From contig NZ_JAEKJR010000002.1 in assembly GCF_017303155.1 (NCBI RefSeq), forward strand, positions 186,001-250,000: 64,000 bases of DNA. The letters are read 5' to 3'. The first letter of the stretch is position 1. Every line of letters begins with the position of its first letter. The position numbers and the translations under genes are program-made. Below the pieces are notes generated by a model. It had not been told where the DNA came from, made no database searches, and saw nothing but the letters and a program-made list of their open reading frames with translations. The DNA comes from Microbulbifer salipaludis. GTDB taxonomy: Bacteria > Pseudomonadota > Gammaproteobacteria > Pseudomonadales > Cellvibrionaceae. Of the stretch, positions 1-64,000 are shown in pieces.

Positions 1-1
1 C

Positions 2-1009
2 TCCAATGATCGTAAAGAGATCAAGGAAGTGCTGGCGGGTGACATCGCGGCAGCGATTGGCCTGAAAGATGTGACTACTGGTGACACCCTGTGTGCCGAA
101 GACGCGAAAATCGTTCTCGAGCGCATGGAATTCCCTGAGCCGGTAATCTCCGTAGCGGTAGAGCCGAAGTCCAAGCCGGACCAGGAAAAAATGGGTATCG
201 CTCTGGGCAAGCTGGCTCAGGAAGACCCCTCTTTCCGTGTGAAGACCGACGAAGAGACCGGCCAGACCATCATCTCCGGTATGGGCGAGCTGCACCTGGA
301 CATCATCGTTGACCGCATGCGTCGTGAATTCAACGTTGAAGCCAACATCGGTAAGCCGCAGGTGGCCTATCGTGAAACTATCCGCAACACCTCTGAGATC
401 GAAGGCAAGTTCGTTCGTCAGTCCGGTGGTCGCGGTCAGTACGGTCACGTATGGGTCAAGTTCGAGCCGGCGGAAGACGAGTCTGGTGAAGGCCTGGTCT
501 TCGAAAACGCGATCGTGGGTGGTGTGGTTCCGAAGGAATACATCCCGGCGGTACAGAAAGGTATCGAGGAGCAGATGCAGAACGGTGTTCTGGCTGGCTA
601 CCCGCTGCTGGGCCTGAAGGCTACCCTGTACGACGGCTCCTTCCACGATGTGGACTCCAACGAAATGGCGTTCAAGATCGCAGGCTCCATGGCGACCAAG
701 AAGCTGGCAGATGTTGGCGGTGCAGTACTGCTCGAGCCGATGATGAAAGTGGAAGTGGTTACCCCGGAAGAGAACATGGGTGACGTGGTTGGCGACCTGA
801 ACCGTCGTCGCGGTCTGATCCAGGGTATGGACGACAGTGCCTCCGGCAAGATCGTTAATGCTGAGGTGCCGCTGGCGGAAATGTTTGGTTACGCTACCGA
901 CCTGCGTTCTGCAACCCAGGGCCGTGCTACCTACACCATGGAATTCCTGAAGTACGCCGAAGCGCCGAAAAACGTCGCTGACGAAATTATCGCGAAAAAC
1001 AAGGGTTAA
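2..1009 (+). CDS. fusA: Elongation factor G, C-terminal part
   Basis: GTPase that drives ribosomal translocation and, with RRF, ribosome recycling. The window opens inside the gene; 335 residues remain of a protein usually near 700, so the G domain is outside. The domain IV entry [11 protein letters not shown] and the domain V region with [13 protein letters not shown] are clear, and the protein ends in a normal short basic tail. It lies 34 bases before tuf in the same direction with no terminator between, as in the str operon (rpsL-rpsG-fusA-tuf). Identity is certain; the start lies upstream of the window. Confidence 0.98.
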
Positions 1010-1043
1010 TTTCCTTATTTCTTTTAGCTAGAGGATATTGAAA

Positions 1044-2267
1044 ATGGGAAAAGAAAAGTTTGAACGTTCCAAGCCCCACGTAAACGTGGGCACCATCGGT
1101 CACGTTGACCACGGTAAAACCACCCTGACCGCTGCGCTGACTCGCGTATGTTCTGAAGTATGGGGCGGCGCTGCCGTTGCCTTCGACGGCATCGACAACG
1201 CTCCGGAAGAGCGTGAGCGTGGTATCACCATCGCGACCTCTCACGTGGAATACGAGTCCCCGACCCGTCACTACGCACACGTAGACTGCCCGGGACACGC
1301 CGACTACGTGAAGAACATGATCACCGGTGCTGCTCAGATGGACGGCGCTATCCTGGTATGTGGCGCGACCGACGGTCCTATGCCGCAGACTCGCGAGCAC
1401 ATCCTGCTGTCTCGCCAGGTAGGTGTACCGTACATCGTGGTATTCCTGAACAAGGCTGACCTGCTGGCAGAAGACTGTGGCGGCGTAGGCTCTGAAGAAT
1501 ACACCGAGATGCTGGAACTGGTTGAAATGGAGCTGCGCGAGCTGCTCGACCAGTACGAGTTCCCGGGTGACGACACTCCGATTATCGCTGGTTCTGCCCT
1601 GATGGCCCTGAACGGCGAAGACGACAACGAGCTGGGCACCTCTGCGGTTAAGAAGCTGGTAGAGACCCTGGACGAGTACATCCCGGAGCCGGAGCGTGCA
1701 ATCGATCAGCCGTTCCTGATGCCGATCGAAGACGTATTCTCCATCTCTGGTCGCGGTACCGTAGTAACCGGCCGTGTAGAGCGTGGCATCATCAATACTG
1801 GCGACGAAATCGAAATCGTTGGTATCAAAGAGACCACCAAGACCACCTGTACCGGTGTTGAAATGTTCCGCAAGCTGCTGGACGAAGGCCGTGCTGGTGA
1901 GAACATCGGTGCGCTGCTGCGTGGCACCAAGCGTGACGAAGTTGAGCGTGGTCAGGTTCTGGCGAAGCCGGGCTCCATCACCCCGCACACCAAGTTCGAA
2001 GGTGAGGTGTACATCCTGTCCAAGGACGAAGGTGGTCGTCACACCCCGTTCTTCAAAGGCTACCGTCCGCAGTTCTACTTCCGTACTACCGACGTAACCG
2101 GTGCGGTTGAGCTGCCAGAAGGTACTGAAATGGTAATGCCGGGCGATAACATTCAGATGTCTGTGACTCTGATCTGCCCGATCGCCATGGAAGAAGGCCT
2201 GCGCTTCGCGATCCGTGAAGGTGGCCGTACCGTTGGTGCTGGCGTTGTAGCCAAGATCATCGAGTAA
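1044..2267 (+). CDS. tuf: Elongation factor Tu
   Basis: GTPase that delivers aminoacyl-tRNA to the ribosomal A site. 407 residues. The P-loop GHVDHGKTT lies near residue 19, followed by the switch I motif [14 protein letters not shown] and NKAD of the G domain; domains II and III follow ([13 protein letters not shown] and the C-terminal barrel). The ATG at 1044 is preceded by a GAGGAT site at 1031; a TTG at 1038 is in frame but too close to that site. It is the last gene of the str operon, and a strong terminator follows it. Confidence 0.98.
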
Positions 2268-2284
2268 TCGCTGGTCTTGTCGGT

Positions 2285-2346
2285 TCGGGCCCTCGGCCCG
2301 ACCTGGCACCCAAAAAGCCGCAGCAGTCACTGTTGCGGCTTTTTTT
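2285..2346 (+). terminator. Double hairpin terminator after tuf
   Basis: A perfect 7-bp hairpin (TCGGGCC, loop CTC, GGCCCGA; 2285-2301) is followed by a second stem of about 14 bp (2312-2325 with 2331-2344, one mismatch) that runs into a T tract. The second element is a classical intrinsic terminator and separates the str and S10 operons. Confidence 0.93.
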
Positions 2347-2454
2347 GTGCGCCACAGGCGGTGACCGGGCGGGCAGTGGTTGCCTGGTCAGTGAGTTGCT
2401 TTGCCGGCCCGACGGGGCCGCAGCGGCAACTGGTTAAAAAAATGCCAGTCTGCC

Positions 2455-2483
2455 TTGACAGCTACCCGGTCTGACCGTAGACT
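2455..2483 (+). promoter_or_regulatory. Promoter of the S10 operon
   Basis: Perfect -35 TTGACA at 2455-2460, a 17-base spacer, and -10 TAGACT at 2478-2483, then a GC-rich discriminator (TCGCGC). A GC-rich discriminator is typical of stringently controlled ribosomal promoters. The expected start near 2490 gives a leader of only about 65 bases before rpsJ. Confidence 0.85.
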
Positions 2484-2555
2484 TCGCGCTCCTTTTCGCC
2501 CGCCCTCGGGGCTGCGTAAAAGGACGTTCTTTAGATTTAATTGGAGTTTGATTCC

Positions 2556-2867
2556 ATGCAGGGTCAACGCATTCGAATTCGCCTGAAGGCGTTCGATCAC
2601 AAACTGATCGACACGTCTACCCAGGAGATCGTAGAGACGGCTAAGCGCACTGGCGCCCAAGTACGCGGTCCCATTCCGCTGCCGACTCGCAAAGAGAAGT
2701 ACACCGTACTGATCTCTCCGCACGTCAACAAAGACGCGCGCGACCAGTACGAAATCCGTACTCACAAGCGTTTGCTGGACATTGTTGAGCCCACCGAGAA
2801 AACCGTTGACGCGCTGATGAAGCTCGATCTGGCGGCCGGTGTTGAGGTTCAGATTAGTCTCGGCTAA
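2556..2867 (+). CDS. rpsJ: 30S ribosomal protein S10
   Basis: Small-subunit head protein, also the NusE partner of NusB in transcription antitermination. 103 residues, the usual length, beginning [16 protein letters not shown] and containing the family stretch [15 protein letters not shown]. The ATG at 2556 follows a GGAG site at 2543; a TTG at 2541 in frame overlaps that site and is rejected. First gene of the S10 operon. Confidence 0.98.
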
Positions 2868-2880
2868 CACTTTAAATTAA

Positions 2881-2912
2881 CTACCGAATCCCGAACGAAA
2901 AAGGTTCGGGTA
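2881..2912 (+). promoter_or_regulatory. Hairpin between rpsJ and rplC
   Basis: CCCGAAC (2890-2896) pairs with GTTCGGG (2904-2910). The flanking CTACC (2881-2885) can instead pair with GGTAG (2909-2913), giving two mutually exclusive folds. There is no T tract, so it is not a simple terminator. It may be an RNA processing or regulatory site in the 110-base spacer; the role is inferred. Confidence 0.4.
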
Positions 2913-2977
2913 GTGTAACGCTCTGAAATTGGGCGGCCGCAGTGGGTTAAAGCCCCGTGCACTGAGAGGTTGAAAAG

Positions 2978-3613
2978 ATGACTATAGGTATTGTCGGCCG
3001 CAAAAGCGGCATGACTCGCATCTTCACTGAAGATGGCGCGTCTATCCCGGTAACTGTTATCGAGGTAGCTCCGAATCGCGTCACTCAGGTGAAAACTCCG
3101 GAAACTGACGGCTACTCCGCGGTTCAAGTAACTGTGGGTGCTCGTAAAGCTTCCCGTGTCTCCAAGCCCCAAGCGGGCCACTTCGCCAAAGCCAACACTG
3201 AGGCTGGCTCTGCTCTTTTCGAACTGCGTACTGACGGTTCTGAAGAGTCCTTCGAAATCGGTTCTGAAATCACTGTTGCCAGCTTTGAAGCTGGTCAGAA
3301 GATCGACGTAACCGGCACTTCCAAAGGTAAAGGTTTCCAGGGCGGTATCAAACGCTGGAACTTCCGTATGCAGGACGCTACCCACGGTAACTCCCTGTCT
3401 CACCGTGCGCCTGGCTCTATCGGCCAGTGTCAGACCCCTGGTCGCGTGTGGAAAGGCAAGAAGATGGCCGGTCACATGGGTGCTGAGCGTGTTACCACGC
3501 AAAACCTGGAAGTCGTTCGTGTGGACGTTGAGCGCAATTTGCTGCTGGTTAAAGGTGCCGTACCTGGTGCACCCGGCGGTAATGTTATCGTTCGTCCGGC
3601 CGTTAAAGCCTAA
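2978..3613 (+). CDS. rplC: 50S ribosomal protein L3
   Basis: Early-assembly 23S rRNA binding protein near the peptidyl transferase centre. 211 residues. It begins [16 protein letters not shown], and the central loop with [10 protein letters not shown] and [14 protein letters not shown] is the conserved extension reaching into the rRNA core; the Gln in SIGQCQTPG is the residue methylated by PrmB in E. coli. GAGAGG at 2964 is the ribosome binding site. Confidence 0.98.
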
Positions 3614-3631
3614 GTCTGAGGGGAAATAGAT

Positions 3632-4246
3632 ATGGAACTGAATATCGCTACTCCCGAAGGCGCTAAAGGCACTGTTGCAGTCTCTGAAGTGGCTTTCGGT
3701 CGTGAATTCAATCAGGACCTGGTACACCAGGCAGTCGTCGCCTACATGGCTGGCGCGCGCCAAGGTACCAAGGCTCAGAAAAACCGCGCAGCGGTTTCTG
3801 GCGGCGGCAAAAAGCCGTGGCGCCAAAAAGGTACTGGCCGTGCGCGTGCCGGTACCATCCGCAGCCCGCTGTGGCGTTCTGGTGGCGTAACGTTCGCCGC
3901 TGAGCCGCGCGATCACAGCGTTAAGCTGAACAAGAAAATGTACCGCGCTGCACTGCGCTGCATTCTCTCCGAGCTGGCTCGTCAGGAGCGTCTGGTTGTG
4001 GTTGAGTCCTTCGACGTGGAAGCGCCGAAGACCAAGCAGCTGGTAACCAAGCTGGCACAGTACGACTTGTCTGAAGCGTTGATCGTGACCGAAGAGGTAA
4101 ATGAAAACCTCTACCTGGCCGCGCGCAACCTGCACAAGATCGATGTTCGTGACGTCCAGGCTATCGATCCGGTAAGCCTGATTCGTTTTGACAAGGTCGT
4201 GGTTACCGTTTCTGCACTGAAGAAAATTGATGAGGTGCTGGGATGA
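3632..4246 (+). CDS. rplD: 50S ribosomal protein L4
   Basis: Lines the peptide exit tunnel; in E. coli it also represses its own operon through the S10 leader. 204 residues. The tunnel loop is visible as [20 protein letters not shown], followed by the globular C-terminal part. GAGGGGA at 3618 is the ribosome binding site. The stop overlaps the rplW start (ATGA), suggesting coupled translation. The short operon leader here makes the E. coli type of L4 control doubtful. Confidence 0.98.
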
Positions 4247-4548
4247 ACCAAGAGCGAATCTACAAAGTACTGCTGGGCCCGGTAATTTCCGAGAAAGCTG
4301 CTGTGCTGGCGGATGCCGCCAACCAGGTAGTGTTCAAGGTCACCACCGACGCTTCCAAGGCTGAAATCAAGACCGCGGTTGAAAAGCTGTTCAATGTTTC
4401 TGTTGAGCAGGTTCGCACCGTGAACGTTAAGGGCAAAACCAAGCGCACTCGCTACGGCATGGGCGTGCGCAACGATTGGAAAAAAGCCTACGTTCGTCTG
4501 GCCGAAGGCAGCGACATTAACTTCGAAACTGCCGACGTTACGGCGTAA
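4243..4548 (+). CDS. rplW: 50S ribosomal protein L23
   Basis: Tunnel-exit protein that docks trigger factor and SRP. 101 residues, starting [19 protein letters not shown], with the internal loop [20 protein letters not shown] typical of the family. It overlaps rplD by four bases. Confidence 0.98.
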
Positions 4549-4565
4549 GCTAGGGGAAAGTTGCA

Positions 4566-5390
4566 ATGGCTATTGTAAAAACAAAACCGACCTCTGCCGG
4601 CCGTCGTCACCTTGTAAAGGTTGTTAACTCCGACCTGCACAAAGGTGCGCCTTACGCGCCGCTGCTGGAGAAGAAGTCCAAGACCGGTGGTCGTAACAAC
4701 AACGGTCGCATCACCACTCGTCATATCGGTGGTGGACACAAGCATCACTACCGCGTAGTGGATTTCAAGCGCAATAAAGATGGCATTCCGGCCACCGTTG
4801 AGCGCCTGGAATACGATCCGAACCGCAGCGCGCATATCGCACTGGTGTGCTATGCCGACGGTGAGCGTCGTTACATCATTGCGCCGAAAGGCCTGAAAGC
4901 CGGTGCAAAAATCCAGTCTGGCGATGCTGCGCCGATCAGCGTGGGTAACACCCTGCCGCTGCGCAACATTCCGGTTGGTTCCGTGATTCACGGTATTGAG
5001 CTGAAGCCTGGTAAAGGTGCTCAGTTGGCCCGCTCCGCCGGTGCCTCTGTACAGCTGGTTGCCCGTGAAGGTCAGTACGCGACTATCCGTCTGCGCTCTG
5101 GCGAAATGCGTAAAGTTCTGACCGAGTGCCGCGCCACCCTGGGTGAAGTGAGCAACTCTGAGCACAGCCTGCGCAAGCTGGGTAAAGCTGGTGCCAAGCG
5201 CTGGCGCGGTGTTCGTCCTACCGTTCGCGGTGTGGCGATGAACCCGGTAGACCACCCGCACGGCGGTGGTGAAGGTCGTACCTCTGGTGGTCGTCACCCT
5301 GTGACGCCTTGGGGTGTGCCGACCAAGGGTAAGAAAACGCGTAAGAACAAGCGCACCGACAACATGATTGTACGTCGTCGCGGCAAGTAA
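4566..5390 (+). CDS. rplB: 50S ribosomal protein L2
   Basis: Primary 23S rRNA binding protein required for subunit association and peptidyl transfer. 274 residues. The C-terminal segment [15 protein letters not shown] carries the conserved His at the peptidyl transferase centre, and the tail [18 protein letters not shown] is intact. An AGGGGAAAG site lies just before the ATG. Confidence 0.98.
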
Positions 5391-5443
5391 TTCTCAGTAG
5401 AGAATAGTCGCGCGATGTGTGAGCAGCTAAAGAGGAATCTAAA

Positions 5444-5722
5444 GTGCCACGCTCATTAAAGAAAGGTCCCTTTATTGATCTGCATCTGATCAAGAAGGTG
5501 GAGGCGGCGATCGAGAAAAATGATCGTCGACCGATTAAAACCTGGTCCCGCCGTTCCATGGTTATGCCGGAAATGGTTGGACTGACGATTGCCGTTCACA
5601 ACGGTCGTCAACACGTGCCCGTGCTGGTCAACGAAGAAATGGTTGGTCACAAGCTGGGCGAATTCGCGGCTACCCGCACTTACCGCGGTCACGCTGCGGA
5701 TAAGAAAGCGAAGAAGCGCTAA
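5444..5722 (+). CDS. rpsS: 30S ribosomal protein S19
   Basis: Head protein that contacts the A-site tRNA and S13. 92 residues, [14 protein letters not shown] at the start and [16 protein letters not shown] at the end. The start codon is GTG at 5444, preceded by AGAGGAA; no ATG fits the family N-terminus. Confidence 0.98.
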
Positions 5723-5737
5723 GCCGAGGTTATAGAG

Positions 5738-6070
5738 ATGGAAGTACAAGCAAAATTACGCGGTGCTCGTCTGTCGGCACAAAAGGCGCGTCTGGTAGCT
5801 GATCAGATTCGCGGCAAAGGTGTCGAGGAAGCCCTGGATATCCTGGCTTTCAGCCACAAGAAGGGTGCTGCGATCGTTAAGAAGGTTCTGGAATCTGCCA
5901 TCGCCAACGCCGAGCACAATGAAGGTGCCGACGTCGACGAGCTGAAAGTTTCCACTATCTTCGTGGATGAGGGTATGACCATGAAGCGCATTAAGCCGCG
6001 TGCGAAAGGTCGTGCTGATCGTATTCTTAAGCGTACTTGTCACATTACTGTGAAAGTAGCCGAGAAATAA
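5738..6070 (+). CDS. rplV: 50S ribosomal protein L22
   Basis: Assembly protein whose beta-hairpin reaches into the exit tunnel (site of macrolide-resistance changes in other bacteria). 110 residues; the hairpin region is [25 protein letters not shown] at 5726 is the ribosome binding site. Confidence 0.98.
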
Positions 6071-6089
6071 GAGAGCAGGCGAGAAAACC

Positions 6090-6770
6090 ATGGGACAAAA
6101 AGTACATCCTACCGGCATTCGTCTGGGTATCGTTAAAAAGCATACCTCTGTTTGGTATGCCGGCAGCGACGAGTACGCAGACAAGCTGTACACGGATCTG
6201 AAAGTTCGCGAATACATTCGCAAGAAGCTGGCCCACGCTTCCGTGAGCCGCATCGAGATCGAACGTCCGGCCAACACCGCTCGTGTGACCATTCACACTG
6301 CGCGTCCGGGTATCGTTATCGGTAAAAAAGGTGAAGACGTAGAGCGTCTGCGCAACGAGCTGACTTCCCAGATGGGTGTGCCCGTGCACATCGACATCGA
6401 AGAAGTACGCAAGCCCGATCTGGACGCCACTCTGGTTGCCCAGAACGTTGCTCAGCAGCTGGAGCGTCGCGTTATGTTCCGTCGTGCGATGAAGCGCGCC
6501 GTACAGAACGCTATGCGCCAGGGCGCTGAAGGTATCAAGATTCAGGTAAGTGGTCGTCTTGGCGGTGCCGAGATTGCCCGTACCGAATGGTACCGTGAAG
6601 GCCGTGTGCCGCTGCACACTCTGCGTGCCAACATCGACTACGGCACTTATGAAGCCAGTACTACCTACGGCATCATCGGTGTGAAAGTTTGGATCTTCAA
6701 AGGCGAAGTCATCGGTGACGAAATCCCCGAAGAGAAGCCAGCGAAGACTCGCAAAAAAGCTGCTAAATAA
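6090..6770 (+). CDS. rpsC: 30S ribosomal protein S3
   Basis: mRNA entry-channel protein with helicase-associated function. 226 residues. The KH domain motif [15 protein letters not shown] is seen near residue 75, and the C-terminal domain contains [17 protein letters not shown]. The tail ends in Lys and Ala residues. Close spacing to rplV and rplP supports one transcript. Confidence 0.98.
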
Positions 6771-6781
6771 GGGGTGCGCAG

Positions 6782-7195
6782 ATGCTACAACCGAAGCGTA
6801 CAAAATTCCGCAAGGTACAGAAGGGTCGCAACCGCGGTCTTTCCCAGCGCGGCTCTAAAGTGAGCTTTGGCGAGTTCGGCCTTAAGGCCATCGGTCGTGG
6901 ACGCATTACCGCGCGTCAGATCGAAGCGGCTCGTCGCGCAATGACTCGTCACGTTAAGCGTGGCGGTAAGATCTGGATTCGTGTGTTTCCGGACAAGCCC
7001 ATTTCCAGTAAGCCCCTCGAAGTTCGTATGGGTAAAGGTAAGGGTAACGTAGAATATTGGGTGGCTCAGATTCAGCCGGGTAAGGTCCTCTATGAAATGG
7101 AAGGCGTATCCGAAGAACTGGCTCGCGAAGCTTTCGAGCTCGCCGCAGCCAAGCTGCCTGTAAAGACAACTTTCGTTAAGCGTTCGGTGATGTAA
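6782..7195 (+). CDS. rplP: 50S ribosomal protein L16
   Basis: Late-assembly protein near the A site. 137 residues, starting [19 protein letters not shown] and containing [20 protein letters not shown]. The conserved arginine in the [12 protein letters not shown] loop (hydroxylated by RoxA/YcfD in E. coli) is present. The last base of its stop codon is the first base of rpmC. Confidence 0.98.
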
Positions 7196-7386
7196 TGAAG
7201 ACTGCAGATCTACGCTCAAAGTCAGTTGAGGAGTTGAACCAGGAACTGCTGAGCCAGCTTGAAGCACAATTCAAACTGCGCATGCAAAAGTCCACTGGTC
7301 AGCTGACTCAGACTCATCTGCTGAAGCAGACTCGTCGCGACATTGCTCGCATTAAGACTGTGTTGACCGAGAAGGCAGGTAATTAA
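7195..7386 (+). CDS. rpmC: 50S ribosomal protein L29
   Basis: Small helical protein beside L23 at the tunnel exit. 63 residues; [18 protein letters not shown] followed by the Arg-rich second helix ([14 protein letters not shown]). It overlaps rplP by one base (TAATG), so translation is probably coupled. Confidence 0.97.
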
Positions 7387-7388
7387 TC

Positions 7389-7652
7389 ATGGCTGAAGCA
7401 AAACTGAAGCGTACTCTGACCGGTAAGGTTGTGAGTGACAAGATGGATAAAACCATCACCGTTTTGATCGAGCGCCGTGTTAAGCACCCGATCTACGGCA
7501 AAATCGTGAGCAAGTCCACCAAGCTCAAGGCACACGACGAAAACAATGAGTGCGGCATCGGTGATGTCGTAACCATCGAGGAATCTCGTCCGCTGTCCAA
7601 GAGTAAGTCCTGGTCCTTGCAGACAATTGTTGAGCGAGCGGCGAAGGTTTAA
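7389..7652 (+). CDS. rpsQ: 30S ribosomal protein S17
   Basis: 16S rRNA 5'-domain binding protein with an OB fold. 87 residues; [21 protein letters not shown] and the loop [19 protein letters not shown] are typical. Last gene of the S10 operon; 49 bases separate it from rplN. Confidence 0.98.
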
Positions 7653-7701
7653 TCCTGGCCCATTGACTGTGAAGACCTAAACAGGTTTTCGGAGAGGAAC
7701 A

Positions 7702-8070
7702 ATGATTCAAGCAGAATCCTACTTAGAAGTAGCCGATAACAGTGGGGCTCGCCGTGTCATGTGCATCAAGGTGCTGGGCGGCTCCCACCGTCGCTACGCT
7801 GGCGTTGGCGACATTATCAAGGTAACCGTTAAGGAAGCGATTCCTCGCGGTAAAGTGAAAAAGGGTCAGGTAATGAACGCGGTTGTGGTTCGCACCAAAA
7901 AAGGTGTGCGTCGCCCCGATGGTTCCCTGATCAAGTTTGACGATAACGCAGCGGTGTTGCTGAACCAGAACCATGCTCCGGTTGGCACCCGTATTTTTGG
8001 CCCGGTAACTCGCGAGCTGCGCGGTGAGAAGTTCATGAAGATCATCTCACTGGCTCCCGAAGTTATCTAA
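7702..8070 (+). CDS. rplN: 50S ribosomal protein L14
   Basis: Interface protein that forms bridges to 16S rRNA and is the docking site for RsfS. 122 residues, starting [19 protein letters not shown] and ending [20 protein letters not shown] lies before the ATG. First gene of the spc operon; I see no strong separate promoter, so read-through from the S10 operon is likely. Confidence 0.98.
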
Positions 8071-8090
8071 GCCACGAGCGGAGAAGAGTA

Positions 8091-8408
8091 ATGCGCAAGA
8101 TCAAGCGTGACGACGAAGTGATCGTTATCGCCGGTCGCGATAAGGGCAAGCGAGGCACCGTACGCAAGGTGCTGAACGATGGCCGCCTGATCGTGTCCGG
8201 TGTTCAGATGATCAAGAAACACCAGAAGCCGAACCCCCAGCTGGGCGTTGCCGGTGGAATCGTTGAGAAAGAAGCCGCTATCCAGGTTTCCAACGTTGCC
8301 ATCTTCAACCCGAATACCCAGAAAGCTGACCGGGTAGGCTTCAAAGTACTGGAAGATGGCACTAAGATCCGCGTCTTCAAATCCAGCGGCGAAGCCGTTG
8401 ACGCATAA
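8091..8408 (+). CDS. rplX: 50S ribosomal protein L24
   Basis: Assembly-initiator protein. 105 residues with the KOW motif region near the start ([20 protein letters not shown]) and the family segment [25 protein letters not shown] site precedes the ATG. Confidence 0.98.
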
Positions 8409-8422
8409 GTCAGGTGGAAAAA

Positions 8423-8962
8423 ATGGCAAGGCTTAAAGAGCTCTACACCAAAGAACTCGCGTCCAAGCTGAAAGAAGAGCTGGGACTTGAGAACGTAATG
8501 TCCGTGCCGCGCATCACCAAAATCACCGTCAACATGGGTGTCGGTGAAGCCATTGGTGATAAGAAGGTACTGGAACATGCAGTCAGTGACATGACTGCGA
8601 TTACTGGTCAAAAACCCATTGTGACCAAGGCGCGTAAGTCTATCGCGGGCTTCAAAATCCGTGAGGACTGGCCGATCGGCTGCAAGGTAACTCTGCGCGG
8701 TGAGCGCATGTATGAGTTCCTGGAGCGTCTGGTTGGTATCGCGATTCCGCGTATCCGCGACTTCCGTGGCATTAGCCCGAAGCAGTTCGACGGTCGTGGT
8801 AACTTCTCGATGGGTGTAACAGAACAAATTATCTTCCCGGAAATTGACTACGACAAAGTAGACAAGATCCGCGGTCTGGATATTTGTATCACTACTACAG
8901 CAGCTAACGACGAACAAGGTCGCGCACTGCTGAAAGCATTCAACTTCCCTTTCAAGGGTTAA
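8423..8962 (+). CDS. rplE: 50S ribosomal protein L5
   Basis: 5S rRNA binding protein contacting P-site tRNA and S13. 179 residues, beginning [16 protein letters not shown]; contains VNMGVGEA and [20 protein letters not shown]. The ATG at 8423 is chosen over an in-frame GTG at 8414, which is itself part of the CAGGTGG ribosome binding site. Confidence 0.97.
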
Positions 8963-8971
8963 GAGGATTCC

Positions 8972-9277
8972 ATGGCGAAGAAATCCATGATTGCGCGTGA
9001 GAACAAGCGCGCTCGAACCGCAGCTAAGTACGCTGAAAAGCGTCAAGAGCTGAAGGCGATCATCGCCAGTGCCAACGCTTCTGAAGAGGAGCGTTGGGAG
9101 GCTCAACTCAAGCTGCAACAACTGCCGCGCGATGCAAGCCCGGTACGTCAGCAACGTCGCTGTCGTATCACTGGTCGCCCCCACGCTGTCTACCGCAAGT
9201 TCGGCCTGTGCCGTAACAAACTGCGCGAAGCCGCCATGCGTGGTGATGTCCCCGGTCTGGTTAAGTCCAGCTGGTAA
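8972..9277 (+). CDS. rpsN: 30S ribosomal protein S14
   Basis: Head protein. 101 residues, the long form without the four-cysteine zinc site (the C-terminal half has [20 protein letters not shown] only), so it is the zinc-independent type. The AAGAGGA ribosome binding site directly precedes the ATG. Confidence 0.98.
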
Positions 9278-9304
9278 TACGGCAGACTTGAGGAGTCTTA
9301 AGTA

Positions 9305-9697
9305 ATGAGTATGCAAGATCCGTTGGCAGATATGCTGACCCGCATCCGCAACGCCCTGGGCCGCGGTAAGGGCAGTGTTTCTATGCCTTCTTCCAAACTG
9401 AAAGTAGCTGTTGCCAACGTTCTCAAGGACGAAGGTTATGTTACTGGTGTCGCTGTTAGTGAAGGTGCCAAGCCTGAGCTGACGATTGAACTGAAATACT
9501 TCCAGGGCAAGCCGGTTATCGCTGAGCTGGACCGGGTTTCCCGTCCAGGCCTGCGTAATTACGCAGGTAAAAAAGCGTTGCCATCCGTTCGCGGCGGCCT
9601 GGGTATCGCCATCGTCTCCACCTCTCGCGGTGTGATGACTGATCGCGCTGCCCGTCAGGCTGGTGTCGGCGGCGAAGTGCTCTGCACCGTATTCTAA
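9305..9697 (+). CDS. rpsH: 30S ribosomal protein S8
   Basis: Central-domain 16S rRNA binding protein; in E. coli it represses the spc operon at the L5 start. 130 residues, starting [18 protein letters not shown] and ending with the conserved [20 protein letters not shown] and [15 protein letters not shown] lies before the ATG. Confidence 0.98.
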
Positions 9698-9709
9698 GCG
9701 GGGGTTAAT

Positions 9710-10243
9710 ATGTCTCGAGTAGCAAATAGTCCCGTAAGCATCCCCGCTGGTGTATCCATTGACCTGAAAGGTCAGGATATTGCAGTGAAAGGTGGTAATG
9801 GCAACCTGAACTTCAACATCCACTCCGATGTGGAAGTGAAGCAGGAAGAAAACCAGCTGACCTTTGCTGCACGCAATGGTTCTAAGCAGGCACGTGCCCT
9901 CGCCGGCACCACCCGCGCGCTGGTGAACAATATGGTGGTCGGTGTCAGTCAGGGTTTCGAAAAGAAACTTCAGCTGAACGGTGTAGGTTACCGTGCGAAA
10001 GCATCTGGTAAGACCGTAAACCTGACTCTGGGCTTCTCTCACCCGGTAGATTACGCACTGCCTGAAGGTGTGACTGCGGAAACCCCGAGCCAGACTGAAA
10101 TCGTACTGAAGAGCAGCGACAAGCAGCTGTTGGGTCAAGTGGCCGCAGAGATCCGCGCATTCCGTCCGCCGGAGCCTTACAAAGGTAAGGGTGTCCGTTA
10201 CGCCGATGAGCGCGTGTATCGCAAAGAGGCCAAGAAGAAGTAA
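9710..10243 (+). CDS. rplF: 50S ribosomal protein L6
   Basis: Two-lobed protein near the factor-binding site. 177 residues; contains [19 protein letters not shown] and, at the end, the conserved [16 protein letters not shown] stretch, here [15 protein letters not shown]. Normal length and spacing. Confidence 0.98.
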
Positions 10244-10252
10244 GGCATAGAT

Positions 10253-10603
10253 ATGAACGTTAAGAAGCAATCTCGCTTGCGTCGTGCACGTCGTGCCCGC
10301 GCCAAGTTCCGTGAGCTGGGCGCCGTTCGCCTGACAGTGAACCGCACTCCCCGCCACATTTACGCACAGATCCTGTCTGCCGATGGCGACAAGGTATTGG
10401 CCACTGCCTCTACTCTGGACAAGGACCTGCGTGAAAGCAAAACCGGTAACGTCGACGCTGCTAAGGCCGTTGGCACCCTGATCGCTGAGCGTGCCAAGGC
10501 CGCTGGCGTTGAAACGGTAGCCTTCGATCGTAGCGGCTTCAAATACCACGGCCGTGTTAAGGCCCTGGCAGACGCTGCCCGTGAAGCCGGTCTGAAATTC
10601 TAA
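10253..10603 (+). CDS. rplR: 50S ribosomal protein L18
   Basis: 5S rRNA binding protein. 116 residues: a basic N-terminus ([17 protein letters not shown]) and the C-terminal [20 protein letters not shown] typical of bacterial L18. Confidence 0.98.
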
Positions 10604-10613
10604 GGGTTGAGTT

Positions 10614-11123
10614 ATGGCTAGAGATAAAGTCGAGAAGAGCAACGACGAAGGCCTCCAGGAAAAGCTGGTCCAGGTCAATCGTGTTGCCAAAACCGTAAAA
10701 GGTGGTCGTATCTTCGCGTTCACCGCTCTGACCGTAGTTGGCGACGGCAATGGCCGTGTTGGCTTCGGTCGTGGTAAAGCACGTGAAGTACCTGTTGCCA
10801 TTCAAAAGGCAATGGAAGCTGCGCGTCGCAACATGATCCAGGTAGACCTGAATGGGGACACCCTTCAGTACGCTACCAACGGTCGCCACGGCGGTTCCAA
10901 GGTATACATGCAGCCCGCTTCCCAGGGTACCGGCGTAATTGCCGGCGGCGCGATGCGCTCCGTCCTGGAAATGGCTGGCGTCCACAACGTACTGGCCAAG
11001 TGCTACGGCTCTACCAATCCGGTAAACGTCGTACGCGCTACTTTCAGTGCGCTGGGCAAAATGAGCAGCCCAGAAGACGTAGCCGCCAAGCGTGGCAAGT
11101 CTGTGGAAGAAATCCTGAACTGA
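10614..11123 (+). CDS. rpsE: 30S ribosomal protein S5
   Basis: Protein at the mRNA entry pore involved in decoding fidelity. 169 residues, with the double-stranded-RNA-like fold signature [20 protein letters not shown] and the loop [11 protein letters not shown]. It is followed by a 66-base spacer, unusually wide for this operon. Confidence 0.98.
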
Positions 11124-11129
11124 TTCGGT

Positions 11130-11160
11130 TTGGGTCGCAGCAGCTCTATCGTTGCGGCCC
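11130..11160 (+). promoter_or_regulatory. Hairpin in the rpsE-rpmD spacer
   Basis: GGGTCGCA pairs with TGCGGCCC (one G-U pair) around a 13-base loop. There is no T tract, so it is more likely a processing or stability element than a terminator. Confidence 0.3.
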
Positions 11161-11189
11161 ACTCTGAACTTGCTTTGAGTGAATGAGTC

Positions 11190-11375
11190 ATGGCTAAGAA
11201 GACCATCAAAGTAACCCAGGTCAAAAGCATCAACGGTCGTCTGAAAAATCATCAGGCGTGTGTTGCTGGTCTGGGTCTGCGCCGCATTGGTCACACTGTG
11301 GAAGTGGAAGACACTCCCTCTGTGCGCGGCATGATCAACAAAGTGAACTACCTCGTAAAAGTTGAGGAGGCGTAA
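11190..11375 (+). CDS. rpmD: 50S ribosomal protein L30
   Basis: Small 23S rRNA binding protein. 61 residues, [16 protein letters not shown] then [20 protein letters not shown], the full family pattern. The ribosome binding site is weak (GAGTGA at about 11179). Confidence 0.97.
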
Positions 11376-11376
11376 C

Positions 11377-11811
11377 ATGCGTTTGAACGAGTTGTCTCCC
11401 GCTGAGGGTCACAAGCAGAGCGCCAAGCGTGTTGGTCGCGGCATCGGTAGTGGCCTGGGTAAAACCGCTGGCCGCGGTCACAAGGGTCAAAAGGCCCGTT
11501 CCGGTGGTAGCGTTCGTCCGGGCTTCGAAGGCGGTCAGATGCCTTTGCAGAAGCGCCTGCCGAAGTACGGTTTCACCTCTCGCGTTGGCCGCTTTGTAGC
11601 GGAAGTGCGTCTGGCGGAGCTGGCGAAGGTAGAAGGTGACACGATTGATTTGGCAGCGCTGAAAAATGCCGATATTATCGGCGGCCACATTAAGCGCGCC
11701 AAAGTGTTCCTTTCCGGTGAGCTGACCAAAGCGGTTACCGTGAAAGGTCTCGGCGTCACCAAAGGTGCTAAAGCGGCCATTGAAGCTGCTGGCGGAAAAG
11801 TAGAAGACTAA
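11377..11811 (+). CDS. rplO: 50S ribosomal protein L15
   Basis: 23S rRNA binding protein with a long extended N-terminal arm. 144 residues from [15 protein letters not shown], with the Gly/Arg/Lys-rich arm ([19 protein letters not shown]). The ATG at 11377 has a GAGGAGG site at 11364; an in-frame ATG-like start further upstream would lie inside rpmD. Confidence 0.98.
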
Positions 11812-11823
11812 ATCGAGGCCCCA

Positions 11824-13170
11824 ATGGCACGACCAGGATCTGGTGTTAACTCCCTGGGTAACGGCAAGGGATTAGGCGAGCTTTGGGCTCGCCTTCGTTT
11901 TCTGTTTCTCGCGATTCTCGTATATCGCATAGGGACTCATATTCCGGTGCCCGGTATTGATCCGGAAAAGCTGGCAAACCTGTTTAACCAGAACCAGGGA
12001 ACCATCCTTGGTCTGTTCAACATGTTTTCCGGTGGCGCACTGGAGCGGATGAGTATTCTGGCCCTCGGTATCATGCCGTACATCTCTGCGTCCATCATCA
12101 TGCAGTTGATGACCGCGGTGACGCCTTCGCTGGAGGCGTTGAAGAAGGAAGGTGATGCAGGGCGCCGCAAGATTAACCAGTACACCCGTTATCTGACGGT
12201 GGTGCTGGCCCTGATTCAGGGTATCGGTATGACCTTTGGTCTCGCCGGTCAGAATCTTGCGTACTCTGCTGAGCCGGCATTTGGGTTCTACTTCGTGGCC
12301 GTTGTGTCACTGGTAACCGGTGCTGTCTTCATGATGTGGCTGGGTGAGCAGATTACCGAGCGCGGTGTTGGTAATGGTATTTCCATGCTGATCTTCGCCG
12401 GTATCGTCGCGGGCCTGCCGAGTGCTATTGGCCAGGCCTTTGAGCAGGCGCGTCAGGGTGAATTGCATATCCTGATGCTGTTGGCGATCGGTTTTGTCGC
12501 GATTGCTGTTGTGTACTTCGTGGTAGTTATGGAGCGCGGCCAACGCCGTATCACCATTAACCACGCGCGGCGCCAGGCGGGTCGTTACTCGCAGGCGCCG
12601 GCTGCACAGTCCAGCCATCTGCCGCTGAAGGTCAATATGGCCGGTGTGATTCCGGTGATCTTTGCCAGCAGTATCCTGCTGTTCCCTGCGACTCTGGCGC
12701 AGTGGTTTGGTCAGGGTGGCGAAGGTATCGGTGCGCAGATCCTGCAGTGGATGGCGCTCCAGCTGGGTCCCGGTCAGCCGCTGAACATTATTTTGTTCGC
12801 ACTGTTGATTGGCTTCTTCTGCTTCTTCTACACGGCGTTGATGTTCAACCCGAGTGAAGTAGCCGATAACCTGAAAAAATCCGGTGCCTATGTGCCTGGT
12901 ATCCGCCCCGGAGAGCAGACCGCGCGATATATCGATAGCGTTCTGACTCGTCTGACTCTGGTGGGTGCCTGCTACATTGCATTGGTATCCCTGCTGCCGC
13001 AGTTCCTGGTAGTCGGGCTGAACATTCCTTTCTATCTGGGAGGTACTTCACTGTTGATCGTTGTGGTCGTAGTGATGGACTTTATGGCGCAAGTGCAGTC
13101 GCACCTGCTGTCTCACCAGTACGAAGGGTTGATGAAAAAGGCGAATCTGCAAGGCTACGGCCGCCGTTGA
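11824..13170 (+). CDS. secY: Protein translocase subunit SecY
   Basis: Central channel of the SecYEG translocon in the inner membrane. 448 residues with about ten transmembrane segments. Landmarks are HIPVPGID after TM1, the plug region, and the cytoplasmic loop with [13 protein letters not shown] (SecA/ribosome contact), then [12 protein letters not shown] before TM9. GAGG precedes the ATG by a few bases. Its position between rplO and rpmJ is the standard spc operon arrangement. Confidence 0.98.
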
Positions 13171-13209
13171 TCGGTATCCACAGCAGCAGGATTGAATTGA
13201 GGTAAGGTC

Positions 13210-13326
13210 ATGAAAGTACGCGCTTCTGTTAAAAAGATCTGCCGTAACTGCAAAATCGTACGTCGCAAAGGCGTTCTGCGGGTTATCTGCAGCGCCGAGC
13301 CGCGTCACAAGCAGCGGCAGGGCTAA
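13210..13326 (+). CDS. rpmJ: 50S ribosomal protein L36
   Basis: Tiny zinc-ribbon protein of the large subunit, 38 residues. The zinc ligands are all visible: CRNC near residues 11-14, a Cys at residue 27 and His at 32, so this is the zinc-binding (C+) type. It begins [15 protein letters not shown] and has a GAGGTAAGG ribosome binding site. Last gene of the spc operon. Confidence 0.97.
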
Positions 13327-13346
13327 TCGGCGCCAAGCGCCGATTA
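13324..13346 (+). promoter_or_regulatory. Perfect 10-bp hairpin at the rpmJ stop codon
   Basis: TAATCGGCGC (13324-13333) and GCGCCGATTA (13337-13346) are perfect inverted repeats around a CAA loop, and the stem includes the rpmJ stop codon. No T tract follows. It could be a Rho-assisted terminator or an mRNA 3'-end stabiliser between the spc and alpha operons. Confidence 0.5.
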
Positions 13347-13725
13347 CCGACTCGCCATGGAAGGCGGGCCAGGTGTCTATCCGAAGGAAACGGCCAGTTG
13401 ACACCATTGTTCGTGAAAATATTTGCCTTCTTGCACAGCCCCGTGTAAAAAGGCGCTCCGCAAGGCAGTCTGCTTTGCGGCGAAACCCGAGAGTCGCCGT
13501 CGTGCTGACCCGGAGGTTTCAAAAGGGGGCGTTGACTGTCGTCCGCTTTGCCCTGGGTTTCGGCTCTGGGAGGGCGGGCTATTGCAATTTGGTGTTTGAA
13601 AAGCTATTCTTGCGCGCCTTTTTGGTGGTGCTGGTGGCTTTTTATTCGCTGTCAGCGCCGAATTGAGAATTGAACCGCGCCATCACCAAAGTAGCGCCGG
13701 TTCACAATACGTGGAGTACGCCTCT
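13327..13725 (+). other. Non-coding spc-alpha spacer, about 400 bases
   Basis: No convincing gene. It holds the hairpin at the rpmJ end, a TTGACA at 13398 with no good -10 partner, two weak stems near 13458-13500 (for example CGGCGA with TCGCCG), and a promoter-like pair at 13582-13610. It is the upstream regulatory region and leader of the alpha operon. Confidence 0.6.
13582..13610 (+). promoter_or_regulatory. Candidate promoter of the alpha operon
   Basis: -35 TTGCAA at 13582, 17-base spacer, -10 TATTCT at 13605, followed by the GC-rich TGCGCGCC discriminator. This matches the layout of the S10 promoter and would give a leader of roughly 110 bases before rpsM. Confidence 0.6.
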
Positions 13726-14082
13726 ATGGCACGTATTGCTGGTGTAAACGTACCAGACCACAAGCACGCCGTGATCTCCCTGACCCATATTTATGGTGTC
13801 GGACGCACTACGGCCAAGTCTATTCTGGCAGCGGTAGGTATCGCTGAATCCACCAAACTTCGTGATCTGTCCGAAGACCAGATCGAAACCATCCGCGGTG
13901 AAGTTGCAAAACTGACCGTTGAAGGTGATCTGCGTCGTGAAGTGTCCATGAACATCAAACGTCTGATGGACCTGGGTTGCTTCCGCGGTCTGCGTCACCG
14001 TCGCAGCCTGCCGCTTCGCGGTCAGCGCACCAAGACTAACGCCCGTACCCGTAAGGGTCCGCGCAAGCCGATTCGCAAGTAA
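13726..14082 (+). CDS. rpsM: 30S ribosomal protein S13
   Basis: Head protein that forms bridges to the large subunit and touches P-site tRNA. 118 residues, [14 protein letters not shown] at the start and [20 protein letters not shown] at the end. The ATG at 13726 has GTGGAG at 13711; reading further upstream in frame gives no family-like sequence. Confidence 0.98.
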
Positions 14083-14126
14083 GCAATCGCGCAAGTCTTC
14101 ACAAGTACAGGATTTAGGATACAGGT

Positions 14127-14516
14127 ATGGCTAAGCCAAAAACTACTGTTCGCAAAAAGGTCAAAAAGACCGTTGTCGACGGTGTTGCCCACATCCACGC
14201 ATCGTTCAACAACACGATCGTGACGATCACTGACCGTCAGGGCAACACTCTGAGCTGGGCTACCGCGGGTGGCTCCGGTTTCCGTGGTTCTCGTAAGAGC
14301 ACCCCTTTCGCAGCCCAGGTTGCCGCTGAACGTGCAGGTACTGCCGCTCAGGAGTATGGCCTGAAAAACCTTGATGTCGAAGTAAAGGGCCCAGGCCCGG
14401 GTCGTGAATCTGCCGTTCGCGCCCTGAACAACTGCGGCTACAAGATCACCAACATCACCGACGTGACGCCGATCCCGCATAACGGTTGTCGTCCGCCCAA
14501 GAAACGTCGCGTGTAA
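14127..14516 (+). CDS. rpsK: 30S ribosomal protein S11
   Basis: Platform protein shaping the E-site mRNA path. 129 residues; [17 protein letters not shown] and the C-terminal [18 protein letters not shown] are conserved. Confidence 0.98.
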
Positions 14517-14531
14517 GAGGGGGTTGACGAA

Positions 14532-15152
14532 ATGGCACGTTATATTGGACCAAAATGTAAGCTTTCCCGTCGGGAAGGTACCGATCTTCAGCTGAAAAGT
14601 GGCGTTCGCCCGCACGAATCCAAGTGTCGCGCGGAAACCAAGCCTGGCGTTCATGGCGCCGGTCGCGGTCGTCTGTCCGACTACGGCGTTCAGCTGCGTG
14701 AAAAGCAAAAAGTACGCCGTATCTACGGTGTGCTGGAAAAGCAGTTCCGTAACTACTATAAGGAAGCGGCGCGTCTGAAAGGTGCAACCGGTGAAAACCT
14801 GTTGAAACTCCTGGAAAAACGCCTCGACAACGTGGTTTACCGCATGGGCTTCGGCTCTACTCGCTCTGAAGCGCGTCAGCTGGTATCTCACAAGGCGATC
14901 CTGGTGAACGGTAGCGCCGTCAACATTCCTTCCTATCAGGTTAAGGAAGGCGACGTGATTTCTATCCGTGAGAAAGCCAAAAAGCAGATGCGTATCCAGA
15001 ACTCCGTTTCCCTCGCTGCACAGCGCGGTGACGTAGAGTGGGTAGACGTGAACGCGACCAAGCTCGAAGGTACCTTCAAGCGTGTTCCCGATCGCGTGGA
15101 TCTGCCGGCAGAGATCAATGAAAACCTTATCGTGGAACTCTACTCCAAGTAA
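14532..15152 (+). CDS. rpsD: 30S ribosomal protein S4
   Basis: 16S rRNA assembly-initiator; in E. coli it represses the alpha operon by binding the rpsM leader. 206 residues. The S4 RNA-binding domain is at about residues 95-155 ([10 protein letters not shown] through [14 protein letters not shown]). A strong GAGGGGG site precedes the ATG. Confidence 0.98.
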
Positions 15153-15197
15153 GGCTCTGTTCCATTTAAGGAATAAAACTGTAATACAGGTATGGCT

Positions 15198-16202
15198 ATG
15201 CAGACTGCTGTCAACGAGTTTTTGACACCTCGTCGTATTGACGTCACCGAGTACAACCAGAACCACGCCAAAGTGGTTCTGGAACCGCTGGAGCGTGGCT
15301 TTGGCCACACTCTCGGCAACGCACTGCGCCGCATCCTGCTGTCCTCCATGCCAGGCTGCGCCGTCACTGAAGTTGAGATCGACGGTGTTGAGCACGAGTA
15401 CAGCGCAATTGAAGGTGTGCAGGAAGACGTAATTGAAATCCTGCTGAACCTGAAGGAAATTGCGGTGGTGATGCACGGCAAGGACCAGGCAGTGCTGAGC
15501 CTGAGCAAGAAAGGCCCAGGTGCGGTAACCGCTGGCGATATCCAGGTGGACCACGACATCGAAATCGTGAACCCAGAGCACGTGATTGCCAACATTACCG
15601 GCGACGTGGAACTCAACCTGCGTCTGACCGTCGCGCGCGGCCGTGGCTACCAGCCCGCCGATGCCCGTCGTGAAGATGAGGAAGAGACCCGCTCGATCGG
15701 TCGCCTGCAACTGGATGCGTCCTTTGGCCCGGTTCGCCGTGTTTCCTACAGCGTGGAATCCGCGCGTGTAGAACAGCGCACCGACCTGGACAAGCTGGTT
15801 CTGGACCTGGAGACCAACGGTACTCTGGATCCGGAAGAAGCGATCCGTCGCGCCGCTACAATCCTCCAGCAGCAGCTGGCAGTGTTTGTGGACCTGGAAG
15901 GCGAGAAGGATGCCCAGCCGGAAGCGAAGGAAGAGGAAGTTGATCCGGTGCTGTTGCGTCCGGTGGATGACCTCGAGCTGACCGTGCGTTCGGCGAACTG
16001 TCTGAAGGCAGAAAACATCTACTACATCGGTGACCTGATTCAGCGCACTGAAGTAGAGCTGCTGAAGACCCCGAACCTGGGTAAAAAGTCCCTGACCGAA
16101 ATCAAGGACGTGCTGGCTTCCCGTGGTCTTTCCCTGGGTATGCGTCTTGAGAACTGGCCGCCGGCCAGCCTCAAGGGCGACAGCAAGCTGAGCTCCCTGT
16201 AA
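15198..16202 (+). CDS. rpoA: RNA polymerase alpha subunit
   Basis: Alpha subunit that nucleates core RNA polymerase and, through its C-terminal domain, contacts UP elements and activators. 334 residues. N-terminal domain starts [16 protein letters not shown] and includes [19 protein letters not shown]; the C-terminal domain has the DNA-contact region [16 protein letters not shown] and [17 protein letters not shown]. Two ATG codons compete (15192 and 15198); the second is spaced properly from ACAGG at 15186 and matches the family N-terminus. Confidence 0.98.
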
Positions 16203-16327
16203 AGCGTTTGTGGCGCGGGCGTGTTTTGCCCGCCCGCGTGAAGAAAACCGAGTGGTGCGCGTTTCCCGCTAGTACCACTCCCAGACGACTTGCTGAGAAA
16301 GCAATCGAAGTCGTGAGGAATTGAGTT

Positions 16328-16720
16328 ATGCGTCATCGTTATAGTGGCCGTAAATTCAGTCGTACCAGCTCTCACCGTAAAGCCATGTTCAAGAACATGA
16401 CCGCTTCTCTGGTAGAGCACGAACTGATCAAAACCACACTGCCGAAAGCCAAGGAGCTGCGTCGCGTTGCCGAGCCGCTGATCACCCTGGCCAAGAAGGA
16501 CAGTGTAGCCAACCGCCGTCTGGCTTTTGCTCGTATCCGTGACAAGGATGCCGTGCGCAAGCTGTTCGACGAACTGGGTCCCCGTTACGAAGCCCGTCCG
16601 GGCGGATACATCCGCATTCTGAAATGTGGTTTCCGCGCTGGCGACAAGGCGCCGATGGCCTACGTCGAGCTGGTGGATCGTCCGGTAGCGGACGAGACTG
16701 CAGAAGCTGCAGAAGCCTGA
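16328..16720 (+). CDS. rplQ: 50S ribosomal protein L17
   Basis: Tunnel-exit protein. 130 residues, [20 protein letters not shown] at the start. A short Ala/Glu tail ([10 protein letters not shown]) is added at the C-terminus. Last gene of the alpha operon, separated from rpoA by 125 bases that contain a GC-rich stem. Confidence 0.97.
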
Positions 16721-16773
16721 GGCAACTCGCTTTAGGTGATTTCGGTACCTTTCGGGGTCTCGAGCAAAGGAAG

Positions 16774-16802
16774 GCCGGTCTCTGACCGGCTTTTCTTGTT
16801 TT
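16774..16802 (+). terminator. Terminator of the alpha operon
   Basis: GCCGGTC (16774-16780), loop TCT, GACCGGC (16784-16790) then TTTTCTTGTTTTT. Intrinsic terminator closing the ribosomal gene block. Confidence 0.85.
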
Positions 16803-16843
16803 TAGCTCTTAATGTTCGCCCTTCCGCTGTGAGGCCATTGGTG

Positions 16844-17101
16844 ATGTTTGACTCGTTGGATGACTTGCTGAAAATCTTGAATCCGCAGATCGTTGGCAGC
16901 CTGAAGCGTGCCATCGAGCTGGGCAAGTGGCCGAATGGGGTCGCACTGACCGAGCAGCAGCGGTTGCTGTGTGGCGAAGCGGTGGTCTACTGGGAGCAGC
17001 GCAACGCCACTCCGGAATCGCGGGTCGGTTATGTACCGCCAAAAGCAACGCCCTGTGCCGACAAGCACGAAGACGAGACCGTGACCTGGGTCGATGGCTG
17101 A
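16844..17101 (+). CDS. DUF1315 (YeaC-like) family protein
   Basis: 85-residue cytoplasmic protein of unknown function. The segment AIELGKWPNGVALTEQQ resembles the conserved core of E. coli YeaC, recalled from memory. No membrane segment or catalytic motif is visible. The ATG at 16844 follows a GAGGCC site; reading further upstream in frame crosses the rplQ terminator. It stands alone between two terminators, so it probably has its own promoter, which I could not identify. Confidence 0.8.
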   Translation: MFDSLDDLLKILNPQIVGSLKRAIELGKWPNGVALTEQQRLLCGEAVVYWEQRNATPESRVGYVPPKATPCADKHEDETVTWVDG

Positions 17102-17140
17102 TCGCCGCCGCTTCCCCGGGCACGTATCTTGTGCTCAAGT

Positions 17141-17170
17141 AAAAAAGGCCGGAAATCTCCGGCCTTTTTT
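17141..17170. terminator. Bidirectional terminator
   Basis: AAAAAAGGCCGG (17141-17152) and CCGGCCTTTTTT (17159-17170) form a perfect 12-bp stem with a six-base loop. It serves the DUF1315 gene on the plus strand and the chitinase gene on the minus strand. Confidence 0.93.
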
Positions 17171-17186
17171 ATGACCGCCAGTCTGG

Positions 17187-19238
17187 CTAGCGGTTGTAGT
17201 CAATGTCTACGTCGAAAAAATGCTGCACACAGCGGACATAGTCGCCTTCGATAAAGGCGGAAAAGCGTGTCTGGTAGCCAACCAGCTTGCAGGCATAACT
17301 TTCGCCATTGGGGTATTGCGGATCCCAGCTCCAGTCCTGTTCCCAGTAGATCTCCATGGCGCCGGCCCCACCCACTGCGAACCGGTCCATGCTCGCGCAG
17401 CCAAGTACTTCGTCGGCGGGTAGCGGGACACTCAGGAATTCGGTGAAGTTACGATAGTAGTCAATGCGGTTTTGCGATTGTGCGTGTTCGCTGCTGCCGC
17501 CACATTCGATACCGCCATTGATGATCATTGTGGTAACCCCAAACCCGGGTACCAAGCCACTGCTCAAGTCCTGGCTATTGGGCTGCCAGGTGCCATCAAT
17601 CACGTGCAGCATGCTGGGCTTGGGTGGCTGCGGATAGACGAAGAAAAACACCGCGCTGGCCAGGTTGAGCCAGGTGTCCGCCACAAGGTGGGGCTCCTGC
17701 AGCAGCACGGTTACATCGCCGAACATGGCGGCAGAGAAGGGGCCGTAGTTGTAGTTGTAGCTCAGCTGCTTTGCGCCGCGTCCGAAATAGCTTTTGTAGC
17801 TGCCGTCGGCAAAGGTGGCACAGGGCCATTGTTGCGCCTGCCAGGTGGACGGATCACACACGCCGTAGCCATTGGGTGTCCCCTCGCTCCATCCCTGCTC
17901 GCGAATGAAGTACAGCCCCTGGCGCCATTCAGGCTCTGCCCAGTGCGGAGAGTGCCCGCCGGTTTCCTGGGTGAAGTGGGCAAACATCGTCGCCAACGAT
18001 TTCCGGCAGATGGCGTCGGCGTTGCGGCCGTCATTGTAGTCACCGCAGAAGGCGGGGAACTTGGCCACCGCGCGCAGGAAACTGGTGTACGAGTACTCCT
18101 CCGCGCGCACCGGAAACAGGAAATCCCAGTCCGCGCCGGTGAGGATGGATTCCACGCGGCGAACATTTGCGGGGTTTTGCAGTCTACCCGGGACCACCGC
18201 TTCCACCTGCGGGTTATCCAGTGTGACGATCGAGGCTTTTACCTGGGTGAATAGCGCACTGGACGTCAATTCCGCTTCCCGTGTTGCCAGTGTACTGAGT
18301 GGGATACTGAAGCCGCCGCCGCTGCTGCATTGCTGCTGCACGGTCGCGGTCTCGTTCACGCTGACCTCGCCATTCGTCACCTCGAACGCGAATTCGTAGG
18401 CAGCGCCAGTGCTGGTGTCGGGGAGATTCACCGTCGTTGTATCTGCATCCGGTGTGATGATCTCAGCGCTTGGGCCGCTCAGCTGTCGCCATTGGAACAC
18501 GTAGTTCGCGCCGTCGGGATAGCTGGAGTCGGCTGCGCTGAGGGTGATACTGCCTGGGCAGGCAGTGGTGCTGGCGGGGGCGGTAATCACAATGGTCGGC
18601 AGTGGTGGGATAACCGTCCCGGCGCGCTGTAGCAGGGCAACCGTTGCATAGGCCGTGTGCTCGGCATCCGCGACGCTCAGGCGGAATTCATACCCGGTAT
18701 CGGCTTCCACCGGTGGCAGGTCCACCTGGGTGCCGCTGCTATTGGGGTTGAGGATACTGGCCTGAGGCGATGTCGGGGCAATTTGAGTCCACTGGAAGGT
18801 GAGGGAATCGCCTTCCGGGTCGGAAGACAGGCTGCCGTCGAGTGCGATGCTGGCGGCACCGGTGACCTCTTGCGGGTTGGCAATGGCCCGGGCAACCGGG
18901 GCCAGGTTGCCGGTGTCTGTCGCGCAGACTCCTGGGTCCTGTAGAAGCCAGGGGCTATCCCAACTGTTGGCGGCGGTATAGGCGGCCTCTGGCGAGTCGC
19001 TTGGCCCGGCCCACCACTGTGCGCGGAACAGGTCCTGCTGGAAGCAGACCTGACTCCCGCCAGCATAGCTCTGTCCGGCCTGGTAGGGCGCGGCAGGAGG
19101 GTTGGCCTGTGTGAGGGCTGGCGAGAGTAGCAGCGCGCACAGGGCGGCACCCAGGGACCTCTGGAGCGGCTTTCTGGCGTTGACCCGGGGGCGGCGCGAT
19201 TCGATATGGGCCCTGGCGGGCCATGACTGACGAGACAT
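17187..19238 (-). CDS. Secreted GH19 chitinase with CBM and two PKD domains
   Basis: Predicted extracellular endochitinase cleaving beta-1,4-GlcNAc chains. 683 residues. A long signal peptide ends about residue 45 (LLLSPALTQA). Residues about 50-105 form a CBM5/12-like chitin-binding module (QDLFRAQWWAG). Two PKD-like beta domains follow (about 113-205 and 213-305). The GH19 catalytic domain fills about 320-683, with the catalytic Glu in FAHFTQETGGH near residue 421, then YFGRGAKQLSYNYNYG and FGVTTMIINGGIECG. GGAGAAG precedes the ATG. It is monocistronic. The n-region of the signal is unusually long (about 28 residues) with several Arg. Confidence 0.92.
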   Translation of the reverse strand: MSRQSWPARAHIESRRPRVNARKPLQRSLGAALCALLLSPALTQANPPAAPYQAGQSYAGGSQVCFQQDLFRAQWWAGPSDSPEAAYTAANSWDSPWLLQDPGVCATDTGNLAPVARAIANPQEVTGAASIALDGSLSSDPEGDSLTFQWTQIAPTSPQASILNPNSSGTQVDLPPVEADTGYEFRLSVADAEHTAYATVALLQRAGTVIPPLPTIVITAPASTTACPGSITLSAADSSYPDGANYVFQWRQLSGPSAEIITPDADTTTVNLPDTSTGAAYEFAFEVTNGEVSVNETATVQQQCSSGGGFSIPLSTLATREAELTSSALFTQVKASIVTLDNPQVEAVVPGRLQNPANVRRVESILTGADWDFLFPVRAEEYSYTSFLRAVAKFPAFCGDYNDGRNADAICRKSLATMFAHFTQETGGHSPHWAEPEWRQGLYFIREQGWSEGTPNGYGVCDPSTWQAQQWPCATFADGSYKSYFGRGAKQLSYNYNYGPFSAAMFGDVTVLLQEPHLVADTWLNLASAVFFFVYPQPPKPSMLHVIDGTWQPNSQDLSSGLVPGFGVTTMIINGGIECGGSSEHAQSQNRIDYYRNFTEFLSVPLPADEVLGCASMDRFAVGGAGAMEIYWEQDWSWDPQYPNGESYACKLVGYQTRFSAFIEGDYVRCVQHFFDVDIDYNR

Positions 19239-19297
19239 GTCTTCTCCAATTTAATTTATTGTTATGTGTTGCGCGCAAATGCAGCTGCTCAACCATG

Positions 19298-19311
19298 TGA
19301 CAGCGTTGTCA
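19298..19311. promoter_or_regulatory. Inverted repeat upstream of the chitinase gene
   Basis: TGACA-GCGT-TGTCA lies about 60 bases before the chitinase start. It resembles a dimeric regulator site; the regulator is unknown. The rest of the 228-base spacer (19239-19466) contains no gene I can support. Confidence 0.35.
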
Positions 19312-19466
19312 TTTGCGGGATGAGAAGTTAGCGAAAGCCGTTGCGCTCGGGAAGGGGACAGGGCGCCAAATACCGGGTGTCGCTGATCGACGCGGGTGAA
19401 CTGTGAACTGGTGGCGTCGCTAACGCGAGTTTGCCGGTTGCGAGGCGGTGGTCACCGCTGGAACGC

Positions 19467-20399
19467 TCACAGTAAGCGGGGAAGGTCCGCCAGCAGGTGC
19501 GACTTTTCTCTCAGAACCTGGTGGGCCGTGGCCTGCTCGACTTGCTCGAAATCCAGTCGTGCGCCGGCGGGCAGCTGGGCGAGGCGATGCACATCCGCGC
19601 TGATGACATGGGCGATGCGCGGGTAACCGCCGATGGTCTGCCCCTCCACAAAACTGATAATGGGCAGGCCGTTGGGTGGTACCTGTACGGTGCCGGGGCA
19701 AAGTGCCGCGGAAACCTGTTGCGGGAGTGTTTCCGCAGGCAGGGGCTCCCCCGCCAGGCGGATACCCATACGGTTGCTCTGGGGCGATACCGTAAAGCCG
19801 CCGGCATAAAAACGCGCCACAGCATCGCCGGTAAAATGGGATGCCTCGAGCCCGGGCACGACCCGCAACAGCGGCCTGGATGCGTAGTCCAGGCGGTATT
19901 GGGCAGGAAGTTTTCGGTCAGGCACGGCGCGGCAGTGTTGCAGTGGGATCTGGTCACCGGCCTTGAGTGGCCGCCCCTGCCATCCGCCGAAACCGGCGAT
20001 GACATGGGTGGACAGACTGTCGAGGGTGGCCGCCAGCTGGAAATCGGCGGCAAGCGTGACATACGCGCGGGCACCAGACCTGAGCGGACCGAAGCGCAGC
20101 CGGTCACCCGGACGCATCTGCAGCACTTCGTCGTTGCCCACCGGCCTGTCGTTGTGCGCCAGATCAAAACGGGCGCCAGTGACGGCGACTGCGGTCGCCG
20201 CGGAGAATTCGATTTCCGGGCCGGTGATGGCGACCTCGAGGCATGGGTGCTGAGGTGGATTACCCAGCAGCAGGTTGCCAAGGGCCATCGCGAAAGTATC
20301 TGCGGCTCCGCCACGGGAGAGCCCCCAGCGCAGGTTGCCAGGCCGTCCACCGTCCTGAATGGTGGTCTGCAGGCCGGGCTTGATGATACGCAGGCTCAT
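19467..20399 (-). CDS. pxpC: 5-oxoprolinase subunit C (KipA-like)
   Basis: Subunit of the ATP-dependent 5-oxoprolinase PxpABC, which opens 5-oxoproline to glutamate. 310 residues, starting MSLRIIKPGLQTTIQDGGRP, the hallmark N-terminus of the KipA / biotin-dependent carboxylase-like family; VPPNGLPIISFVEGQTIGGYPRIA (cited in parts: PNGLPIIS, TIGGYPRIA) is the conserved C-terminal signature. The start overlaps the pxpB stop by four bases. The same frame stays open far upstream, but that stretch is pxpB read out of frame. Confidence 0.93.
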   Translation of the reverse strand: MSLRIIKPGLQTTIQDGGRPGNLRWGLSRGGAADTFAMALGNLLLGNPPQHPCLEVAITGPEIEFSAATAVAVTGARFDLAHNDRPVGNDEVLQMRPGDRLRFGPLRSGARAYVTLAADFQLAATLDSLSTHVIAGFGGWQGRPLKAGDQIPLQHCRAVPDRKLPAQYRLDYASRPLLRVVPGLEASHFTGDAVARFYAGGFTVSPQSNRMGIRLAGEPLPAETLPQQVSAALCPGTVQVPPNGLPIISFVEGQTIGGYPRIAHVISADVHRLAQLPAGARLDFEQVEQATAHQVLREKSHLLADLPRLL

Positions 20400-21166
20400 T
20401 GTTTCGCCTCCGTATCCGCCAGAGGTGTTTTTTGCGGGGCGCAACCTGGCTCCGTGTGCTGGAATTCCTCCGCGCTGATGGCCACAAACTGGATTCGGTC
20501 CAGGGGCCGGGCGACAAACGGGAAATCTCGCTCCGGCTGAAACAGGGCGAGCGGGGTGCGCCCGATGATCTGCCAGCCGCCGGGCGTGGCCTGTGGATAG
20601 ATCCCGGTCTGGGTCCCGCCGATACCTACCGACCCCGCGGGTACATTGAGTGCCGGACGCGCCTTGCGCGGGCAATGCAGCCGGGTGTCGAGTCCGCCAA
20701 GGTAGAGAAATCCCGGGGTAAATCCGAGCATATGCACCAGGTACTGCGGCGCGGTATGGCGGGAAATAATATCGTCCGGGGTGAGCCCGGAATGTGCGCT
20801 CAGGGCTTGCATGTCCGGCGCGAATGCCGCGTCGTAACACACGGGAATTCGAATCAGGTAGCGCTCGCGCGGCGGTGCTGGCTGCCGGACCGCCGGGCCT
20901 CGTGCGAGCACCGCGAGTGCTTGTTCCAGTTCCGAGGTGTCCGGCCGCCCTGTCCCGGAATCGGGCAGCTGCAACGGATCGAAACACACGGTTAGACACT
21001 GATAGGCGGGCACCAGCTCGGTGACGGCAGGCAATGCGGCCGACTCGATGGATTCCGCGAGGGCGATGATGGATTCGCTCAATTGCTCGCCCGGTTGCGC
21101 CGCAAAACGAATATCCAGGGCGGCGTCGCCATTGGGTGCAATAGTAAAGTGTGGGTCTAGCGACAT
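20396..21166 (-). CDS. pxpB: 5-oxoprolinase subunit B (KipI-like)
   Basis: Partner of PxpC. 256 residues; the conserved segments are IPVCYDAAFAPDM, HMLGFTPGFLYLGGL and PAGSVGIGGTQTGIYP with TPGGWQIIGRTP, all typical of the KipI / allophanate hydrolase subunit 1 family. It overlaps pxpA by 10 bases and pxpC by 4, so the three subunits are translated together. Family members are also found as urea amidolyase parts, but the pxpA neighbour settles the role. Confidence 0.93.
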   Translation of the reverse strand: MSLDPHFTIAPNGDAALDIRFAAQPGEQLSESIIALAESIESAALPAVTELVPAYQCLTVCFDPLQLPDSGTGRPDTSELEQALAVLARGPAVRQPAPPRERYLIRIPVCYDAAFAPDMQALSAHSGLTPDDIISRHTAPQYLVHMLGFTPGFLYLGGLDTRLHCPRKARPALNVPAGSVGIGGTQTGIYPQATPGGWQIIGRTPLALFQPERDFPFVARPLDRIQFVAISAEEFQHTEPGCAPQKTPLADTEAKQ

Positions 21167-21936
21167 ACGCCGATACCTGCCCGCTGCAGTGCGCGGTGTA
21201 ACGCCTGCGCGATGGATTCCGCCTGGGGGTTGTCACCGTGCAGGCAGAGGCTGTCTACGGCGAACTGAAGCGTTTGGCCCTGGATACTGGAAAACGGCTG
21301 GTCGGTGGCGAGGGCCGTAACCTGCTCCAGGCACTGCGTAAAATCCTCGATAACCGCACCGGGCATATTGCGAGGAGCGAGCTGGTGGTCGTTGAGATAA
21401 CGGCGATCCATAAAACCTTCGCGCAACAGCGGGTGCCGGTATCGTTTGGCGGCCCGCTCCATCGCCCCGTTGGCCAGCACAAGCAGCGTTAATCCGGGGA
21501 AGGCCTGCGCGATCAATCCCACCAGATCGTCCGCGAGACGGTCATCGCCTTCCGCGTCGTTGTACAGCGCACCGTGCAGCTTGATATGGGTGAGCGGCAC
21601 CTGCTCTGCCGCGGCAAGTTGCTGCAGGCCCTGTATTTGTTCGCGCACGGCGCGGAGCAGTTCCTGCCGGGGTAGCGCAAGCGTTGTGCGACCGAAATTT
21701 TCCGGATCCGGGTAACCCGGATGGGCACCGGCGGCAATGCCGGCTGCACGCGCATTTTTTAACGACAGCGACATGGTTGTCGCATTGCCCGCATGGCCGC
21801 CGCAGGCAATATTGCAGCGGGAAATATAGCGCATCAGCCGTGCGTCGCGCGCGCAGTCGGCCTCACTATTGCCTTCGCCCAGGTCGCAATTGATATCAAT
21901 CAGAATTGCGGGAGAGGTTGTGCCCGAATGCATCAT
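21157..21936 (-). CDS. pxpA: 5-oxoprolinase subunit A (LamB/YcsF family)
   Basis: Subunit of the 5-oxoprolinase complex. About 259 residues. The signature IDINCDLGEGNSEAD is at the N-terminus, followed by SRCNIACGGHAG and GAHPGYPD, then HIKLHGALYN. The ATG at 21936 (MMHSGTTS) is chosen because it follows an AAGAGAAAAGA purine run; an earlier in-frame start at 22032 would overlap the transporter gene and adds no family sequence. Operon order is transporter-pxpA-pxpB-pxpC. Confidence 0.92.
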   Translation of the reverse strand: MMHSGTTSPAILIDINCDLGEGNSEADCARDARLMRYISRCNIACGGHAGNATTMSLSLKNARAAGIAAGAHPGYPDPENFGRTTLALPRQELLRAVREQIQGLQQLAAAEQVPLTHIKLHGALYNDAEGDDRLADDLVGLIAQAFPGLTLLVLANGAMERAAKRYRHPLLREGFMDRRYLNDHQLAPRNMPGAVIEDFTQCLEQVTALATDQPFSSIQGQTLQFAVDSLCLHGDNPQAESIAQALHRALQRAGIGVCR

Positions 21937-21979
21937 TCTTTTCTCTTGCGCGTTTCTCTTGCGGGTTTCTGTCGAGTGT

Positions 21980-23206
21980 TCACAACCAGCCAAATGCCGA
22001 AGCCAGGCTGCGCCCACCCAGGGCAACGGCAATCAGCAGAACCACTAGCCCCAGCAGATTTTGCCACCAGTTATTGCGGTAAGTACCCAATGCGCGAGTG
22101 TTCATGGCCCACAATAAAAACAGGGTGACGATCGGCAGCAGCAGGCCGTTGGCAATTTGCGCAAACCAGATCAGGCGGATGGGGCGGATGTCCTGGGTGG
22201 CCAGCAGGGCACCGATCACGATGATACTGAGCCAGATGGTGCGAAACTGCAGTGCGTTGAGATCCGCCGGTTTGCCCAGCACACCGCTTAGAGCGTAGGC
22301 CGATGCCAGCGGCGCGGTCAGCGCAGAAGAAATGCCCGCGGCGAACAGGCCTATGCCCATGCAGTACACCGCGGATTTGCCAAACAGCGGCTGCAGCGCC
22401 TGTGCCATATCCCCGGCACTGGCGATGCTCAGCTGGTGGCTGAAAAATGCCGCGGCACTGGTGGACACGATGGCAATGGAAATCAACCCGCCCACCGGGA
22501 TCGAGAAAAAGATATCCCGGCGCGCCGCCGGCAGGTCGTCGGCGGAGTGCCACTTTTTACTGGCACTGGAACTGTGTAAAAACAGGTTGTAGGGCACCAC
22601 CGTGGTGCCGATCAGTGCAATCACGGTGAGTGCCGCACCGCTGGGTACGGTCGGGGTCAGCAGGCCTCGAAACAGCGCCGACAGATCCGGGCGGGTGATG
22701 ATAAAGGTGAGGAGAAACGCGAGGCTCATCAGCGCCACCAGCACGATCAGGGCGCGCTCGATAAGGCGGTAGTTGCCGCTCCACAACAGGGCGGCGGCGA
22801 TGGCGGCAACCACCATGGGCCACAGGGAGGTCGTGCCCGCGGCCAGCTCAGTATCAGTGAGCAGTTTCAGACCGAGGCTGGCGCCGGCCAGGTTGCCGCC
22901 TTCGTACGCAGCATTGCCGATCACGATTGCGCCAATCACCAGCCCCAGGGCGGGCCAGCGCAGCAGTGGGTGGCGGAGAAACTGGCGAATGTTTTCCCCC
23001 AGCCCAGCGCCGGTAACGACGCCGAGGCGCGCGGCCATTTCCTGCAAAATGATGCTCGCGAGAATGGCAAACAGCAGCGCCCACAGCAGCGCATAACCGT
23101 ACTGGGCACCGGCCAGGCTGGCAGTGATGACCGTGCCCGGCCCGATAAATGCGGCGGCGACCATGGTCGCCGGGCCGATACTGAGGGAAGGTTTTATTTT
23201 TTTCAT
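21980..23206 (-). CDS. Nramp-fold membrane transporter lacking the metal-site motifs
   Basis: 408 residues, about eleven transmembrane segments, LeuT-fold Nramp/MntH family by overall sequence (GPATMVAAAFIGPGT, LIGTTVVPYNLFLHSS). The two metal-binding motifs are changed: TM1 DPGN is GPGT (residues 22-25), and the TM6 MPH is VPY (residues 204-206). Loss of the Asp, Asn, Met and His makes Mn or Fe transport unlikely. It is the first gene of the pxpABC operon, 43 bases upstream of pxpA, so a role in uptake of 5-oxoproline or a related organic solute is a reasonable inference, not shown. Confidence 0.85.
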   Translation of the reverse strand: MKKIKPSLSIGPATMVAAAFIGPGTVITASLAGAQYGYALLWALLFAILASIILQEMAARLGVVTGAGLGENIRQFLRHPLLRWPALGLVIGAIVIGNAAYEGGNLAGASLGLKLLTDTELAAGTTSLWPMVVAAIAAALLWSGNYRLIERALIVLVALMSLAFLLTFIITRPDLSALFRGLLTPTVPSGAALTVIALIGTTVVPYNLFLHSSSASKKWHSADDLPAARRDIFFSIPVGGLISIAIVSTSAAAFFSHQLSIASAGDMAQALQPLFGKSAVYCMGIGLFAAGISSALTAPLASAYALSGVLGKPADLNALQFRTIWLSIIVIGALLATQDIRPIRLIWFAQIANGLLLPIVTLFLLWAMNTRALGTYRNNWWQNLLGLVVLLIAVALGGRSLASAFGWL

Positions 23207-23251
23207 TGAAATTCCCGGGGGTGGTGGCGCGTTCGCGTCGGTATCTGTGGC

Positions 23252-26077
<2,826 letters not shown>

Positions 26078-26152
26078 TGGGCGTCCTGTTGTGTTGCTGG
26101 CTGCGGTGTTGCCAACCAGGCCCGGATGGAACCGGGCGGGGGAAAACGGTCA

Positions 26153-26180
26153 AGTATAATCTGGCGCGCCAGTGTGCGAA
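26153..26180 (-). promoter_or_regulatory. Candidate uvrA promoter, overlapping a plus-strand -10
   Basis: On the minus strand, TTCGCA (26175-26180), a 16-base spacer and TATACT (26153-26158) form a likely uvrA promoter with a leader near 70 bases. A plus-strand TATAAT (26155-26160) facing manC overlaps the same -10, so the two genes appear to share a divergent promoter core; the plus-strand -35 is poor. Confidence 0.5.
26161..26172. promoter_or_regulatory. 12-bp palindrome in the uvrA/manC promoter core
   Basis: CTGGCGCGCCAG is a perfect palindrome. It sits in the spacer of the minus-strand promoter and directly downstream of the plus-strand TATAAT, where a bound protein would affect both directions. 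The protein is unknown. Confidence 0.4.
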
Positions 26181-26214
26181 AATGCAGCGCGCCCTGTCGA
26201 GGGAATAATTCCCG

Positions 26215-26251
26215 TGAATAACCCCAATGAATAACCCCAATGAATAACCCA
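26215..26251 (+). repeat. 13-bp tandem repeat in the manC leader
   Basis: TGAATAACCCCAA occurs at 26215-26227 and 26228-26240, followed by a partial third copy, TGAATAACCCA, at 26241-26251. The array ends 17 bases before the manC ATG. Each copy starts a mini reading frame, and because 13 is not a multiple of 3 each lies in a new frame. Confidence 0.85.
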
Positions 26252-26272
26252 GTGTGGATACGGAAATCATGA
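26240..26272 (+). CDS. Candidate leader peptide coupled to manC
   Basis: The ATG in the second/third repeat opens [10 protein letters not shown], whose TGA stop overlaps the manC ATG (ATGA at 26269-26272). Two upstream copies, GTG at 26214 (preceded by GAGGGA, nine bases away) and ATG at 26227, each give MNNPNE and overlap in a chain. The reading frames are certain; translation is inferred from the ribosome binding site and overlaps. Confidence 0.35.
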
Positions 26273-27672
26273 TCCCTGTCATTCTCTGCGGTGGTACCGG
26301 CTCGCGTTTGTGGCCGCTGTCCCGCGAAGCATATCCGAAACAATTCCTGTCTCTGACGGGCCACCAGACCATGTTGCAGGCCACTGCGCTGAGACTGGAT
26401 GGTCTGGCGGGCGTACAGCCCCCGATACTGGTGTGCAACGAGAATCACCGCTTTGCTGCCGCCGAGCAGCTGCTGGAAGTGGATCGAGCGCCCCAGTCAA
26501 TCCTGCTGGAGCCCTGCGCGCGCAATACAGCCCCCGCCATTGCGCTGGCGGCCCTGGCCGCGGCCGAACAGGGAGACGATCCCTTGTTGCTGGTGCTGCC
26601 GGCGGACCACGTGGTCGCCGACGCAGCAGGCTTCCACCGGGCGGTGGCGGCGGCGACAGTGCTGGCTGAGAGCGGCCATCTGGTGACCTTCGGTATCGTG
26701 CCCACCAGCCCGGAGACCGGCTATGGCTATATTCGCAGCGGCGACGCGGTGGCCGAGGGGTGGAAAGTGGCAGAGTTTGTCGAAAAACCGGACCTGCCCA
26801 CTGCAGAACAATACCTGGCCAGTGGCGAGTACAACTGGAACAGCGGCATGTTCCTGTTCCGCGCCTCCCGCTACCTGGAAGAGCTGGCGCAGCATCATCC
26901 GCAGATGCTTGAAGCCTGCCGTGCGGCCTATGCCGGTGCGGTGCGCGATCTCGATTTCACCCGCATCGATGGCGATGCTTTCAGTCGCTGCCCGTCGGAT
27001 TCCGTGGACTATGCGGTGATGGAAAAGACAGAGTCCGCTGCGGTGGTACCCATGCAGGCGGGTTGGAGCGATGTAGGTTCCTGGTCCGCCCTGTGGGAAC
27101 TGGCAGAGCGGGACGAGAGTGACAATCTGCTGCGTGGCGATGTGCTGGCCGAAGATGCGTCCGGCTGCTTGGTGCACGGCGGTGATCGTCTGGTGGGTAT
27201 TCTCGGCGTACGGGACCTGGTGGTCGTGGACACCGACGATGCGCTAATGGTGGCAGACAAAAGCCGCGTGCAGGAAGTGAAAACACTGGTGCAGCGTCTC
27301 AAGCAGAGTGAGCGCAGCGAGGCAGAAAATCACCGCAAAGTATTTCGCCCTTGGGGCTACTACGACTCCATCGACGGCGGCCCCCGTTTTCAGGTGAAAC
27401 GCATTGTGGTCAAGCCCGGCTGTCAGCTGTCCCTGCAGATGCACCACCACCGCGCCGAACACTGGATTGTGGTGCGGGGTACCGCCAAGGTGACGCGCGG
27501 CGACGACCAGATTCTGCTGACGGAAAACGAATCCACCTTTATTCCGCTGGGGGTTGTGCACCGCCTGGAAAATCCCGGCACCATTCCGCTGGAATTGATT
27601 GAGGTGCAGTCCGGCAGCTATCTGGGTGAAGACGACATTGTGCGCTTCGAAGACCAGTACGGACGCAATTGA
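26269..27672 (+). CDS. manC: Mannose-1-phosphate guanylyltransferase / mannose-6-phosphate isomerase
   Basis: Bifunctional enzyme making GDP-mannose (type II, AlgA/ManC/CpsB family). 467 residues. The N-terminal nucleotidyltransferase carries [21 protein letters not shown] (in parts [12 protein letters not shown] and YPKQF), FVEKPD and the catalytic-domain region ending near 340; the C-terminal cupin isomerase domain has [26 protein letters not shown] and [14 protein letters not shown]. The ATG at 26269 is preferred to an in-frame GTG at 26254. It sits between uvrA and the MFS gene, which are usually adjacent, and works with manB and galU downstream in precursor supply for surface polysaccharide. 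Confidence 0.95.
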
Positions 27673-27785
27673 GGCGATACTCGCCATAGCCTTGATCTAT
27701 CTAGCGATCGGGCAATGGGGGATCAACCTCCGTTGCCTGCGCTGTTACAATGCGGCCCGTTTTTTCGCCGTGTCCGGAATTTTGC

Positions 27786-28958
27786 ATGAACCCCACTGAA
27801 CGCCGCGCGCTCGCCGGTCTCGCCTCCCTGTACGTATTCCGCATGCTGGGCCTGTTTATGGTGCTGCCTGTGCTGTCCCTGTACGGCACAGAATACAGCG
27901 GGAGTACGCCGGCATTGCTGGGTCTGGCACTGGGCGCCTACGGCCTGAGCCAGGCCATTCTGCAGATTCCCCTGGGGGTGCTGAGTGACCGCTGGGGGCG
28001 CAAGCCGGTGATCTTCCTCGGCCTCGGGATTTTTGCCTTGGGCTCGGTAGTGGCGGCGCTGACCGATTCCGTGTGGGGGCTGATCGCCGGGCGTATTCTG
28101 CAGGGAGCCGGTGCCATCGCCGCGGCAACCATGGCCCTGGCCGCGGACCTGACGCGGGATGAGAACCGCGGTAAAGCCATGGCCGTGATCGGTGCATCGA
28201 TCGGTGTGGCTTTTGTACTCGCGGTGGTGCTGGGGCCACTGTTAGCAGGGTTTGGTGGGCTGTCGGCGATTTTCTGGCTGACCGCGCTGCTGGCGCTCTG
28301 CGGCATATTGCTGGTGTGGCGATTGGTACCGAATCCTCAGGCGTCCGCGCGTCGCGCCCCGCAAAAGGGCGATTTTGCCCGCCTGTTGGCCCAGGGCGAC
28401 GTGTGGCGACTGGTGTGCGGGGTGTTTTTCCTGCACCTGCTGCTGACCATGTTGTTTGTGCCGCTGCCACTGCAGCTTGTGGACAAGTTGCATCTCGCCA
28501 GTGAGCAGCACTGGAAACTGTACGGCCCGCTGATGCTGGGGGCGTTTGTGATCATGCTGCCGCTGATGCGGTTGGCCGAAAAGCGTCACAAGGTGCCTGC
28601 GGCCATGCGCTTGGCATTGCTGGGGCTGGTGTTTGGCGGTGTGGCGCTGATGCCCCAGGTCGAAGGGCGCTGGACAGTGCTGTGCCTGGGCATGTTCTTT
28701 GTTGCCTTCAACCTGCTGGAGGCCCTGCTGCCGGCGCAGCTGACCCGCATTGCACCGGCGGAATGCCGCGGCGCGGCCACCGGCCTGTATGCAACCCTGC
28801 AGTTCCTCGGTGCCTTTGTTGGCGGCAGCCTCGGTGGCCTGGTGTTTGGGCTGGGCGGCGCCGGTGCTGTGGCCACCCTGGCGCTGGGGGTGCTGGTGCT
28901 GTGGGCGCTGGCCTGGTGGCAGATGCGCGCGCAGCAGGTTTCTCTGGCGGGCAGCTGA
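27786..28958 (+). CDS. MFS transporter
   Basis: 390 residues, twelve predicted transmembrane helices, drug/solute proton-antiporter type. Motif A between TM2 and TM3 is GVLSDRWGRKPV; TM4 has GRILQGAGAIAA, like the YajR/Bcr-type exporters. The YajR C-terminal soluble domain is absent. The ATG at 27786 begins MNPTERRALAGLASLYVFR. In Pseudomonas an MFS gene of this kind lies between uvrA and ssb (recalled), and the same holds here apart from the inserted manC. Substrate unknown. Confidence 0.88.
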   Translation: MNPTERRALAGLASLYVFRMLGLFMVLPVLSLYGTEYSGSTPALLGLALGAYGLSQAILQIPLGVLSDRWGRKPVIFLGLGIFALGSVVAALTDSVWGLIAGRILQGAGAIAAATMALAADLTRDENRGKAMAVIGASIGVAFVLAVVLGPLLAGFGGLSAIFWLTALLALCGILLVWRLVPNPQASARRAPQKGDFARLLAQGDVWRLVCGVFFLHLLLTMLFVPLPLQLVDKLHLASEQHWKLYGPLMLGAFVIMLPLMRLAEKRHKVPAAMRLALLGLVFGGVALMPQVEGRWTVLCLGMFFVAFNLLEALLPAQLTRIAPAECRGAATGLYATLQFLGAFVGGSLGGLVFGLGGAGAVATLALGVLVLWALAWWQMRAQQVSLAGS

Positions 28959-29027
28959 GCCCGGACCACCGGTCTGGCGCCTGCGCATTTGGCGGCGGTG
29001 ACGCCTCCGGGTGAGTGTTGTATGCTG

Positions 29028-29043
29028 CTGGATATAAATACAC
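29028..29043. promoter_or_regulatory. Degenerate LexA-like site before ssb
   Basis: CTGG-ATATAAAT-ACAC matches the gammaproteobacterial LexA pattern CTGT-N8-ACAG at all but two positions and has the usual AT-rich centre. It lies about 120 bases before ssb. SOS control of ssb is known in E. coli; here it is a weak candidate only. Confidence 0.3.
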
Positions 29044-29162
29044 TGTTGGCGGTGCCGGGCCGGTCGCAAGACCAGCCCGGCGCCGCCTTCCCAATTTTGA
29101 ACTTTTGAAGACTGAACGGGCCTCCGCCTTACCCGGGAGAGGCCTTCGGAGAGGAGAGGCTT

Positions 29163-29747
29163 ATGGCCAGGGGCGTAAACAAAGTAATCCTGATTGGCAA
29201 CCTGGGCGGCGACCCGGAAACCCGCTACATGCCCAGCGGTGGTGCGGTTACCAATATCACCCTGGCGACCTCGGAAACCTGGAAAGACAAGCAGACCGGC
29301 CAGCAGCAAGAGCGTACCGAGTGGCACCGCGTGGTGTTCTTCAACCGCCTCGCCGAAATTGCCGGCGAGTACCTGCGCAAGGGCAGCAAGGTCTATCTCG
29401 AGGGCTCGCTGCGCACCCGCAAGTGGCAGGACAAGCAGTCTGGCCAGGATCGCTACACCACTGAAATCGTCGCCAGCGAAATGCAAATGCTGGATGGCCG
29501 CGGTGAGCAGGGCGGCGGTGGCTTCCAGCAGGGCGGCCAGGGCGGCGGTTACGCTCCGCAGGGTCAGCAAGGCGGTGGTTTTGCTCAGGGTGGCCAGCAG
29601 GGTGGCGGTTATCAGGACGAGTTCTCCCAGGGCCGCTCTGCACCGTCCCCCATGGCCCCCGCGCAACAGCCCGCTAACAAGCCGGCGGGCAACCAGCCGC
29701 CGGCAGGTGGCTTCGACAACAGCTTTGACGACGATATTCCCTTCTAA
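29163..29747 (+). CDS. ssb: Single-stranded DNA-binding protein
   Basis: Protects ssDNA and recruits repair and replication partners. 194 residues: an OB-fold DNA-binding domain (about 1-112, [21 protein letters not shown]), a Gly/Gln-rich linker (about 115-185), and the acidic interaction tip ending DDDIPF. The linker is built from GGQGGGY-like runs. GGAGAGGAGAGG lies just before the ATG. Confidence 0.97.
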
Positions 29748-29773
29748 GTAGCAGAGCGGGGAGCGTGAGCGCC

Positions 29774-30634
29774 ATGCATCATACGGGGTACCAGCCGGAT
29801 ACGGTGGCGCTGATCGGTGCCGGCAACGCCATTGACAGCGCCCTGCAGAAAGGACTCCAGAAAGTGGGGTTTCGTGTGCAGTTGCTCAACCGGGAGCAGT
29901 TGCAGGCGGACCATTTCCCGGCCCGTGCCGGCGCCATTGTGATCAATGCCGCCAGTTGTGGTGGTGGTGCCCGTATGGGCGAGGCGCGTGCGGTGTGCGA
30001 GGCGTTGTCCGGCTTGCCTTATACGGCGTTGCTGCACCTTTCTTCCTACGGCGTGTACGGCCGTTCCCGGCGCAAAAAAATCGATGAAGACGAGGAGCCA
30101 TCGCCGACCACCGGGCGCGGGCGCGACTGGCTGGCCTGCGAGGAGGCCCTGTCAGGGGCTGACAACGTGAGTATTCTGCGTCTAGGGTGGCAGGTCGATC
30201 GCAGCGAAGATGCGCTGCTCGGGCGTATCCTGCGCAGCCTGCTGGACGGCAAGCCGGTGATTCTCGACGACAACAGCAAGGGCAACCCGGTGACGGTGTC
30301 AGACCTCGTGCGGGTCACGGTTGCCATCGCGCAACAGCTGGCCAGTGGTGGCCCGCGTTCGGGCCTGTATCACTACGGTTCGGCGGATAGCTGTACCGCA
30401 ATGGCGTTCGGCAGTGAAGTGGTTGACCGTGTGCGCTCACTCTACGGCGAGGACTTTGCCGCAGAACTGGTCACATTGTTGCCGGCCGAGGAGGACCGCA
30501 CCTTCGTGCTGGGCTGTGAGCGGTTGCGGGATGTATTCGGTATCCAGCAGCGCAGCTGGCGCCAGGGGCTTACCCGCCAGGTAGAATTGTGGCTGGAGCG
30601 CTTGCAGAAAGCTGAGCCCAGAGGTGAGCGGTGA
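29774..30634 (+). CDS. NAD(P)-dependent epimerase/reductase-like protein (extended SDR)
   Basis: 286 residues with a Rossmann fold: the N-terminal nucleotide loop is degenerate (VALIGAGNAIDSAL), the catalytic motif is present as HLSSYGVYG, and the C-terminal half (VILDDNSKGNPVTVSDLVRV, cited in parts) resembles RmlD-type dTDP-sugar reductases. A Lys three residues after the Tyr is absent (YGRSRRKK), so activity may differ from standard SDR enzymes. The ATG at 29774 is preferred over GTG 29765, which is too close to the GGGGAG site. It follows ssb by 26 bases. Substrate unknown. Confidence 0.75.
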   Translation: MHHTGYQPDTVALIGAGNAIDSALQKGLQKVGFRVQLLNREQLQADHFPARAGAIVINAASCGGGARMGEARAVCEALSGLPYTALLHLSSYGVYGRSRRKKIDEDEEPSPTTGRGRDWLACEEALSGADNVSILRLGWQVDRSEDALLGRILRSLLDGKPVILDDNSKGNPVTVSDLVRVTVAIAQQLASGGPRSGLYHYGSADSCTAMAFGSEVVDRVRSLYGEDFAAELVTLLPAEEDRTFVLGCERLRDVFGIQQRSWRQGLTRQVELWLERLQKAEPRGER

Positions 30635-30670
30635 GAGGTGAGAGCCCAGTGGTGAGAGTCCAAAGGTAAG
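30623..30670 (+). repeat. Short GGTGAG direct repeats
   Basis: GGTGAG occurs at 30623, 30630, 30637 and 30651, and GGTAAG at 30665, interleaved with GAGCCCAG copies. The array spans the stop codon of the epimerase-like gene and the spacer before the terminator. Confidence 0.6.
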
Positions 30671-30680
30671 AGTTGCATAC

Positions 30681-30717
30681 AAAAAAGGGCGAGTCGCAGT
30701 GCGGCTCGCCCTTTTTT
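30681..30717. terminator. Bidirectional terminator
   Basis: AAAAAAGGGCGAG (30681-30693) pairs with CTCGCCCTTTTTT (30705-30717). It ends the epimerase-like gene on one strand and fabB on the other. Confidence 0.92.
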
Positions 30718-30747
30718 GTGTCTGCCAGATGGCGTTGATAAAGTCGA

Positions 30748-31971
30748 TCAGACCTTGTCGAACACCAGGCTGGCATTAGTACCACCGAAGCCGAAGCTGT
30801 TGGAGAGTGCGCGGCGCACCTCGGTCTGCCGCAGCTCGGTCACCAGATCCAGGCCTTCGGCCGCTTCATCCACCGTCTCCACGTTGGCGGAGGCGGCGAT
30901 AAAGTCGTTTTGCATCATCAGCAGGCTGTAAATGGCTTCCTGCACACCAGCGGCACCCAGGGAGTGGCCGGTCAGGGACTTGGTGGAGGCAAATGCCGGC
31001 ACCGCGTTACCGAACACTTCCTTCATGGCGCGCAACTCGGCTACATCGCCCACGGGGGTAGAGGTGCCGTGGGTATTGATGTAGTCGACGCCACCTTCCA
31101 GGCCCTTGCCATCCATGCCGGCCAGTGCCTGTTGCATGCAGCGTGCTGCACCTTCACCGCTCGGCGCCACCATGTCGTAACCGTCGGAGGTGGCACCGTA
31201 GCCCACCAGTTCGGCAATGATGTTCGCACCGCGCGCCTTGGCGTGCTCGTATTCCTCCAGCACCACGCAGCCGCCACCGCCGGCGATAACAAAGCCATCG
31301 CGATTGGCGTCGTAAGGGCGGGATGCGGTGGTCGGGGCATCGTTGTACTTGGAAGACAGCGCACCCATGGCGTCAAACAGGTGCGTCAGGCTCCAGGCCA
31401 GCTCTTCGCCACCACCGGCAAATACCACATCCTGCTTGCCCATCTGGATCAGCTCTGCACCGTTGCCGATGCAGTGCGCAGAAGTGGCGCAGGCGGAGGA
31501 GATGGAGTAGTTCACGCCCTTGATCTTGAACGGCGTGGCCAGGCACGCGGAGACGGTACTGCCCATCACCTGGGGCACCCGGTAGGCGCCAACGCGGCGC
31601 ACACCCTTGGTCTTCAGGATGTTGGCAGACTCGATAATGGCAGCGGTAGAGGTGCCGCCAGAGCCCATCACCAGGCCGGTGCGTGGGTTGGAGACGTCCG
31701 ATTCTTCCAGGCCAGACATTGCGATGGCTTCGGCCATGGAAATGTAAGCGTAGGCGGCGGAGTCGCCCATAAACCGCAGGTGCTTGCGGTCGATATGTTC
31801 CTTGAAGTCGATATCGACCACACCGGCGATCTGGCTGCGCAGACCCAGCTCGGCGTACTCATCCATATAGCGGATGCCGCTGCGGCCGGCTTTCAGGGAG
31901 GCCAGCACTTCTTGCGTGTTGTTACCAATGCAGGAAGTGATGCCCATTCCGGTAATGACTACCCGGCGCAT
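30748..31971 (-). CDS. fabB: 3-oxoacyl-ACP synthase I
   Basis: Condensing enzyme that elongates fatty acids and is required with FabA for unsaturated fatty acid synthesis. 407 residues. Active-site Cys in [13 protein letters not shown], His in [11 protein letters not shown] and second His in [12 protein letters not shown]; the C-terminus has [14 protein letters not shown]. It starts [19 protein letters not shown]. It is 92 bases downstream of fabA in the same operon. Confidence 0.97.
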
Positions 31972-32063
31972 AGTGATCTCCAGTAAAACTTGTCGAGTGA
32001 ATTGTTATTGTTTTATGTAACAGTGCGTTTATGTAACAGAGTCTGCTGTGACAGGCAAACCGC

Positions 32064-32588
32064 TCAGAAGTTGTCGGTGCGAGTGAACAGGCCAACCCGC
32101 AGGTCTTTGGCGGTGTAGATTTCGCGTCCGTCCACGGAAACGGAACCGTTGCCAATGCCCATAACCAGCTTGCGCTCCACCAGACGGCTCATCTGGATGT
32201 GGTAGGTGACCTTCTTGTTGGTGGGCAGGATCTGGCCGGTGAATTTTACTTCGCCGCAACCCAGGGCGCGGCCGCGGCCGGGGTTGCCTTTCCAGGCGAG
32301 GAAGTAGCCGAGCAGCTGCCACATGGCGTCGAGACCCAGGCAGCCGGGCATGACCGGGTCACCGGGAAAATGGCAGTCAAAGAACCACAGGTCCGGTGTG
32401 ATATCCAGTTCGGCAATCAGCTCCCCCTTGCCGAATTCACCGCCGTCTTTGGCAATGTGCGTGATGCGATCCAGCATCAGCATGTTGGGAGCAGGCAGCT
32501 GCGCGTTGCCGGGGCCGAACATTTCTCCCTGGCTGCAAGCCAGAAGTTCTTCACGGGTGTAGCTGCTTTTTTGAACAAAATTACTCAT
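32064..32588 (-). CDS. fabA: 3-hydroxydecanoyl-ACP dehydratase/isomerase
   Basis: Introduces the cis double bond at the C10 stage. 174 residues. The catalytic His is in [20 protein letters not shown] and the catalytic Asp in the same hotdog-fold helix (GLDAMWQL). The N-terminus [18 protein letters not shown] is typical. First gene of fabAB. Confidence 0.97.
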
Positions 32589-32626
32589 TGGGTCCCCGAT
32601 TCTGGGTATTTCTTACACGAGCCGGC

Positions 32627-32654
32627 ATTCTAAGGGCTGGGCATGGCTTGTCCA
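32627..32654 (-). promoter_or_regulatory. Promoter of fabAB
   Basis: On the minus strand TGGACA (32649-32654), a 16-base spacer and TAGAAT (32627-32632), placed 38 bases before fabA. I see no clear FabR- or DesT-type palindrome. The remainder of the 259-base divergent spacer to galU has no gene. Confidence 0.65.
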
Positions 32655-32847
32655 GTCGGTCATAACTCTTTTTGTGACCGGAACTGTCCCAATTTGCCCT
32701 TGACCGGGCTGCGGGGCTCGTCAACAGGCGGTTTCCACCGGTTCGCGCAAACGGCGAAACTGGACTGATTCTTGCCACATTTTTGTGATAACTTGCCGCA
32801 ATTCGACGCGGGAGAGCGCCGAAGCCGCATTCTAACGAGGGGGTGTA

Positions 32848-33684
32848 ATGCTCAAAAAATGTCTTTTTCCGGTGGCCGGGTATGGAACCCGCTTTCTGCC
32901 GGCAACCAAGGCGATGCCCAAGGAAATGTTGCCACTGGTCAACAAGCCGCTGGTCCAGTACGGGGTAGAAGAGGCCATTGAGGCCGGCCTGACCGAGATC
33001 GGGTTTGTGACCGGGCGTGGCAAGCGCGCGATTGAAGATCACTTCGACACCAATTTTGAGCTGGAGCATCAGATTGCCGGCACCGGCAAAGAACGTTATC
33101 TGGATTGCGTGCGCCAGGTTATCGACAGTGCCAGCTTTTCCTACACCCGCCAGGGCGAAATGCGCGGGCTGGGTGACGCCATTCTGCAGGGGCAGCGGCT
33201 GATCGGCGATGAAGCCTTCGCCGTAGTGCTGGCCGATGACCTGTGCCTGAATGAAGAGCTCGGTGTGTTGGGGCAGATGGTGCAGCTGTATCAACAGTTT
33301 CGCTGCAGCATCGTTGCGGTGGAAGAAGTGCCGAAAGAGCAGATCCATAAATTTGGTGTGATTGCGGGCAATGAAATCAAACCGGACCTGTTTCAGGTCA
33401 CCGACATGGTGGAAAAGCCCGCGGCCGAGGATGCGCCGAGCAACATGGCGATTATTGGTCGCTATATTCTGACCCCCGATATTTTCGATCTCATTCGTGA
33501 GACGCCGCCGGGCAAGAACGGTGAAGTGCAGATTACCGATGCACTGCTCACCCAGGCCAAGCGCGGTTGCGTGCTCGCCTACCGCTTCAAGGGGCGCCGC
33601 TTCGATTGCGGTTCCGTGGATGGCTTTGTCGAAGCCACCAATTACGTTTACAAGAATATTTATTTGCCGGGGGAGAAGGGCTGA
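32848..33684 (+). CDS. galU: UTP-glucose-1-phosphate uridylyltransferase
   Basis: Makes UDP-glucose from UTP and glucose-1-phosphate. 278 residues. Nucleotide-binding N-terminus [22 protein letters not shown] (in parts [16 protein letters not shown]), VLADD metal/nucleotide site, VEKP sugar-phosphate site, and [12 protein letters not shown] near the end. GAGGGGG lies six bases before the ATG. It is followed one base later by manB, so the two are co-translated. Confidence 0.97.
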
Positions 33685-33685
33685 A

Positions 33686-35035
33686 ATGTCAGAATTAACC
33701 TGTTTTAAAGCATACGATTTGCGTGGCCGTGTGCCTGATGAGCTGAATGCGGATGTGGCCTATCGTGTGGGGCGCGCGTTTGCCCAGTTTCTGGATGCCC
33801 GCCGTGTGGTGGTGGGGCACGACATCCGCCTCACCAGTGCCGAGCTGACCGATGCGCTGGTCAATGGCCTGCGTGATGCCGGTGCCGAGGTGTTTCACAT
33901 TGGGGAGTGCGGTACGGAAGAAATCTACTTCTCGACTTTCCACGGGGATTTTGACGGCGGCATCTGCGTAACCGCGAGCCACAACCCGATGGATTACAAC
34001 GGCATGAAGTTCGTGCGCTCGGGTAGTCGCCCCATCAGCGGCGATACCGGCCTGCTGGATATCAAGAAGCTCGCGGAAGACAACAACTTTCCCGCAGTGG
34101 AAAAGCGTGGCGACCTGCACACCTTTGCCCACCGCGATGACTTTGTGAAACACCTGCTGGGTTACGTCGATGTCTCCGAGCTGAAGCCGCTGAAGCTGGT
34201 GGTGAATGCCGGTAACGGTGGAGCCGGTTCCGTGGTGGATGCGCTGGCACCGAGCCTGCCGTTTGAATTTGTGCGCGTGCACCACGAGCCCGATGGTAAT
34301 TTCCCCAACGGTATCCCCAACCCGATTCTGCCGGAAAACCGTGAACCCACCGCGGCCGCCGTGCGCGAGAGCGGCGCTGATTTTGGTATCGCATGGGATG
34401 GTGACTTCGACCGCTGTTTCTTCTTTGACGAGAACGGTGAATTCATCGAGGGCTACTATGTGGTGGGCCTGCTGGCGGAAGCGTTCCTGGTCAAGCACCC
34501 GGGCGCCAACGTGGTGCACGACCCGCGTCTCACCTGGAATACGGAAGCCATCGTCAAGGCGGCCGGCGGTGAGCCGGTGCAGAGTAAAACCGGGCATGCG
34601 TTCATCAAGGAGCGCATGCGCAAGGAAGACGCCATTTACGGTGGTGAAATGAGCGCGCACCATTATTTCCGTGACTTTGCCTACTGCGACAGCGGCATGA
34701 TCCCGTGGCTGCTGGTAGCCGAGCTGGTAAGTCGCAGCGGCAAGCCGCTGTCGAAACTGGTGGGCGAGCGCATGGCGGCGTTCCCCTGTAGCGGCGAAAT
34801 CAACTCCAAAGTGGCAGACCCCAAGGCCCTGCTGCAGGCCGCGGAAGAAAAGTATGCGCCTGGCGCCAACAGTGTTGAGCACGTCGATGGGCTCAGTGTC
34901 GCGTTCGACGACTGGCGCTTTAACCTGCGTATGTCCAACACCGAGCCGGTGGTGCGCCTGAATGTGGAATCCCGTGGGGATGAGGCGCTGATGAAGGCCA
35001 AGACGGAAGAACTGCTAGGCCTGATTCGCGGGTAG
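33686..35035 (+). CDS. manB: Phosphomannomutase / phosphoglucomutase
   Basis: Interconverts the 6- and 1-phosphates of mannose (or glucose), feeding GDP-mannose and UDP-glucose synthesis. 449 residues of the alpha-D-phosphohexomutase family: phosphoserine loop [13 protein letters not shown], metal loop DGDFDRC, sugar loop [10 protein letters not shown] and phosphate-binding C-terminus [21 protein letters not shown] favours phosphomannomutase (CpsG/AlgC type). The ATG at 33686 follows the galU stop by one base; the same frame is open further upstream inside galU but that is not coding for this protein. Confidence 0.95.
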
Positions 35036-35047
35036 TCATTACTGTTC

Positions 35048-35074
35048 GGGGAGCGCGTCTGCGCTCCCCATTTT
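35048..35074 (+). terminator. Terminator after manB
   Basis: GGGGAGCGC (35048-35056), loop GTCT, GCGCTCCCC (35061-35069), then ATTTTG. Intrinsic terminator for galU-manB. Confidence 0.85.
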
Positions 35075-35119
35075 GTCATCGATCATTTCTGCTTCACCGG
35101 CGAGTGCCCTGTGCGGGTT

Positions 35120-35563
35120 TCAGTTTTTCGCCAGCCTGCGCCGAAACTCATCGTGGTATTCCTGCTGGATTTTCTTCAGCTCTTCCAGTTGCTCCGCGTT
35201 CAGGATTTTCACCATTTCGACGCGGGTGGCGGCGCGCACCGCAACGATTTTCGCATCCAGCTCTTCTTTCTGTTCCCGGGTAAGCTTCGGCATTTTGCCG
35301 CGCTCGAAGCCGTAGTCTTCCAGGATCGCAAGCTGGAGCTCAAAGTTCTTTTCCATCAGTGGCAAGGCTTTGTCTTCCTGCTCCGGCGTCAGCTTCAGGC
35401 GCAGCGTGATCCAGTCGGTGATGTCGTCGTACTTTTCCCAGAAGTCGTCGCCGAGCCCATCTGCAGTAGCCGCCTTGCCGGTGGAGATTGCGGCAATCAG
35501 CAGTAGGGCGAAAATCGCAGCGGAAAGCGATGACCAGAACGGGTCGTGAGATTCCCGAGACAT
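35120..35563 (-). CDS. Small membrane-anchored helical protein, Spy/CpxP-like
   Basis: 147 residues. One N-terminal hydrophobic segment (about 13-32, LSAAIFALLLIAAIST) anchors or exports a mostly helical, charged domain. The segments LRLKLTPEQEDKALPLM and ILNAEQLEELKKIQQEY resemble the repeated LTxxQ-type motifs of periplasmic Spy/CpxP chaperones. TTGGAGCG precedes the ATG. No operon partner. Function inferred from pattern only; a heavy-metal or envelope-stress sensor is equally possible. Confidence 0.7.
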   Translation of the reverse strand: MSRESHDPFWSSLSAAIFALLLIAAISTGKAATADGLGDDFWEKYDDITDWITLRLKLTPEQEDKALPLMEKNFELQLAILEDYGFERGKMPKLTREQKEELDAKIVAVRAATRVEMVKILNAEQLEELKKIQQEYHDEFRRRLAKN

Positions 35564-35592
35564 GTTTGGCGCTCCAATCTACCTGTTAGTAA

Positions 35593-36567
<975 letters not shown>

Positions 36568-36600
36568 CCCTGCAAAGAATACGCTTTTGAGGAGCGACAC

Positions 36601-38007
36601 TTGGATAAGAAGATCATCGTTGGCAGTGAGGAATGGTGTGCCTTTCCGGGGCTTGGTATTCCCGCGATCAAGGCGCGCGTAGATTCCGGCGCCAAAACGT
36701 CGTGCCTGCACGCCTACAACATCCAGCAGTTCAATCGCGGCGGCGAGCCGTGGGTGAGCTTCGAGGCGCACCCCCTGCAGAACCAGCGCCGGCCGCGGGT
36801 GCGTTGTGAAGCGCGGGTGCTCGACCGGCGCACGGTGCGCAGCTCGTCCGGGGATTCGGAAAAGCGCCTGGTGATCAGAACCAGTATGAGTATCGGCGGA
36901 AGCGTGTGGGATATCGAACTTACCCTCACCAACCGCGACTCCATGGGTTACCGCATGCTGCTGGGCCGCGAGGCGATGATGGGCCGCATGCTGGTGGACC
37001 CTGCCGAGAGTTTCTGCCTGGGTGAGATGCCCCCCAGCCAACTGGAGGAGTATTACCGGGACGAGCACCATATGTCGGGCACCGGCCTGCGTATCGGCGT
37101 GCTCGCTTCCAATCCGGACCTCTACAGTAACCAGCGAATCATGGAGGCCGGTGCCGAACGTGGCCACCGCATGACCTTTTTGCAGATTCGCCAGTGCTAT
37201 ATGAAACTGGATTCGGCCGAGCCGGAGGTGCATTACCGGGACGGGCGCATTCTCAACAACCTCGATGCGATTATTCCGCGCATTCGCCCCAGCATGACGT
37301 TTTATGGCTGCGCCCTGACCCGTCACTTTGAGAGCATGGGGGTATACGCCCTCAATGGTGCGGCTGCAATCAGTCAGTCCCGCGACAAGCTCTACTCCCT
37401 GCAGTTGCTGCAGGAGGGTGGCTTGAATATTCCGATTTCCGGATTCGCCCACTCGCCCATGGATACCAACGAGCTGATCGATATGGTGGGGGGCGCACCG
37501 CTGATCGTGAAATTGCTGGAAGGCACCCAGGGGCGCGGCGTGGTGCTGGCGGAAACCCGCAAGGCAGCAGAATCGGTGATCAATGCCTTCAAGTCGCTGA
37601 AGGTGAACCTGCTGGTACAGGAGTTTATTCGCGAGGCACAGGGCAAAGACCTGCGCCTGTTCGTGGTGGATGGCAAGGTGTTCGCCGCCATTCAGCGGGA
37701 GGCTGCGCCGGGTGAGTTTCGCGCCAATATTCACCGGGGGGGGACGGCCTCCGTGGTCAAGATCCTGCCGGAGGAGCGCAAGCTGGCAATCAAGGCGGCC
37801 AAAACCCTGGGGCTGAAAGTGGCTGGTGTGGATATCATTCGCTCCAAGAAGGGGCCACTGTTGCTGGAGGTGAACTCCTCGCCGGGTCTCGAAGGCATCG
37901 AAAGCGCCACCCGCAAGGATGTGGCCGGGTCCATGATTCTGGCCATCGAAAAAGCGCTGAAGTGGCGCCCGACCATAACCCCGGTCGATGCCGGGGATGA
38001 AGGCTAG
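36601..38007 (+). CDS. Fused retropepsin-like (Zn_protease family) domain and RimK-type ligase
   Basis: 468 residues. Residues about 1-135 match the 'ATP-dependent zinc protease' / RimB family, now seen as retropepsin-like, with [14 protein letters not shown] and [10 protein letters not shown]. Residues about 155-460 are a RimK-like ATP-grasp ligase: [57 protein letters not shown]. RimK adds Glu to ribosomal protein S6 in E. coli. The start is TTG at 36601 with GAGGAG six bases upstream. In many gammaproteobacteria the two domains are separate neighbours; here they are one chain. Confidence 0.88.
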
Positions 38008-38029
38008 GCCTGCGCTCGTTTAGCTATGT

Positions 38030-38051
38030 GGCGCCGTATTTTCACGGCGCC
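38030..38051 (+). terminator. Possible weak terminator
   Basis: GGCGCCGT (38030-38037), loop ATTTTC, ACGGCGCC (38044-38051). A perfect stem, but only GCTT follows, so it may act as an attenuator or 3'-end hairpin. Confidence 0.4.
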
Positions 38052-38245
38052 GCTTACTCAGCGCTCCTTTCCTCTGGGCCTCTTTCCTCCGGGCCTGCTC
38101 CTGAAAATCTGACGGTGTGGTTTTTTTGGCGCTCGGCTCGCGCTTCACCCGTGGTGGGGGCCTGTGGCCGAGACTAGTCTTTAGGGGTGCCCCGCTGTTG
38201 GTTGGTTCGTGTGCGGGGCGTTTAATTGCCCCGGTGCCCCCAACG

Positions 38246-38833
38246 ATGCCCAAAACAACGCTCCATGCCTTCTCGCCGCGACCACTCTACAGGCTGTTGT
38301 GTCAGCTGTTACTGGTGGCGTCGGTCGCCGCGGCACCGGCGCGTGCGGAGCTCCTGTCGGACACCGATCTGGGGCGCAAGGTCATGGTGGATTACATCGT
38401 CCACTTCGCCCATCACTTCCAGTGGCCCATCGAGGTCTTCAATGGGTCCGGCGCACCGTTCCGCATTTGCGTGATGGGGGAGGAGGCGCTGGTGGCTCCG
38501 CTGGAGGCCCGTTTTCACCGCCACCGGATTCAGGGGCGAATGGTGGCGCTGGAGACGGTCAACGACGGCGAGACCATGCGTGCACGCCGCTGCCAGATTG
38601 TGGTGATGGGTGACGGGCTGGAAGCTGGCCACATGGCCGAAGCGGTTGGTGCCCTGGAGTTCTTCCCGGTGCTCACCGTCAGTGACGTCAGCCGCTTCAC
38701 CCATATTGGTGGCATGGTGGCTTTTGCCGGCACAGGCAACAACATGTCACTGCGACTGAACAAGACCCGGCTCGACCGCGCCGAGCTGGACATCGGCAGC
38801 AGCGTGTTCCGGCTGACCCGTGCGGTCAAATAG
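38246..38833 (+). CDS. YfiR-like (DUF4154) periplasmic protein
   Basis: About 195 residues with a signal peptide (LLCQLLLVASVAAAPARA). The mature part follows the YfiR pattern: VDYIVHFAHHFQWP, FRICVMGEE and a C-terminal LRLNKTRLDRAELDIGSSVFRLTRAV. In Pseudomonas YfiR holds the diguanylate cyclase YfiN inactive from the periplasm. No yfiN or yfiB lies beside it here. The ATG at 38246 is chosen because it gives a normal signal peptide; its ribosome binding site is poor. Confidence 0.8.
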   Translation: MPKTTLHAFSPRPLYRLLCQLLLVASVAAAPARAELLSDTDLGRKVMVDYIVHFAHHFQWPIEVFNGSGAPFRICVMGEEALVAPLEARFHRHRIQGRMVALETVNDGETMRARRCQIVVMGDGLEAGHMAEAVGALEFFPVLTVSDVSRFTHIGGMVAFAGTGNNMSLRLNKTRLDRAELDIGSSVFRLTRAVK

Positions 38834-38903
38834 GCAGCCTGCCCCGGGGGGGCGGTTGTCGAGTTGGCGTAAATTTGTACTGGCAGTTGCCGGCGTTTTC
38901 CCG

Positions 38904-38909
38904 TAGAAT
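38904..38909 (+). promoter_or_regulatory. Candidate -10 of the carA leader promoter
   Basis: TAGAAT followed by CTGCGCCC. The -35 is weak (TGGCAG at 38881 with 17-base spacing). The block is nearly identical to the dapB -10 region. Confidence 0.5.
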
Positions 38910-38985
38910 CTGCGCCCGGCTTGGAAAGGTCCCACCGTAGTCGCCCGCGCCAAATTATGGCTTTATTGGCTCTCAGTAGAGAGCG

Positions 38986-39138
38986 ATGGAGCAGGTCGCA
39001 GAGCCCGTGGCTTTCCTGCCCCATATTTGCGCCGGTGCTGGCGGTTTTTCCGCCCACTTAACCACCGAAACTGGTTGCCGGCCACACAGTGAGAGCCCAG
39101 GTGAAAGCCTCAGTGAGCGCCCGAGAAGAACTCTATAA
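38986..39138 (+). CDS. Candidate carA leader peptide
   Basis: 50-codon reading frame beginning MEQVAEPVAF and ending SERPRRTL. The last codons are CGC CCG AGA AGA ACT CTA TAA, so three Arg codons cluster just before the stop, which is two bases from the terminator stem. carAB supplies carbamoyl phosphate for arginine and pyrimidines, so Arg-sensing attenuation is plausible. The ATG has no well-spaced ribosome binding site; a GTG at 39007 is an alternative start. A second frame at 38957-39061 (34 codons) also holds AGA, CGA and AGG codons. Confidence 0.35.
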   Translation: MEQVAEPVAFLPHICAGAGGFSAHLTTETGCRPHSESPGESLSERPRRTL

Positions 39139-39140
39139 CC

Positions 39141-39175
39141 AAGCGAGATGAAGCAGACGTTTCATCTCGCTTTTT
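39141..39175 (+). terminator. Intrinsic terminator in the carA leader
   Basis: AAGCGAGATGAA (39141-39152), loop GCAGACG, TTCATCTCGCTTTTTT (39160-39175). A perfect 12-bp stem with a T tract, 109 bases before the carA start. Confidence 0.92.
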
Positions 39176-39283
39176 TATAAAGGGCTCAGGGTAAAAAGTT
39201 GCAGCTGAAACTTCACCTGGCAAGGCACATAAAGTGCCCCCTCTCGCCCCGCCCGGAAGCTGTTCTGACGATTGGAGATTGAA

Positions 39284-40453
39284 TTGAACAACGCCGTTCC
39301 CACGCCGGAATCCCTGATGCCCAGCACCACCCCGGCACTGCTGGTGCTTGCCGATGGCAGTGTCTTTCGCGGTCGTGCCATTGGCGCGGAAGGCTCAACC
39401 GTTGGTGAGGTGGTTTTCAACACCTCCATGACCGGTTATCAGGAAATCCTGACGGATCCATCTTACGCCCGCCAGATCGTTACCCTGACCTACCCGCATA
39501 TCGGCAACACCGGCACCAACTCGGAAGACGAAGAGTGTGCTGAAATCTGGTCAGCGGGCCTGGTGATTCGCGACCTGCCGTTGCTGGCTTCCAGCTTCCG
39601 CAATGAGCAGTCCCTGGAGGACTACCTCAAGCAACGCAATATCGTCGGCATCGCCGACATCGATACCCGCCGCCTGACCCGCATCCTGCGCGACAAAGGC
39701 GCCCAGAGCGGCTGCATTGTGGCTGGCGATAATGTCGATGAAGCGGAAGCCCTGAAAAAAGCCCAGGCATTTGCCGGCCTGAAGGGCATGGACCTGGCCA
39801 AGGTGGTTTCCACCAAGCAGCCGTACGACTTCAACGAGGGCAGCTGGGAACTCGGTACGGGCCATAAGCCGGCACCGGCGGCGCAGCCTTACAAAGTGGT
39901 TGCCTACGACTTCGGTGTGAAGCGCAATATCCTGCGCATGCTGGTAGATCGCGGCTGTAGCATCACCGTGGTCCCGGCAGAAACCCCGGCCTCTGAAGTG
40001 CTGGCAATGAATCCCGACGGTGTGTTCCTGTCCAACGGCCCCGGCGACCCCGAACCCTGCGACTACGCGATCAAGGCGATTCGGGAAATCCTCGACACCG
40101 GCCTGCCCACCTACGGCATTTGCCTCGGGCACCAGCTGTTGGGCCTGGCGGTTGGCGCCAAGACCGCCAAAATGAAATTCGGCCATCACGGCGGTAACCA
40201 CCCGGTGCAGGACCTGAACAGCACCAAGGTGATGATCACTGCGCAGAACCACGGTTTTGCGGTGGACATGGACTCCCTGCCGGAGAATGTGGAAATCACC
40301 CACAAGTCCCTGTTCGACGGCACCTTGCAGGGCATTCGCCTCAAGGACAAGCCGGCGTTCAGTTTCCAGGGGCACCCGGAAGCGAGCCCCGGCCCGCACG
40401 ATGTGGCACCGCTGTTTGACCAGTTTATCGAGATGATGGAAGCGCGCCGCTAG
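39284..40453 (+). CDS. carA: Carbamoyl-phosphate synthase small subunit
   Basis: Glutaminase subunit that releases ammonia from glutamine for CarB. About 389 residues. The N-terminal domain starts [17 protein letters not shown]; the class I amidotransferase domain has the nucleophile in [14 protein letters not shown] and the His/Glu pair in [11 protein letters not shown]. Start choice: TTG at 39284 has TTGGAG six bases upstream; an ATG at 39317 ([14 protein letters not shown]) with a weaker GGA site would give a more usual 378 residues. Confidence 0.95.
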
Positions 40454-40560
40454 GCGCCTCTTCCACAGCAGCGAAACGCTCGCAGCGAAACTCTTGCAGC
40501 AAAACCAGCGAAGACCAGAATTTTATCCACCGGCTGCGGCCGGCTAGATACGGAAGAAAG

Positions 40561-43791
<3,231 letters not shown>

Positions 43792-43833
43792 TCGAGCATT
43801 GATTTGAGTGGCCCGCAAGGGGCACTATTTTTG

Positions 43834-43862
43834 AAAGCTCCGCCGCCTGGTGGAGCTTTTTC
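43834..43862 (+). terminator. Terminator between carB and greA
   Basis: AAAGCTCCGCC (43834-43844), loop GCCT, GGTGGAGCTTT (43849-43859) and a T tract; one G-U pair in the stem. It may be partial, since greA follows only 65 bases later. Confidence 0.8.
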
Positions 43863-43926
43863 GTTAAGAATTAACCTAAAAGCACATCGCAGCGCATTGC
43901 GAAATGTGAAGATTCTGGAGGTTCCC

Positions 43927-44403
43927 ATGAACCGTGTACCCATGACCGTTGAGGGCGCAGAGGCTCTGCGCACAGAACTGGACGACCTGAAAAAAGTGCA
44001 GCGTCCGGCTGTTGTTCAGGCCATCGCCGAGGCCCGTGAGCACGGCGACCTGAAAGAAAATGCCGAGTACCACGCGGCGCGGGAAAAGCAGGGGTTTATT
44101 GAAGGCCGTATTCAGGAAATCGAAGCCAAGCTTTCAATGGCCCAGGTCATTGATGTCAATGCCATCGAGCCGTCCGGCAAGGTGATTTTTGGCACCACCG
44201 TGACCATCATCCACATGGAAGACGATTCCGAAGTGACCTACAAAATTGTGGGTGATGACGAAGCGGATGTGAGAAACAAGAAGATTTCAGTGAACTCGCC
44301 AATTGCCCGCGCGCTGATCGGCAAGGAAGAAGGGGATATTGTGGTGGTGAATACACCCTCGGGCGCGGTGGAATATGAGATCGATGAGGTGAAGCACATC
44401 TGA
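43927..44403 (+). CDS. greA: Transcription elongation factor GreA
   Basis: Binds the RNA polymerase secondary channel and stimulates cleavage of backtracked RNA. 158 residues: an N-terminal coiled coil ([18 protein letters not shown]) with the conserved acidic tip in [19 protein letters not shown] (Asp and Glu at DLKENAEY), and a C-terminal FKBP-like domain ([17 protein letters not shown]). The ATG at 43927 is preceded by GGAGG; the longer open frame upstream crosses the terminator. Confidence 0.97.
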
Positions 44404-44427
44404 TCGTTCCGGATCTCGAATACTGAA

Positions 44428-44457
44428 AAGGCGGCCACTGGCCGCCTTATTTATTTG
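44428..44457. terminator. Bidirectional terminator between greA and the curli locus
   Basis: AAGGCGGCCA (44428-44437) and TGGCCGCCTT (44439-44448), flanked by A-rich and T-rich runs on both sides. It closes greA and the last curlin gene. Confidence 0.85.
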
Positions 44458-44472
44458 TCGGAGCGAAGCCGG

Positions 44473-45351
44473 TTATTGCAAGACGACCGCATTGTTGCCA
44501 ACCCCGATCTGGGTGACGATCGCGGTCTCAGACAGGCCGTTTTGCACCACGTTGGCATTATTCGCAGCACCGATCTGGGTCACGATTGCGGTATGCCCGC
44601 CGAGCCCGAGCTGCAGAATATTGGCATTGTTGAGGAAGCCATCCTGGGTAACCGACGCGGCATTGAACCAGCCAAACTGGGTGATGAGAGCATCATTACC
44701 GAAACCGCTCTGGCTAATGTCTGCCTCGTTGAAGAAGCCTGCCTGTAGCACATTCGCGCTGTTGCCCGCACCGGATTGTGTCACGCTGGCGCTATGGCCA
44801 ACGCCGCCCTGCAAGATCGCTGATTCGTTTCCGATACCGTCCTGGAAAATATACGCTTCAGAATTGGCGCTGAAGAACTGGCCGATATAGGCGTTGTGCA
44901 CCAGCCCGGATTGCTGGATGACCGCTACATTATCGGTACCGGCTACCTGATCAACACGGGCATCGTTGTTAATGCCCTGCTGTACGATCACCGCCGTGCT
45001 ATTGCTTGAGCCCAGCTGAAACGTCGAGGCGCTGTTGGCAAACCCCTGTTGCTGAATTTCTGCCAGGTTATTGGACCCGTTGGATTGCAACGAGTAGGCG
45101 TCATTGAGCCCGCCCGTTTGCACCTGGTAAATCGCGCTATCGGTCTCTCCTGCCTGCGTCGCATTGGCTTCGTTGAAGAAACCGGTTTGTGTTTGCTGAA
45201 TCAGGTTGCCGATGGCGCCGGCATCCGTCTGATCGACGTTTGCCGTATTGCCGACCCCGGTTTGGGTGACAATTGCCGTATTGGCATCGGCCCAGGTAAT
45301 GCCGCTGATCGCGAACATAACTGCGGCACTGACATGCGCTAGATACTTCAC
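44473..45351 (-). CDS. Curlin-repeat protein, 12 repeats (CsgA-like)
   Basis: Predicted secreted amyloid fibre subunit. 292 residues; signal peptide about 1-21 (VMFAISGITWA). The mature part is 12 repeats of about 22 residues with the curlin pattern A-x-V-x-Q-x-G-x-x-N-x-A-x-x-x-Q (for example NTAIVTQTGVGNTANVDQ, ADISQSGFGNDALITQFG). Lys is absent after the signal and Arg nearly so. The end, TQIGVGNNAVVLQ, is almost the same as that of the next curlin. E. coli CsgA has five repeats. It is the last gene of the locus, 125 bases after its paralogue. Confidence 0.92.
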   Translation of the reverse strand: MKYLAHVSAAVMFAISGITWADANTAIVTQTGVGNTANVDQTDAGAIGNLIQQTQTGFFNEANATQAGETDSAIYQVQTGGLNDAYSLQSNGSNNLAEIQQQGFANSASTFQLGSSNSTAVIVQQGINNDARVDQVAGTDNVAVIQQSGLVHNAYIGQFFSANSEAYIFQDGIGNESAILQGGVGHSASVTQSGAGNSANVLQAGFFNEADISQSGFGNDALITQFGWFNAASVTQDGFLNNANILQLGLGGHTAIVTQIGAANNANVVQNGLSETAIVTQIGVGNNAVVLQ

Positions 45352-45430
45352 ATGAACTCCTTCACTTCACACTACGTAAGGAATTGTTTGAAATAGCGGG
45401 AGTGGGTTGGCTTGGAGAAGGGACGGGCAA

Positions 45431-45453
45431 CGAGCGGCTGGGTAAGCCGCTCG
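45431..45453 (-). promoter_or_regulatory. Perfect 9-bp hairpin between two curlin genes
   Basis: CGAGCGGCT and AGCCGCTCG around a GGGTA loop, 24 bases after the stop of the upstream curlin gene. No T tract follows on the minus strand, so it may adjust the relative level of the two curlin mRNAs rather than end transcription. Confidence 0.45.
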
Positions 45454-45476
45454 CTGCTTGAACCGCTGCTACAGGA

Positions 45477-46352
45477 TTACTGCAGGATCAGGCCGTTGTT
45501 GCCGAAGCCAACCTGCAGAGAGGTTGCGGTGTCACCCAAGCCGATCTGGCCCACCAGTACGTTGTTGGCGCCACCGATCTGGGTGGTGGTGGCAGTCAGG
45601 CCAATACCTACCTGACCGATGTAGCTGTCGTTCAGGAAGCCGAACTGCGCAGTAGTGCCCGAGTTGGCGGCACCCAGCTGAGAAACATCCGCTTCGTTGG
45701 CAAAACCAACTTGCAGAATATCGGCATCGTTGAACAGGCCGATCTGACGAGTGTCAGCATCGTTAGCAATACCCACCTGAGTCATGTCAGAGGTTTGCAG
45801 GATGCCCGCCTGGAAAGAGTCTGCGTTGTTCGCAATACCCTGCTGGTTGATATTGGAGGAGTTCAGCAGGCTCAGAGCCTGGACCGCAGTGGCCGTGTTG
45901 CCGAGGCCCGCCTGGGTGATGGATGCGGAGCTCAGCAGGCTCACCGCTTGCAGCACGAGCGCGCTGTTGGCAAAGCCCACTTGAGTGATAGATGCAGAGG
46001 ACAGACCGGAAGCCAGCTGGACCGTTGTTGCGTTGTTCACCGCGCCGGCTTGCAAAATAGTGGCGCTGTTGAGCAGGCCGCCAGTTTGCAGTGAGAAGGC
46101 ATTGTTCGCTACACCCACCTGTGTCTGGTTAATCAGGCTGCTGGTTTCACCATCTTGTTCCGCATAGGCATTGTTGAAAAAGCCTAACTGAACCTGGTTG
46201 ATGGTGTTGTCATTGGTGGTCGGGCCGGTCTGGTCGGCGGTGGCATTGTTACCGACACCAACCTGGGTCAGGTTGGCTGTATTGTTTGCGGCGAAGGCAG
46301 AACCACTTACAGCCAGCAGAATGGCAGCGGCAATAGGGGAAAACGTCTTCAT
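45477..46352 (-). CDS. Curlin-repeat protein, 12 repeats (CsgA-like paralogue)
   Basis: 291 residues; signal peptide about 1-21 (ILLAVSGSAFA). Twelve curlin repeats follow (for example NTANLTQVGVGNNATADQ, ADILQVGFANEADVSQLG), ending VGFGNNGLILQ. Several repeats carry Leu/Ser at the turn (GLLNSATILQ, SLLSSASITQ), a variant not seen in the neighbouring curlin. The ATG at 46352 has GGAG upstream; a longer in-frame extension lacks a signal peptide. Almost identical length and repeat number to the downstream gene point to a tandem duplication followed by divergence. Confidence 0.92.
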   Translation of the reverse strand: MKTFSPIAAAILLAVSGSAFAANNTANLTQVGVGNNATADQTGPTTNDNTINQVQLGFFNNAYAEQDGETSSLINQTQVGVANNAFSLQTGGLLNSATILQAGAVNNATTVQLASGLSSASITQVGFANSALVLQAVSLLSSASITQAGLGNTATAVQALSLLNSSNINQQGIANNADSFQAGILQTSDMTQVGIANDADTRQIGLFNDADILQVGFANEADVSQLGAANSGTTAQFGFLNDSYIGQVGIGLTATTTQIGGANNVLVGQIGLGDTATSLQVGFGNNGLILQ

Positions 46353-46931
46353 GAGTTGCTCCTTTACTTCGGACGTTAAGTACAACCAGCCCCGGGGGTG
46401 CTGATTAGTTATGGCACGGAAAAAAGAAGTGCCATATTGGGTCAGGTGTGAGCGGCGCGACTGTGGGCGTTGATCCGTGCCTCTGCGCGGGGCCTCATCA
46501 CCGAATTCTTCATGTCTCGTAACATTTCCAGCGGGCGCACGATTGCCAGTTCAGCGGGACCTCCGCAGTTGGCGATGGGCTGTCACGAGTTCTCAGTTTT
46601 CAGTAAGTTTGAAAAATAACCGGTAAGGTCAAAAATTGATCATCTTGTTATTGAGTGTTGCTGGTATCAGGGGGTGGCGCTATAGGAGGGAAGTGGTGAA
46701 AAAGTAGGAAGAAAGTATAATTTTTAATCGATAATGGGTCCGGAATCCGGGGTTTCATAACCAAACAACGGTTTTTTGGCGCCTGAGACATTCTACGGCG
46801 TCCGAACCGTCAGGGGCGGCTCTGTGAAAATAGGCGGGGAGTCCATTGGCGGGGCGGGTAAACGGACTGAGCGATTGATCCCGGTGACTGGATAATGAGA
46901 GCGCCGCATTGCTGGGCCGGAAGGCCCTGAA
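46353..46931. other. 579-base non-coding region upstream of the distal curlin pair
   Basis: No gene found on either strand; the few small reading frames lack ribosome binding sites. It contains an AT-rich block near 46610-46740, the perfect inverted repeat at 46410-46436, and a small GGGCC-GGAA-GGCCC hairpin at 46914-46927 after the csgA-like stop. It probably carries a separate promoter for the two distal curlins. Confidence 0.55.
46410..46436. promoter_or_regulatory. Perfect inverted repeat before the distal curlins
   Basis: TATGGCAC and GTGCCATA flank an 11-base A/G-rich loop, about 58 bases before the curlin start at 46352. The position suits an operator or a leader hairpin. It contains TGGCAC, the first half of a sigma-54 promoter, but no matching GC at -12. 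Confidence 0.45.
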
Positions 46932-47918
46932 TCAATGGGACAGGGAAACAGAATTGCCGGTGCCGAACTGGGTGACGGTGGCACTGGCGGAAATACCGTT
47001 TTGCGAGATCGCGGTGGCGTTGAATGTACCAACCTGACTCACTACTGACCGGTGGCTACCGCCCAGCCCGATGGCGCCCGATTGACGGATCACTACCTGG
47101 TTGAAATTCCCGTTCTGATCACTGCTGGCCTGGTTGCCATCATCTTCCTGAGTGAGATAGGCCTGGTTGGCCAGCCCGTCCTGCAGCAGTTCAGATTCCT
47201 GCAGGGCACCCGATTGCTGTACGGTGCTCTTGTTGAACCCCCCCTGTTGCACCACCGCGGAAAAATGATCGACGCCGCTTTGCTGCACAGACGCCGTGTT
47301 ATCGTTCCCCTGCTGATCGGTCGTGCTTTTCAGATGAAAGCCGGTGTTCTGCAGCGTGTCGGCGACATTGCCGATACCGGCCTGGCTAATGCGGGTATCG
47401 TTAAAATTCCCATTCAGCTGAACCGTGCCCGCTTCGTTGCCGAAACCGATCTGGCGAGTTCTGGCGAGGTTACCGTAGGTTGAGGATTGCAGGCTGGTTA
47501 CACGATTTTCTGTGCCTACCTGCACGTTGTATATCTCGTTGCCGCTGCCGTATTGCTGTTGCACCAGGGCCTCGTTAAAGGCCCCGTTTTGCTGTTGGTA
47601 AATGGCGCTGTCCGTCTCCTGTTGCTGGGTGGCTTCCGCCGTATTTTGCGCACCTGCCTGTTCCTGCTCCAGCGTGTTTTCGCGGGTGCCGTCGAACTGC
47701 TGCTGGGTGGCCGCAAAGTTATCCAGCCCCTCCTGATATTGGTAGACAGAGTTTTGCTGTGCCACGGCATACGCCGGCAACGCTGTAACCAGTGCGAACA
47801 ACGCATTACGGACACATGGACTGACAACATCTGGCCGGCGAGTAGCAGACACACCCGGTAACCGTGTTAGTAACCGTATCCGTATCTGCAGAGAGGCGAT
47901 GAGTGGCGACAGTGGCAT
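46932..47918 (-). CDS. csgA: Curlin-repeat major-subunit-like protein, 12 repeats (CsgA position)
   Basis: About 328 residues. The core signal-like segment is VRNALFALVTALPAYAVA, then Gln-rich repeats: I count 12 of about 22 residues (NSVYQYQEGLDNFAATQQ; NFNDTRISQAGIGNVADTLQ). More Gln, Arg and Lys than the two distal curlins. It shares the block ETDSAIYQ-Q-GxxNxA with the gene at 44473. Start uncertain: the ATG at 47918 gives a very long n-region; a GTG at 47852 gives a more usual signal peptide; neither has a good ribosome binding site. It follows csgB by 49 bases. Confidence 0.85.
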   Translation of the reverse strand: MPLSPLIASLQIRIRLLTRLPGVSATRRPDVVSPCVRNALFALVTALPAYAVAQQNSVYQYQEGLDNFAATQQQFDGTRENTLEQEQAGAQNTAEATQQQETDSAIYQQQNGAFNEALVQQQYGSGNEIYNVQVGTENRVTSLQSSTYGNLARTRQIGFGNEAGTVQLNGNFNDTRISQAGIGNVADTLQNTGFHLKSTTDQQGNDNTASVQQSGVDHFSAVVQQGGFNKSTVQQSGALQESELLQDGLANQAYLTQEDDGNQASSDQNGNFNQVVIRQSGAIGLGGSHRSVVSQVGTFNATAISQNGISASATVTQFGTGNSVSLSH

Positions 47919-47967
47919 GGCAGACCCGTTAGCTGGAATGGTCAAAAAGGGGAGGTCGGTGGCGCTT

Positions 47968-48525
47968 TCAATCGTACTGATTGATCGTGGTCGTCATGGA
48001 GACGCCGGTCTGGGTGACCGCTGTACTCAAACCGCTGCCGCGCTGGTTGATCGTGACATTGTGATAGAGCCCGATCTGTTCGACGGATGCCGAATTTCGC
48101 ATGCCATATTGGCTGATGTCGGCCTTGTGTGCATAACCAACCTGCTCGAGCAGGATAAAATTTTCGTAGCCCGCCTGCAGTAGCGCGGCGATATTGCTAT
48201 CCCCGGACTGACTGGCGATGGTACTGTTGCCCTCACCCGCCTGACGAGTGATCAGCAGATTACTGAAGCCCACCTGATCCACCGAAAGAAAGTTCACCGT
48301 GCCGAGTTGTTGCGCAGAAACGTGGTTGAAATTACCGACCTGATAGATAGTCGCTACATTCGCTACCGAGTATCCAAACAGTGGACGGTCCAGTTCACTG
48401 GTTGTGGCAAGCTCGCCGGCACTGCCGTCGATCTCCTGAGCCACTGCGAGTCCGGTCGCCAGAAGGGCGACCGTGAGGGTAAATAGGCGCAATGAATAGA
48501 CTGGGCTGGCGGGCCGTAAATACAT
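47968..48525 (-). CDS. csgB: CsgB-like curlin nucleator
   Basis: 185 residues; signal peptide about 1-29 (LTVALLATGLAVA). After a 20-residue linker come six curlin repeats (VATIYQVGNFNHVSAQQLG, NSASVEQIGLYHNVTINQRG), ending in INQYD. In E. coli CsgB (five repeats) seeds CsgA polymerisation at the cell surface. Assignment as nucleator rests on its short size and its place directly after csgG and before the csgA-like gene; it could instead be another subunit. Confidence 0.82.
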   Translation of the reverse strand: MYLRPASPVYSLRLFTLTVALLATGLAVAQEIDGSAGELATTSELDRPLFGYSVANVATIYQVGNFNHVSAQQLGTVNFLSVDQVGFSNLLITRQAGEGNSTIASQSGDSNIAALLQAGYENFILLEQVGYAHKADISQYGMRNSASVEQIGLYHNVTINQRGSGLSTAVTQTGVSMTTTINQYD

Positions 48526-48579
48526 GAATCGTCTCTCTTGAAATTGTCCTTATTAAGGGCTGTGCGCTGCACCGTCACT

Positions 48580-49443
48580 CTAAAGAATGGCGGTGCCTTC
48601 GTTCAGGTAATATTGCAATACCGGATTATTGATATCCTCCGGATTATCGAGAGCCCAGGAATTCGCAACAATCCCCTGGCTGATCAGGTGAATTACGGCG
48701 GATTCCATCGCTGAGAGCATGGCCAGCTGCGCGGGCTCATTGGTGGTGGTGCCCACCTCGATTTCCAGCAGTCGCTTGAATTTCACAAAGCGAAAGACGT
48801 CGGCACTGATTGCCTTGGAATAAACCGTTTTTGACGTGAGCACTGAATGCAGCACCCGGCCGGAACGGATGTCCACCGCCCGCAGGTTGACGGTAACCTG
48901 ATCTACCCGGTACTGCTCATCGGCACCAATGCCAAAATAGCGCGCACCGGCGCCCCCGGTGCGGATATTGGTGTCGTAGGCAACGATGCCGCCCTCGATA
49001 AGAATGTTTGCGGCAACCAGCGACGGCAGCATGGTATTGTTTTCCGGCGCGTTGGGTTTTGCCAGTGCGGCACGTACAATCTTGCGCTCGGTGAGCAGAT
49101 TCTGCAGCCCCTCGCGTTCCAGCGGAATAAACCAACCGGATTCGTTTAGCACATTCATCAGCATTGAGGCGGCCCCCTGGGTTACCGCCGTGGAAAAGCT
49201 ACTGGAGGGGGCAGGTTTGTACTGGCCTGTTTGGTCACGAAAATTGTACACCGCTGCCAGTATTTTCCCCTTGGGCTGTGGGAGCCCCAGTAGATCGCGG
49301 TACGTATTGTTGCGCGGCGTCAATTGTGCATCTTGCAGGCCGGGGCCAAACAGCGCATCACCGGTTTTCTTGACAGCAGTACAGCCACTTATGGCGAGCA
49401 TAAATGACAGGGCGGTGACAAGTTTGGAACCTCTTGTAAACAT
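48580..49443 (-). CDS. csgG: Curli secretion pore lipoprotein CsgG
   Basis: Outer-membrane nonameric channel that exports curlins. 287 residues. Lipobox LAISGC with Cys21; conserved blocks GWFIPLEREGLQNLLTERKIVRAA (in parts WFIPLEREGLQNLL), GGAGARYFGIGADEQY and SADVFRFVKFKRLLEIEVG. The constriction loop reads YKPAPSSSFSTAV, where E. coli has FKPYPASNFSTAV, so the Tyr and Asn of the eyelet are Ala and Ser. The ATG at 49443 and a GTG at 49446 share the GGAG site. Confidence 0.95.
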   Translation of the reverse strand: MFTRGSKLVTALSFMLAISGCTAVKKTGDALFGPGLQDAQLTPRNNTYRDLLGLPQPKGKILAAVYNFRDQTGQYKPAPSSSFSTAVTQGAASMLMNVLNESGWFIPLEREGLQNLLTERKIVRAALAKPNAPENNTMLPSLVAANILIEGGIVAYDTNIRTGGAGARYFGIGADEQYRVDQVTVNLRAVDIRSGRVLHSVLTSKTVYSKAISADVFRFVKFKRLLEIEVGTTTNEPAQLAMLSAMESAVIHLISQGIVANSWALDNPEDINNPVLQYYLNEGTAIL

Positions 49444-49569
49444 CACGCTAGTCTCCAGTATTATTCGCGATTATTCGGGATTGCGGATCAGTCCATGGTG
49501 CTGCTAGTGGGATCTGATAAAGCTGCTTCCTTTTTTGGTTTTCAGTGTCTTCTGTTTACAGGTGTCGGG

Positions 49570-49989
49570 TTAATTGGTGGGGTTGAGACCGCTGACGATG
49601 ATTTCACTTTTGTCGCCCGTGGCCCGGTCGGTGATCAGGACAGTCAACACACCATCGTTGTCGACGATCTGGACGATAAAGTCGTCGGTGATCAGCTCTC
49701 CGCTGTTGCCATCACCCACGTCGGTGAGCAACTGGTTGAGCAGCCGGGTTTCCAATGAGTCGGTAAAACGGTCCAGCGCGCTGGGCTGTTGGTACAGGTC
49801 GGCGGGATTGTCGGGGTCTTCGTTGTCGTCCTGGGACTGGGCGTTTTGCATCAAGTAGCCACCATTTAGCGGGTTGCCGCCAAAATTTGGATTGCGCGGC
49901 TCATACACCAGCTCGGTGGCGAGTGCCAGGTTACTGCAGAGTACAAGGCCCGGAGCGAGTAGCAGACTCGCCGATTTTATGGTTTTCAT
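49570..49989 (-). CDS. csgF: Curli assembly protein CsgF
   Basis: Secreted factor that caps CsgG and couples export to nucleation. 139 residues with a signal peptide (about 1-24). The CsgG-contacting N-terminus of the mature chain, TELVYEPRNPNFGGNPLNG, matches the family. Its start overlaps the csgE stop by one base. A 126-base spacer separates it from csgG. Confidence 0.93.
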   Translation of the reverse strand: MKTIKSASLLLAPGLVLCSNLALATELVYEPRNPNFGGNPLNGGYLMQNAQSQDDNEDPDNPADLYQQPSALDRFTDSLETRLLNQLLTDVGDGNSGELITDDFIVQIVDNDGVLTVLITDRATGDKSEIIVSGLNPTN

Positions 49990-50435
49990 CAGAGTTCATC
50001 CTTGCCTAGGTCAAAGTGGTCGGTAAACGCTGCGCGGACTTTTTCCTGAAGCACCATCTCGTGAATCATTTTTGATGCTTCCTCCGCCAGCTGACGAATA
50101 TTGTTGGTGCTGGGACTGATAAAGCGCCGAAACACGGTTTTGTTGTTGTAGGTAATCCAGATGAGGTTGCCCCAGCGTGCCGACGGTCTTTCCTGAATCG
50201 TCAGGTTGTAATCACTGTCTGGATAATTCAGGTTACGATACTCGCTCATGAACCGGGCAAAATCGTGACCGGTGCGGGTAATGGTCTGGTCAATATTGAA
50301 CCCGCTTATCTCTTCCTCGATGCCAGCGCTGCTTGCTGCCGCGGCGGATTCTTCCAGGGTGCCACTGTCTTCCTGCGCGACCGCGGTAACGGCCAGCAAC
50401 ATGCACAACAGCACACCGGTTCGCAGGGAATTCAT
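49989..50435 (-). CDS. csgE: Curli assembly protein CsgE
   Basis: Periplasmic cap that guides curlins to CsgG. 148 residues with a signal peptide (about 1-20). Family core: DQTITRTGHDFARFMSEY, DYNLTIQERPSARWGNLIW, and the C-terminal helix. About 25 extra Ser/Ala/Glu-rich residues lie after the signal. It overlaps csgD by four bases (ATGA). Confidence 0.93.
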   Translation of the reverse strand: MNSLRTGVLLCMLLAVTAVAQEDSGTLEESAAAASSAGIEEEISGFNIDQTITRTGHDFARFMSEYRNLNYPDSDYNLTIQERPSARWGNLIWITYNNKTVFRRFISPSTNNIRQLAEEASKMIHEMVLQEKVRAAFTDHFDLGKDEL

Positions 50436-51037
50436 ATGCGTTCGGCTTCCAGGTGCAGCTTGGCCCAGTTGCTCGCCTGCAGGCGGTTTTTGACACCGAT
50501 CTTGCGGAATATGTTGTACATATGGTTTTTGACGGTGTGCTCGCTCAAGTGCAGGCGCGAGGCGATAATACTGTTGGGTTCCCCGGTGGTGAGCTGGGCG
50601 AGGATTTCCTGCTCGCGCTTGGTCAGCAGTAGCCGGGAACGTGATTCCGTATCACCGGGCTGGCGCGCGTTCTGAATACCCAGGGAGAGTTTTTTAAGCA
50701 GTTCCTGCTGCCCGGTGCGGTTGTCGCAAAGAAACACAAACTTGCGCTCTTCCAGCGGCTTGCTGATATGTGACGGCATGTCATTGGGAAGGTTGATCAG
50801 GAGCACCCGGGGATGGTCAATACTTCTCAGGTGTTGAAGTTCAGTGCCGGGCGAGGACTGGGTGTTGAGCCCGAAGCAGTTGACGATGATCGCATCGTAG
50901 GTTTTGAGACAGTGCTTTTGCTTGCCAAATTCGGCTTTTTCCCAGCTGTTTGGCAATGATTCAGATACGAGTGAGAACAGCAAGTCCCCGTGCAGGCCGG
51001 AATCGCTCAAAAAGAGAATCGGCATAGATGACCCCAT
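50432..51037 (-). CDS. csgD: CsgD-like LuxR-family regulator
   Basis: Transcriptional activator of curli genes. 201 residues: an N-terminal receiver-like domain without the phospho-acceptor pattern (about 1-125) and a C-terminal LuxR helix-turn-helix (LTKREQEILAQLTTGEPNSI, IASRLHLSEHTVKNHMYNIF in parts, KIGVKNRLQASNWA), close to E. coli CsgD. It is the first gene of the operon and is translationally coupled to csgE. The start may be ATG 51037 or ATG 51025, which has a GGGG site. Confidence 0.9.
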   Translation of the reverse strand: MGSSMPILFLSDSGLHGDLLFSLVSESLPNSWEKAEFGKQKHCLKTYDAIIVNCFGLNTQSSPGTELQHLRSIDHPRVLLINLPNDMPSHISKPLEERKFVFLCDNRTGQQELLKKLSLGIQNARQPGDTESRSRLLLTKREQEILAQLTTGEPNSIIASRLHLSEHTVKNHMYNIFRKIGVKNRLQASNWAKLHLEAERI

Positions 51038-51125
51038 AATTAGTCAAGGACGCTTGCGGAATGAGGTGAAGACCGGGTGCTGGCGCTTGAGCCCCAAAGA
51101 AAGCTCCTCCTGTGACTTCTTGTTT

Positions 51126-51147
51126 GGGAATACTTGCGGTTATTCCC
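51126..51147. promoter_or_regulatory. Inverted repeat upstream of csgD
   Basis: GGGAATA and TATTCCC, spaced by eight bases, about 90 bases before csgD. Candidate operator or leader hairpin. Confidence 0.4.
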
Positions 51148-51169
51148 GGCTGGAGGAACCTGCGTCAGC

Positions 51170-51181
51170 CCACTTAAGTGG
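51170..51181. promoter_or_regulatory. 12-bp palindrome upstream of csgD
   Basis: CCACTTAAGTGG is a perfect palindrome about 133 bases before csgD. A second smaller repeat, TCTCA-TTCCT-TGAGA, follows at 51186-51200. Such spacing suits a dimeric regulator at the csgD promoter. Confidence 0.45.
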
Positions 51182-51366
51182 AAAATCTCATTCCTTGAGA
51201 AATTTGTATGGAGTGTAGACGGGAACCGGGTAACTACTGCTAAATAAGGTGACAGTCATTTCAGAATATTTTTTGTTAAAAACGCAGTTTTTAATAATTG
51301 TTTTTCCCGGTTTTTTATTTTTTATAATCTTCGGGAATGCAGTTCCATGGATCAGGGCATCCTAGG

Positions 51367-52593
51367 ATGATGTTGCTGTGCGTCGCCGGGCGACCGCATT
51401 TAATTTTCGGTAGGGTAGTCAGGTTGATCCGATCTTCAGGCGGAAGCGCTTTTCGGCGCCAGCTGGGGTACCTGGTAACAGGCATATGCGCGCTGGCGCT
51501 TTTATGTTTGCTTGCTGGCTGTACCGAGCCGGATGAGGTGGCGCTCGGCACACTGGAATGGGATCGGATTGCACTCCCCGCGCCGGCGGCGGAAAAAATC
51601 GTGGCCATTCATGTGCGCGAGGGACAGCGCGTTTCCCCGGGGCAGGTGCTGTTGCAGCTGGACCCGGAGCAAACCCTGGCCCGGTTAGGCGCGGCGGAAG
51701 CCGCGGTCGCACAGCAGAGTGCCGCCCTGCAAGCGCTGAACGACGGCCCGCGGCAGGAACAGATTGCGCGCGCCAGAGCCGAGCTCGAAGCGGCGCAGGC
51801 AGAGGCGCGGGATCGCCAGGCCGACTATCAGCGAATTGTGGCTCTGGGAAAGAAAAACTACGCATCCCGCTCAGACATCGATGGGGCCCAGGCGGCAGCG
51901 GAAACTGCCCAGGCCCAGGTGCGCGCGGCGCGCGAGCAGTTGCTGGAGCTGGAGCGCGGTACGCGGCCAGAAGACATTGAGCAGGGGCGCGCGGCACTGG
52001 CCGAGGCGCGAGCGCAAGCACAGGCGCAGCGGGTATTGCTGGAAAAGCTCACGCTGCGTGCGCCGCGCCCCGGTATTGTGGACAGCATCCCCTTCAAGCT
52101 GGGTGATGAGGCGCCCCTCGGGGGCTCACTGGCGGTGCTGTTGACCGGCGCTGCTCCGTACGCGCGGGTGTATGTGCCCCAATCCATGCGCTTGCGCGTG
52201 CAGGTAGACGGACAGGCACAGGTTTTTCTCGAAGGTATTGGTGAGGCGGAGCGGTTAGCGGGGCGCGCGGGGCCTTTTCCCGGGCGTGTGCGCATGGTGC
52301 GCAATGCACCGAGTTTTACCCCCTATTACGCGCTCACTGGCGATGATGTGACGCGCCTGAGCTATATCGCGGAGATTCAGCTGGGTAAAGCGGCGGCACA
52401 ATTGCCGGCGGGCCTGCCACTGCGCGCCAGCTTTTCCGGTAACGTGGGCGCGCCAGTACCGGATGGCGAGTTTCATGGCCAGCCGAATCCCACGCCCCAG
52501 TCTGCCCCGGTAGAGAGCGCCGAGGACGAACCCCCGGCGCTTCCCGCCACCGAAGATCCCGACCAATATGGGCCCTATGATGGCGAAAAGTGA
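51367..52593 (+). CDS. HlyD-family adaptor lipoprotein of an ABC exporter
   Basis: About 408 residues. A lipobox (ALLCLLAGC) follows a basic N-terminus, so the protein is probably a lipoprotein. Lipoyl-like half-motifs are IVAIHVREGQRVSPGQVLLQ and, after the coiled coil (about 110-220, Ala/Arg/Gln-rich), LTLRAPRPGIVDSIPFKLGD. An acidic Pro-rich tail (APVESAEDEPPALPATEDPD) ends the chain. It overlaps the ATPase gene. Start uncertain (51337, 51367, 51370 or TTG 51424); a TATAAT at 51323 makes 51337 unlikely. Similar to YbhG of the YbhGFSR exporter. Confidence 0.82.
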   Translation: MMLLCVAGRPHLIFGRVVRLIRSSGGSAFRRQLGYLVTGICALALLCLLAGCTEPDEVALGTLEWDRIALPAPAAEKIVAIHVREGQRVSPGQVLLQLDPEQTLARLGAAEAAVAQQSAALQALNDGPRQEQIARARAELEAAQAEARDRQADYQRIVALGKKNYASRSDIDGAQAAAETAQAQVRAAREQLLELERGTRPEDIEQGRAALAEARAQAQAQRVLLEKLTLRAPRPGIVDSIPFKLGDEAPLGGSLAVLLTGAAPYARVYVPQSMRLRVQVDGQAQVFLEGIGEAERLAGRAGPFPGRVRMVRNAPSFTPYYALTGDDVTRLSYIAEIQLGKAAAQLPAGLPLRASFSGNVGAPVPDGEFHGQPNPTPQSAPVESAEDEPPALPATEDPDQYGPYDGEK

Positions 52594-53542
52594 GGTGGCG
52601 ATACGTGCCCGCGGCCTGAGCAAGCATTTTGGTCGCCTGCGCGCAGTGGATGATGTGAACCTCACCGTGGGGCATCGCCAGATCTACGGGTTTCTCGGCC
52701 CCAACGGCTCGGGTAAGTCCACCAGTATCCGCATGCTGTGCGGGTTGCTGACCCCCAGCGCGGGAGAGATCGAGGTGCTGGGGCTGGCAATTCCTGCCGA
52801 GGCAGAAGCACTTCGCCAGCATATCGGTTACATGACCCAGCAATTCTCTCTGTTTACCGATTTGACGGTGCGGGAAAACCTCGCGTTTCTTGCCTCGGTA
52901 CAGAATATCCCCTCGCGCCAGGCCCGCCAGCGCATCGATGAACTGCTGGCTGAGTATCATTTTGAAGACCGCGAAGACCAGCTCGCCGGTACCTTGAGCG
53001 GCGGGCAACGGCAGCGTCTGGCACTGGCGGGTGCGGTGGTTCATCGTCCGCAACTGCTGTTTCTCGACGAGCCCACCAGTGCGGTGGATCCGGAATCCAG
53101 AAGGGATTTCTGGGAAAAGCTGTTCGAACTCACTGAGGCCGGCACCACCATTCTGGTGTCTACCCATTACATGGACGAGGCGGAACGCTGTCACCGCCTG
53201 GCGATTCTCGATCGCGGCCGGCTGGTGGCGGATGGCAGTCCCGCTGAGCTCACCGAAGGCCTGAGTGGCCGCACGCTGCTGGTGGAAACCCGGGAGCAGC
53301 ACCGCGCCAAGCAGGTCTTGGGGCAAGTGCCTGGGGTGATCAGTGCGGCGCAGATTGGCAACAGCCTGCGGGTGCTGTTGGCGGCGGATCGCGGGAGCCA
53401 GCAGAATATCGAAAACGCCCTGGCGGCCGAAAGCGTACGCGCAGACGTGGGGCCGGTCACACCCAGTCTCGAGGATGTGTTTGTCGCCGTGACCCAGCGG
53501 CAGGCGGCGGGTGCCACGCACCCAATGGAGCACCGGGTGTGA
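52577..53542 (+). CDS. ABC transporter ATP-binding protein (YbhF-like)
   Basis: About 321 residues, one nucleotide-binding domain: Walker A FLGPNGSGKST, signature LSGGQRQRLALAGA, Walker B LLFLDEPTSAVDP, switch His STHYMDEAERC. A C-terminal accessory region (after about 225) is typical of drug/export ATPases. E. coli YbhF has two such domains; here one. It overlaps the adaptor gene by 17 bases and the permease by 4. Confidence 0.93.
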   Translation: MMAKSEVAIRARGLSKHFGRLRAVDDVNLTVGHRQIYGFLGPNGSGKSTSIRMLCGLLTPSAGEIEVLGLAIPAEAEALRQHIGYMTQQFSLFTDLTVRENLAFLASVQNIPSRQARQRIDELLAEYHFEDREDQLAGTLSGGQRQRLALAGAVVHRPQLLFLDEPTSAVDPESRRDFWEKLFELTEAGTTILVSTHYMDEAERCHRLAILDRGRLVADGSPAELTEGLSGRTLLVETREQHRAKQVLGQVPGVISAAQIGNSLRVLLAADRGSQQNIENALAAESVRADVGPVTPSLEDVFVAVTQRQAAGATHPMEHRV

Positions 53543-54663
53543 ACGGGCGGCGCCTGCTGGCCGTGCTGGTCAAGGAATTCCGGCAGATGCGTCGCGACCG
53601 GATGACCCTGGCCATGATTGTGGGCATTCCCCTCATGCAGCTTCTGTTGTTCGGCTACGCCATCAATCTCAATCTGCGCCACCTGCCCGCGGCCATCGCC
53701 GACCAGTCCCATACCAGTGCGTCCCGCCAGCAGGTGATGGATATGCTGGCCACCGGGGTGATCGAACCCGTCGCTCAGGCCAGCACCCCCGAGCAACTGG
53801 TGGAATTGTTGCGGCGGGGAGAGATCAGTGTGGGAGTTTTCCTGCCGTACGATTACGAGCGCCGCCTGGCGTTGGGGCAGGAGGCCATCCAGATCATGGT
53901 CGACGGCAGCGACACCGTGGTGCAAAGCGCCGCTGCCCAGCTGGCCCAGGTTCCCGTGGGTGCGCCGCCGCCTGAGAACAATACCCGGCTGCCCAACCGC
54001 CAGTCGTCGGTACCCCTGGCGTCCGGTCCGGTGAGCATTGTCAGCTTCTACAACCCCCAGCGGGTTTCGGCGATCAATATCGTGCCGGGGCTGATCGGTA
54101 TCATCCTCACCATGACCATGGTGATGTTTACCGCGGTCGCCATCGTGCGCGAGCGGGAGCGGGGCAATATGGAGCTGCTGATCGCGACGCCGGTGCGCAG
54201 TTCGGAACTGATGATTGGCAAGATTTTGCCCTACGGGCTGATTGGCCTGATTCAGACCAGCCTGATTCTGCTGCTGGGCAAGTGGGTTTTTGAGGTGCCT
54301 ATCCGCGGCAGCCTGATGGATGTGTATATCGCGGCGGTACTGCTGATCCTCGCCAACCTGGCGATGGGGCTGCTGATTTCTACCCGCGCCCAGTCCCAGT
54401 TCCAGGCCATGCAGATGACGTTGTTCGTCTTTTTGCCGTCCATCCTGTTATCGGGCTTCATGTTTCCCTTTGACGGAATGCCAAAGGCCGCGCAATGGCT
54501 GGCGGAGCTGTTGCCGCTGACGCATTTTATTCGCCTGGTGCGCGGCGTCATGTTGCGAGGGGCGGATATCATCGAGCTGTGGCCGGATCTGTTGGCACTG
54601 CTGGTGTTTATTCTGGTGATGATGACGCTCGCCATTACCCGCTTCCGCAAGCGGCTCGATTGA
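53539..54663 (+). CDS. ABC-2 type permease (YbhS/YhhJ-like)
   Basis: 374 residues, N-terminal TM (about 22-42), a large periplasmic domain (about 45-175, NLRHLPAAIADQSHTSASRQ), then five TM segments with the ABC-2 signature RERERGNMELLIATPVRSSELMIG (in parts ERGNMELL, TPVRSSEL). GTG start overlapping the ATPase stop (GTGA). The second permease (YbhR type) found in relatives is absent, so it probably works as a homodimer. Substrate unknown. Confidence 0.9.
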   Translation: MNGRRLLAVLVKEFRQMRRDRMTLAMIVGIPLMQLLLFGYAINLNLRHLPAAIADQSHTSASRQQVMDMLATGVIEPVAQASTPEQLVELLRRGEISVGVFLPYDYERRLALGQEAIQIMVDGSDTVVQSAAAQLAQVPVGAPPPENNTRLPNRQSSVPLASGPVSIVSFYNPQRVSAINIVPGLIGIILTMTMVMFTAVAIVRERERGNMELLIATPVRSSELMIGKILPYGLIGLIQTSLILLLGKWVFEVPIRGSLMDVYIAAVLLILANLAMGLLISTRAQSQFQAMQMTLFVFLPSILLSGFMFPFDGMPKAAQWLAELLPLTHFIRLVRGVMLRGADIIELWPDLLALLVFILVMMTLAITRFRKRLD

Positions 54664-54934
54664 CATTTTGGCGCGTAAAGCGTCCTTCTCCATATTTTCT
54701 GCGTCGTACGGCCTCTCGCGCGCGGGCAAACAGTGGTTCGCGGCGCCGCTTCTCCCCGTATTTGTGACACCATAAAGGAAACCGCCGCCCGCCCCTGATA
54801 GGATCTTGATTCGATGCTGGGGTTCATTTTCATTTCCGGGTGCCAATAAGCGCCACCCGTTCGCTACAAGACTGAGGTCGGGTCTGTACACACGTTAACG
54901 TTTGCTGGTTATCAGCAAGGGAGGAAGCTGTACC

Positions 54935-56482
54935 ATGACCGAAATCTTCCAGAGCCTGCCACCGTGGTTGTGGTTCGTGATTGCACTGGTTGCCTTGTTT
55001 CTCGCTCGCAGACCGGTGCATCAGGGGATCTACGCACTGGCGCGATTTTTTCATCAATCCCTGCGCCTGGCAGGTAATGCGGTGGCGGCTGCGGAGCACC
55101 GGTTACAGCTGCGCAATCGCGAAGTATTGCTGGCGGCAGGGCGCGAGGCGACGGAGCGGCATATCGAACGCGAGTTTGAGCGTATCGAAGGGGCCATGAA
55201 AAAGGAGCTGGCCCAGTATCCGGCGCTGCACCGCAAACTGTGCGAGCAGCTCACCACCATCGATGAAGACTATGTGCGCAGTGCGGAAGTGCCGCCGGAA
55301 CCCACCAGCTGGGCGAAGGCGATCCAGGCGGTGGCAGAAATCCCGGCCAAGCAGGATTCGGTGGTCGGCGATGTACTGGAAACCATCCACGGTTCCATGC
55401 GCAAGGCGGAAGGCAAGGCACTGGAGGCCTATCGGGAATCAGCGCGGGAGCGCCACCTGTTACTGAAGCGCATGATGCCGGCATGGCGCTCGATCCTGAA
55501 AAGCCTGGGTGCGGTCAACAGGACGGTGAGCACCGTCCAGCAGCGCGCAAAAACGGTGGACGGGCACATGGCGCGCTACGAGGAGATTCTCCAGGGCAGT
55601 GACCGCGCGCAGCGCATGCTCTCTTCTTCCTCTCTCAGCCAGTTTTTCATTTCCGCGTTTGTGCTCGCCATTGCCGTTGGCGGTGCGCTGATCAATTTCC
55701 ACCTGATTGCCCGCCCCATGACCGAGATGGTGGGGGGAACCAGTTATATCGGCAATTTCAAGATTGCCGATATTTCCGCGCTGGTGATTATCCTGGTGGA
55801 AATCACTATGGGACTCTTTGTGATGGAGTGCCTGCGCATCACGCGGCTGTTCCCGGTGATCGGTGCGCTCAGTGATAAACTGCGCATGCGTATGATGTGG
55901 GCCGCCTTTGGTTTACTGTTTTTCCTTGCCACCATTGAAGCGGGACTCGCGTTTATGCGTGAAATCCTGATGCAGGAAGATTTGGCGGTCAGTGCACAAT
56001 TGCGTGGTGCCGAGGTTGCCAGCGTGGAAGGTGGTGTTTTCTGGATTACCACCGCGGCACAGATGGGGATGGGATTTATCCTGCCGTTCGCGCTGACGTT
56101 TGTTGCCATTCCGCTGGAAAACTTTATCGCGTCCACCCGTACCGTCATCGGACTGGTCGCGGCGTTTGTCCTGCGCGTGCTGTCGGTGGTGTTACGCCTT
56201 GCCGGCACCGGTATTCTGCGTAGCGGAACCCTGTTGGTTCGCGCCTACGACATCGTGATCTTTTTCCCGCTGTGGCTGGAAGCGCGTATTTTGCAGTGGC
56301 GTGAGCGGGCTGTGATGACAGCGGGCAACGCCGCTACCGAGAACAAGGCTGCGCCGACCACGCGCGCCCGGCCGTCAACTAAGTCTTCAACCAAGTCTGC
56401 AACAAAATCCTCAGCTAAATCCTCAACCAAGCCCGCTGCAAAAACTTCAGTGCCGTCATCGTTACAGGAGCAGCCATCATGA
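54935..56482 (+). CDS. Uncharacterised multi-spanning membrane protein
   Basis: 515 residues, no family recognised. One N-terminal TM (about 9-27), a long charged helical soluble region (about 30-230, with EREFERIEGAMKKELAQYP), then about five TM segments between 235 and 455 (QFFISAFVLAIAVGGALI; SALVIILVEITMGLFV; WAAFGLLFFLATIEAGLAF; MGMGFILPFALTFVAIPL; VIGLVAAFVLRVLSVVL). The tail, about 478-510, is a low-complexity Lys/Ser/Thr/Ala repeat (KSSTKSATKSSAKSSTKPA). GGGAGGAAG precedes the ATG. Its stop overlaps the VWA gene (ATGA). First gene of a five-gene operon. Confidence 0.85.
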   Translation: MTEIFQSLPPWLWFVIALVALFLARRPVHQGIYALARFFHQSLRLAGNAVAAAEHRLQLRNREVLLAAGREATERHIEREFERIEGAMKKELAQYPALHRKLCEQLTTIDEDYVRSAEVPPEPTSWAKAIQAVAEIPAKQDSVVGDVLETIHGSMRKAEGKALEAYRESARERHLLLKRMMPAWRSILKSLGAVNRTVSTVQQRAKTVDGHMARYEEILQGSDRAQRMLSSSSLSQFFISAFVLAIAVGGALINFHLIARPMTEMVGGTSYIGNFKIADISALVIILVEITMGLFVMECLRITRLFPVIGALSDKLRMRMMWAAFGLLFFLATIEAGLAFMREILMQEDLAVSAQLRGAEVASVEGGVFWITTAAQMGMGFILPFALTFVAIPLENFIASTRTVIGLVAAFVLRVLSVVLRLAGTGILRSGTLLVRAYDIVIFFPLWLEARILQWRERAVMTAGNAATENKAAPTTRARPSTKSSTKSATKSSAKSSTKPAAKTSVPSSLQEQPS

Positions 56483-57132
56483 AGTCGATCTTCGGCATTC
56501 TTTTGATCGGTCTGTGCCTGGGCGCCGTATTATCCAGCTGCGGTGAACCGGTGGCGCGTAACCAGGGGGTGTACATGCTGGTCGATACCTCCGGCACCTA
56601 TACCGAAGAACTGGGTAAGGCGCAGCAGGTCATCAATTTTACCCTCGCGCGACTGAATCCTGGCGACACCTTCGCCGTGGCCAGCATCAATACCGGCAGT
56701 TTCAGTGAGAAAAATATTCATGCCAAGGTGACCTTTGACGATCGCCCCAGTGTTGCCAATCGCCAGAAACAGGCGTTCCAGCAACGTATTGATGCCTTTG
56801 TGGAAAATGCACAGCCGGCGGCGTATACGGATATTACCGGCGGCCTGTTGCAGGCGGTGGAGTTCCTGAACGAAAAGCAGCCGGGTCGCAAAACCATCCT
56901 GATTTTTTCCGACCTGAAGGAAGAGATAAAAGAGGGCTACAACCGCGACCTCGCGCTGGCATTAAACGGGTTTGACCTGGTGGCCCTGAATGTTACCAAG
57001 CTGAATAGCGACAACGTCGACCCTAGCGAATATCTTGGGCGCCTGCAGCAGTGGCAGGAAAGAGTAGAGCAGGGCGGTGGAAGCTGGCGCGTGGTCAACG
57101 ACCTGGAGCGGCTGGAAAAAATCCTGCCGTAA
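56479..57132 (+). CDS. VWA-domain lipoprotein
   Basis: 217 residues. Lipobox VLSSC with Cys21, so membrane-attached outside the cytoplasm. A von Willebrand A fold follows with a MIDAS-like metal site: DTSGT at residues 36-40, Thr in AYTDITGG, Asp in FSDLKEE. The family binds partners or ligands through the metal. Coupled by four bases to the preceding membrane-protein gene, which is its most likely partner. Function unknown. Confidence 0.88.
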   Translation: MKSIFGILLIGLCLGAVLSSCGEPVARNQGVYMLVDTSGTYTEELGKAQQVINFTLARLNPGDTFAVASINTGSFSEKNIHAKVTFDDRPSVANRQKQAFQQRIDAFVENAQPAAYTDITGGLLQAVEFLNEKQPGRKTILIFSDLKEEIKEGYNRDLALALNGFDLVALNVTKLNSDNVDPSEYLGRLQQWQERVEQGGGSWRVVNDLERLEKILP

Positions 57133-57942
57133 ATGCATTTGAACCCTTCTGATTGCTGGCCCCGGATCAAGCCCCGCCCTCTGATCATTGCCCATGGGGA
57201 TGAAGGCGGGCGTGGCCTGTACCCGGGGAATACCCTGCTGTACCTGCGCGAGATGCTGGCGCTGGGGGTGGATGCGCTGGAGATTGACCTGAACCTCACC
57301 GCTGACGGTCACCTGGTATTGCTGCATGACCCGACGTTGGAGCGCACCACCGACGGCCGCGGTGCGGTCACCGACAAAACCCTGGCGGAGCTGAAAAACC
57401 TGAACGCCGCTTACCACTGGTCACCGGATGGCAAGGCCTATCCCTATCGCAATAGCCCGCAACCGCTGGTCACCATCGATGAAGTGTTCGCTGAATTCCC
57501 CAACGCGCGCATGATCATCGAGCTGAAAAACAAGGACCACCGTGCGGCCAGCGCATTGCAGCGGGCCATCGTCCGCGCGGGATGTGAGGCGCGGGTGATC
57601 GTGTCGTCCTTTCATCGCGGCGTGATTCGCGAATTTCGCAGGCTGTGCCCGCAGGTAAACACCGGGGCCACGCTGCCAGAAGCGCTGCAGTTCTACGCGG
57701 CGCAGCTGGTGGCCGCCGAGCGGTGGCTCGCGCCCGCCTACCAATCCATGCAACTGCCGTCCCGTTATTACGGGCTGCCGGTATTTACCCGGCGGTTTGT
57801 GCGGGCAGCGCGCCGCTGTGGTCTGCATCTTTCGGTGTGGACCGTGAACGAGCCCGCACCCATGCGGCACTTTATCGACCTGGGCCTGGACGGTATCGTG
57901 ACCGATCGCCCGGACAGACTGTTATCCATTCTGGGAGAATGA
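57133..57942 (+). CDS. GDPD-like phosphodiesterase, cytoplasmic form
   Basis: 269 residues, TIM-barrel glycerophosphodiester phosphodiesterase family. Catalytic His21 and His65 (AHG, LLHDPTLERTTDG), metal ligands Glu50 and Asp52 (LEIDLN), and a later Glu in MIIELKNKD are kept. The usual HRG...PENT loop is instead HGDEGGRGLYPGNT: the Arg after the first His and the Glu of PENT are missing. No signal peptide. It starts directly after the VWA stop and abuts its paralogue. Confidence 0.9.
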   Translation: MHLNPSDCWPRIKPRPLIIAHGDEGGRGLYPGNTLLYLREMLALGVDALEIDLNLTADGHLVLLHDPTLERTTDGRGAVTDKTLAELKNLNAAYHWSPDGKAYPYRNSPQPLVTIDEVFAEFPNARMIIELKNKDHRAASALQRAIVRAGCEARVIVSSFHRGVIREFRRLCPQVNTGATLPEALQFYAAQLVAAERWLAPAYQSMQLPSRYYGLPVFTRRFVRAARRCGLHLSVWTVNEPAPMRHFIDLGLDGIVTDRPDRLLSILGE

Positions 57943-58866
57943 ATGATCAAGCGTTTACTGCTGCTCCTGCTACTCGCCCTGCTGATTTTTGTGGGCTGGC
58001 GCTATCTTGCGGCGCGCCCCGCGCCCGACACGGGTTTGCAATTCCCGTCCCATCCGAGCAAAGGTTTTCACCGGCCGCTGGTGATCGCCCATGCGGATGA
58101 TTCTGGCCGCGGCCTGTATCCGGGCAATACCGCCATATTCCTGCAGAAGATGGCGGAGATGAAGGTGGATGTTCTGGAGATGGACGTACACGCCACCGCG
58201 GACGATGCGCTGGTGCTGATGCACGATGCAACGGTGGACCGTACTACCGACGGGCAGGGGCCCATCCGTGACAAAACTCTGGCGGAGCTGCAGCAGCTGA
58301 ACGTCGCCTTCCACTGGAGCCAGGACGGCACCCGCTTTCCCTATCGCGACAACCCGCAGCGTATTCTCACGGTGGATGAGGTGTTCCAGCGTTATCCCCG
58401 CTACCCGATGATCGTCGAGTTGAAAACGCCCGACCCGGAGGCGGCGCGCGCCCTGTGTCGCAAGCTCAACGCGTATGACAAAACCAGCCTGGTGATTGTA
58501 TCGTCCTTCCATCAGCAGGCGGTGGACGAGATGCGGGAGGTATGCCCGCAGGTGGCAACCGGAGCTGGCTCCGACGAAGTCAAGATGTTCGCTGCGGCGT
58601 CCTGGCTGCGGCTGTTTCACCTGCTGAGCCCCCGTTACCAGGCCCTGCATATTCCCCCGCACTACGAAGGCATCACGCTGGTGGGCCCAAGTTCCGTGCG
58701 ACAGGTCCAAAATCACGGTGTGCGCGTAGATGTGTGGACCGTCAATGAAGAAACGGATATGCGCCGCCTGATTGGGCACGGTGTAGATGGGATAATGACC
58801 GACAGGCCCGACCGCCTGATCAACCTGATAAAAGAACTGGAAGAGTTTGAGGAGATGAACCAATGA
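57943..58866 (+). CDS. GDPD-like phosphodiesterase, membrane-anchored form
   Basis: 307 residues; an N-terminal TM anchor (about 5-22, Leu-rich) precedes the same GDPD barrel. His50, Glu79, Asp81 and His94 correspond to the active site; the loop reads HADDSGRGLYPGNT, with the same changes as the upstream paralogue. The pair looks like a duplication giving cytoplasmic and periplasmic forms. The substrate may be a glycerophosphodiester or another phosphodiester. Overlaps the next gene by four bases. Confidence 0.9.
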   Translation: MIKRLLLLLLLALLIFVGWRYLAARPAPDTGLQFPSHPSKGFHRPLVIAHADDSGRGLYPGNTAIFLQKMAEMKVDVLEMDVHATADDALVLMHDATVDRTTDGQGPIRDKTLAELQQLNVAFHWSQDGTRFPYRDNPQRILTVDEVFQRYPRYPMIVELKTPDPEAARALCRKLNAYDKTSLVIVSSFHQQAVDEMREVCPQVATGAGSDEVKMFAAASWLRLFHLLSPRYQALHIPPHYEGITLVGPSSVRQVQNHGVRVDVWTVNEETDMRRLIGHGVDGIMTDRPDRLINLIKELEEFEEMNQ

Positions 58867-59771
58867 ACACGCCGCTACTGAAACGAATACTGGCCGCGGG
58901 CCTGCTGGCGCTGAGCGCCATGCCCGTGCATGCGCAGCGGGATTTCTCCAACGTGGAAATCAAGCCGCAGACGGTATCCGAAAATTTGTACATGTTGACC
59001 GGAGCGGGCGGCAACATGGCGCTGTTTGTGGGAGACGATGGTGCCTTTCTGGTCGATGACCAGTTTGCGCCCCTGAGTGAGAAAATTCTCGCCGAGGTTA
59101 CCAAGCTGACGGACAAGCCACTGCGTTTTGTGGTCAACACCCACTGGCATGGGGATCACACCGGCGGCAACGAAAATATGGGTAAGGCCGGCGCCCTGGT
59201 TGTGGCCCATGAAAATGTACGCAAGCGCATGAGCACCGAGCAGTTCACCAAGCTGTGGAACCGCACCACACCGGCCGCGCCGCCGGAAGCCCTGCCGGTG
59301 ATCACCTTTACCGATGCCACCACCTTTCACTGGAACGGAGATGAAGTGCGGGTACAGCATGTGGGGCCGGCGCACACCGATGGGGATTCAATCATCCACT
59401 TCAAGAATGCCAATGTCATTCATATGGGCGACACCTTCTTTAACGGCAGCTACCCCTACATTGATATCTCAGCTGGTGGCAATGTCGATGGGGTGATTGA
59501 AAATGCGCGCAAGGTGCTGGAGATGGCCGATGGGAATACCAAAATCATTCCCGGCCACGGCCCGCTGACCGACAAGCAGGGCTTGCAGCAATATCACGAT
59601 CTGCTGGTGCGCCTGCGCAACAAAATCAAGACGCTGGTGGATGCAGGAAACACCAAGGAGCAGGTGATTGCCGCCAAGCCCACCAAAGAGTTTGACGAGA
59701 AGTACGGCCAGGGGTTTATGAAGCCGGACATCTGGACCGGTCTCGTCTACGAATCGCTCACGCAAAAGTAG
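58863..59771 (+). CDS. Secreted metallo-beta-lactamase-fold hydrolase
   Basis: 302 residues; signal peptide about 1-24 (ALSAMPVHA). Metal site THWHGDHTGG (His94, His96, Asp98, His99), further ligands in VGPAHTDGDS, IHMGDTFF and IPGHGP, so a two-metal site. The HTDGDS / MGDTFF pattern is that of general MBL hydrolases rather than true beta-lactamases. Last gene of the five-gene operon. Confidence 0.9.
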   Translation: MNTPLLKRILAAGLLALSAMPVHAQRDFSNVEIKPQTVSENLYMLTGAGGNMALFVGDDGAFLVDDQFAPLSEKILAEVTKLTDKPLRFVVNTHWHGDHTGGNENMGKAGALVVAHENVRKRMSTEQFTKLWNRTTPAAPPEALPVITFTDATTFHWNGDEVRVQHVGPAHTDGDSIIHFKNANVIHMGDTFFNGSYPYIDISAGGNVDGVIENARKVLEMADGNTKIIPGHGPLTDKQGLQQYHDLLVRLRNKIKTLVDAGNTKEQVIAAKPTKEFDEKYGQGFMKPDIWTGLVYESLTQK

Positions 59772-59786
59772 TACGCACCGCACGTG

Positions 59787-59828
59787 AAAAAAAGGCAAAG
59801 CACCGCAGGTGCTTTGCCTTTTTTTTTA
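59787..59828. terminator. Strong bidirectional terminator
   Basis: An 18-bp perfect stem from AAAAAAAGGCAAAGCACC (59787-59804) to GGTGCTTTGCCTTTTTTT (59808-59825), loop GCA, then more T. It ends the MBL operon and the RND operon on the other strand. Confidence 0.96.
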
Positions 59829-59852
59829 TGCAAGCTCGTTAGGTTTGCAGAG

Positions 59853-62800
59853 TCAAGCGCTCGCGGCCGCGGGCGACGGTTCACCCTCCGGTGTCACACC
59901 CGGTGCCTCGGTCGGGGCCTTTACCCGGAACCAGGCTGCATACAGTGCTGGCAAAAACAGCAGCGTCAGCGCGGTTGCCACAATCAGACCGCCCATAATG
60001 GCAACGGCCATGGGGCCGAAAAAGTCACTGCGGGACAGCGGGATCATCGCCAGCACCGCCGTGAGTGCGGTCAACACAATTGGGCGGAAACGGCGCACGG
60101 TAGACTCGACAATGGCCTCCCAGGGCGTGAGCCCCTGGGCTTTATCCTGCTCGATCTGATCCACCAGAATCACCGAATTGCGCATGATCATTCCGGCCAG
60201 TGCAATGGTGCCGAGCATGGCCACAAAACCGAATGGCTGGTTGAATAGCAGCAGGAACAGGGTGACGCCGATGATGCCCAGCGGCGCGGTGAGAAACACC
60301 ATGGTCGACAGGGCAAAGCTGCGCAGTTGCAGCATCAACAGGGTAAACACCACTAGCAGGAACAGCGGCATACCGGCATTGACCGATGCCTGTCCCCGTG
60401 CGGATTCTTCCACGCTGCCGCCCACCTCCAGCAGATAACCCGGCGGCAGCGCATCGCGCAGCGCCTGTAGCTGTGGCCAGATGGCGGCGACCACGGTGGC
60501 CGGCTGCTGGGTACCGTAAATGTCTGCGCGCACCGTGACCGTGGGCAGGCGGTTGCGGTGCCAGATCACCCCTTCTTCAAATCCGTATTTGAGGGTGGCC
60601 ACCTGGTTCAGTGGCAGGGCGCCCCCCTTGTCTGTTTGCACCGCGAGGTTGCCCAGCTGTGCCAGCGCCTGGCGCTCCTGCGCCTGTCCGCGCACCGCCA
60701 CGGTGATCAGCTCGTTGTCCTCGCGGTACTGGCCCACCGGGGTGCCAGACAGGGAACCCTGCAGCGCGCGGGACAGTGATGCGCTGGTGACGCCCATTGC
60801 ACGTGCGCGCGCCTGGTCCACAGCCAGGTTCACCACTTTGCTGGGTTCCTCCCAGTCCAGGTGCACGTTGGCCACATCGCTGTTGCCGCGCACAACCTGC
60901 GCCACTTCCCGGGCGATCCGGCGAACCTCGGGGATATGCTCACCGGACACGCGGAACTGCACCGGGTAACCCACCGGTGGGCCATTTTCGAGGCGGGAGA
61001 CCCGTGAGCGCACCGCCGGGAACTGTTCCCGCAACACGGAAATCAGCCACTGGCGTACCTGTTCCCGCTCTTCCACGCTGCGGGTCAGCACCACAAACTG
61101 GGCGAGGCTGGCAGCGGGCAGCTGTTGATCCAGTGGCAGGTAGAATCGCGGCGAGCCGGTGCCCACATAGGCCACATAATTCTCCACCAGCGGATGCTGC
61201 GACAGCAGTGTTTCCAGCCGCAAAGCTTGCTCCTCGGTGGCATGCAGCGAGGACCCCTCGTTCAGCTTCAGGTCCACCATCAACTCCAGGCGCGCGGAGG
61301 AGGGGAAAAACTGCTGGGGCACGAACCGGAACAGAAAGATGGAACCGATAAAGATCGCCAACGTCAGCAACAGCACGGTTTTACGGTAGCGCAGGCACCC
61401 GTTCAAAACGCGCCGGAACCGCTGGTAAAACGGTTTGCTGTAGGGGTCACTACGGGAGTGGCCCGCCGCTGACGAGGCATTGTGTGCGGGTAACAGGCGG
61501 TTACCGAGGTAAGGCACAAACACCACCGCGGCCACCCAGGAGGCGAGCAGGGAAAGTGTGACCACCTGGAAAATAGAGCGGGTGTATTCGCCGGTGCCGG
61601 ATTGCGCGGTGGCAATGGGCAGGAACCCGGCCGCGGTGATCAGGGTGCCGGTCAGCATCGGGAAGGCGGTGCTGGTCCAGGCAAAGCCTGCGGCTTTGAG
61701 GCGGCTGAGACCCTGCTCCATTTTGATCGCCATCATTTCCACGGCGATGATCGCATCATCCACCATCAACCCCAGCGCGAGTACCAGTGCGCCCAGGGAA
61801 ATCTTGTGCAGGCCGATGTCGAAATAATGCATCAGGGCAAAGGTCATCGCCAGCACCAGCGGAATCGACAGCGCGACCACCATGCCGGTGCGGAAGCCCA
61901 GTGAGAAAAAACTCACCAGCATGACGATCACCAGGGCCTCAATCAGCACCTTCACGAATTCGCCCACACTGTGTTTTACCGCGGCCGGCTGATCCGAGAC
62001 TTTCTCCAGCGACAGTCCAATGGGCAGTTCCTGCCGCAGCGACGTCACGGCGGCATCCAGCCGTTCCCCCAGCTGCAGGATGTCCCCGCCGGCTTTCATG
62101 GACACGGCGAGCCCGATTGCGTCCTCCCCCATAAAGCGCATGCGCGGCTGGGGCGGGTCACTGAAGCCGCGCTGTACATTGGCGATGTCGCCGAGGGTCA
62201 GGGTGTGTCCATTGGCGTGGATGGGGAAGTGGCGGATTTCGTCCACGCTGCGGAACTGGCCACTCACGCGGATACGCACACGGTCGCTGACCGCTTCCAC
62301 GATGCCGGCGTCGGCGGTTTGGTTTTGTGCCTGCAGGACCGACTGCACGGCGGAGAGCGGAATGCCCAAGGATGCCAGCTTGGCGTTGGCGATTTCCACC
62401 CAGATTTTTTCATCCTGCAGGCCCAGTAGTTCCACCTTGCCCACATCGTCCACCCGCTGCAGTGCCAGCTGCAGGCGGTCGGCGTAGTCTTTCATCAATG
62501 CGTAGTCAAAACCCTCGCCGGTCAGGGCGTAGATATTGCCGAAGGTGGTGCCGAACTCATCGTTGAAGAAGGGGCCCTGCACATCGGGCGGCAGGGTGTG
62601 GCGAATATCGCCCACTTTCTTGCGCACCTGATACCAGAGGTCGGGAATGTCTGCGGAGTGCATGCTGTCGCGGGCCACAAACATCACCTGTGACTGTCCC
62701 GGGCGCGAGAAGGAGGTAATGCGCTGATAGTCGCCGGTTTCCATCAGCTTTTTTTCAATCCGCTCGGTCACCTGGCGGGATACCTCCTCCGCGCTGGCAC

Positions 62801-62963
62801 CCGGCCACAGGGTGTTGACCACCATCACCTTGAAGGTGAAGGGCGGGTCTTCACTCTGGCCCAGTTGCGTATAGGAAATGGCCCCGATCAGGCCGAGCAG
62901 CAGTATGGAATAGAGCACCAGGGGCCGGTTTTTCAGCGCCCATTCGGAAAGGTTGAATCGCAT
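59853..62963 (-). CDS. RND efflux transporter permease
   Basis: 1036 residues, inner-membrane proton-driven exporter of the HAE-1-like group. Two halves of a large periplasmic domain each after TM1 and TM7; TM4 has the proton-relay Asp pair in GLMVDDAIIAVEMMA. The N-terminus MRFNLSEWALKNRPLVLYS and the early GQSEDPPFTFKVMVV resemble the TriC/VexK branch rather than AcrB. It follows its adaptor gene by 81 bases. No outer-membrane factor gene is in the window. Confidence 0.93.
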   Translation of the reverse strand: MRFNLSEWALKNRPLVLYSILLLGLIGAISYTQLGQSEDPPFTFKVMVVNTLWPGASAEEVSRQVTERIEKKLMETGDYQRITSFSRPGQSQVMFVARDSMHSADIPDLWYQVRKKVGDIRHTLPPDVQGPFFNDEFGTTFGNIYALTGEGFDYALMKDYADRLQLALQRVDDVGKVELLGLQDEKIWVEIANAKLASLGIPLSAVQSVLQAQNQTADAGIVEAVSDRVRIRVSGQFRSVDEIRHFPIHANGHTLTLGDIANVQRGFSDPPQPRMRFMGEDAIGLAVSMKAGGDILQLGERLDAAVTSLRQELPIGLSLEKVSDQPAAVKHSVGEFVKVLIEALVIVMLVSFFSLGFRTGMVVALSIPLVLAMTFALMHYFDIGLHKISLGALVLALGLMVDDAIIAVEMMAIKMEQGLSRLKAAGFAWTSTAFPMLTGTLITAAGFLPIATAQSGTGEYTRSIFQVVTLSLLASWVAAVVFVPYLGNRLLPAHNASSAAGHSRSDPYSKPFYQRFRRVLNGCLRYRKTVLLLTLAIFIGSIFLFRFVPQQFFPSSARLELMVDLKLNEGSSLHATEEQALRLETLLSQHPLVENYVAYVGTGSPRFYLPLDQQLPAASLAQFVVLTRSVEEREQVRQWLISVLREQFPAVRSRVSRLENGPPVGYPVQFRVSGEHIPEVRRIAREVAQVVRGNSDVANVHLDWEEPSKVVNLAVDQARARAMGVTSASLSRALQGSLSGTPVGQYREDNELITVAVRGQAQERQALAQLGNLAVQTDKGGALPLNQVATLKYGFEEGVIWHRNRLPTVTVRADIYGTQQPATVVAAIWPQLQALRDALPPGYLLEVGGSVEESARGQASVNAGMPLFLLVVFTLLMLQLRSFALSTMVFLTAPLGIIGVTLFLLLFNQPFGFVAMLGTIALAGMIMRNSVILVDQIEQDKAQGLTPWEAIVESTVRRFRPIVLTALTAVLAMIPLSRSDFFGPMAVAIMGGLIVATALTLLFLPALYAAWFRVKAPTEAPGVTPEGEPSPAAASA

Positions 62964-63044
62964 AGGGGGTTTCCGGATCGTCTGCCACTTGGGCGAGGTT
63001 CACAGGGAAAGCGTTGCTGATTGTGCGCAGGCGGTTATTAGCGG

Positions 63045-64000
63045 CTACAAGCGCTGGGCCAGCGCCTTGTCGGTTTCAATGGGCCGGTTCTGGCGATCCA
63101 CCGGTCGTACCCGCTGGCCTTCCTGAACCAGCTGAGTGCCGGCGGACAGAATCCAGTCGTCCGGGCTCAGGCTGGAGATCACCTCGGCGGTTTCGTGGCC
63201 ATAACGGGCAATGGTCACTGCGACTTTGTGCAGGGTGAAATTTTCCGGGTCCATGCGCCATACATAGGCCTCTGCGCCATCGGCGGTAATCGCGGACATG
63301 GGCAGACGCTGGGTGGGACGATGGTGCTCGTCGCTGGGGGTGGTGCGCGCATAGACACGCGCGCTCTGCCCCAGCTGGGGCCCGTCGTTGGCGCCAGTGG
63401 CCGGGAAGCTGACTCGCGCCTCGAAGGTGCGCAGGCCGGACTCCGCTGCCGGGGCGAGCTCGCGTACCTGGCCGTGGACCGGGTTGCCCGGCTGCGACCA
63501 GAGCTCGATCGTGACCGGCTGCCCTACGGCGAAGCGGGACACTTCATGCTCCGGCAGGTCGATGCGCACCTCCCGCTCGCCATCGGCCGCCATGGAGAAT
63601 ACCGTCTGGCCGGCACTGACCACCTGCCCTGCGTCGATAGAGCGGTGGGTGATCACGCCATCGCCGGGCGCCCTGAGCACCGCGTACGCGGCCTGGTTTT
63701 CCGCCACCTGCCACTGGGCGCGGGCACGTTCCAGTTGCGCGACACTGCTGTCGTAGCGGGCTTTCACTGCATCAAACTGGGATTCGCCAATCAGCTTGCG
63801 TTCCAGCAGCGTGCGGTAGCGGGCGAGTTCGCTGCTGGCATTGCGGTTGTCCGTCTGCGCAGCTTCCAGTTGCGCGCGGGCGGCGTCACTCTGCAGTTGC
63901 AGATCCTGCGCATCCAGTTCCGCCAGTGGCTGTCCCTGCTTGACCCGGTCACCCACCTCCACCAGGCGACGGGTGACCGCACCGGCGACACGAAAGGCCA
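63045..64000 (-). CDS. RND periplasmic adaptor, N-terminus outside window
   Basis: Membrane-fusion partner of the RND pump. 318 codons are visible; the frame stays open to the window edge (preceding residues read FRVAGAVTRRLVEVGDRVKQ, the lipoyl start). The alpha-hairpin spans LQLQSDAARAQLEAAQTDN to LERARAQWQVAEN, then the second lipoyl half VLRAPGDGVITHRSIDAGQVV and beta-barrel and MP domains. It is transcribed towards the permease gene. Confidence 0.93.
   Translation of the reverse strand, partial: AFRVAGAVTRRLVEVGDRVKQGQPLAELDAQDLQLQSDAARAQLEAAQTDNRNASSELARYRTLLERKLIGESQFDAVKARYDSSVAQLERARAQWQVAENQAAYAVLRAPGDGVITHRSIDAGQVVSAGQTVFSMAADGEREVRIDLPEHEVSRFAVGQPVTIELWSQPGNPVHGQVRELAPAAESGLRTFEARVSFPATGANDGPQLGQSARVYARTTPSDEHHRPTQRLPMSAITADGAEAYVWRMDPENFTLHKVAVTIARYGHETAEVISSLSPDDWILSAGTQLVQEGQRVRPVDRQNRPIETDKALAQRL

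Follow-up and report, generated by a model that had tools for sequence, protein, structure and literature searches.

Curli are the sticky amyloid fibres of biofilms. The marine bacterium Microbulbifer salipaludis carries a complete curli gene set. In the window (i.e., the whole stretch of 64,000 nucleotides that was analysed), the minus strand from 44473 to 51037 contains csgD, csgE, csgF, csgG and four curlin-repeat genes, all in the same direction. The original prediction of eight same-direction curli genes was borne out, each of them being located on this strand and matched by Pfam. A failure of csgE, csgF and csgG homology in an HMM search had been named beforehand as one refuting condition, but all three profiles were matched, those of csgE and csgF above cut-off: csgE (49989..50435, 148 aa) by PF10627 (E 4.2e-31), csgF (49570..49989, 139 aa) by PF10614 (E 1.2e-30) and csgG (48580..49446, 288 aa), encoding the secretion channel, by PF03783 (E 2.8e-76), with a further match to CsgG in the PDB (E 3.1e-82) and a lipobox, LAISGC, read by eye. 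Judged from these comparisons, the region encodes a full curli (type VIII secretion) system on one strand. In the M. salipaludis genome, csgG was the sole PF03783 match, no second CsgG being found, and a search for CsgC gave no match. A search for RNA families between 43700 and 52000 returned a single weak match, BASRCI337 at 44424-44498, which scored 27.6 bits where the gathering threshold is 229 and was taken as chance.

Tight spacing links csgD-csgE-csgF-csgG-curlin 1-curlin 2. The predicted four-base overlap between csgD and csgE is present in the window and is seen in 23 of 29 loci (the window's own and 28 from relatives, with starts chosen mechanically), five of the remainder reading -37 and one +2, while csgE and csgF overlap by 1 bp in all 29. 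The gene order as a whole recurs across Microbulbifer, as does the complete one-strand layout with its enlarged subunit set.

The first gene, csgD (50432..51037, 201 aa), encodes a LuxR-type regulator with a GerE helix-turn-helix (E 3.9e-19). The protein is 37% identical to E. coli CsgD over 134 aa and scores 80.2 bits against the NCBIfam CsgD model, below the 250-bit cut-off. By this score, it is a divergent relative and not an NCBIfam equivalog. It has the features of a CsgD regulator in its LuxR-type helix-turn-helix, its similarity to E. coli CsgD and its position before csgE.

The enlarged subunit set that had been predicted was recovered as four curlins, all above the gathering score of PF07012, and recurs across the genus. 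Curlin 1 (47968..48525, 185 aa, E 4e-18) is csgB-like with 7 minimal repeats, its counterparts in relatives being mostly 179-199 aa long. Curlin 2 (46932..47945, up to 337 aa, E 3e-14) has 12 minimal repeats and an uncertain start, either the mechanically chosen TTG at 47945 or the ATG at 47918 listed in a close relative (G031). Curlin 3 (45477..46352, 291 aa, 13 minimal repeats) was matched in its longer frame (E 2.5e-24); it most likely starts at ATG 46352 rather than TTG 46385, since the Shine-Dalgarno stretch before this ATG is invariant in 10 aligned genomes. Curlin 4 (44473..45351, 292 aa, 13 minimal repeats, E 4.9e-33) follows 125 bp after curlin 3. AxA-type ends of putative signal peptides were read by eye in all four, that of curlin 2 subject to its uncertain start. 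All four fall below the cut-offs of both the CsgA and the CsgB models of NCBIfam, including curlin 4, which scores higher for CsgB than for CsgA, and sequence does not tell csgA from csgB among them. The AlphaFold2 model of curlin 3, the only curlin modelled, is a beta-solenoid (pLDDT 93.8). Curlin 3 matches CsgA of Pontibacter korlensis (PDB 8c50), a protein from a distant organism, in sequence (E 5e-25), and the same structure is its best fold match, giving E 8.3e-11 with a TM-score of only 0.43 (query, full length) and an rmsd of 16.6.

The 546-bp gap ahead of curlin 3 contains a conserved cis-element, which is also conserved in other species. Its consensus is ACTTTnTTCCtA-N10-ACTTnnnTCCyATrGC-N18-CAAnACT, and it has three parts: a pair of pyrimidine-rich half-sites (ACTTnnnTCC) that lie 22 bp apart, a TATRGC, which may be a -10 box, and a CAAnACT block. 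In the window, half-sites A and B (the curlin box) read ACTTTCTTCCTA-N10-ACTTCCCTCCTATAGC on the minus strand (46679..46716) and block C reads CAANACTNAA (46651..46660, minus strand). Alignment of the homologous gap from 10 genomes revealed two conserved blocks. In a logo of 112 sites, most half-site positions reach 1-2 bits and most flanking bases 0.0-0.5. The contrast is in part circular, the sites having been collected by their half-sites; in the T-rich middle of the spacer, values go up to 1.2 bits. Block C, which was not part of the search pattern, reaches 1.0-1.7 bits at CAA and ACT. The spacer itself is close to fixed: among 40 stretches searched at ≤2 mismatches, 44 matches had a spacer of 10 bp, six had 11 bp and none had 4-9 or 12-16 bp. 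The ensuing 5′ leader of curlin 3 (46353..46440, minus strand) is conserved in the 10-genome alignment and contains an inverted repeat, TATGGCAC/GTGCCATA, at 46410-46436, as well as AACGTCCGAAGTAAAGGAGCAACTC before ATG 46352. A hairpin AACGTC...GACGTT around the ribosome site of curlin 3 was considered and is not claimed, as no compensating changes were seen by eye in variants.

Genome comparison so far shows the element in Microbulbifer alone, with preserved spacing and as a marker of curlin genes. Of 48 Microbulbifer genomes, 40 contain the double-box pattern, with 114 sites in total against three for the reversed pattern, and no site at ≤2 mismatches turned up in 333 genomes from elsewhere in the order. 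A curlin ORF starts within 1000 bp downstream of 105 of the 114 sites, leaving nine without one. The association holds for all sites with no mismatch (47/47) or one (18/18), for 17 of 18 with two and for 23 of 31 with three. At ≤3 mismatches, M. salipaludis itself has a single copy. In several relatives the box also precedes curlin genes far from the csg locus. Outside the main loci, 43 of 52 sites have a curlin ORF within 1 kb downstream, and the eight dispersed curlins that were tried all scored above the Pfam cut-off. The stretches fetched from one relative (G010) contain 28 ORFs with curlin repeats, some overlapping or fragmentary, compared with the "up to six" csgA/B homologues of a published survey (Dueholm et al. 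2012, PMC3521004); 13 of these 28 have no box (≤4 mismatches) within 900 bp.

Half-site B was also searched for alone. On the coding strand, every match with 0-3 mismatches lies in a gap adjoining the curlins of csgD-type loci, and none was found in eight csgD-less loci of the genus. When both strands were searched, the opposite strand gave two matches with 3 mismatches that are away from any curlin gap (L072, L096); several with 4 mismatches lay elsewhere. Among 12 candidate off-locus regions, six precede dispersed curlins (L103, L104, L106, L108, L110, L112) and three belong to main loci (L107, L111, L114). The matches in L105, L109 and L113 lie inside other coding sequence, are absent from the double-site search and were rejected.

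The original prediction had regulator, export apparatus and subunits forming one unit. This is not supported by the comparative evidence, as the conserved element stands in the gap before curlin 3 and also at unlinked curlins. Curlins 3 and 4 most likely have a promoter of their own, since the same element fronts unlinked curlin genes in related genomes. We consider it likely, from sequence comparison, that the locus comprises two same-strand units, csgDEFG-curlin1-curlin2 and curlin3-curlin4, the latter read from a shared, CsgD-bound element, and that both contribute to one fibre. The first unit, read from upstream of csgD, would supply the regulator and curlins 1 and 2 along with the export channel and its pair of helper proteins, while the second would be read from the three-part element in the 546-bp gap. 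The element would act as the promoter/operator of a curlin regulon, with CsgD binding its two half-sites on one helix face. Every subunit would be exported by the one CsgG channel to build a common fibre, nucleated by curlin 1.

Related species have the same element before scattered curlin genes, so that the locus appears to be the base of a small regulon and not a single operon. The wider form of this regulon, CsgD-driven, in which one csgD-linked export set serves a large dispersed curlin family, many members being under a shared, 22-bp-spaced operator and possibly forming a composite fibre, is put forward more tentatively and could well prove wrong. If it is true, the subunit mix of the fibre could vary by species with synthesis under one switch. 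The element would also correct the notion of regulator, exporter and all subunits being locked into a single unit, and it gives a way to test whether mixed amyloids are built by a single exporter from numerous subunit genes. The short pattern already predicts curlin genes at unlinked sites, and, if the element is the CsgD operator, curli regulation in bacteria other than enterics can be approached from sequence.

That CsgD probably drives curlins 3 and 4 from the shared element is suggested by co-occurrence. A csgD match (E up to 1e-30) was found in 41 of 48 genomes of the genus, and the seven without one also lack the box; these genomes are related, one of the seven (G007) is only 80% complete, and five of them have no curlin repeat whereas two have repeats in one place only. 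The box tracks not only csgD but also the curlin genes, so linkage by descent is possible. An unlikely alternative, though one to be weighed, is that the element is a curlin promoter/operator bound by another activator or a dedicated sigma factor, CsgD acting elsewhere or indirectly. It would suit an element that has no likeness to anything between csgD and csgB of E. coli (10 mismatches at best) and that is absent upstream of csgD itself in 29 loci (best 8-11 mismatches). Two genomes (G013, G035) also keep csgD, lack curlins and have no box in the 18 kb around csgD; G013 has none at all, and the single 3-mismatch match of G035 is not at a curlin. As curlins are missing there, csgD in these two genomes has another role or is a relic. 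Against such a factor stand the absence of the box from every csgD-negative genome of the genus and the second curli loci of the genus. These have csgEFG-curlin-curlin on one strand, with the same export genes and curlins; however, no csgD was found in the stretch, their csgF is 60-63% identical, and no box lies at their curlins.

It is about equally doubtful that the region is just a usual set of curli operons pointing one way, with nothing further to explain. Same-direction csgDEFG and csgBA are described for Aeromonadales and Oceanospirillales, as are long, many-repeat CsgA homologues and extra csgA/B copies, up to six in some genera, in the sections of PMC3521004 considered. The layout alone is thus ordinary, but these sections name no shared cis-element and no box-linked dispersed curlins; Microbulbifer is not mentioned in the main text. 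The contrast originally drawn between the divergent operons of E. coli and this one-strand locus is also less special than supposed. Both systems have homologues of CsgD, E, F and G, curlin repeats and subunits that can be read apart from csgDEFG. They differ in that E. coli has a divergent csgBAC unit including csgC, in the subunits of this locus carrying 7-13 minimal repeats, and in the predicted break between units, which falls after curlin 2 here and between csgG and csgB in E. coli.

A single operon of all eight genes, with the gap as a long leader or processing site and the element acting on the RNA, is improbable and was set aside as the main model in view of the conserved element. The common strand, the pyrimidine-rich half-sites and the conserved leader would fit it, as would the gap that follows curlin 2, in which no terminator-like site was found on the minus strand. 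However, curlins outside the csg locus, which need their own promoter, are preceded by the element too. Between 44350 and 51400, no sigma-70-like site turned up on the minus strand, which counts against the two-unit reading. That the shared upstream sequence is a functionless remnant of gene duplication is very hard to credit: the curlins are paralogues, many with common signal peptides and leaders, but the half-sites stand out from their flanks (in part circularly), block C is conserved outside the pattern and the half-site spacing is fixed.

A second conserved element, unlike the curlin box, lies upstream of csgD (51174..51214, minus strand) and was recognized as a footprint in eight aligned loci. 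At ≤3 mismatches it was found in 19 of the 48 genomes of the genus, once each and always beside csgD, but not in the other 22 of the 41 csgD-containing genomes, and it is possibly the csgD promoter region.

The minus strand of the window carries, between 44473 and 51037, csgD, csgE, csgF, csgG and four curlin-repeat genes (curlins 1 to 4, the first csgB-like), all eight in the single direction originally predicted. In HMM searches, the proposed homologies of CsgE, CsgF and CsgG hold above the curated Pfam cut-offs, as do the curlin repeats of all four subunits, and CsgD has a LuxR-type HTH according to Pfam. All eight gene products fall short of the equivalog cut-offs that NCBIfam sets for Csg proteins, hence they are divergent relatives. 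In the whole genome (3.98 Mb in 3 contigs), all seven PF07012 matches (E up to 0.001) fall inside this locus, with a single CsgG match and no match to CsgC.

Of the 58 genomes searched, 33 contain a csgF relative; they comprise 30 of 37 genus members, this genome included, and 3 of 21 from the rest of the order. The order csgD-csgE-csgF-csgG followed by same-strand curlins was found in the locus of the window, in 28 csgD-bearing relatives and in all 9 further loci, bearing out the predicted layout; the exception, L089, concerns the subunits, a long-type curlin lying ahead of the csgB-like one. As for the contrast drawn with E. coli, Dueholm et al. (2012; PMC3521004) already describe same-direction csg operons and extra curlins, so that the arrangement is of a known kind. 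Downstream, a convergent greA is found in 26 of 29 stretches, the other three (L081, L083 and L087) stopping short of it, and arrays traced as far as greA contain 3 to 8 curlins. Upstream, a divergent membrane-fusion/ABC exporter pair recurs less regularly: 16 of the 29 stretches have it labelled, two of them at a distance of about 6 kb. In the close relative G031, an acyltransferase gene (PF01757; L062, 15203-16567), absent from the window, lies between curlin 4 and greA. A gene resembling di-haem cytochrome c peroxidases (PF03150, E 5.2e-19; L071, 2443-4245, minus strand) lies inside a curlin array and similar frames occur in L085 and L088, hence in the arrays of three genomes, directly upstream of a boxed curlin (see below).

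The four-base overlap of csgD and csgE noted in the window recurs in 23 of 29 loci, and csgE overlaps csgF by 1 bp in all 29. The first curlin overlaps csgG or follows it within 94 bp in 28 loci (372 bp in L089), and the second is close behind the first in most of the 29, a long gap coming straight away in 7. Counted up to the mechanical start, this first long gap is 327-970 bp in length. The spacing points to a single unit as far as curlin 2, followed by a break. Thus, the original prediction of one unit for the entire locus agrees with the tight spacing from csgD through curlin 2, but the long gap afterwards suggests that curlins 3 and 4 form a second unit.

An alignment of 10 genomes over the 546-bp gap preceding curlin 3 (45477..46352, minus strand) revealed two conserved blocks. 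The first lies at the ribosome site of curlin 3 and moves its likely start to ATG 46352. The second contains ACTTTCTTCCTA-N10-ACTTCCCTCCTATAGC (46679..46716, minus strand), a double site hereafter called the box. The 5′ leader preceding curlin 3 also contains a perfect inverted repeat, TATGGCAC/GTGCCATA (46410-46436), partly conserved in relatives. On the coding strand, with up to 3 mismatches, the second half-site occurs only in gaps adjoining curlins of csgD-type loci and was not found in csgD-less loci; the opposite strand gave two 3-mismatch matches elsewhere (L072 and L096).

With up to 3 mismatches, the double site was found 114 times in 40 of 48 genus genomes (114 distinct sites in the fetched stretches), and the reversed pattern 3 times. 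For 105 of the 114 sites, a same-strand curlin ORF begins no more than 1000 bp downstream, the median distance to its first possible start being 298 bp. This holds for 65 of 65 sites with 0 or 1 mismatch, 17 of 18 with 2 and 23 of 31 with 3. Curlins were recognized by a purpose-built HMM from 248 repeats, and all 8 dispersed curlins tried also scored above the Pfam cut-off. Because the motif was taken from the main, csgD-type loci, the independent test comes from sites outside them: by our own count 43 of 52 precede a curlin ORF, although 7 of the 52 are on short contigs of G004, a fragmented genome, and may or may not be linked to a main locus. Of the nine sites that fail, two are followed by a curlin farther off (about 1070 and 1275 bp), another is truncated where its contig ends, and two (L155 and L156) show no curlin in their stretch. 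A logo of 112 sites displays a third block, CAAnACT, outside the search pattern, and a weaker T-rich spot within the spacer. The spacer is 10 bp in 44 matches and 11 bp in 6 (40 stretches, up to 2 mismatches), with none of 4-9 or 12-16 bp.

Among 341 genomes of the order, the box (up to 2 mismatches) was found in 7, all genus members, and in none of 333 genomes outside the genus; the reversed-pattern control gave one match. At a threshold of E 1e-30, csgD was matched in 41 of the 48 genus genomes, and the other 7 all lack the box. In five of these 7 (one of which, G007, is 80% complete) no curlin repeat was found (E up to 0.001), while in G006 and G067 the repeats are confined to a single place per genome. 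In eight genus genomes, a csgEFG-curlin-curlin locus occurs in a stretch that shows no csgD (L090-L097), and no box was found at its curlins; in G006, the one of the two genomes whose stretch was read, this is the only curli locus and the single repeat place. Conversely, csgD persists close to greA and carB in G013 and G035 (L160 and L161). The 18 kb read around it gave no csgE, csgF, csgG, curlin or box, and no curlin repeat was found genome-wide; a single 3-mismatch match in G035 is not at a curlin. Apparently, curli were lost in these two genomes and the regulator was left behind.

The comparison establishes the gene families and the conservation of the box, which is tied to the curlins of csgD genomes. 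Inheritance alone could underlie the shared pattern of box and csgD, in keeping with the relatedness of the genomes compared. We infer that the box is probably a promoter element bound by CsgD. No box was found upstream of csgD itself, where a separate conserved sequence (51174-51214, 137-177 bp upstream) occurs once each in 19 of the 48 genus genomes, always beside csgD; the remaining 22 csgD genomes gave no match to it with up to 3 mismatches. A 12-bp palindrome at its edge, CCACTTAAGTGG (51170-51181), is only partly kept in relatives.

CsgD produced from the first unit would then turn on curlins 3 and 4 through the box and, in relatives, dispersed curlins as well; the subunits would be exported by the CsgG channel together with CsgE and CsgF, to assemble outside the cell, possibly into mixed fibres. 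With four curlins and one box, the genome of the window is a modest case. The fetched stretches of G010 contain 28 curlin-repeat ORFs, some overlapping or fragmentary. For 15 of them a box with at most 4 mismatches lies no more than 900 bp upstream; of the 13 without one, some are close behind another curlin and two are in the csgD-less locus. In many box-linked curlins (e.g., 46290-46352 in the window) the N-terminus resembles a signal peptide and varies rather little, MKT[FL][TS]PIAAA..., and the repeat body that follows it is variable, hence the 5′ end of these genes resembles a single conserved cassette of promoter, leader and signal peptide. Curlin 3, modeled with 17 other genus curlins, is confidently predicted as a beta-solenoid (pLDDT 93.8, pTM 0.87), and its best fold match, 8c50, a CsgA fibre from Pontibacter (E 8.3e-11, TM-score 0.43), is also its top sequence match.
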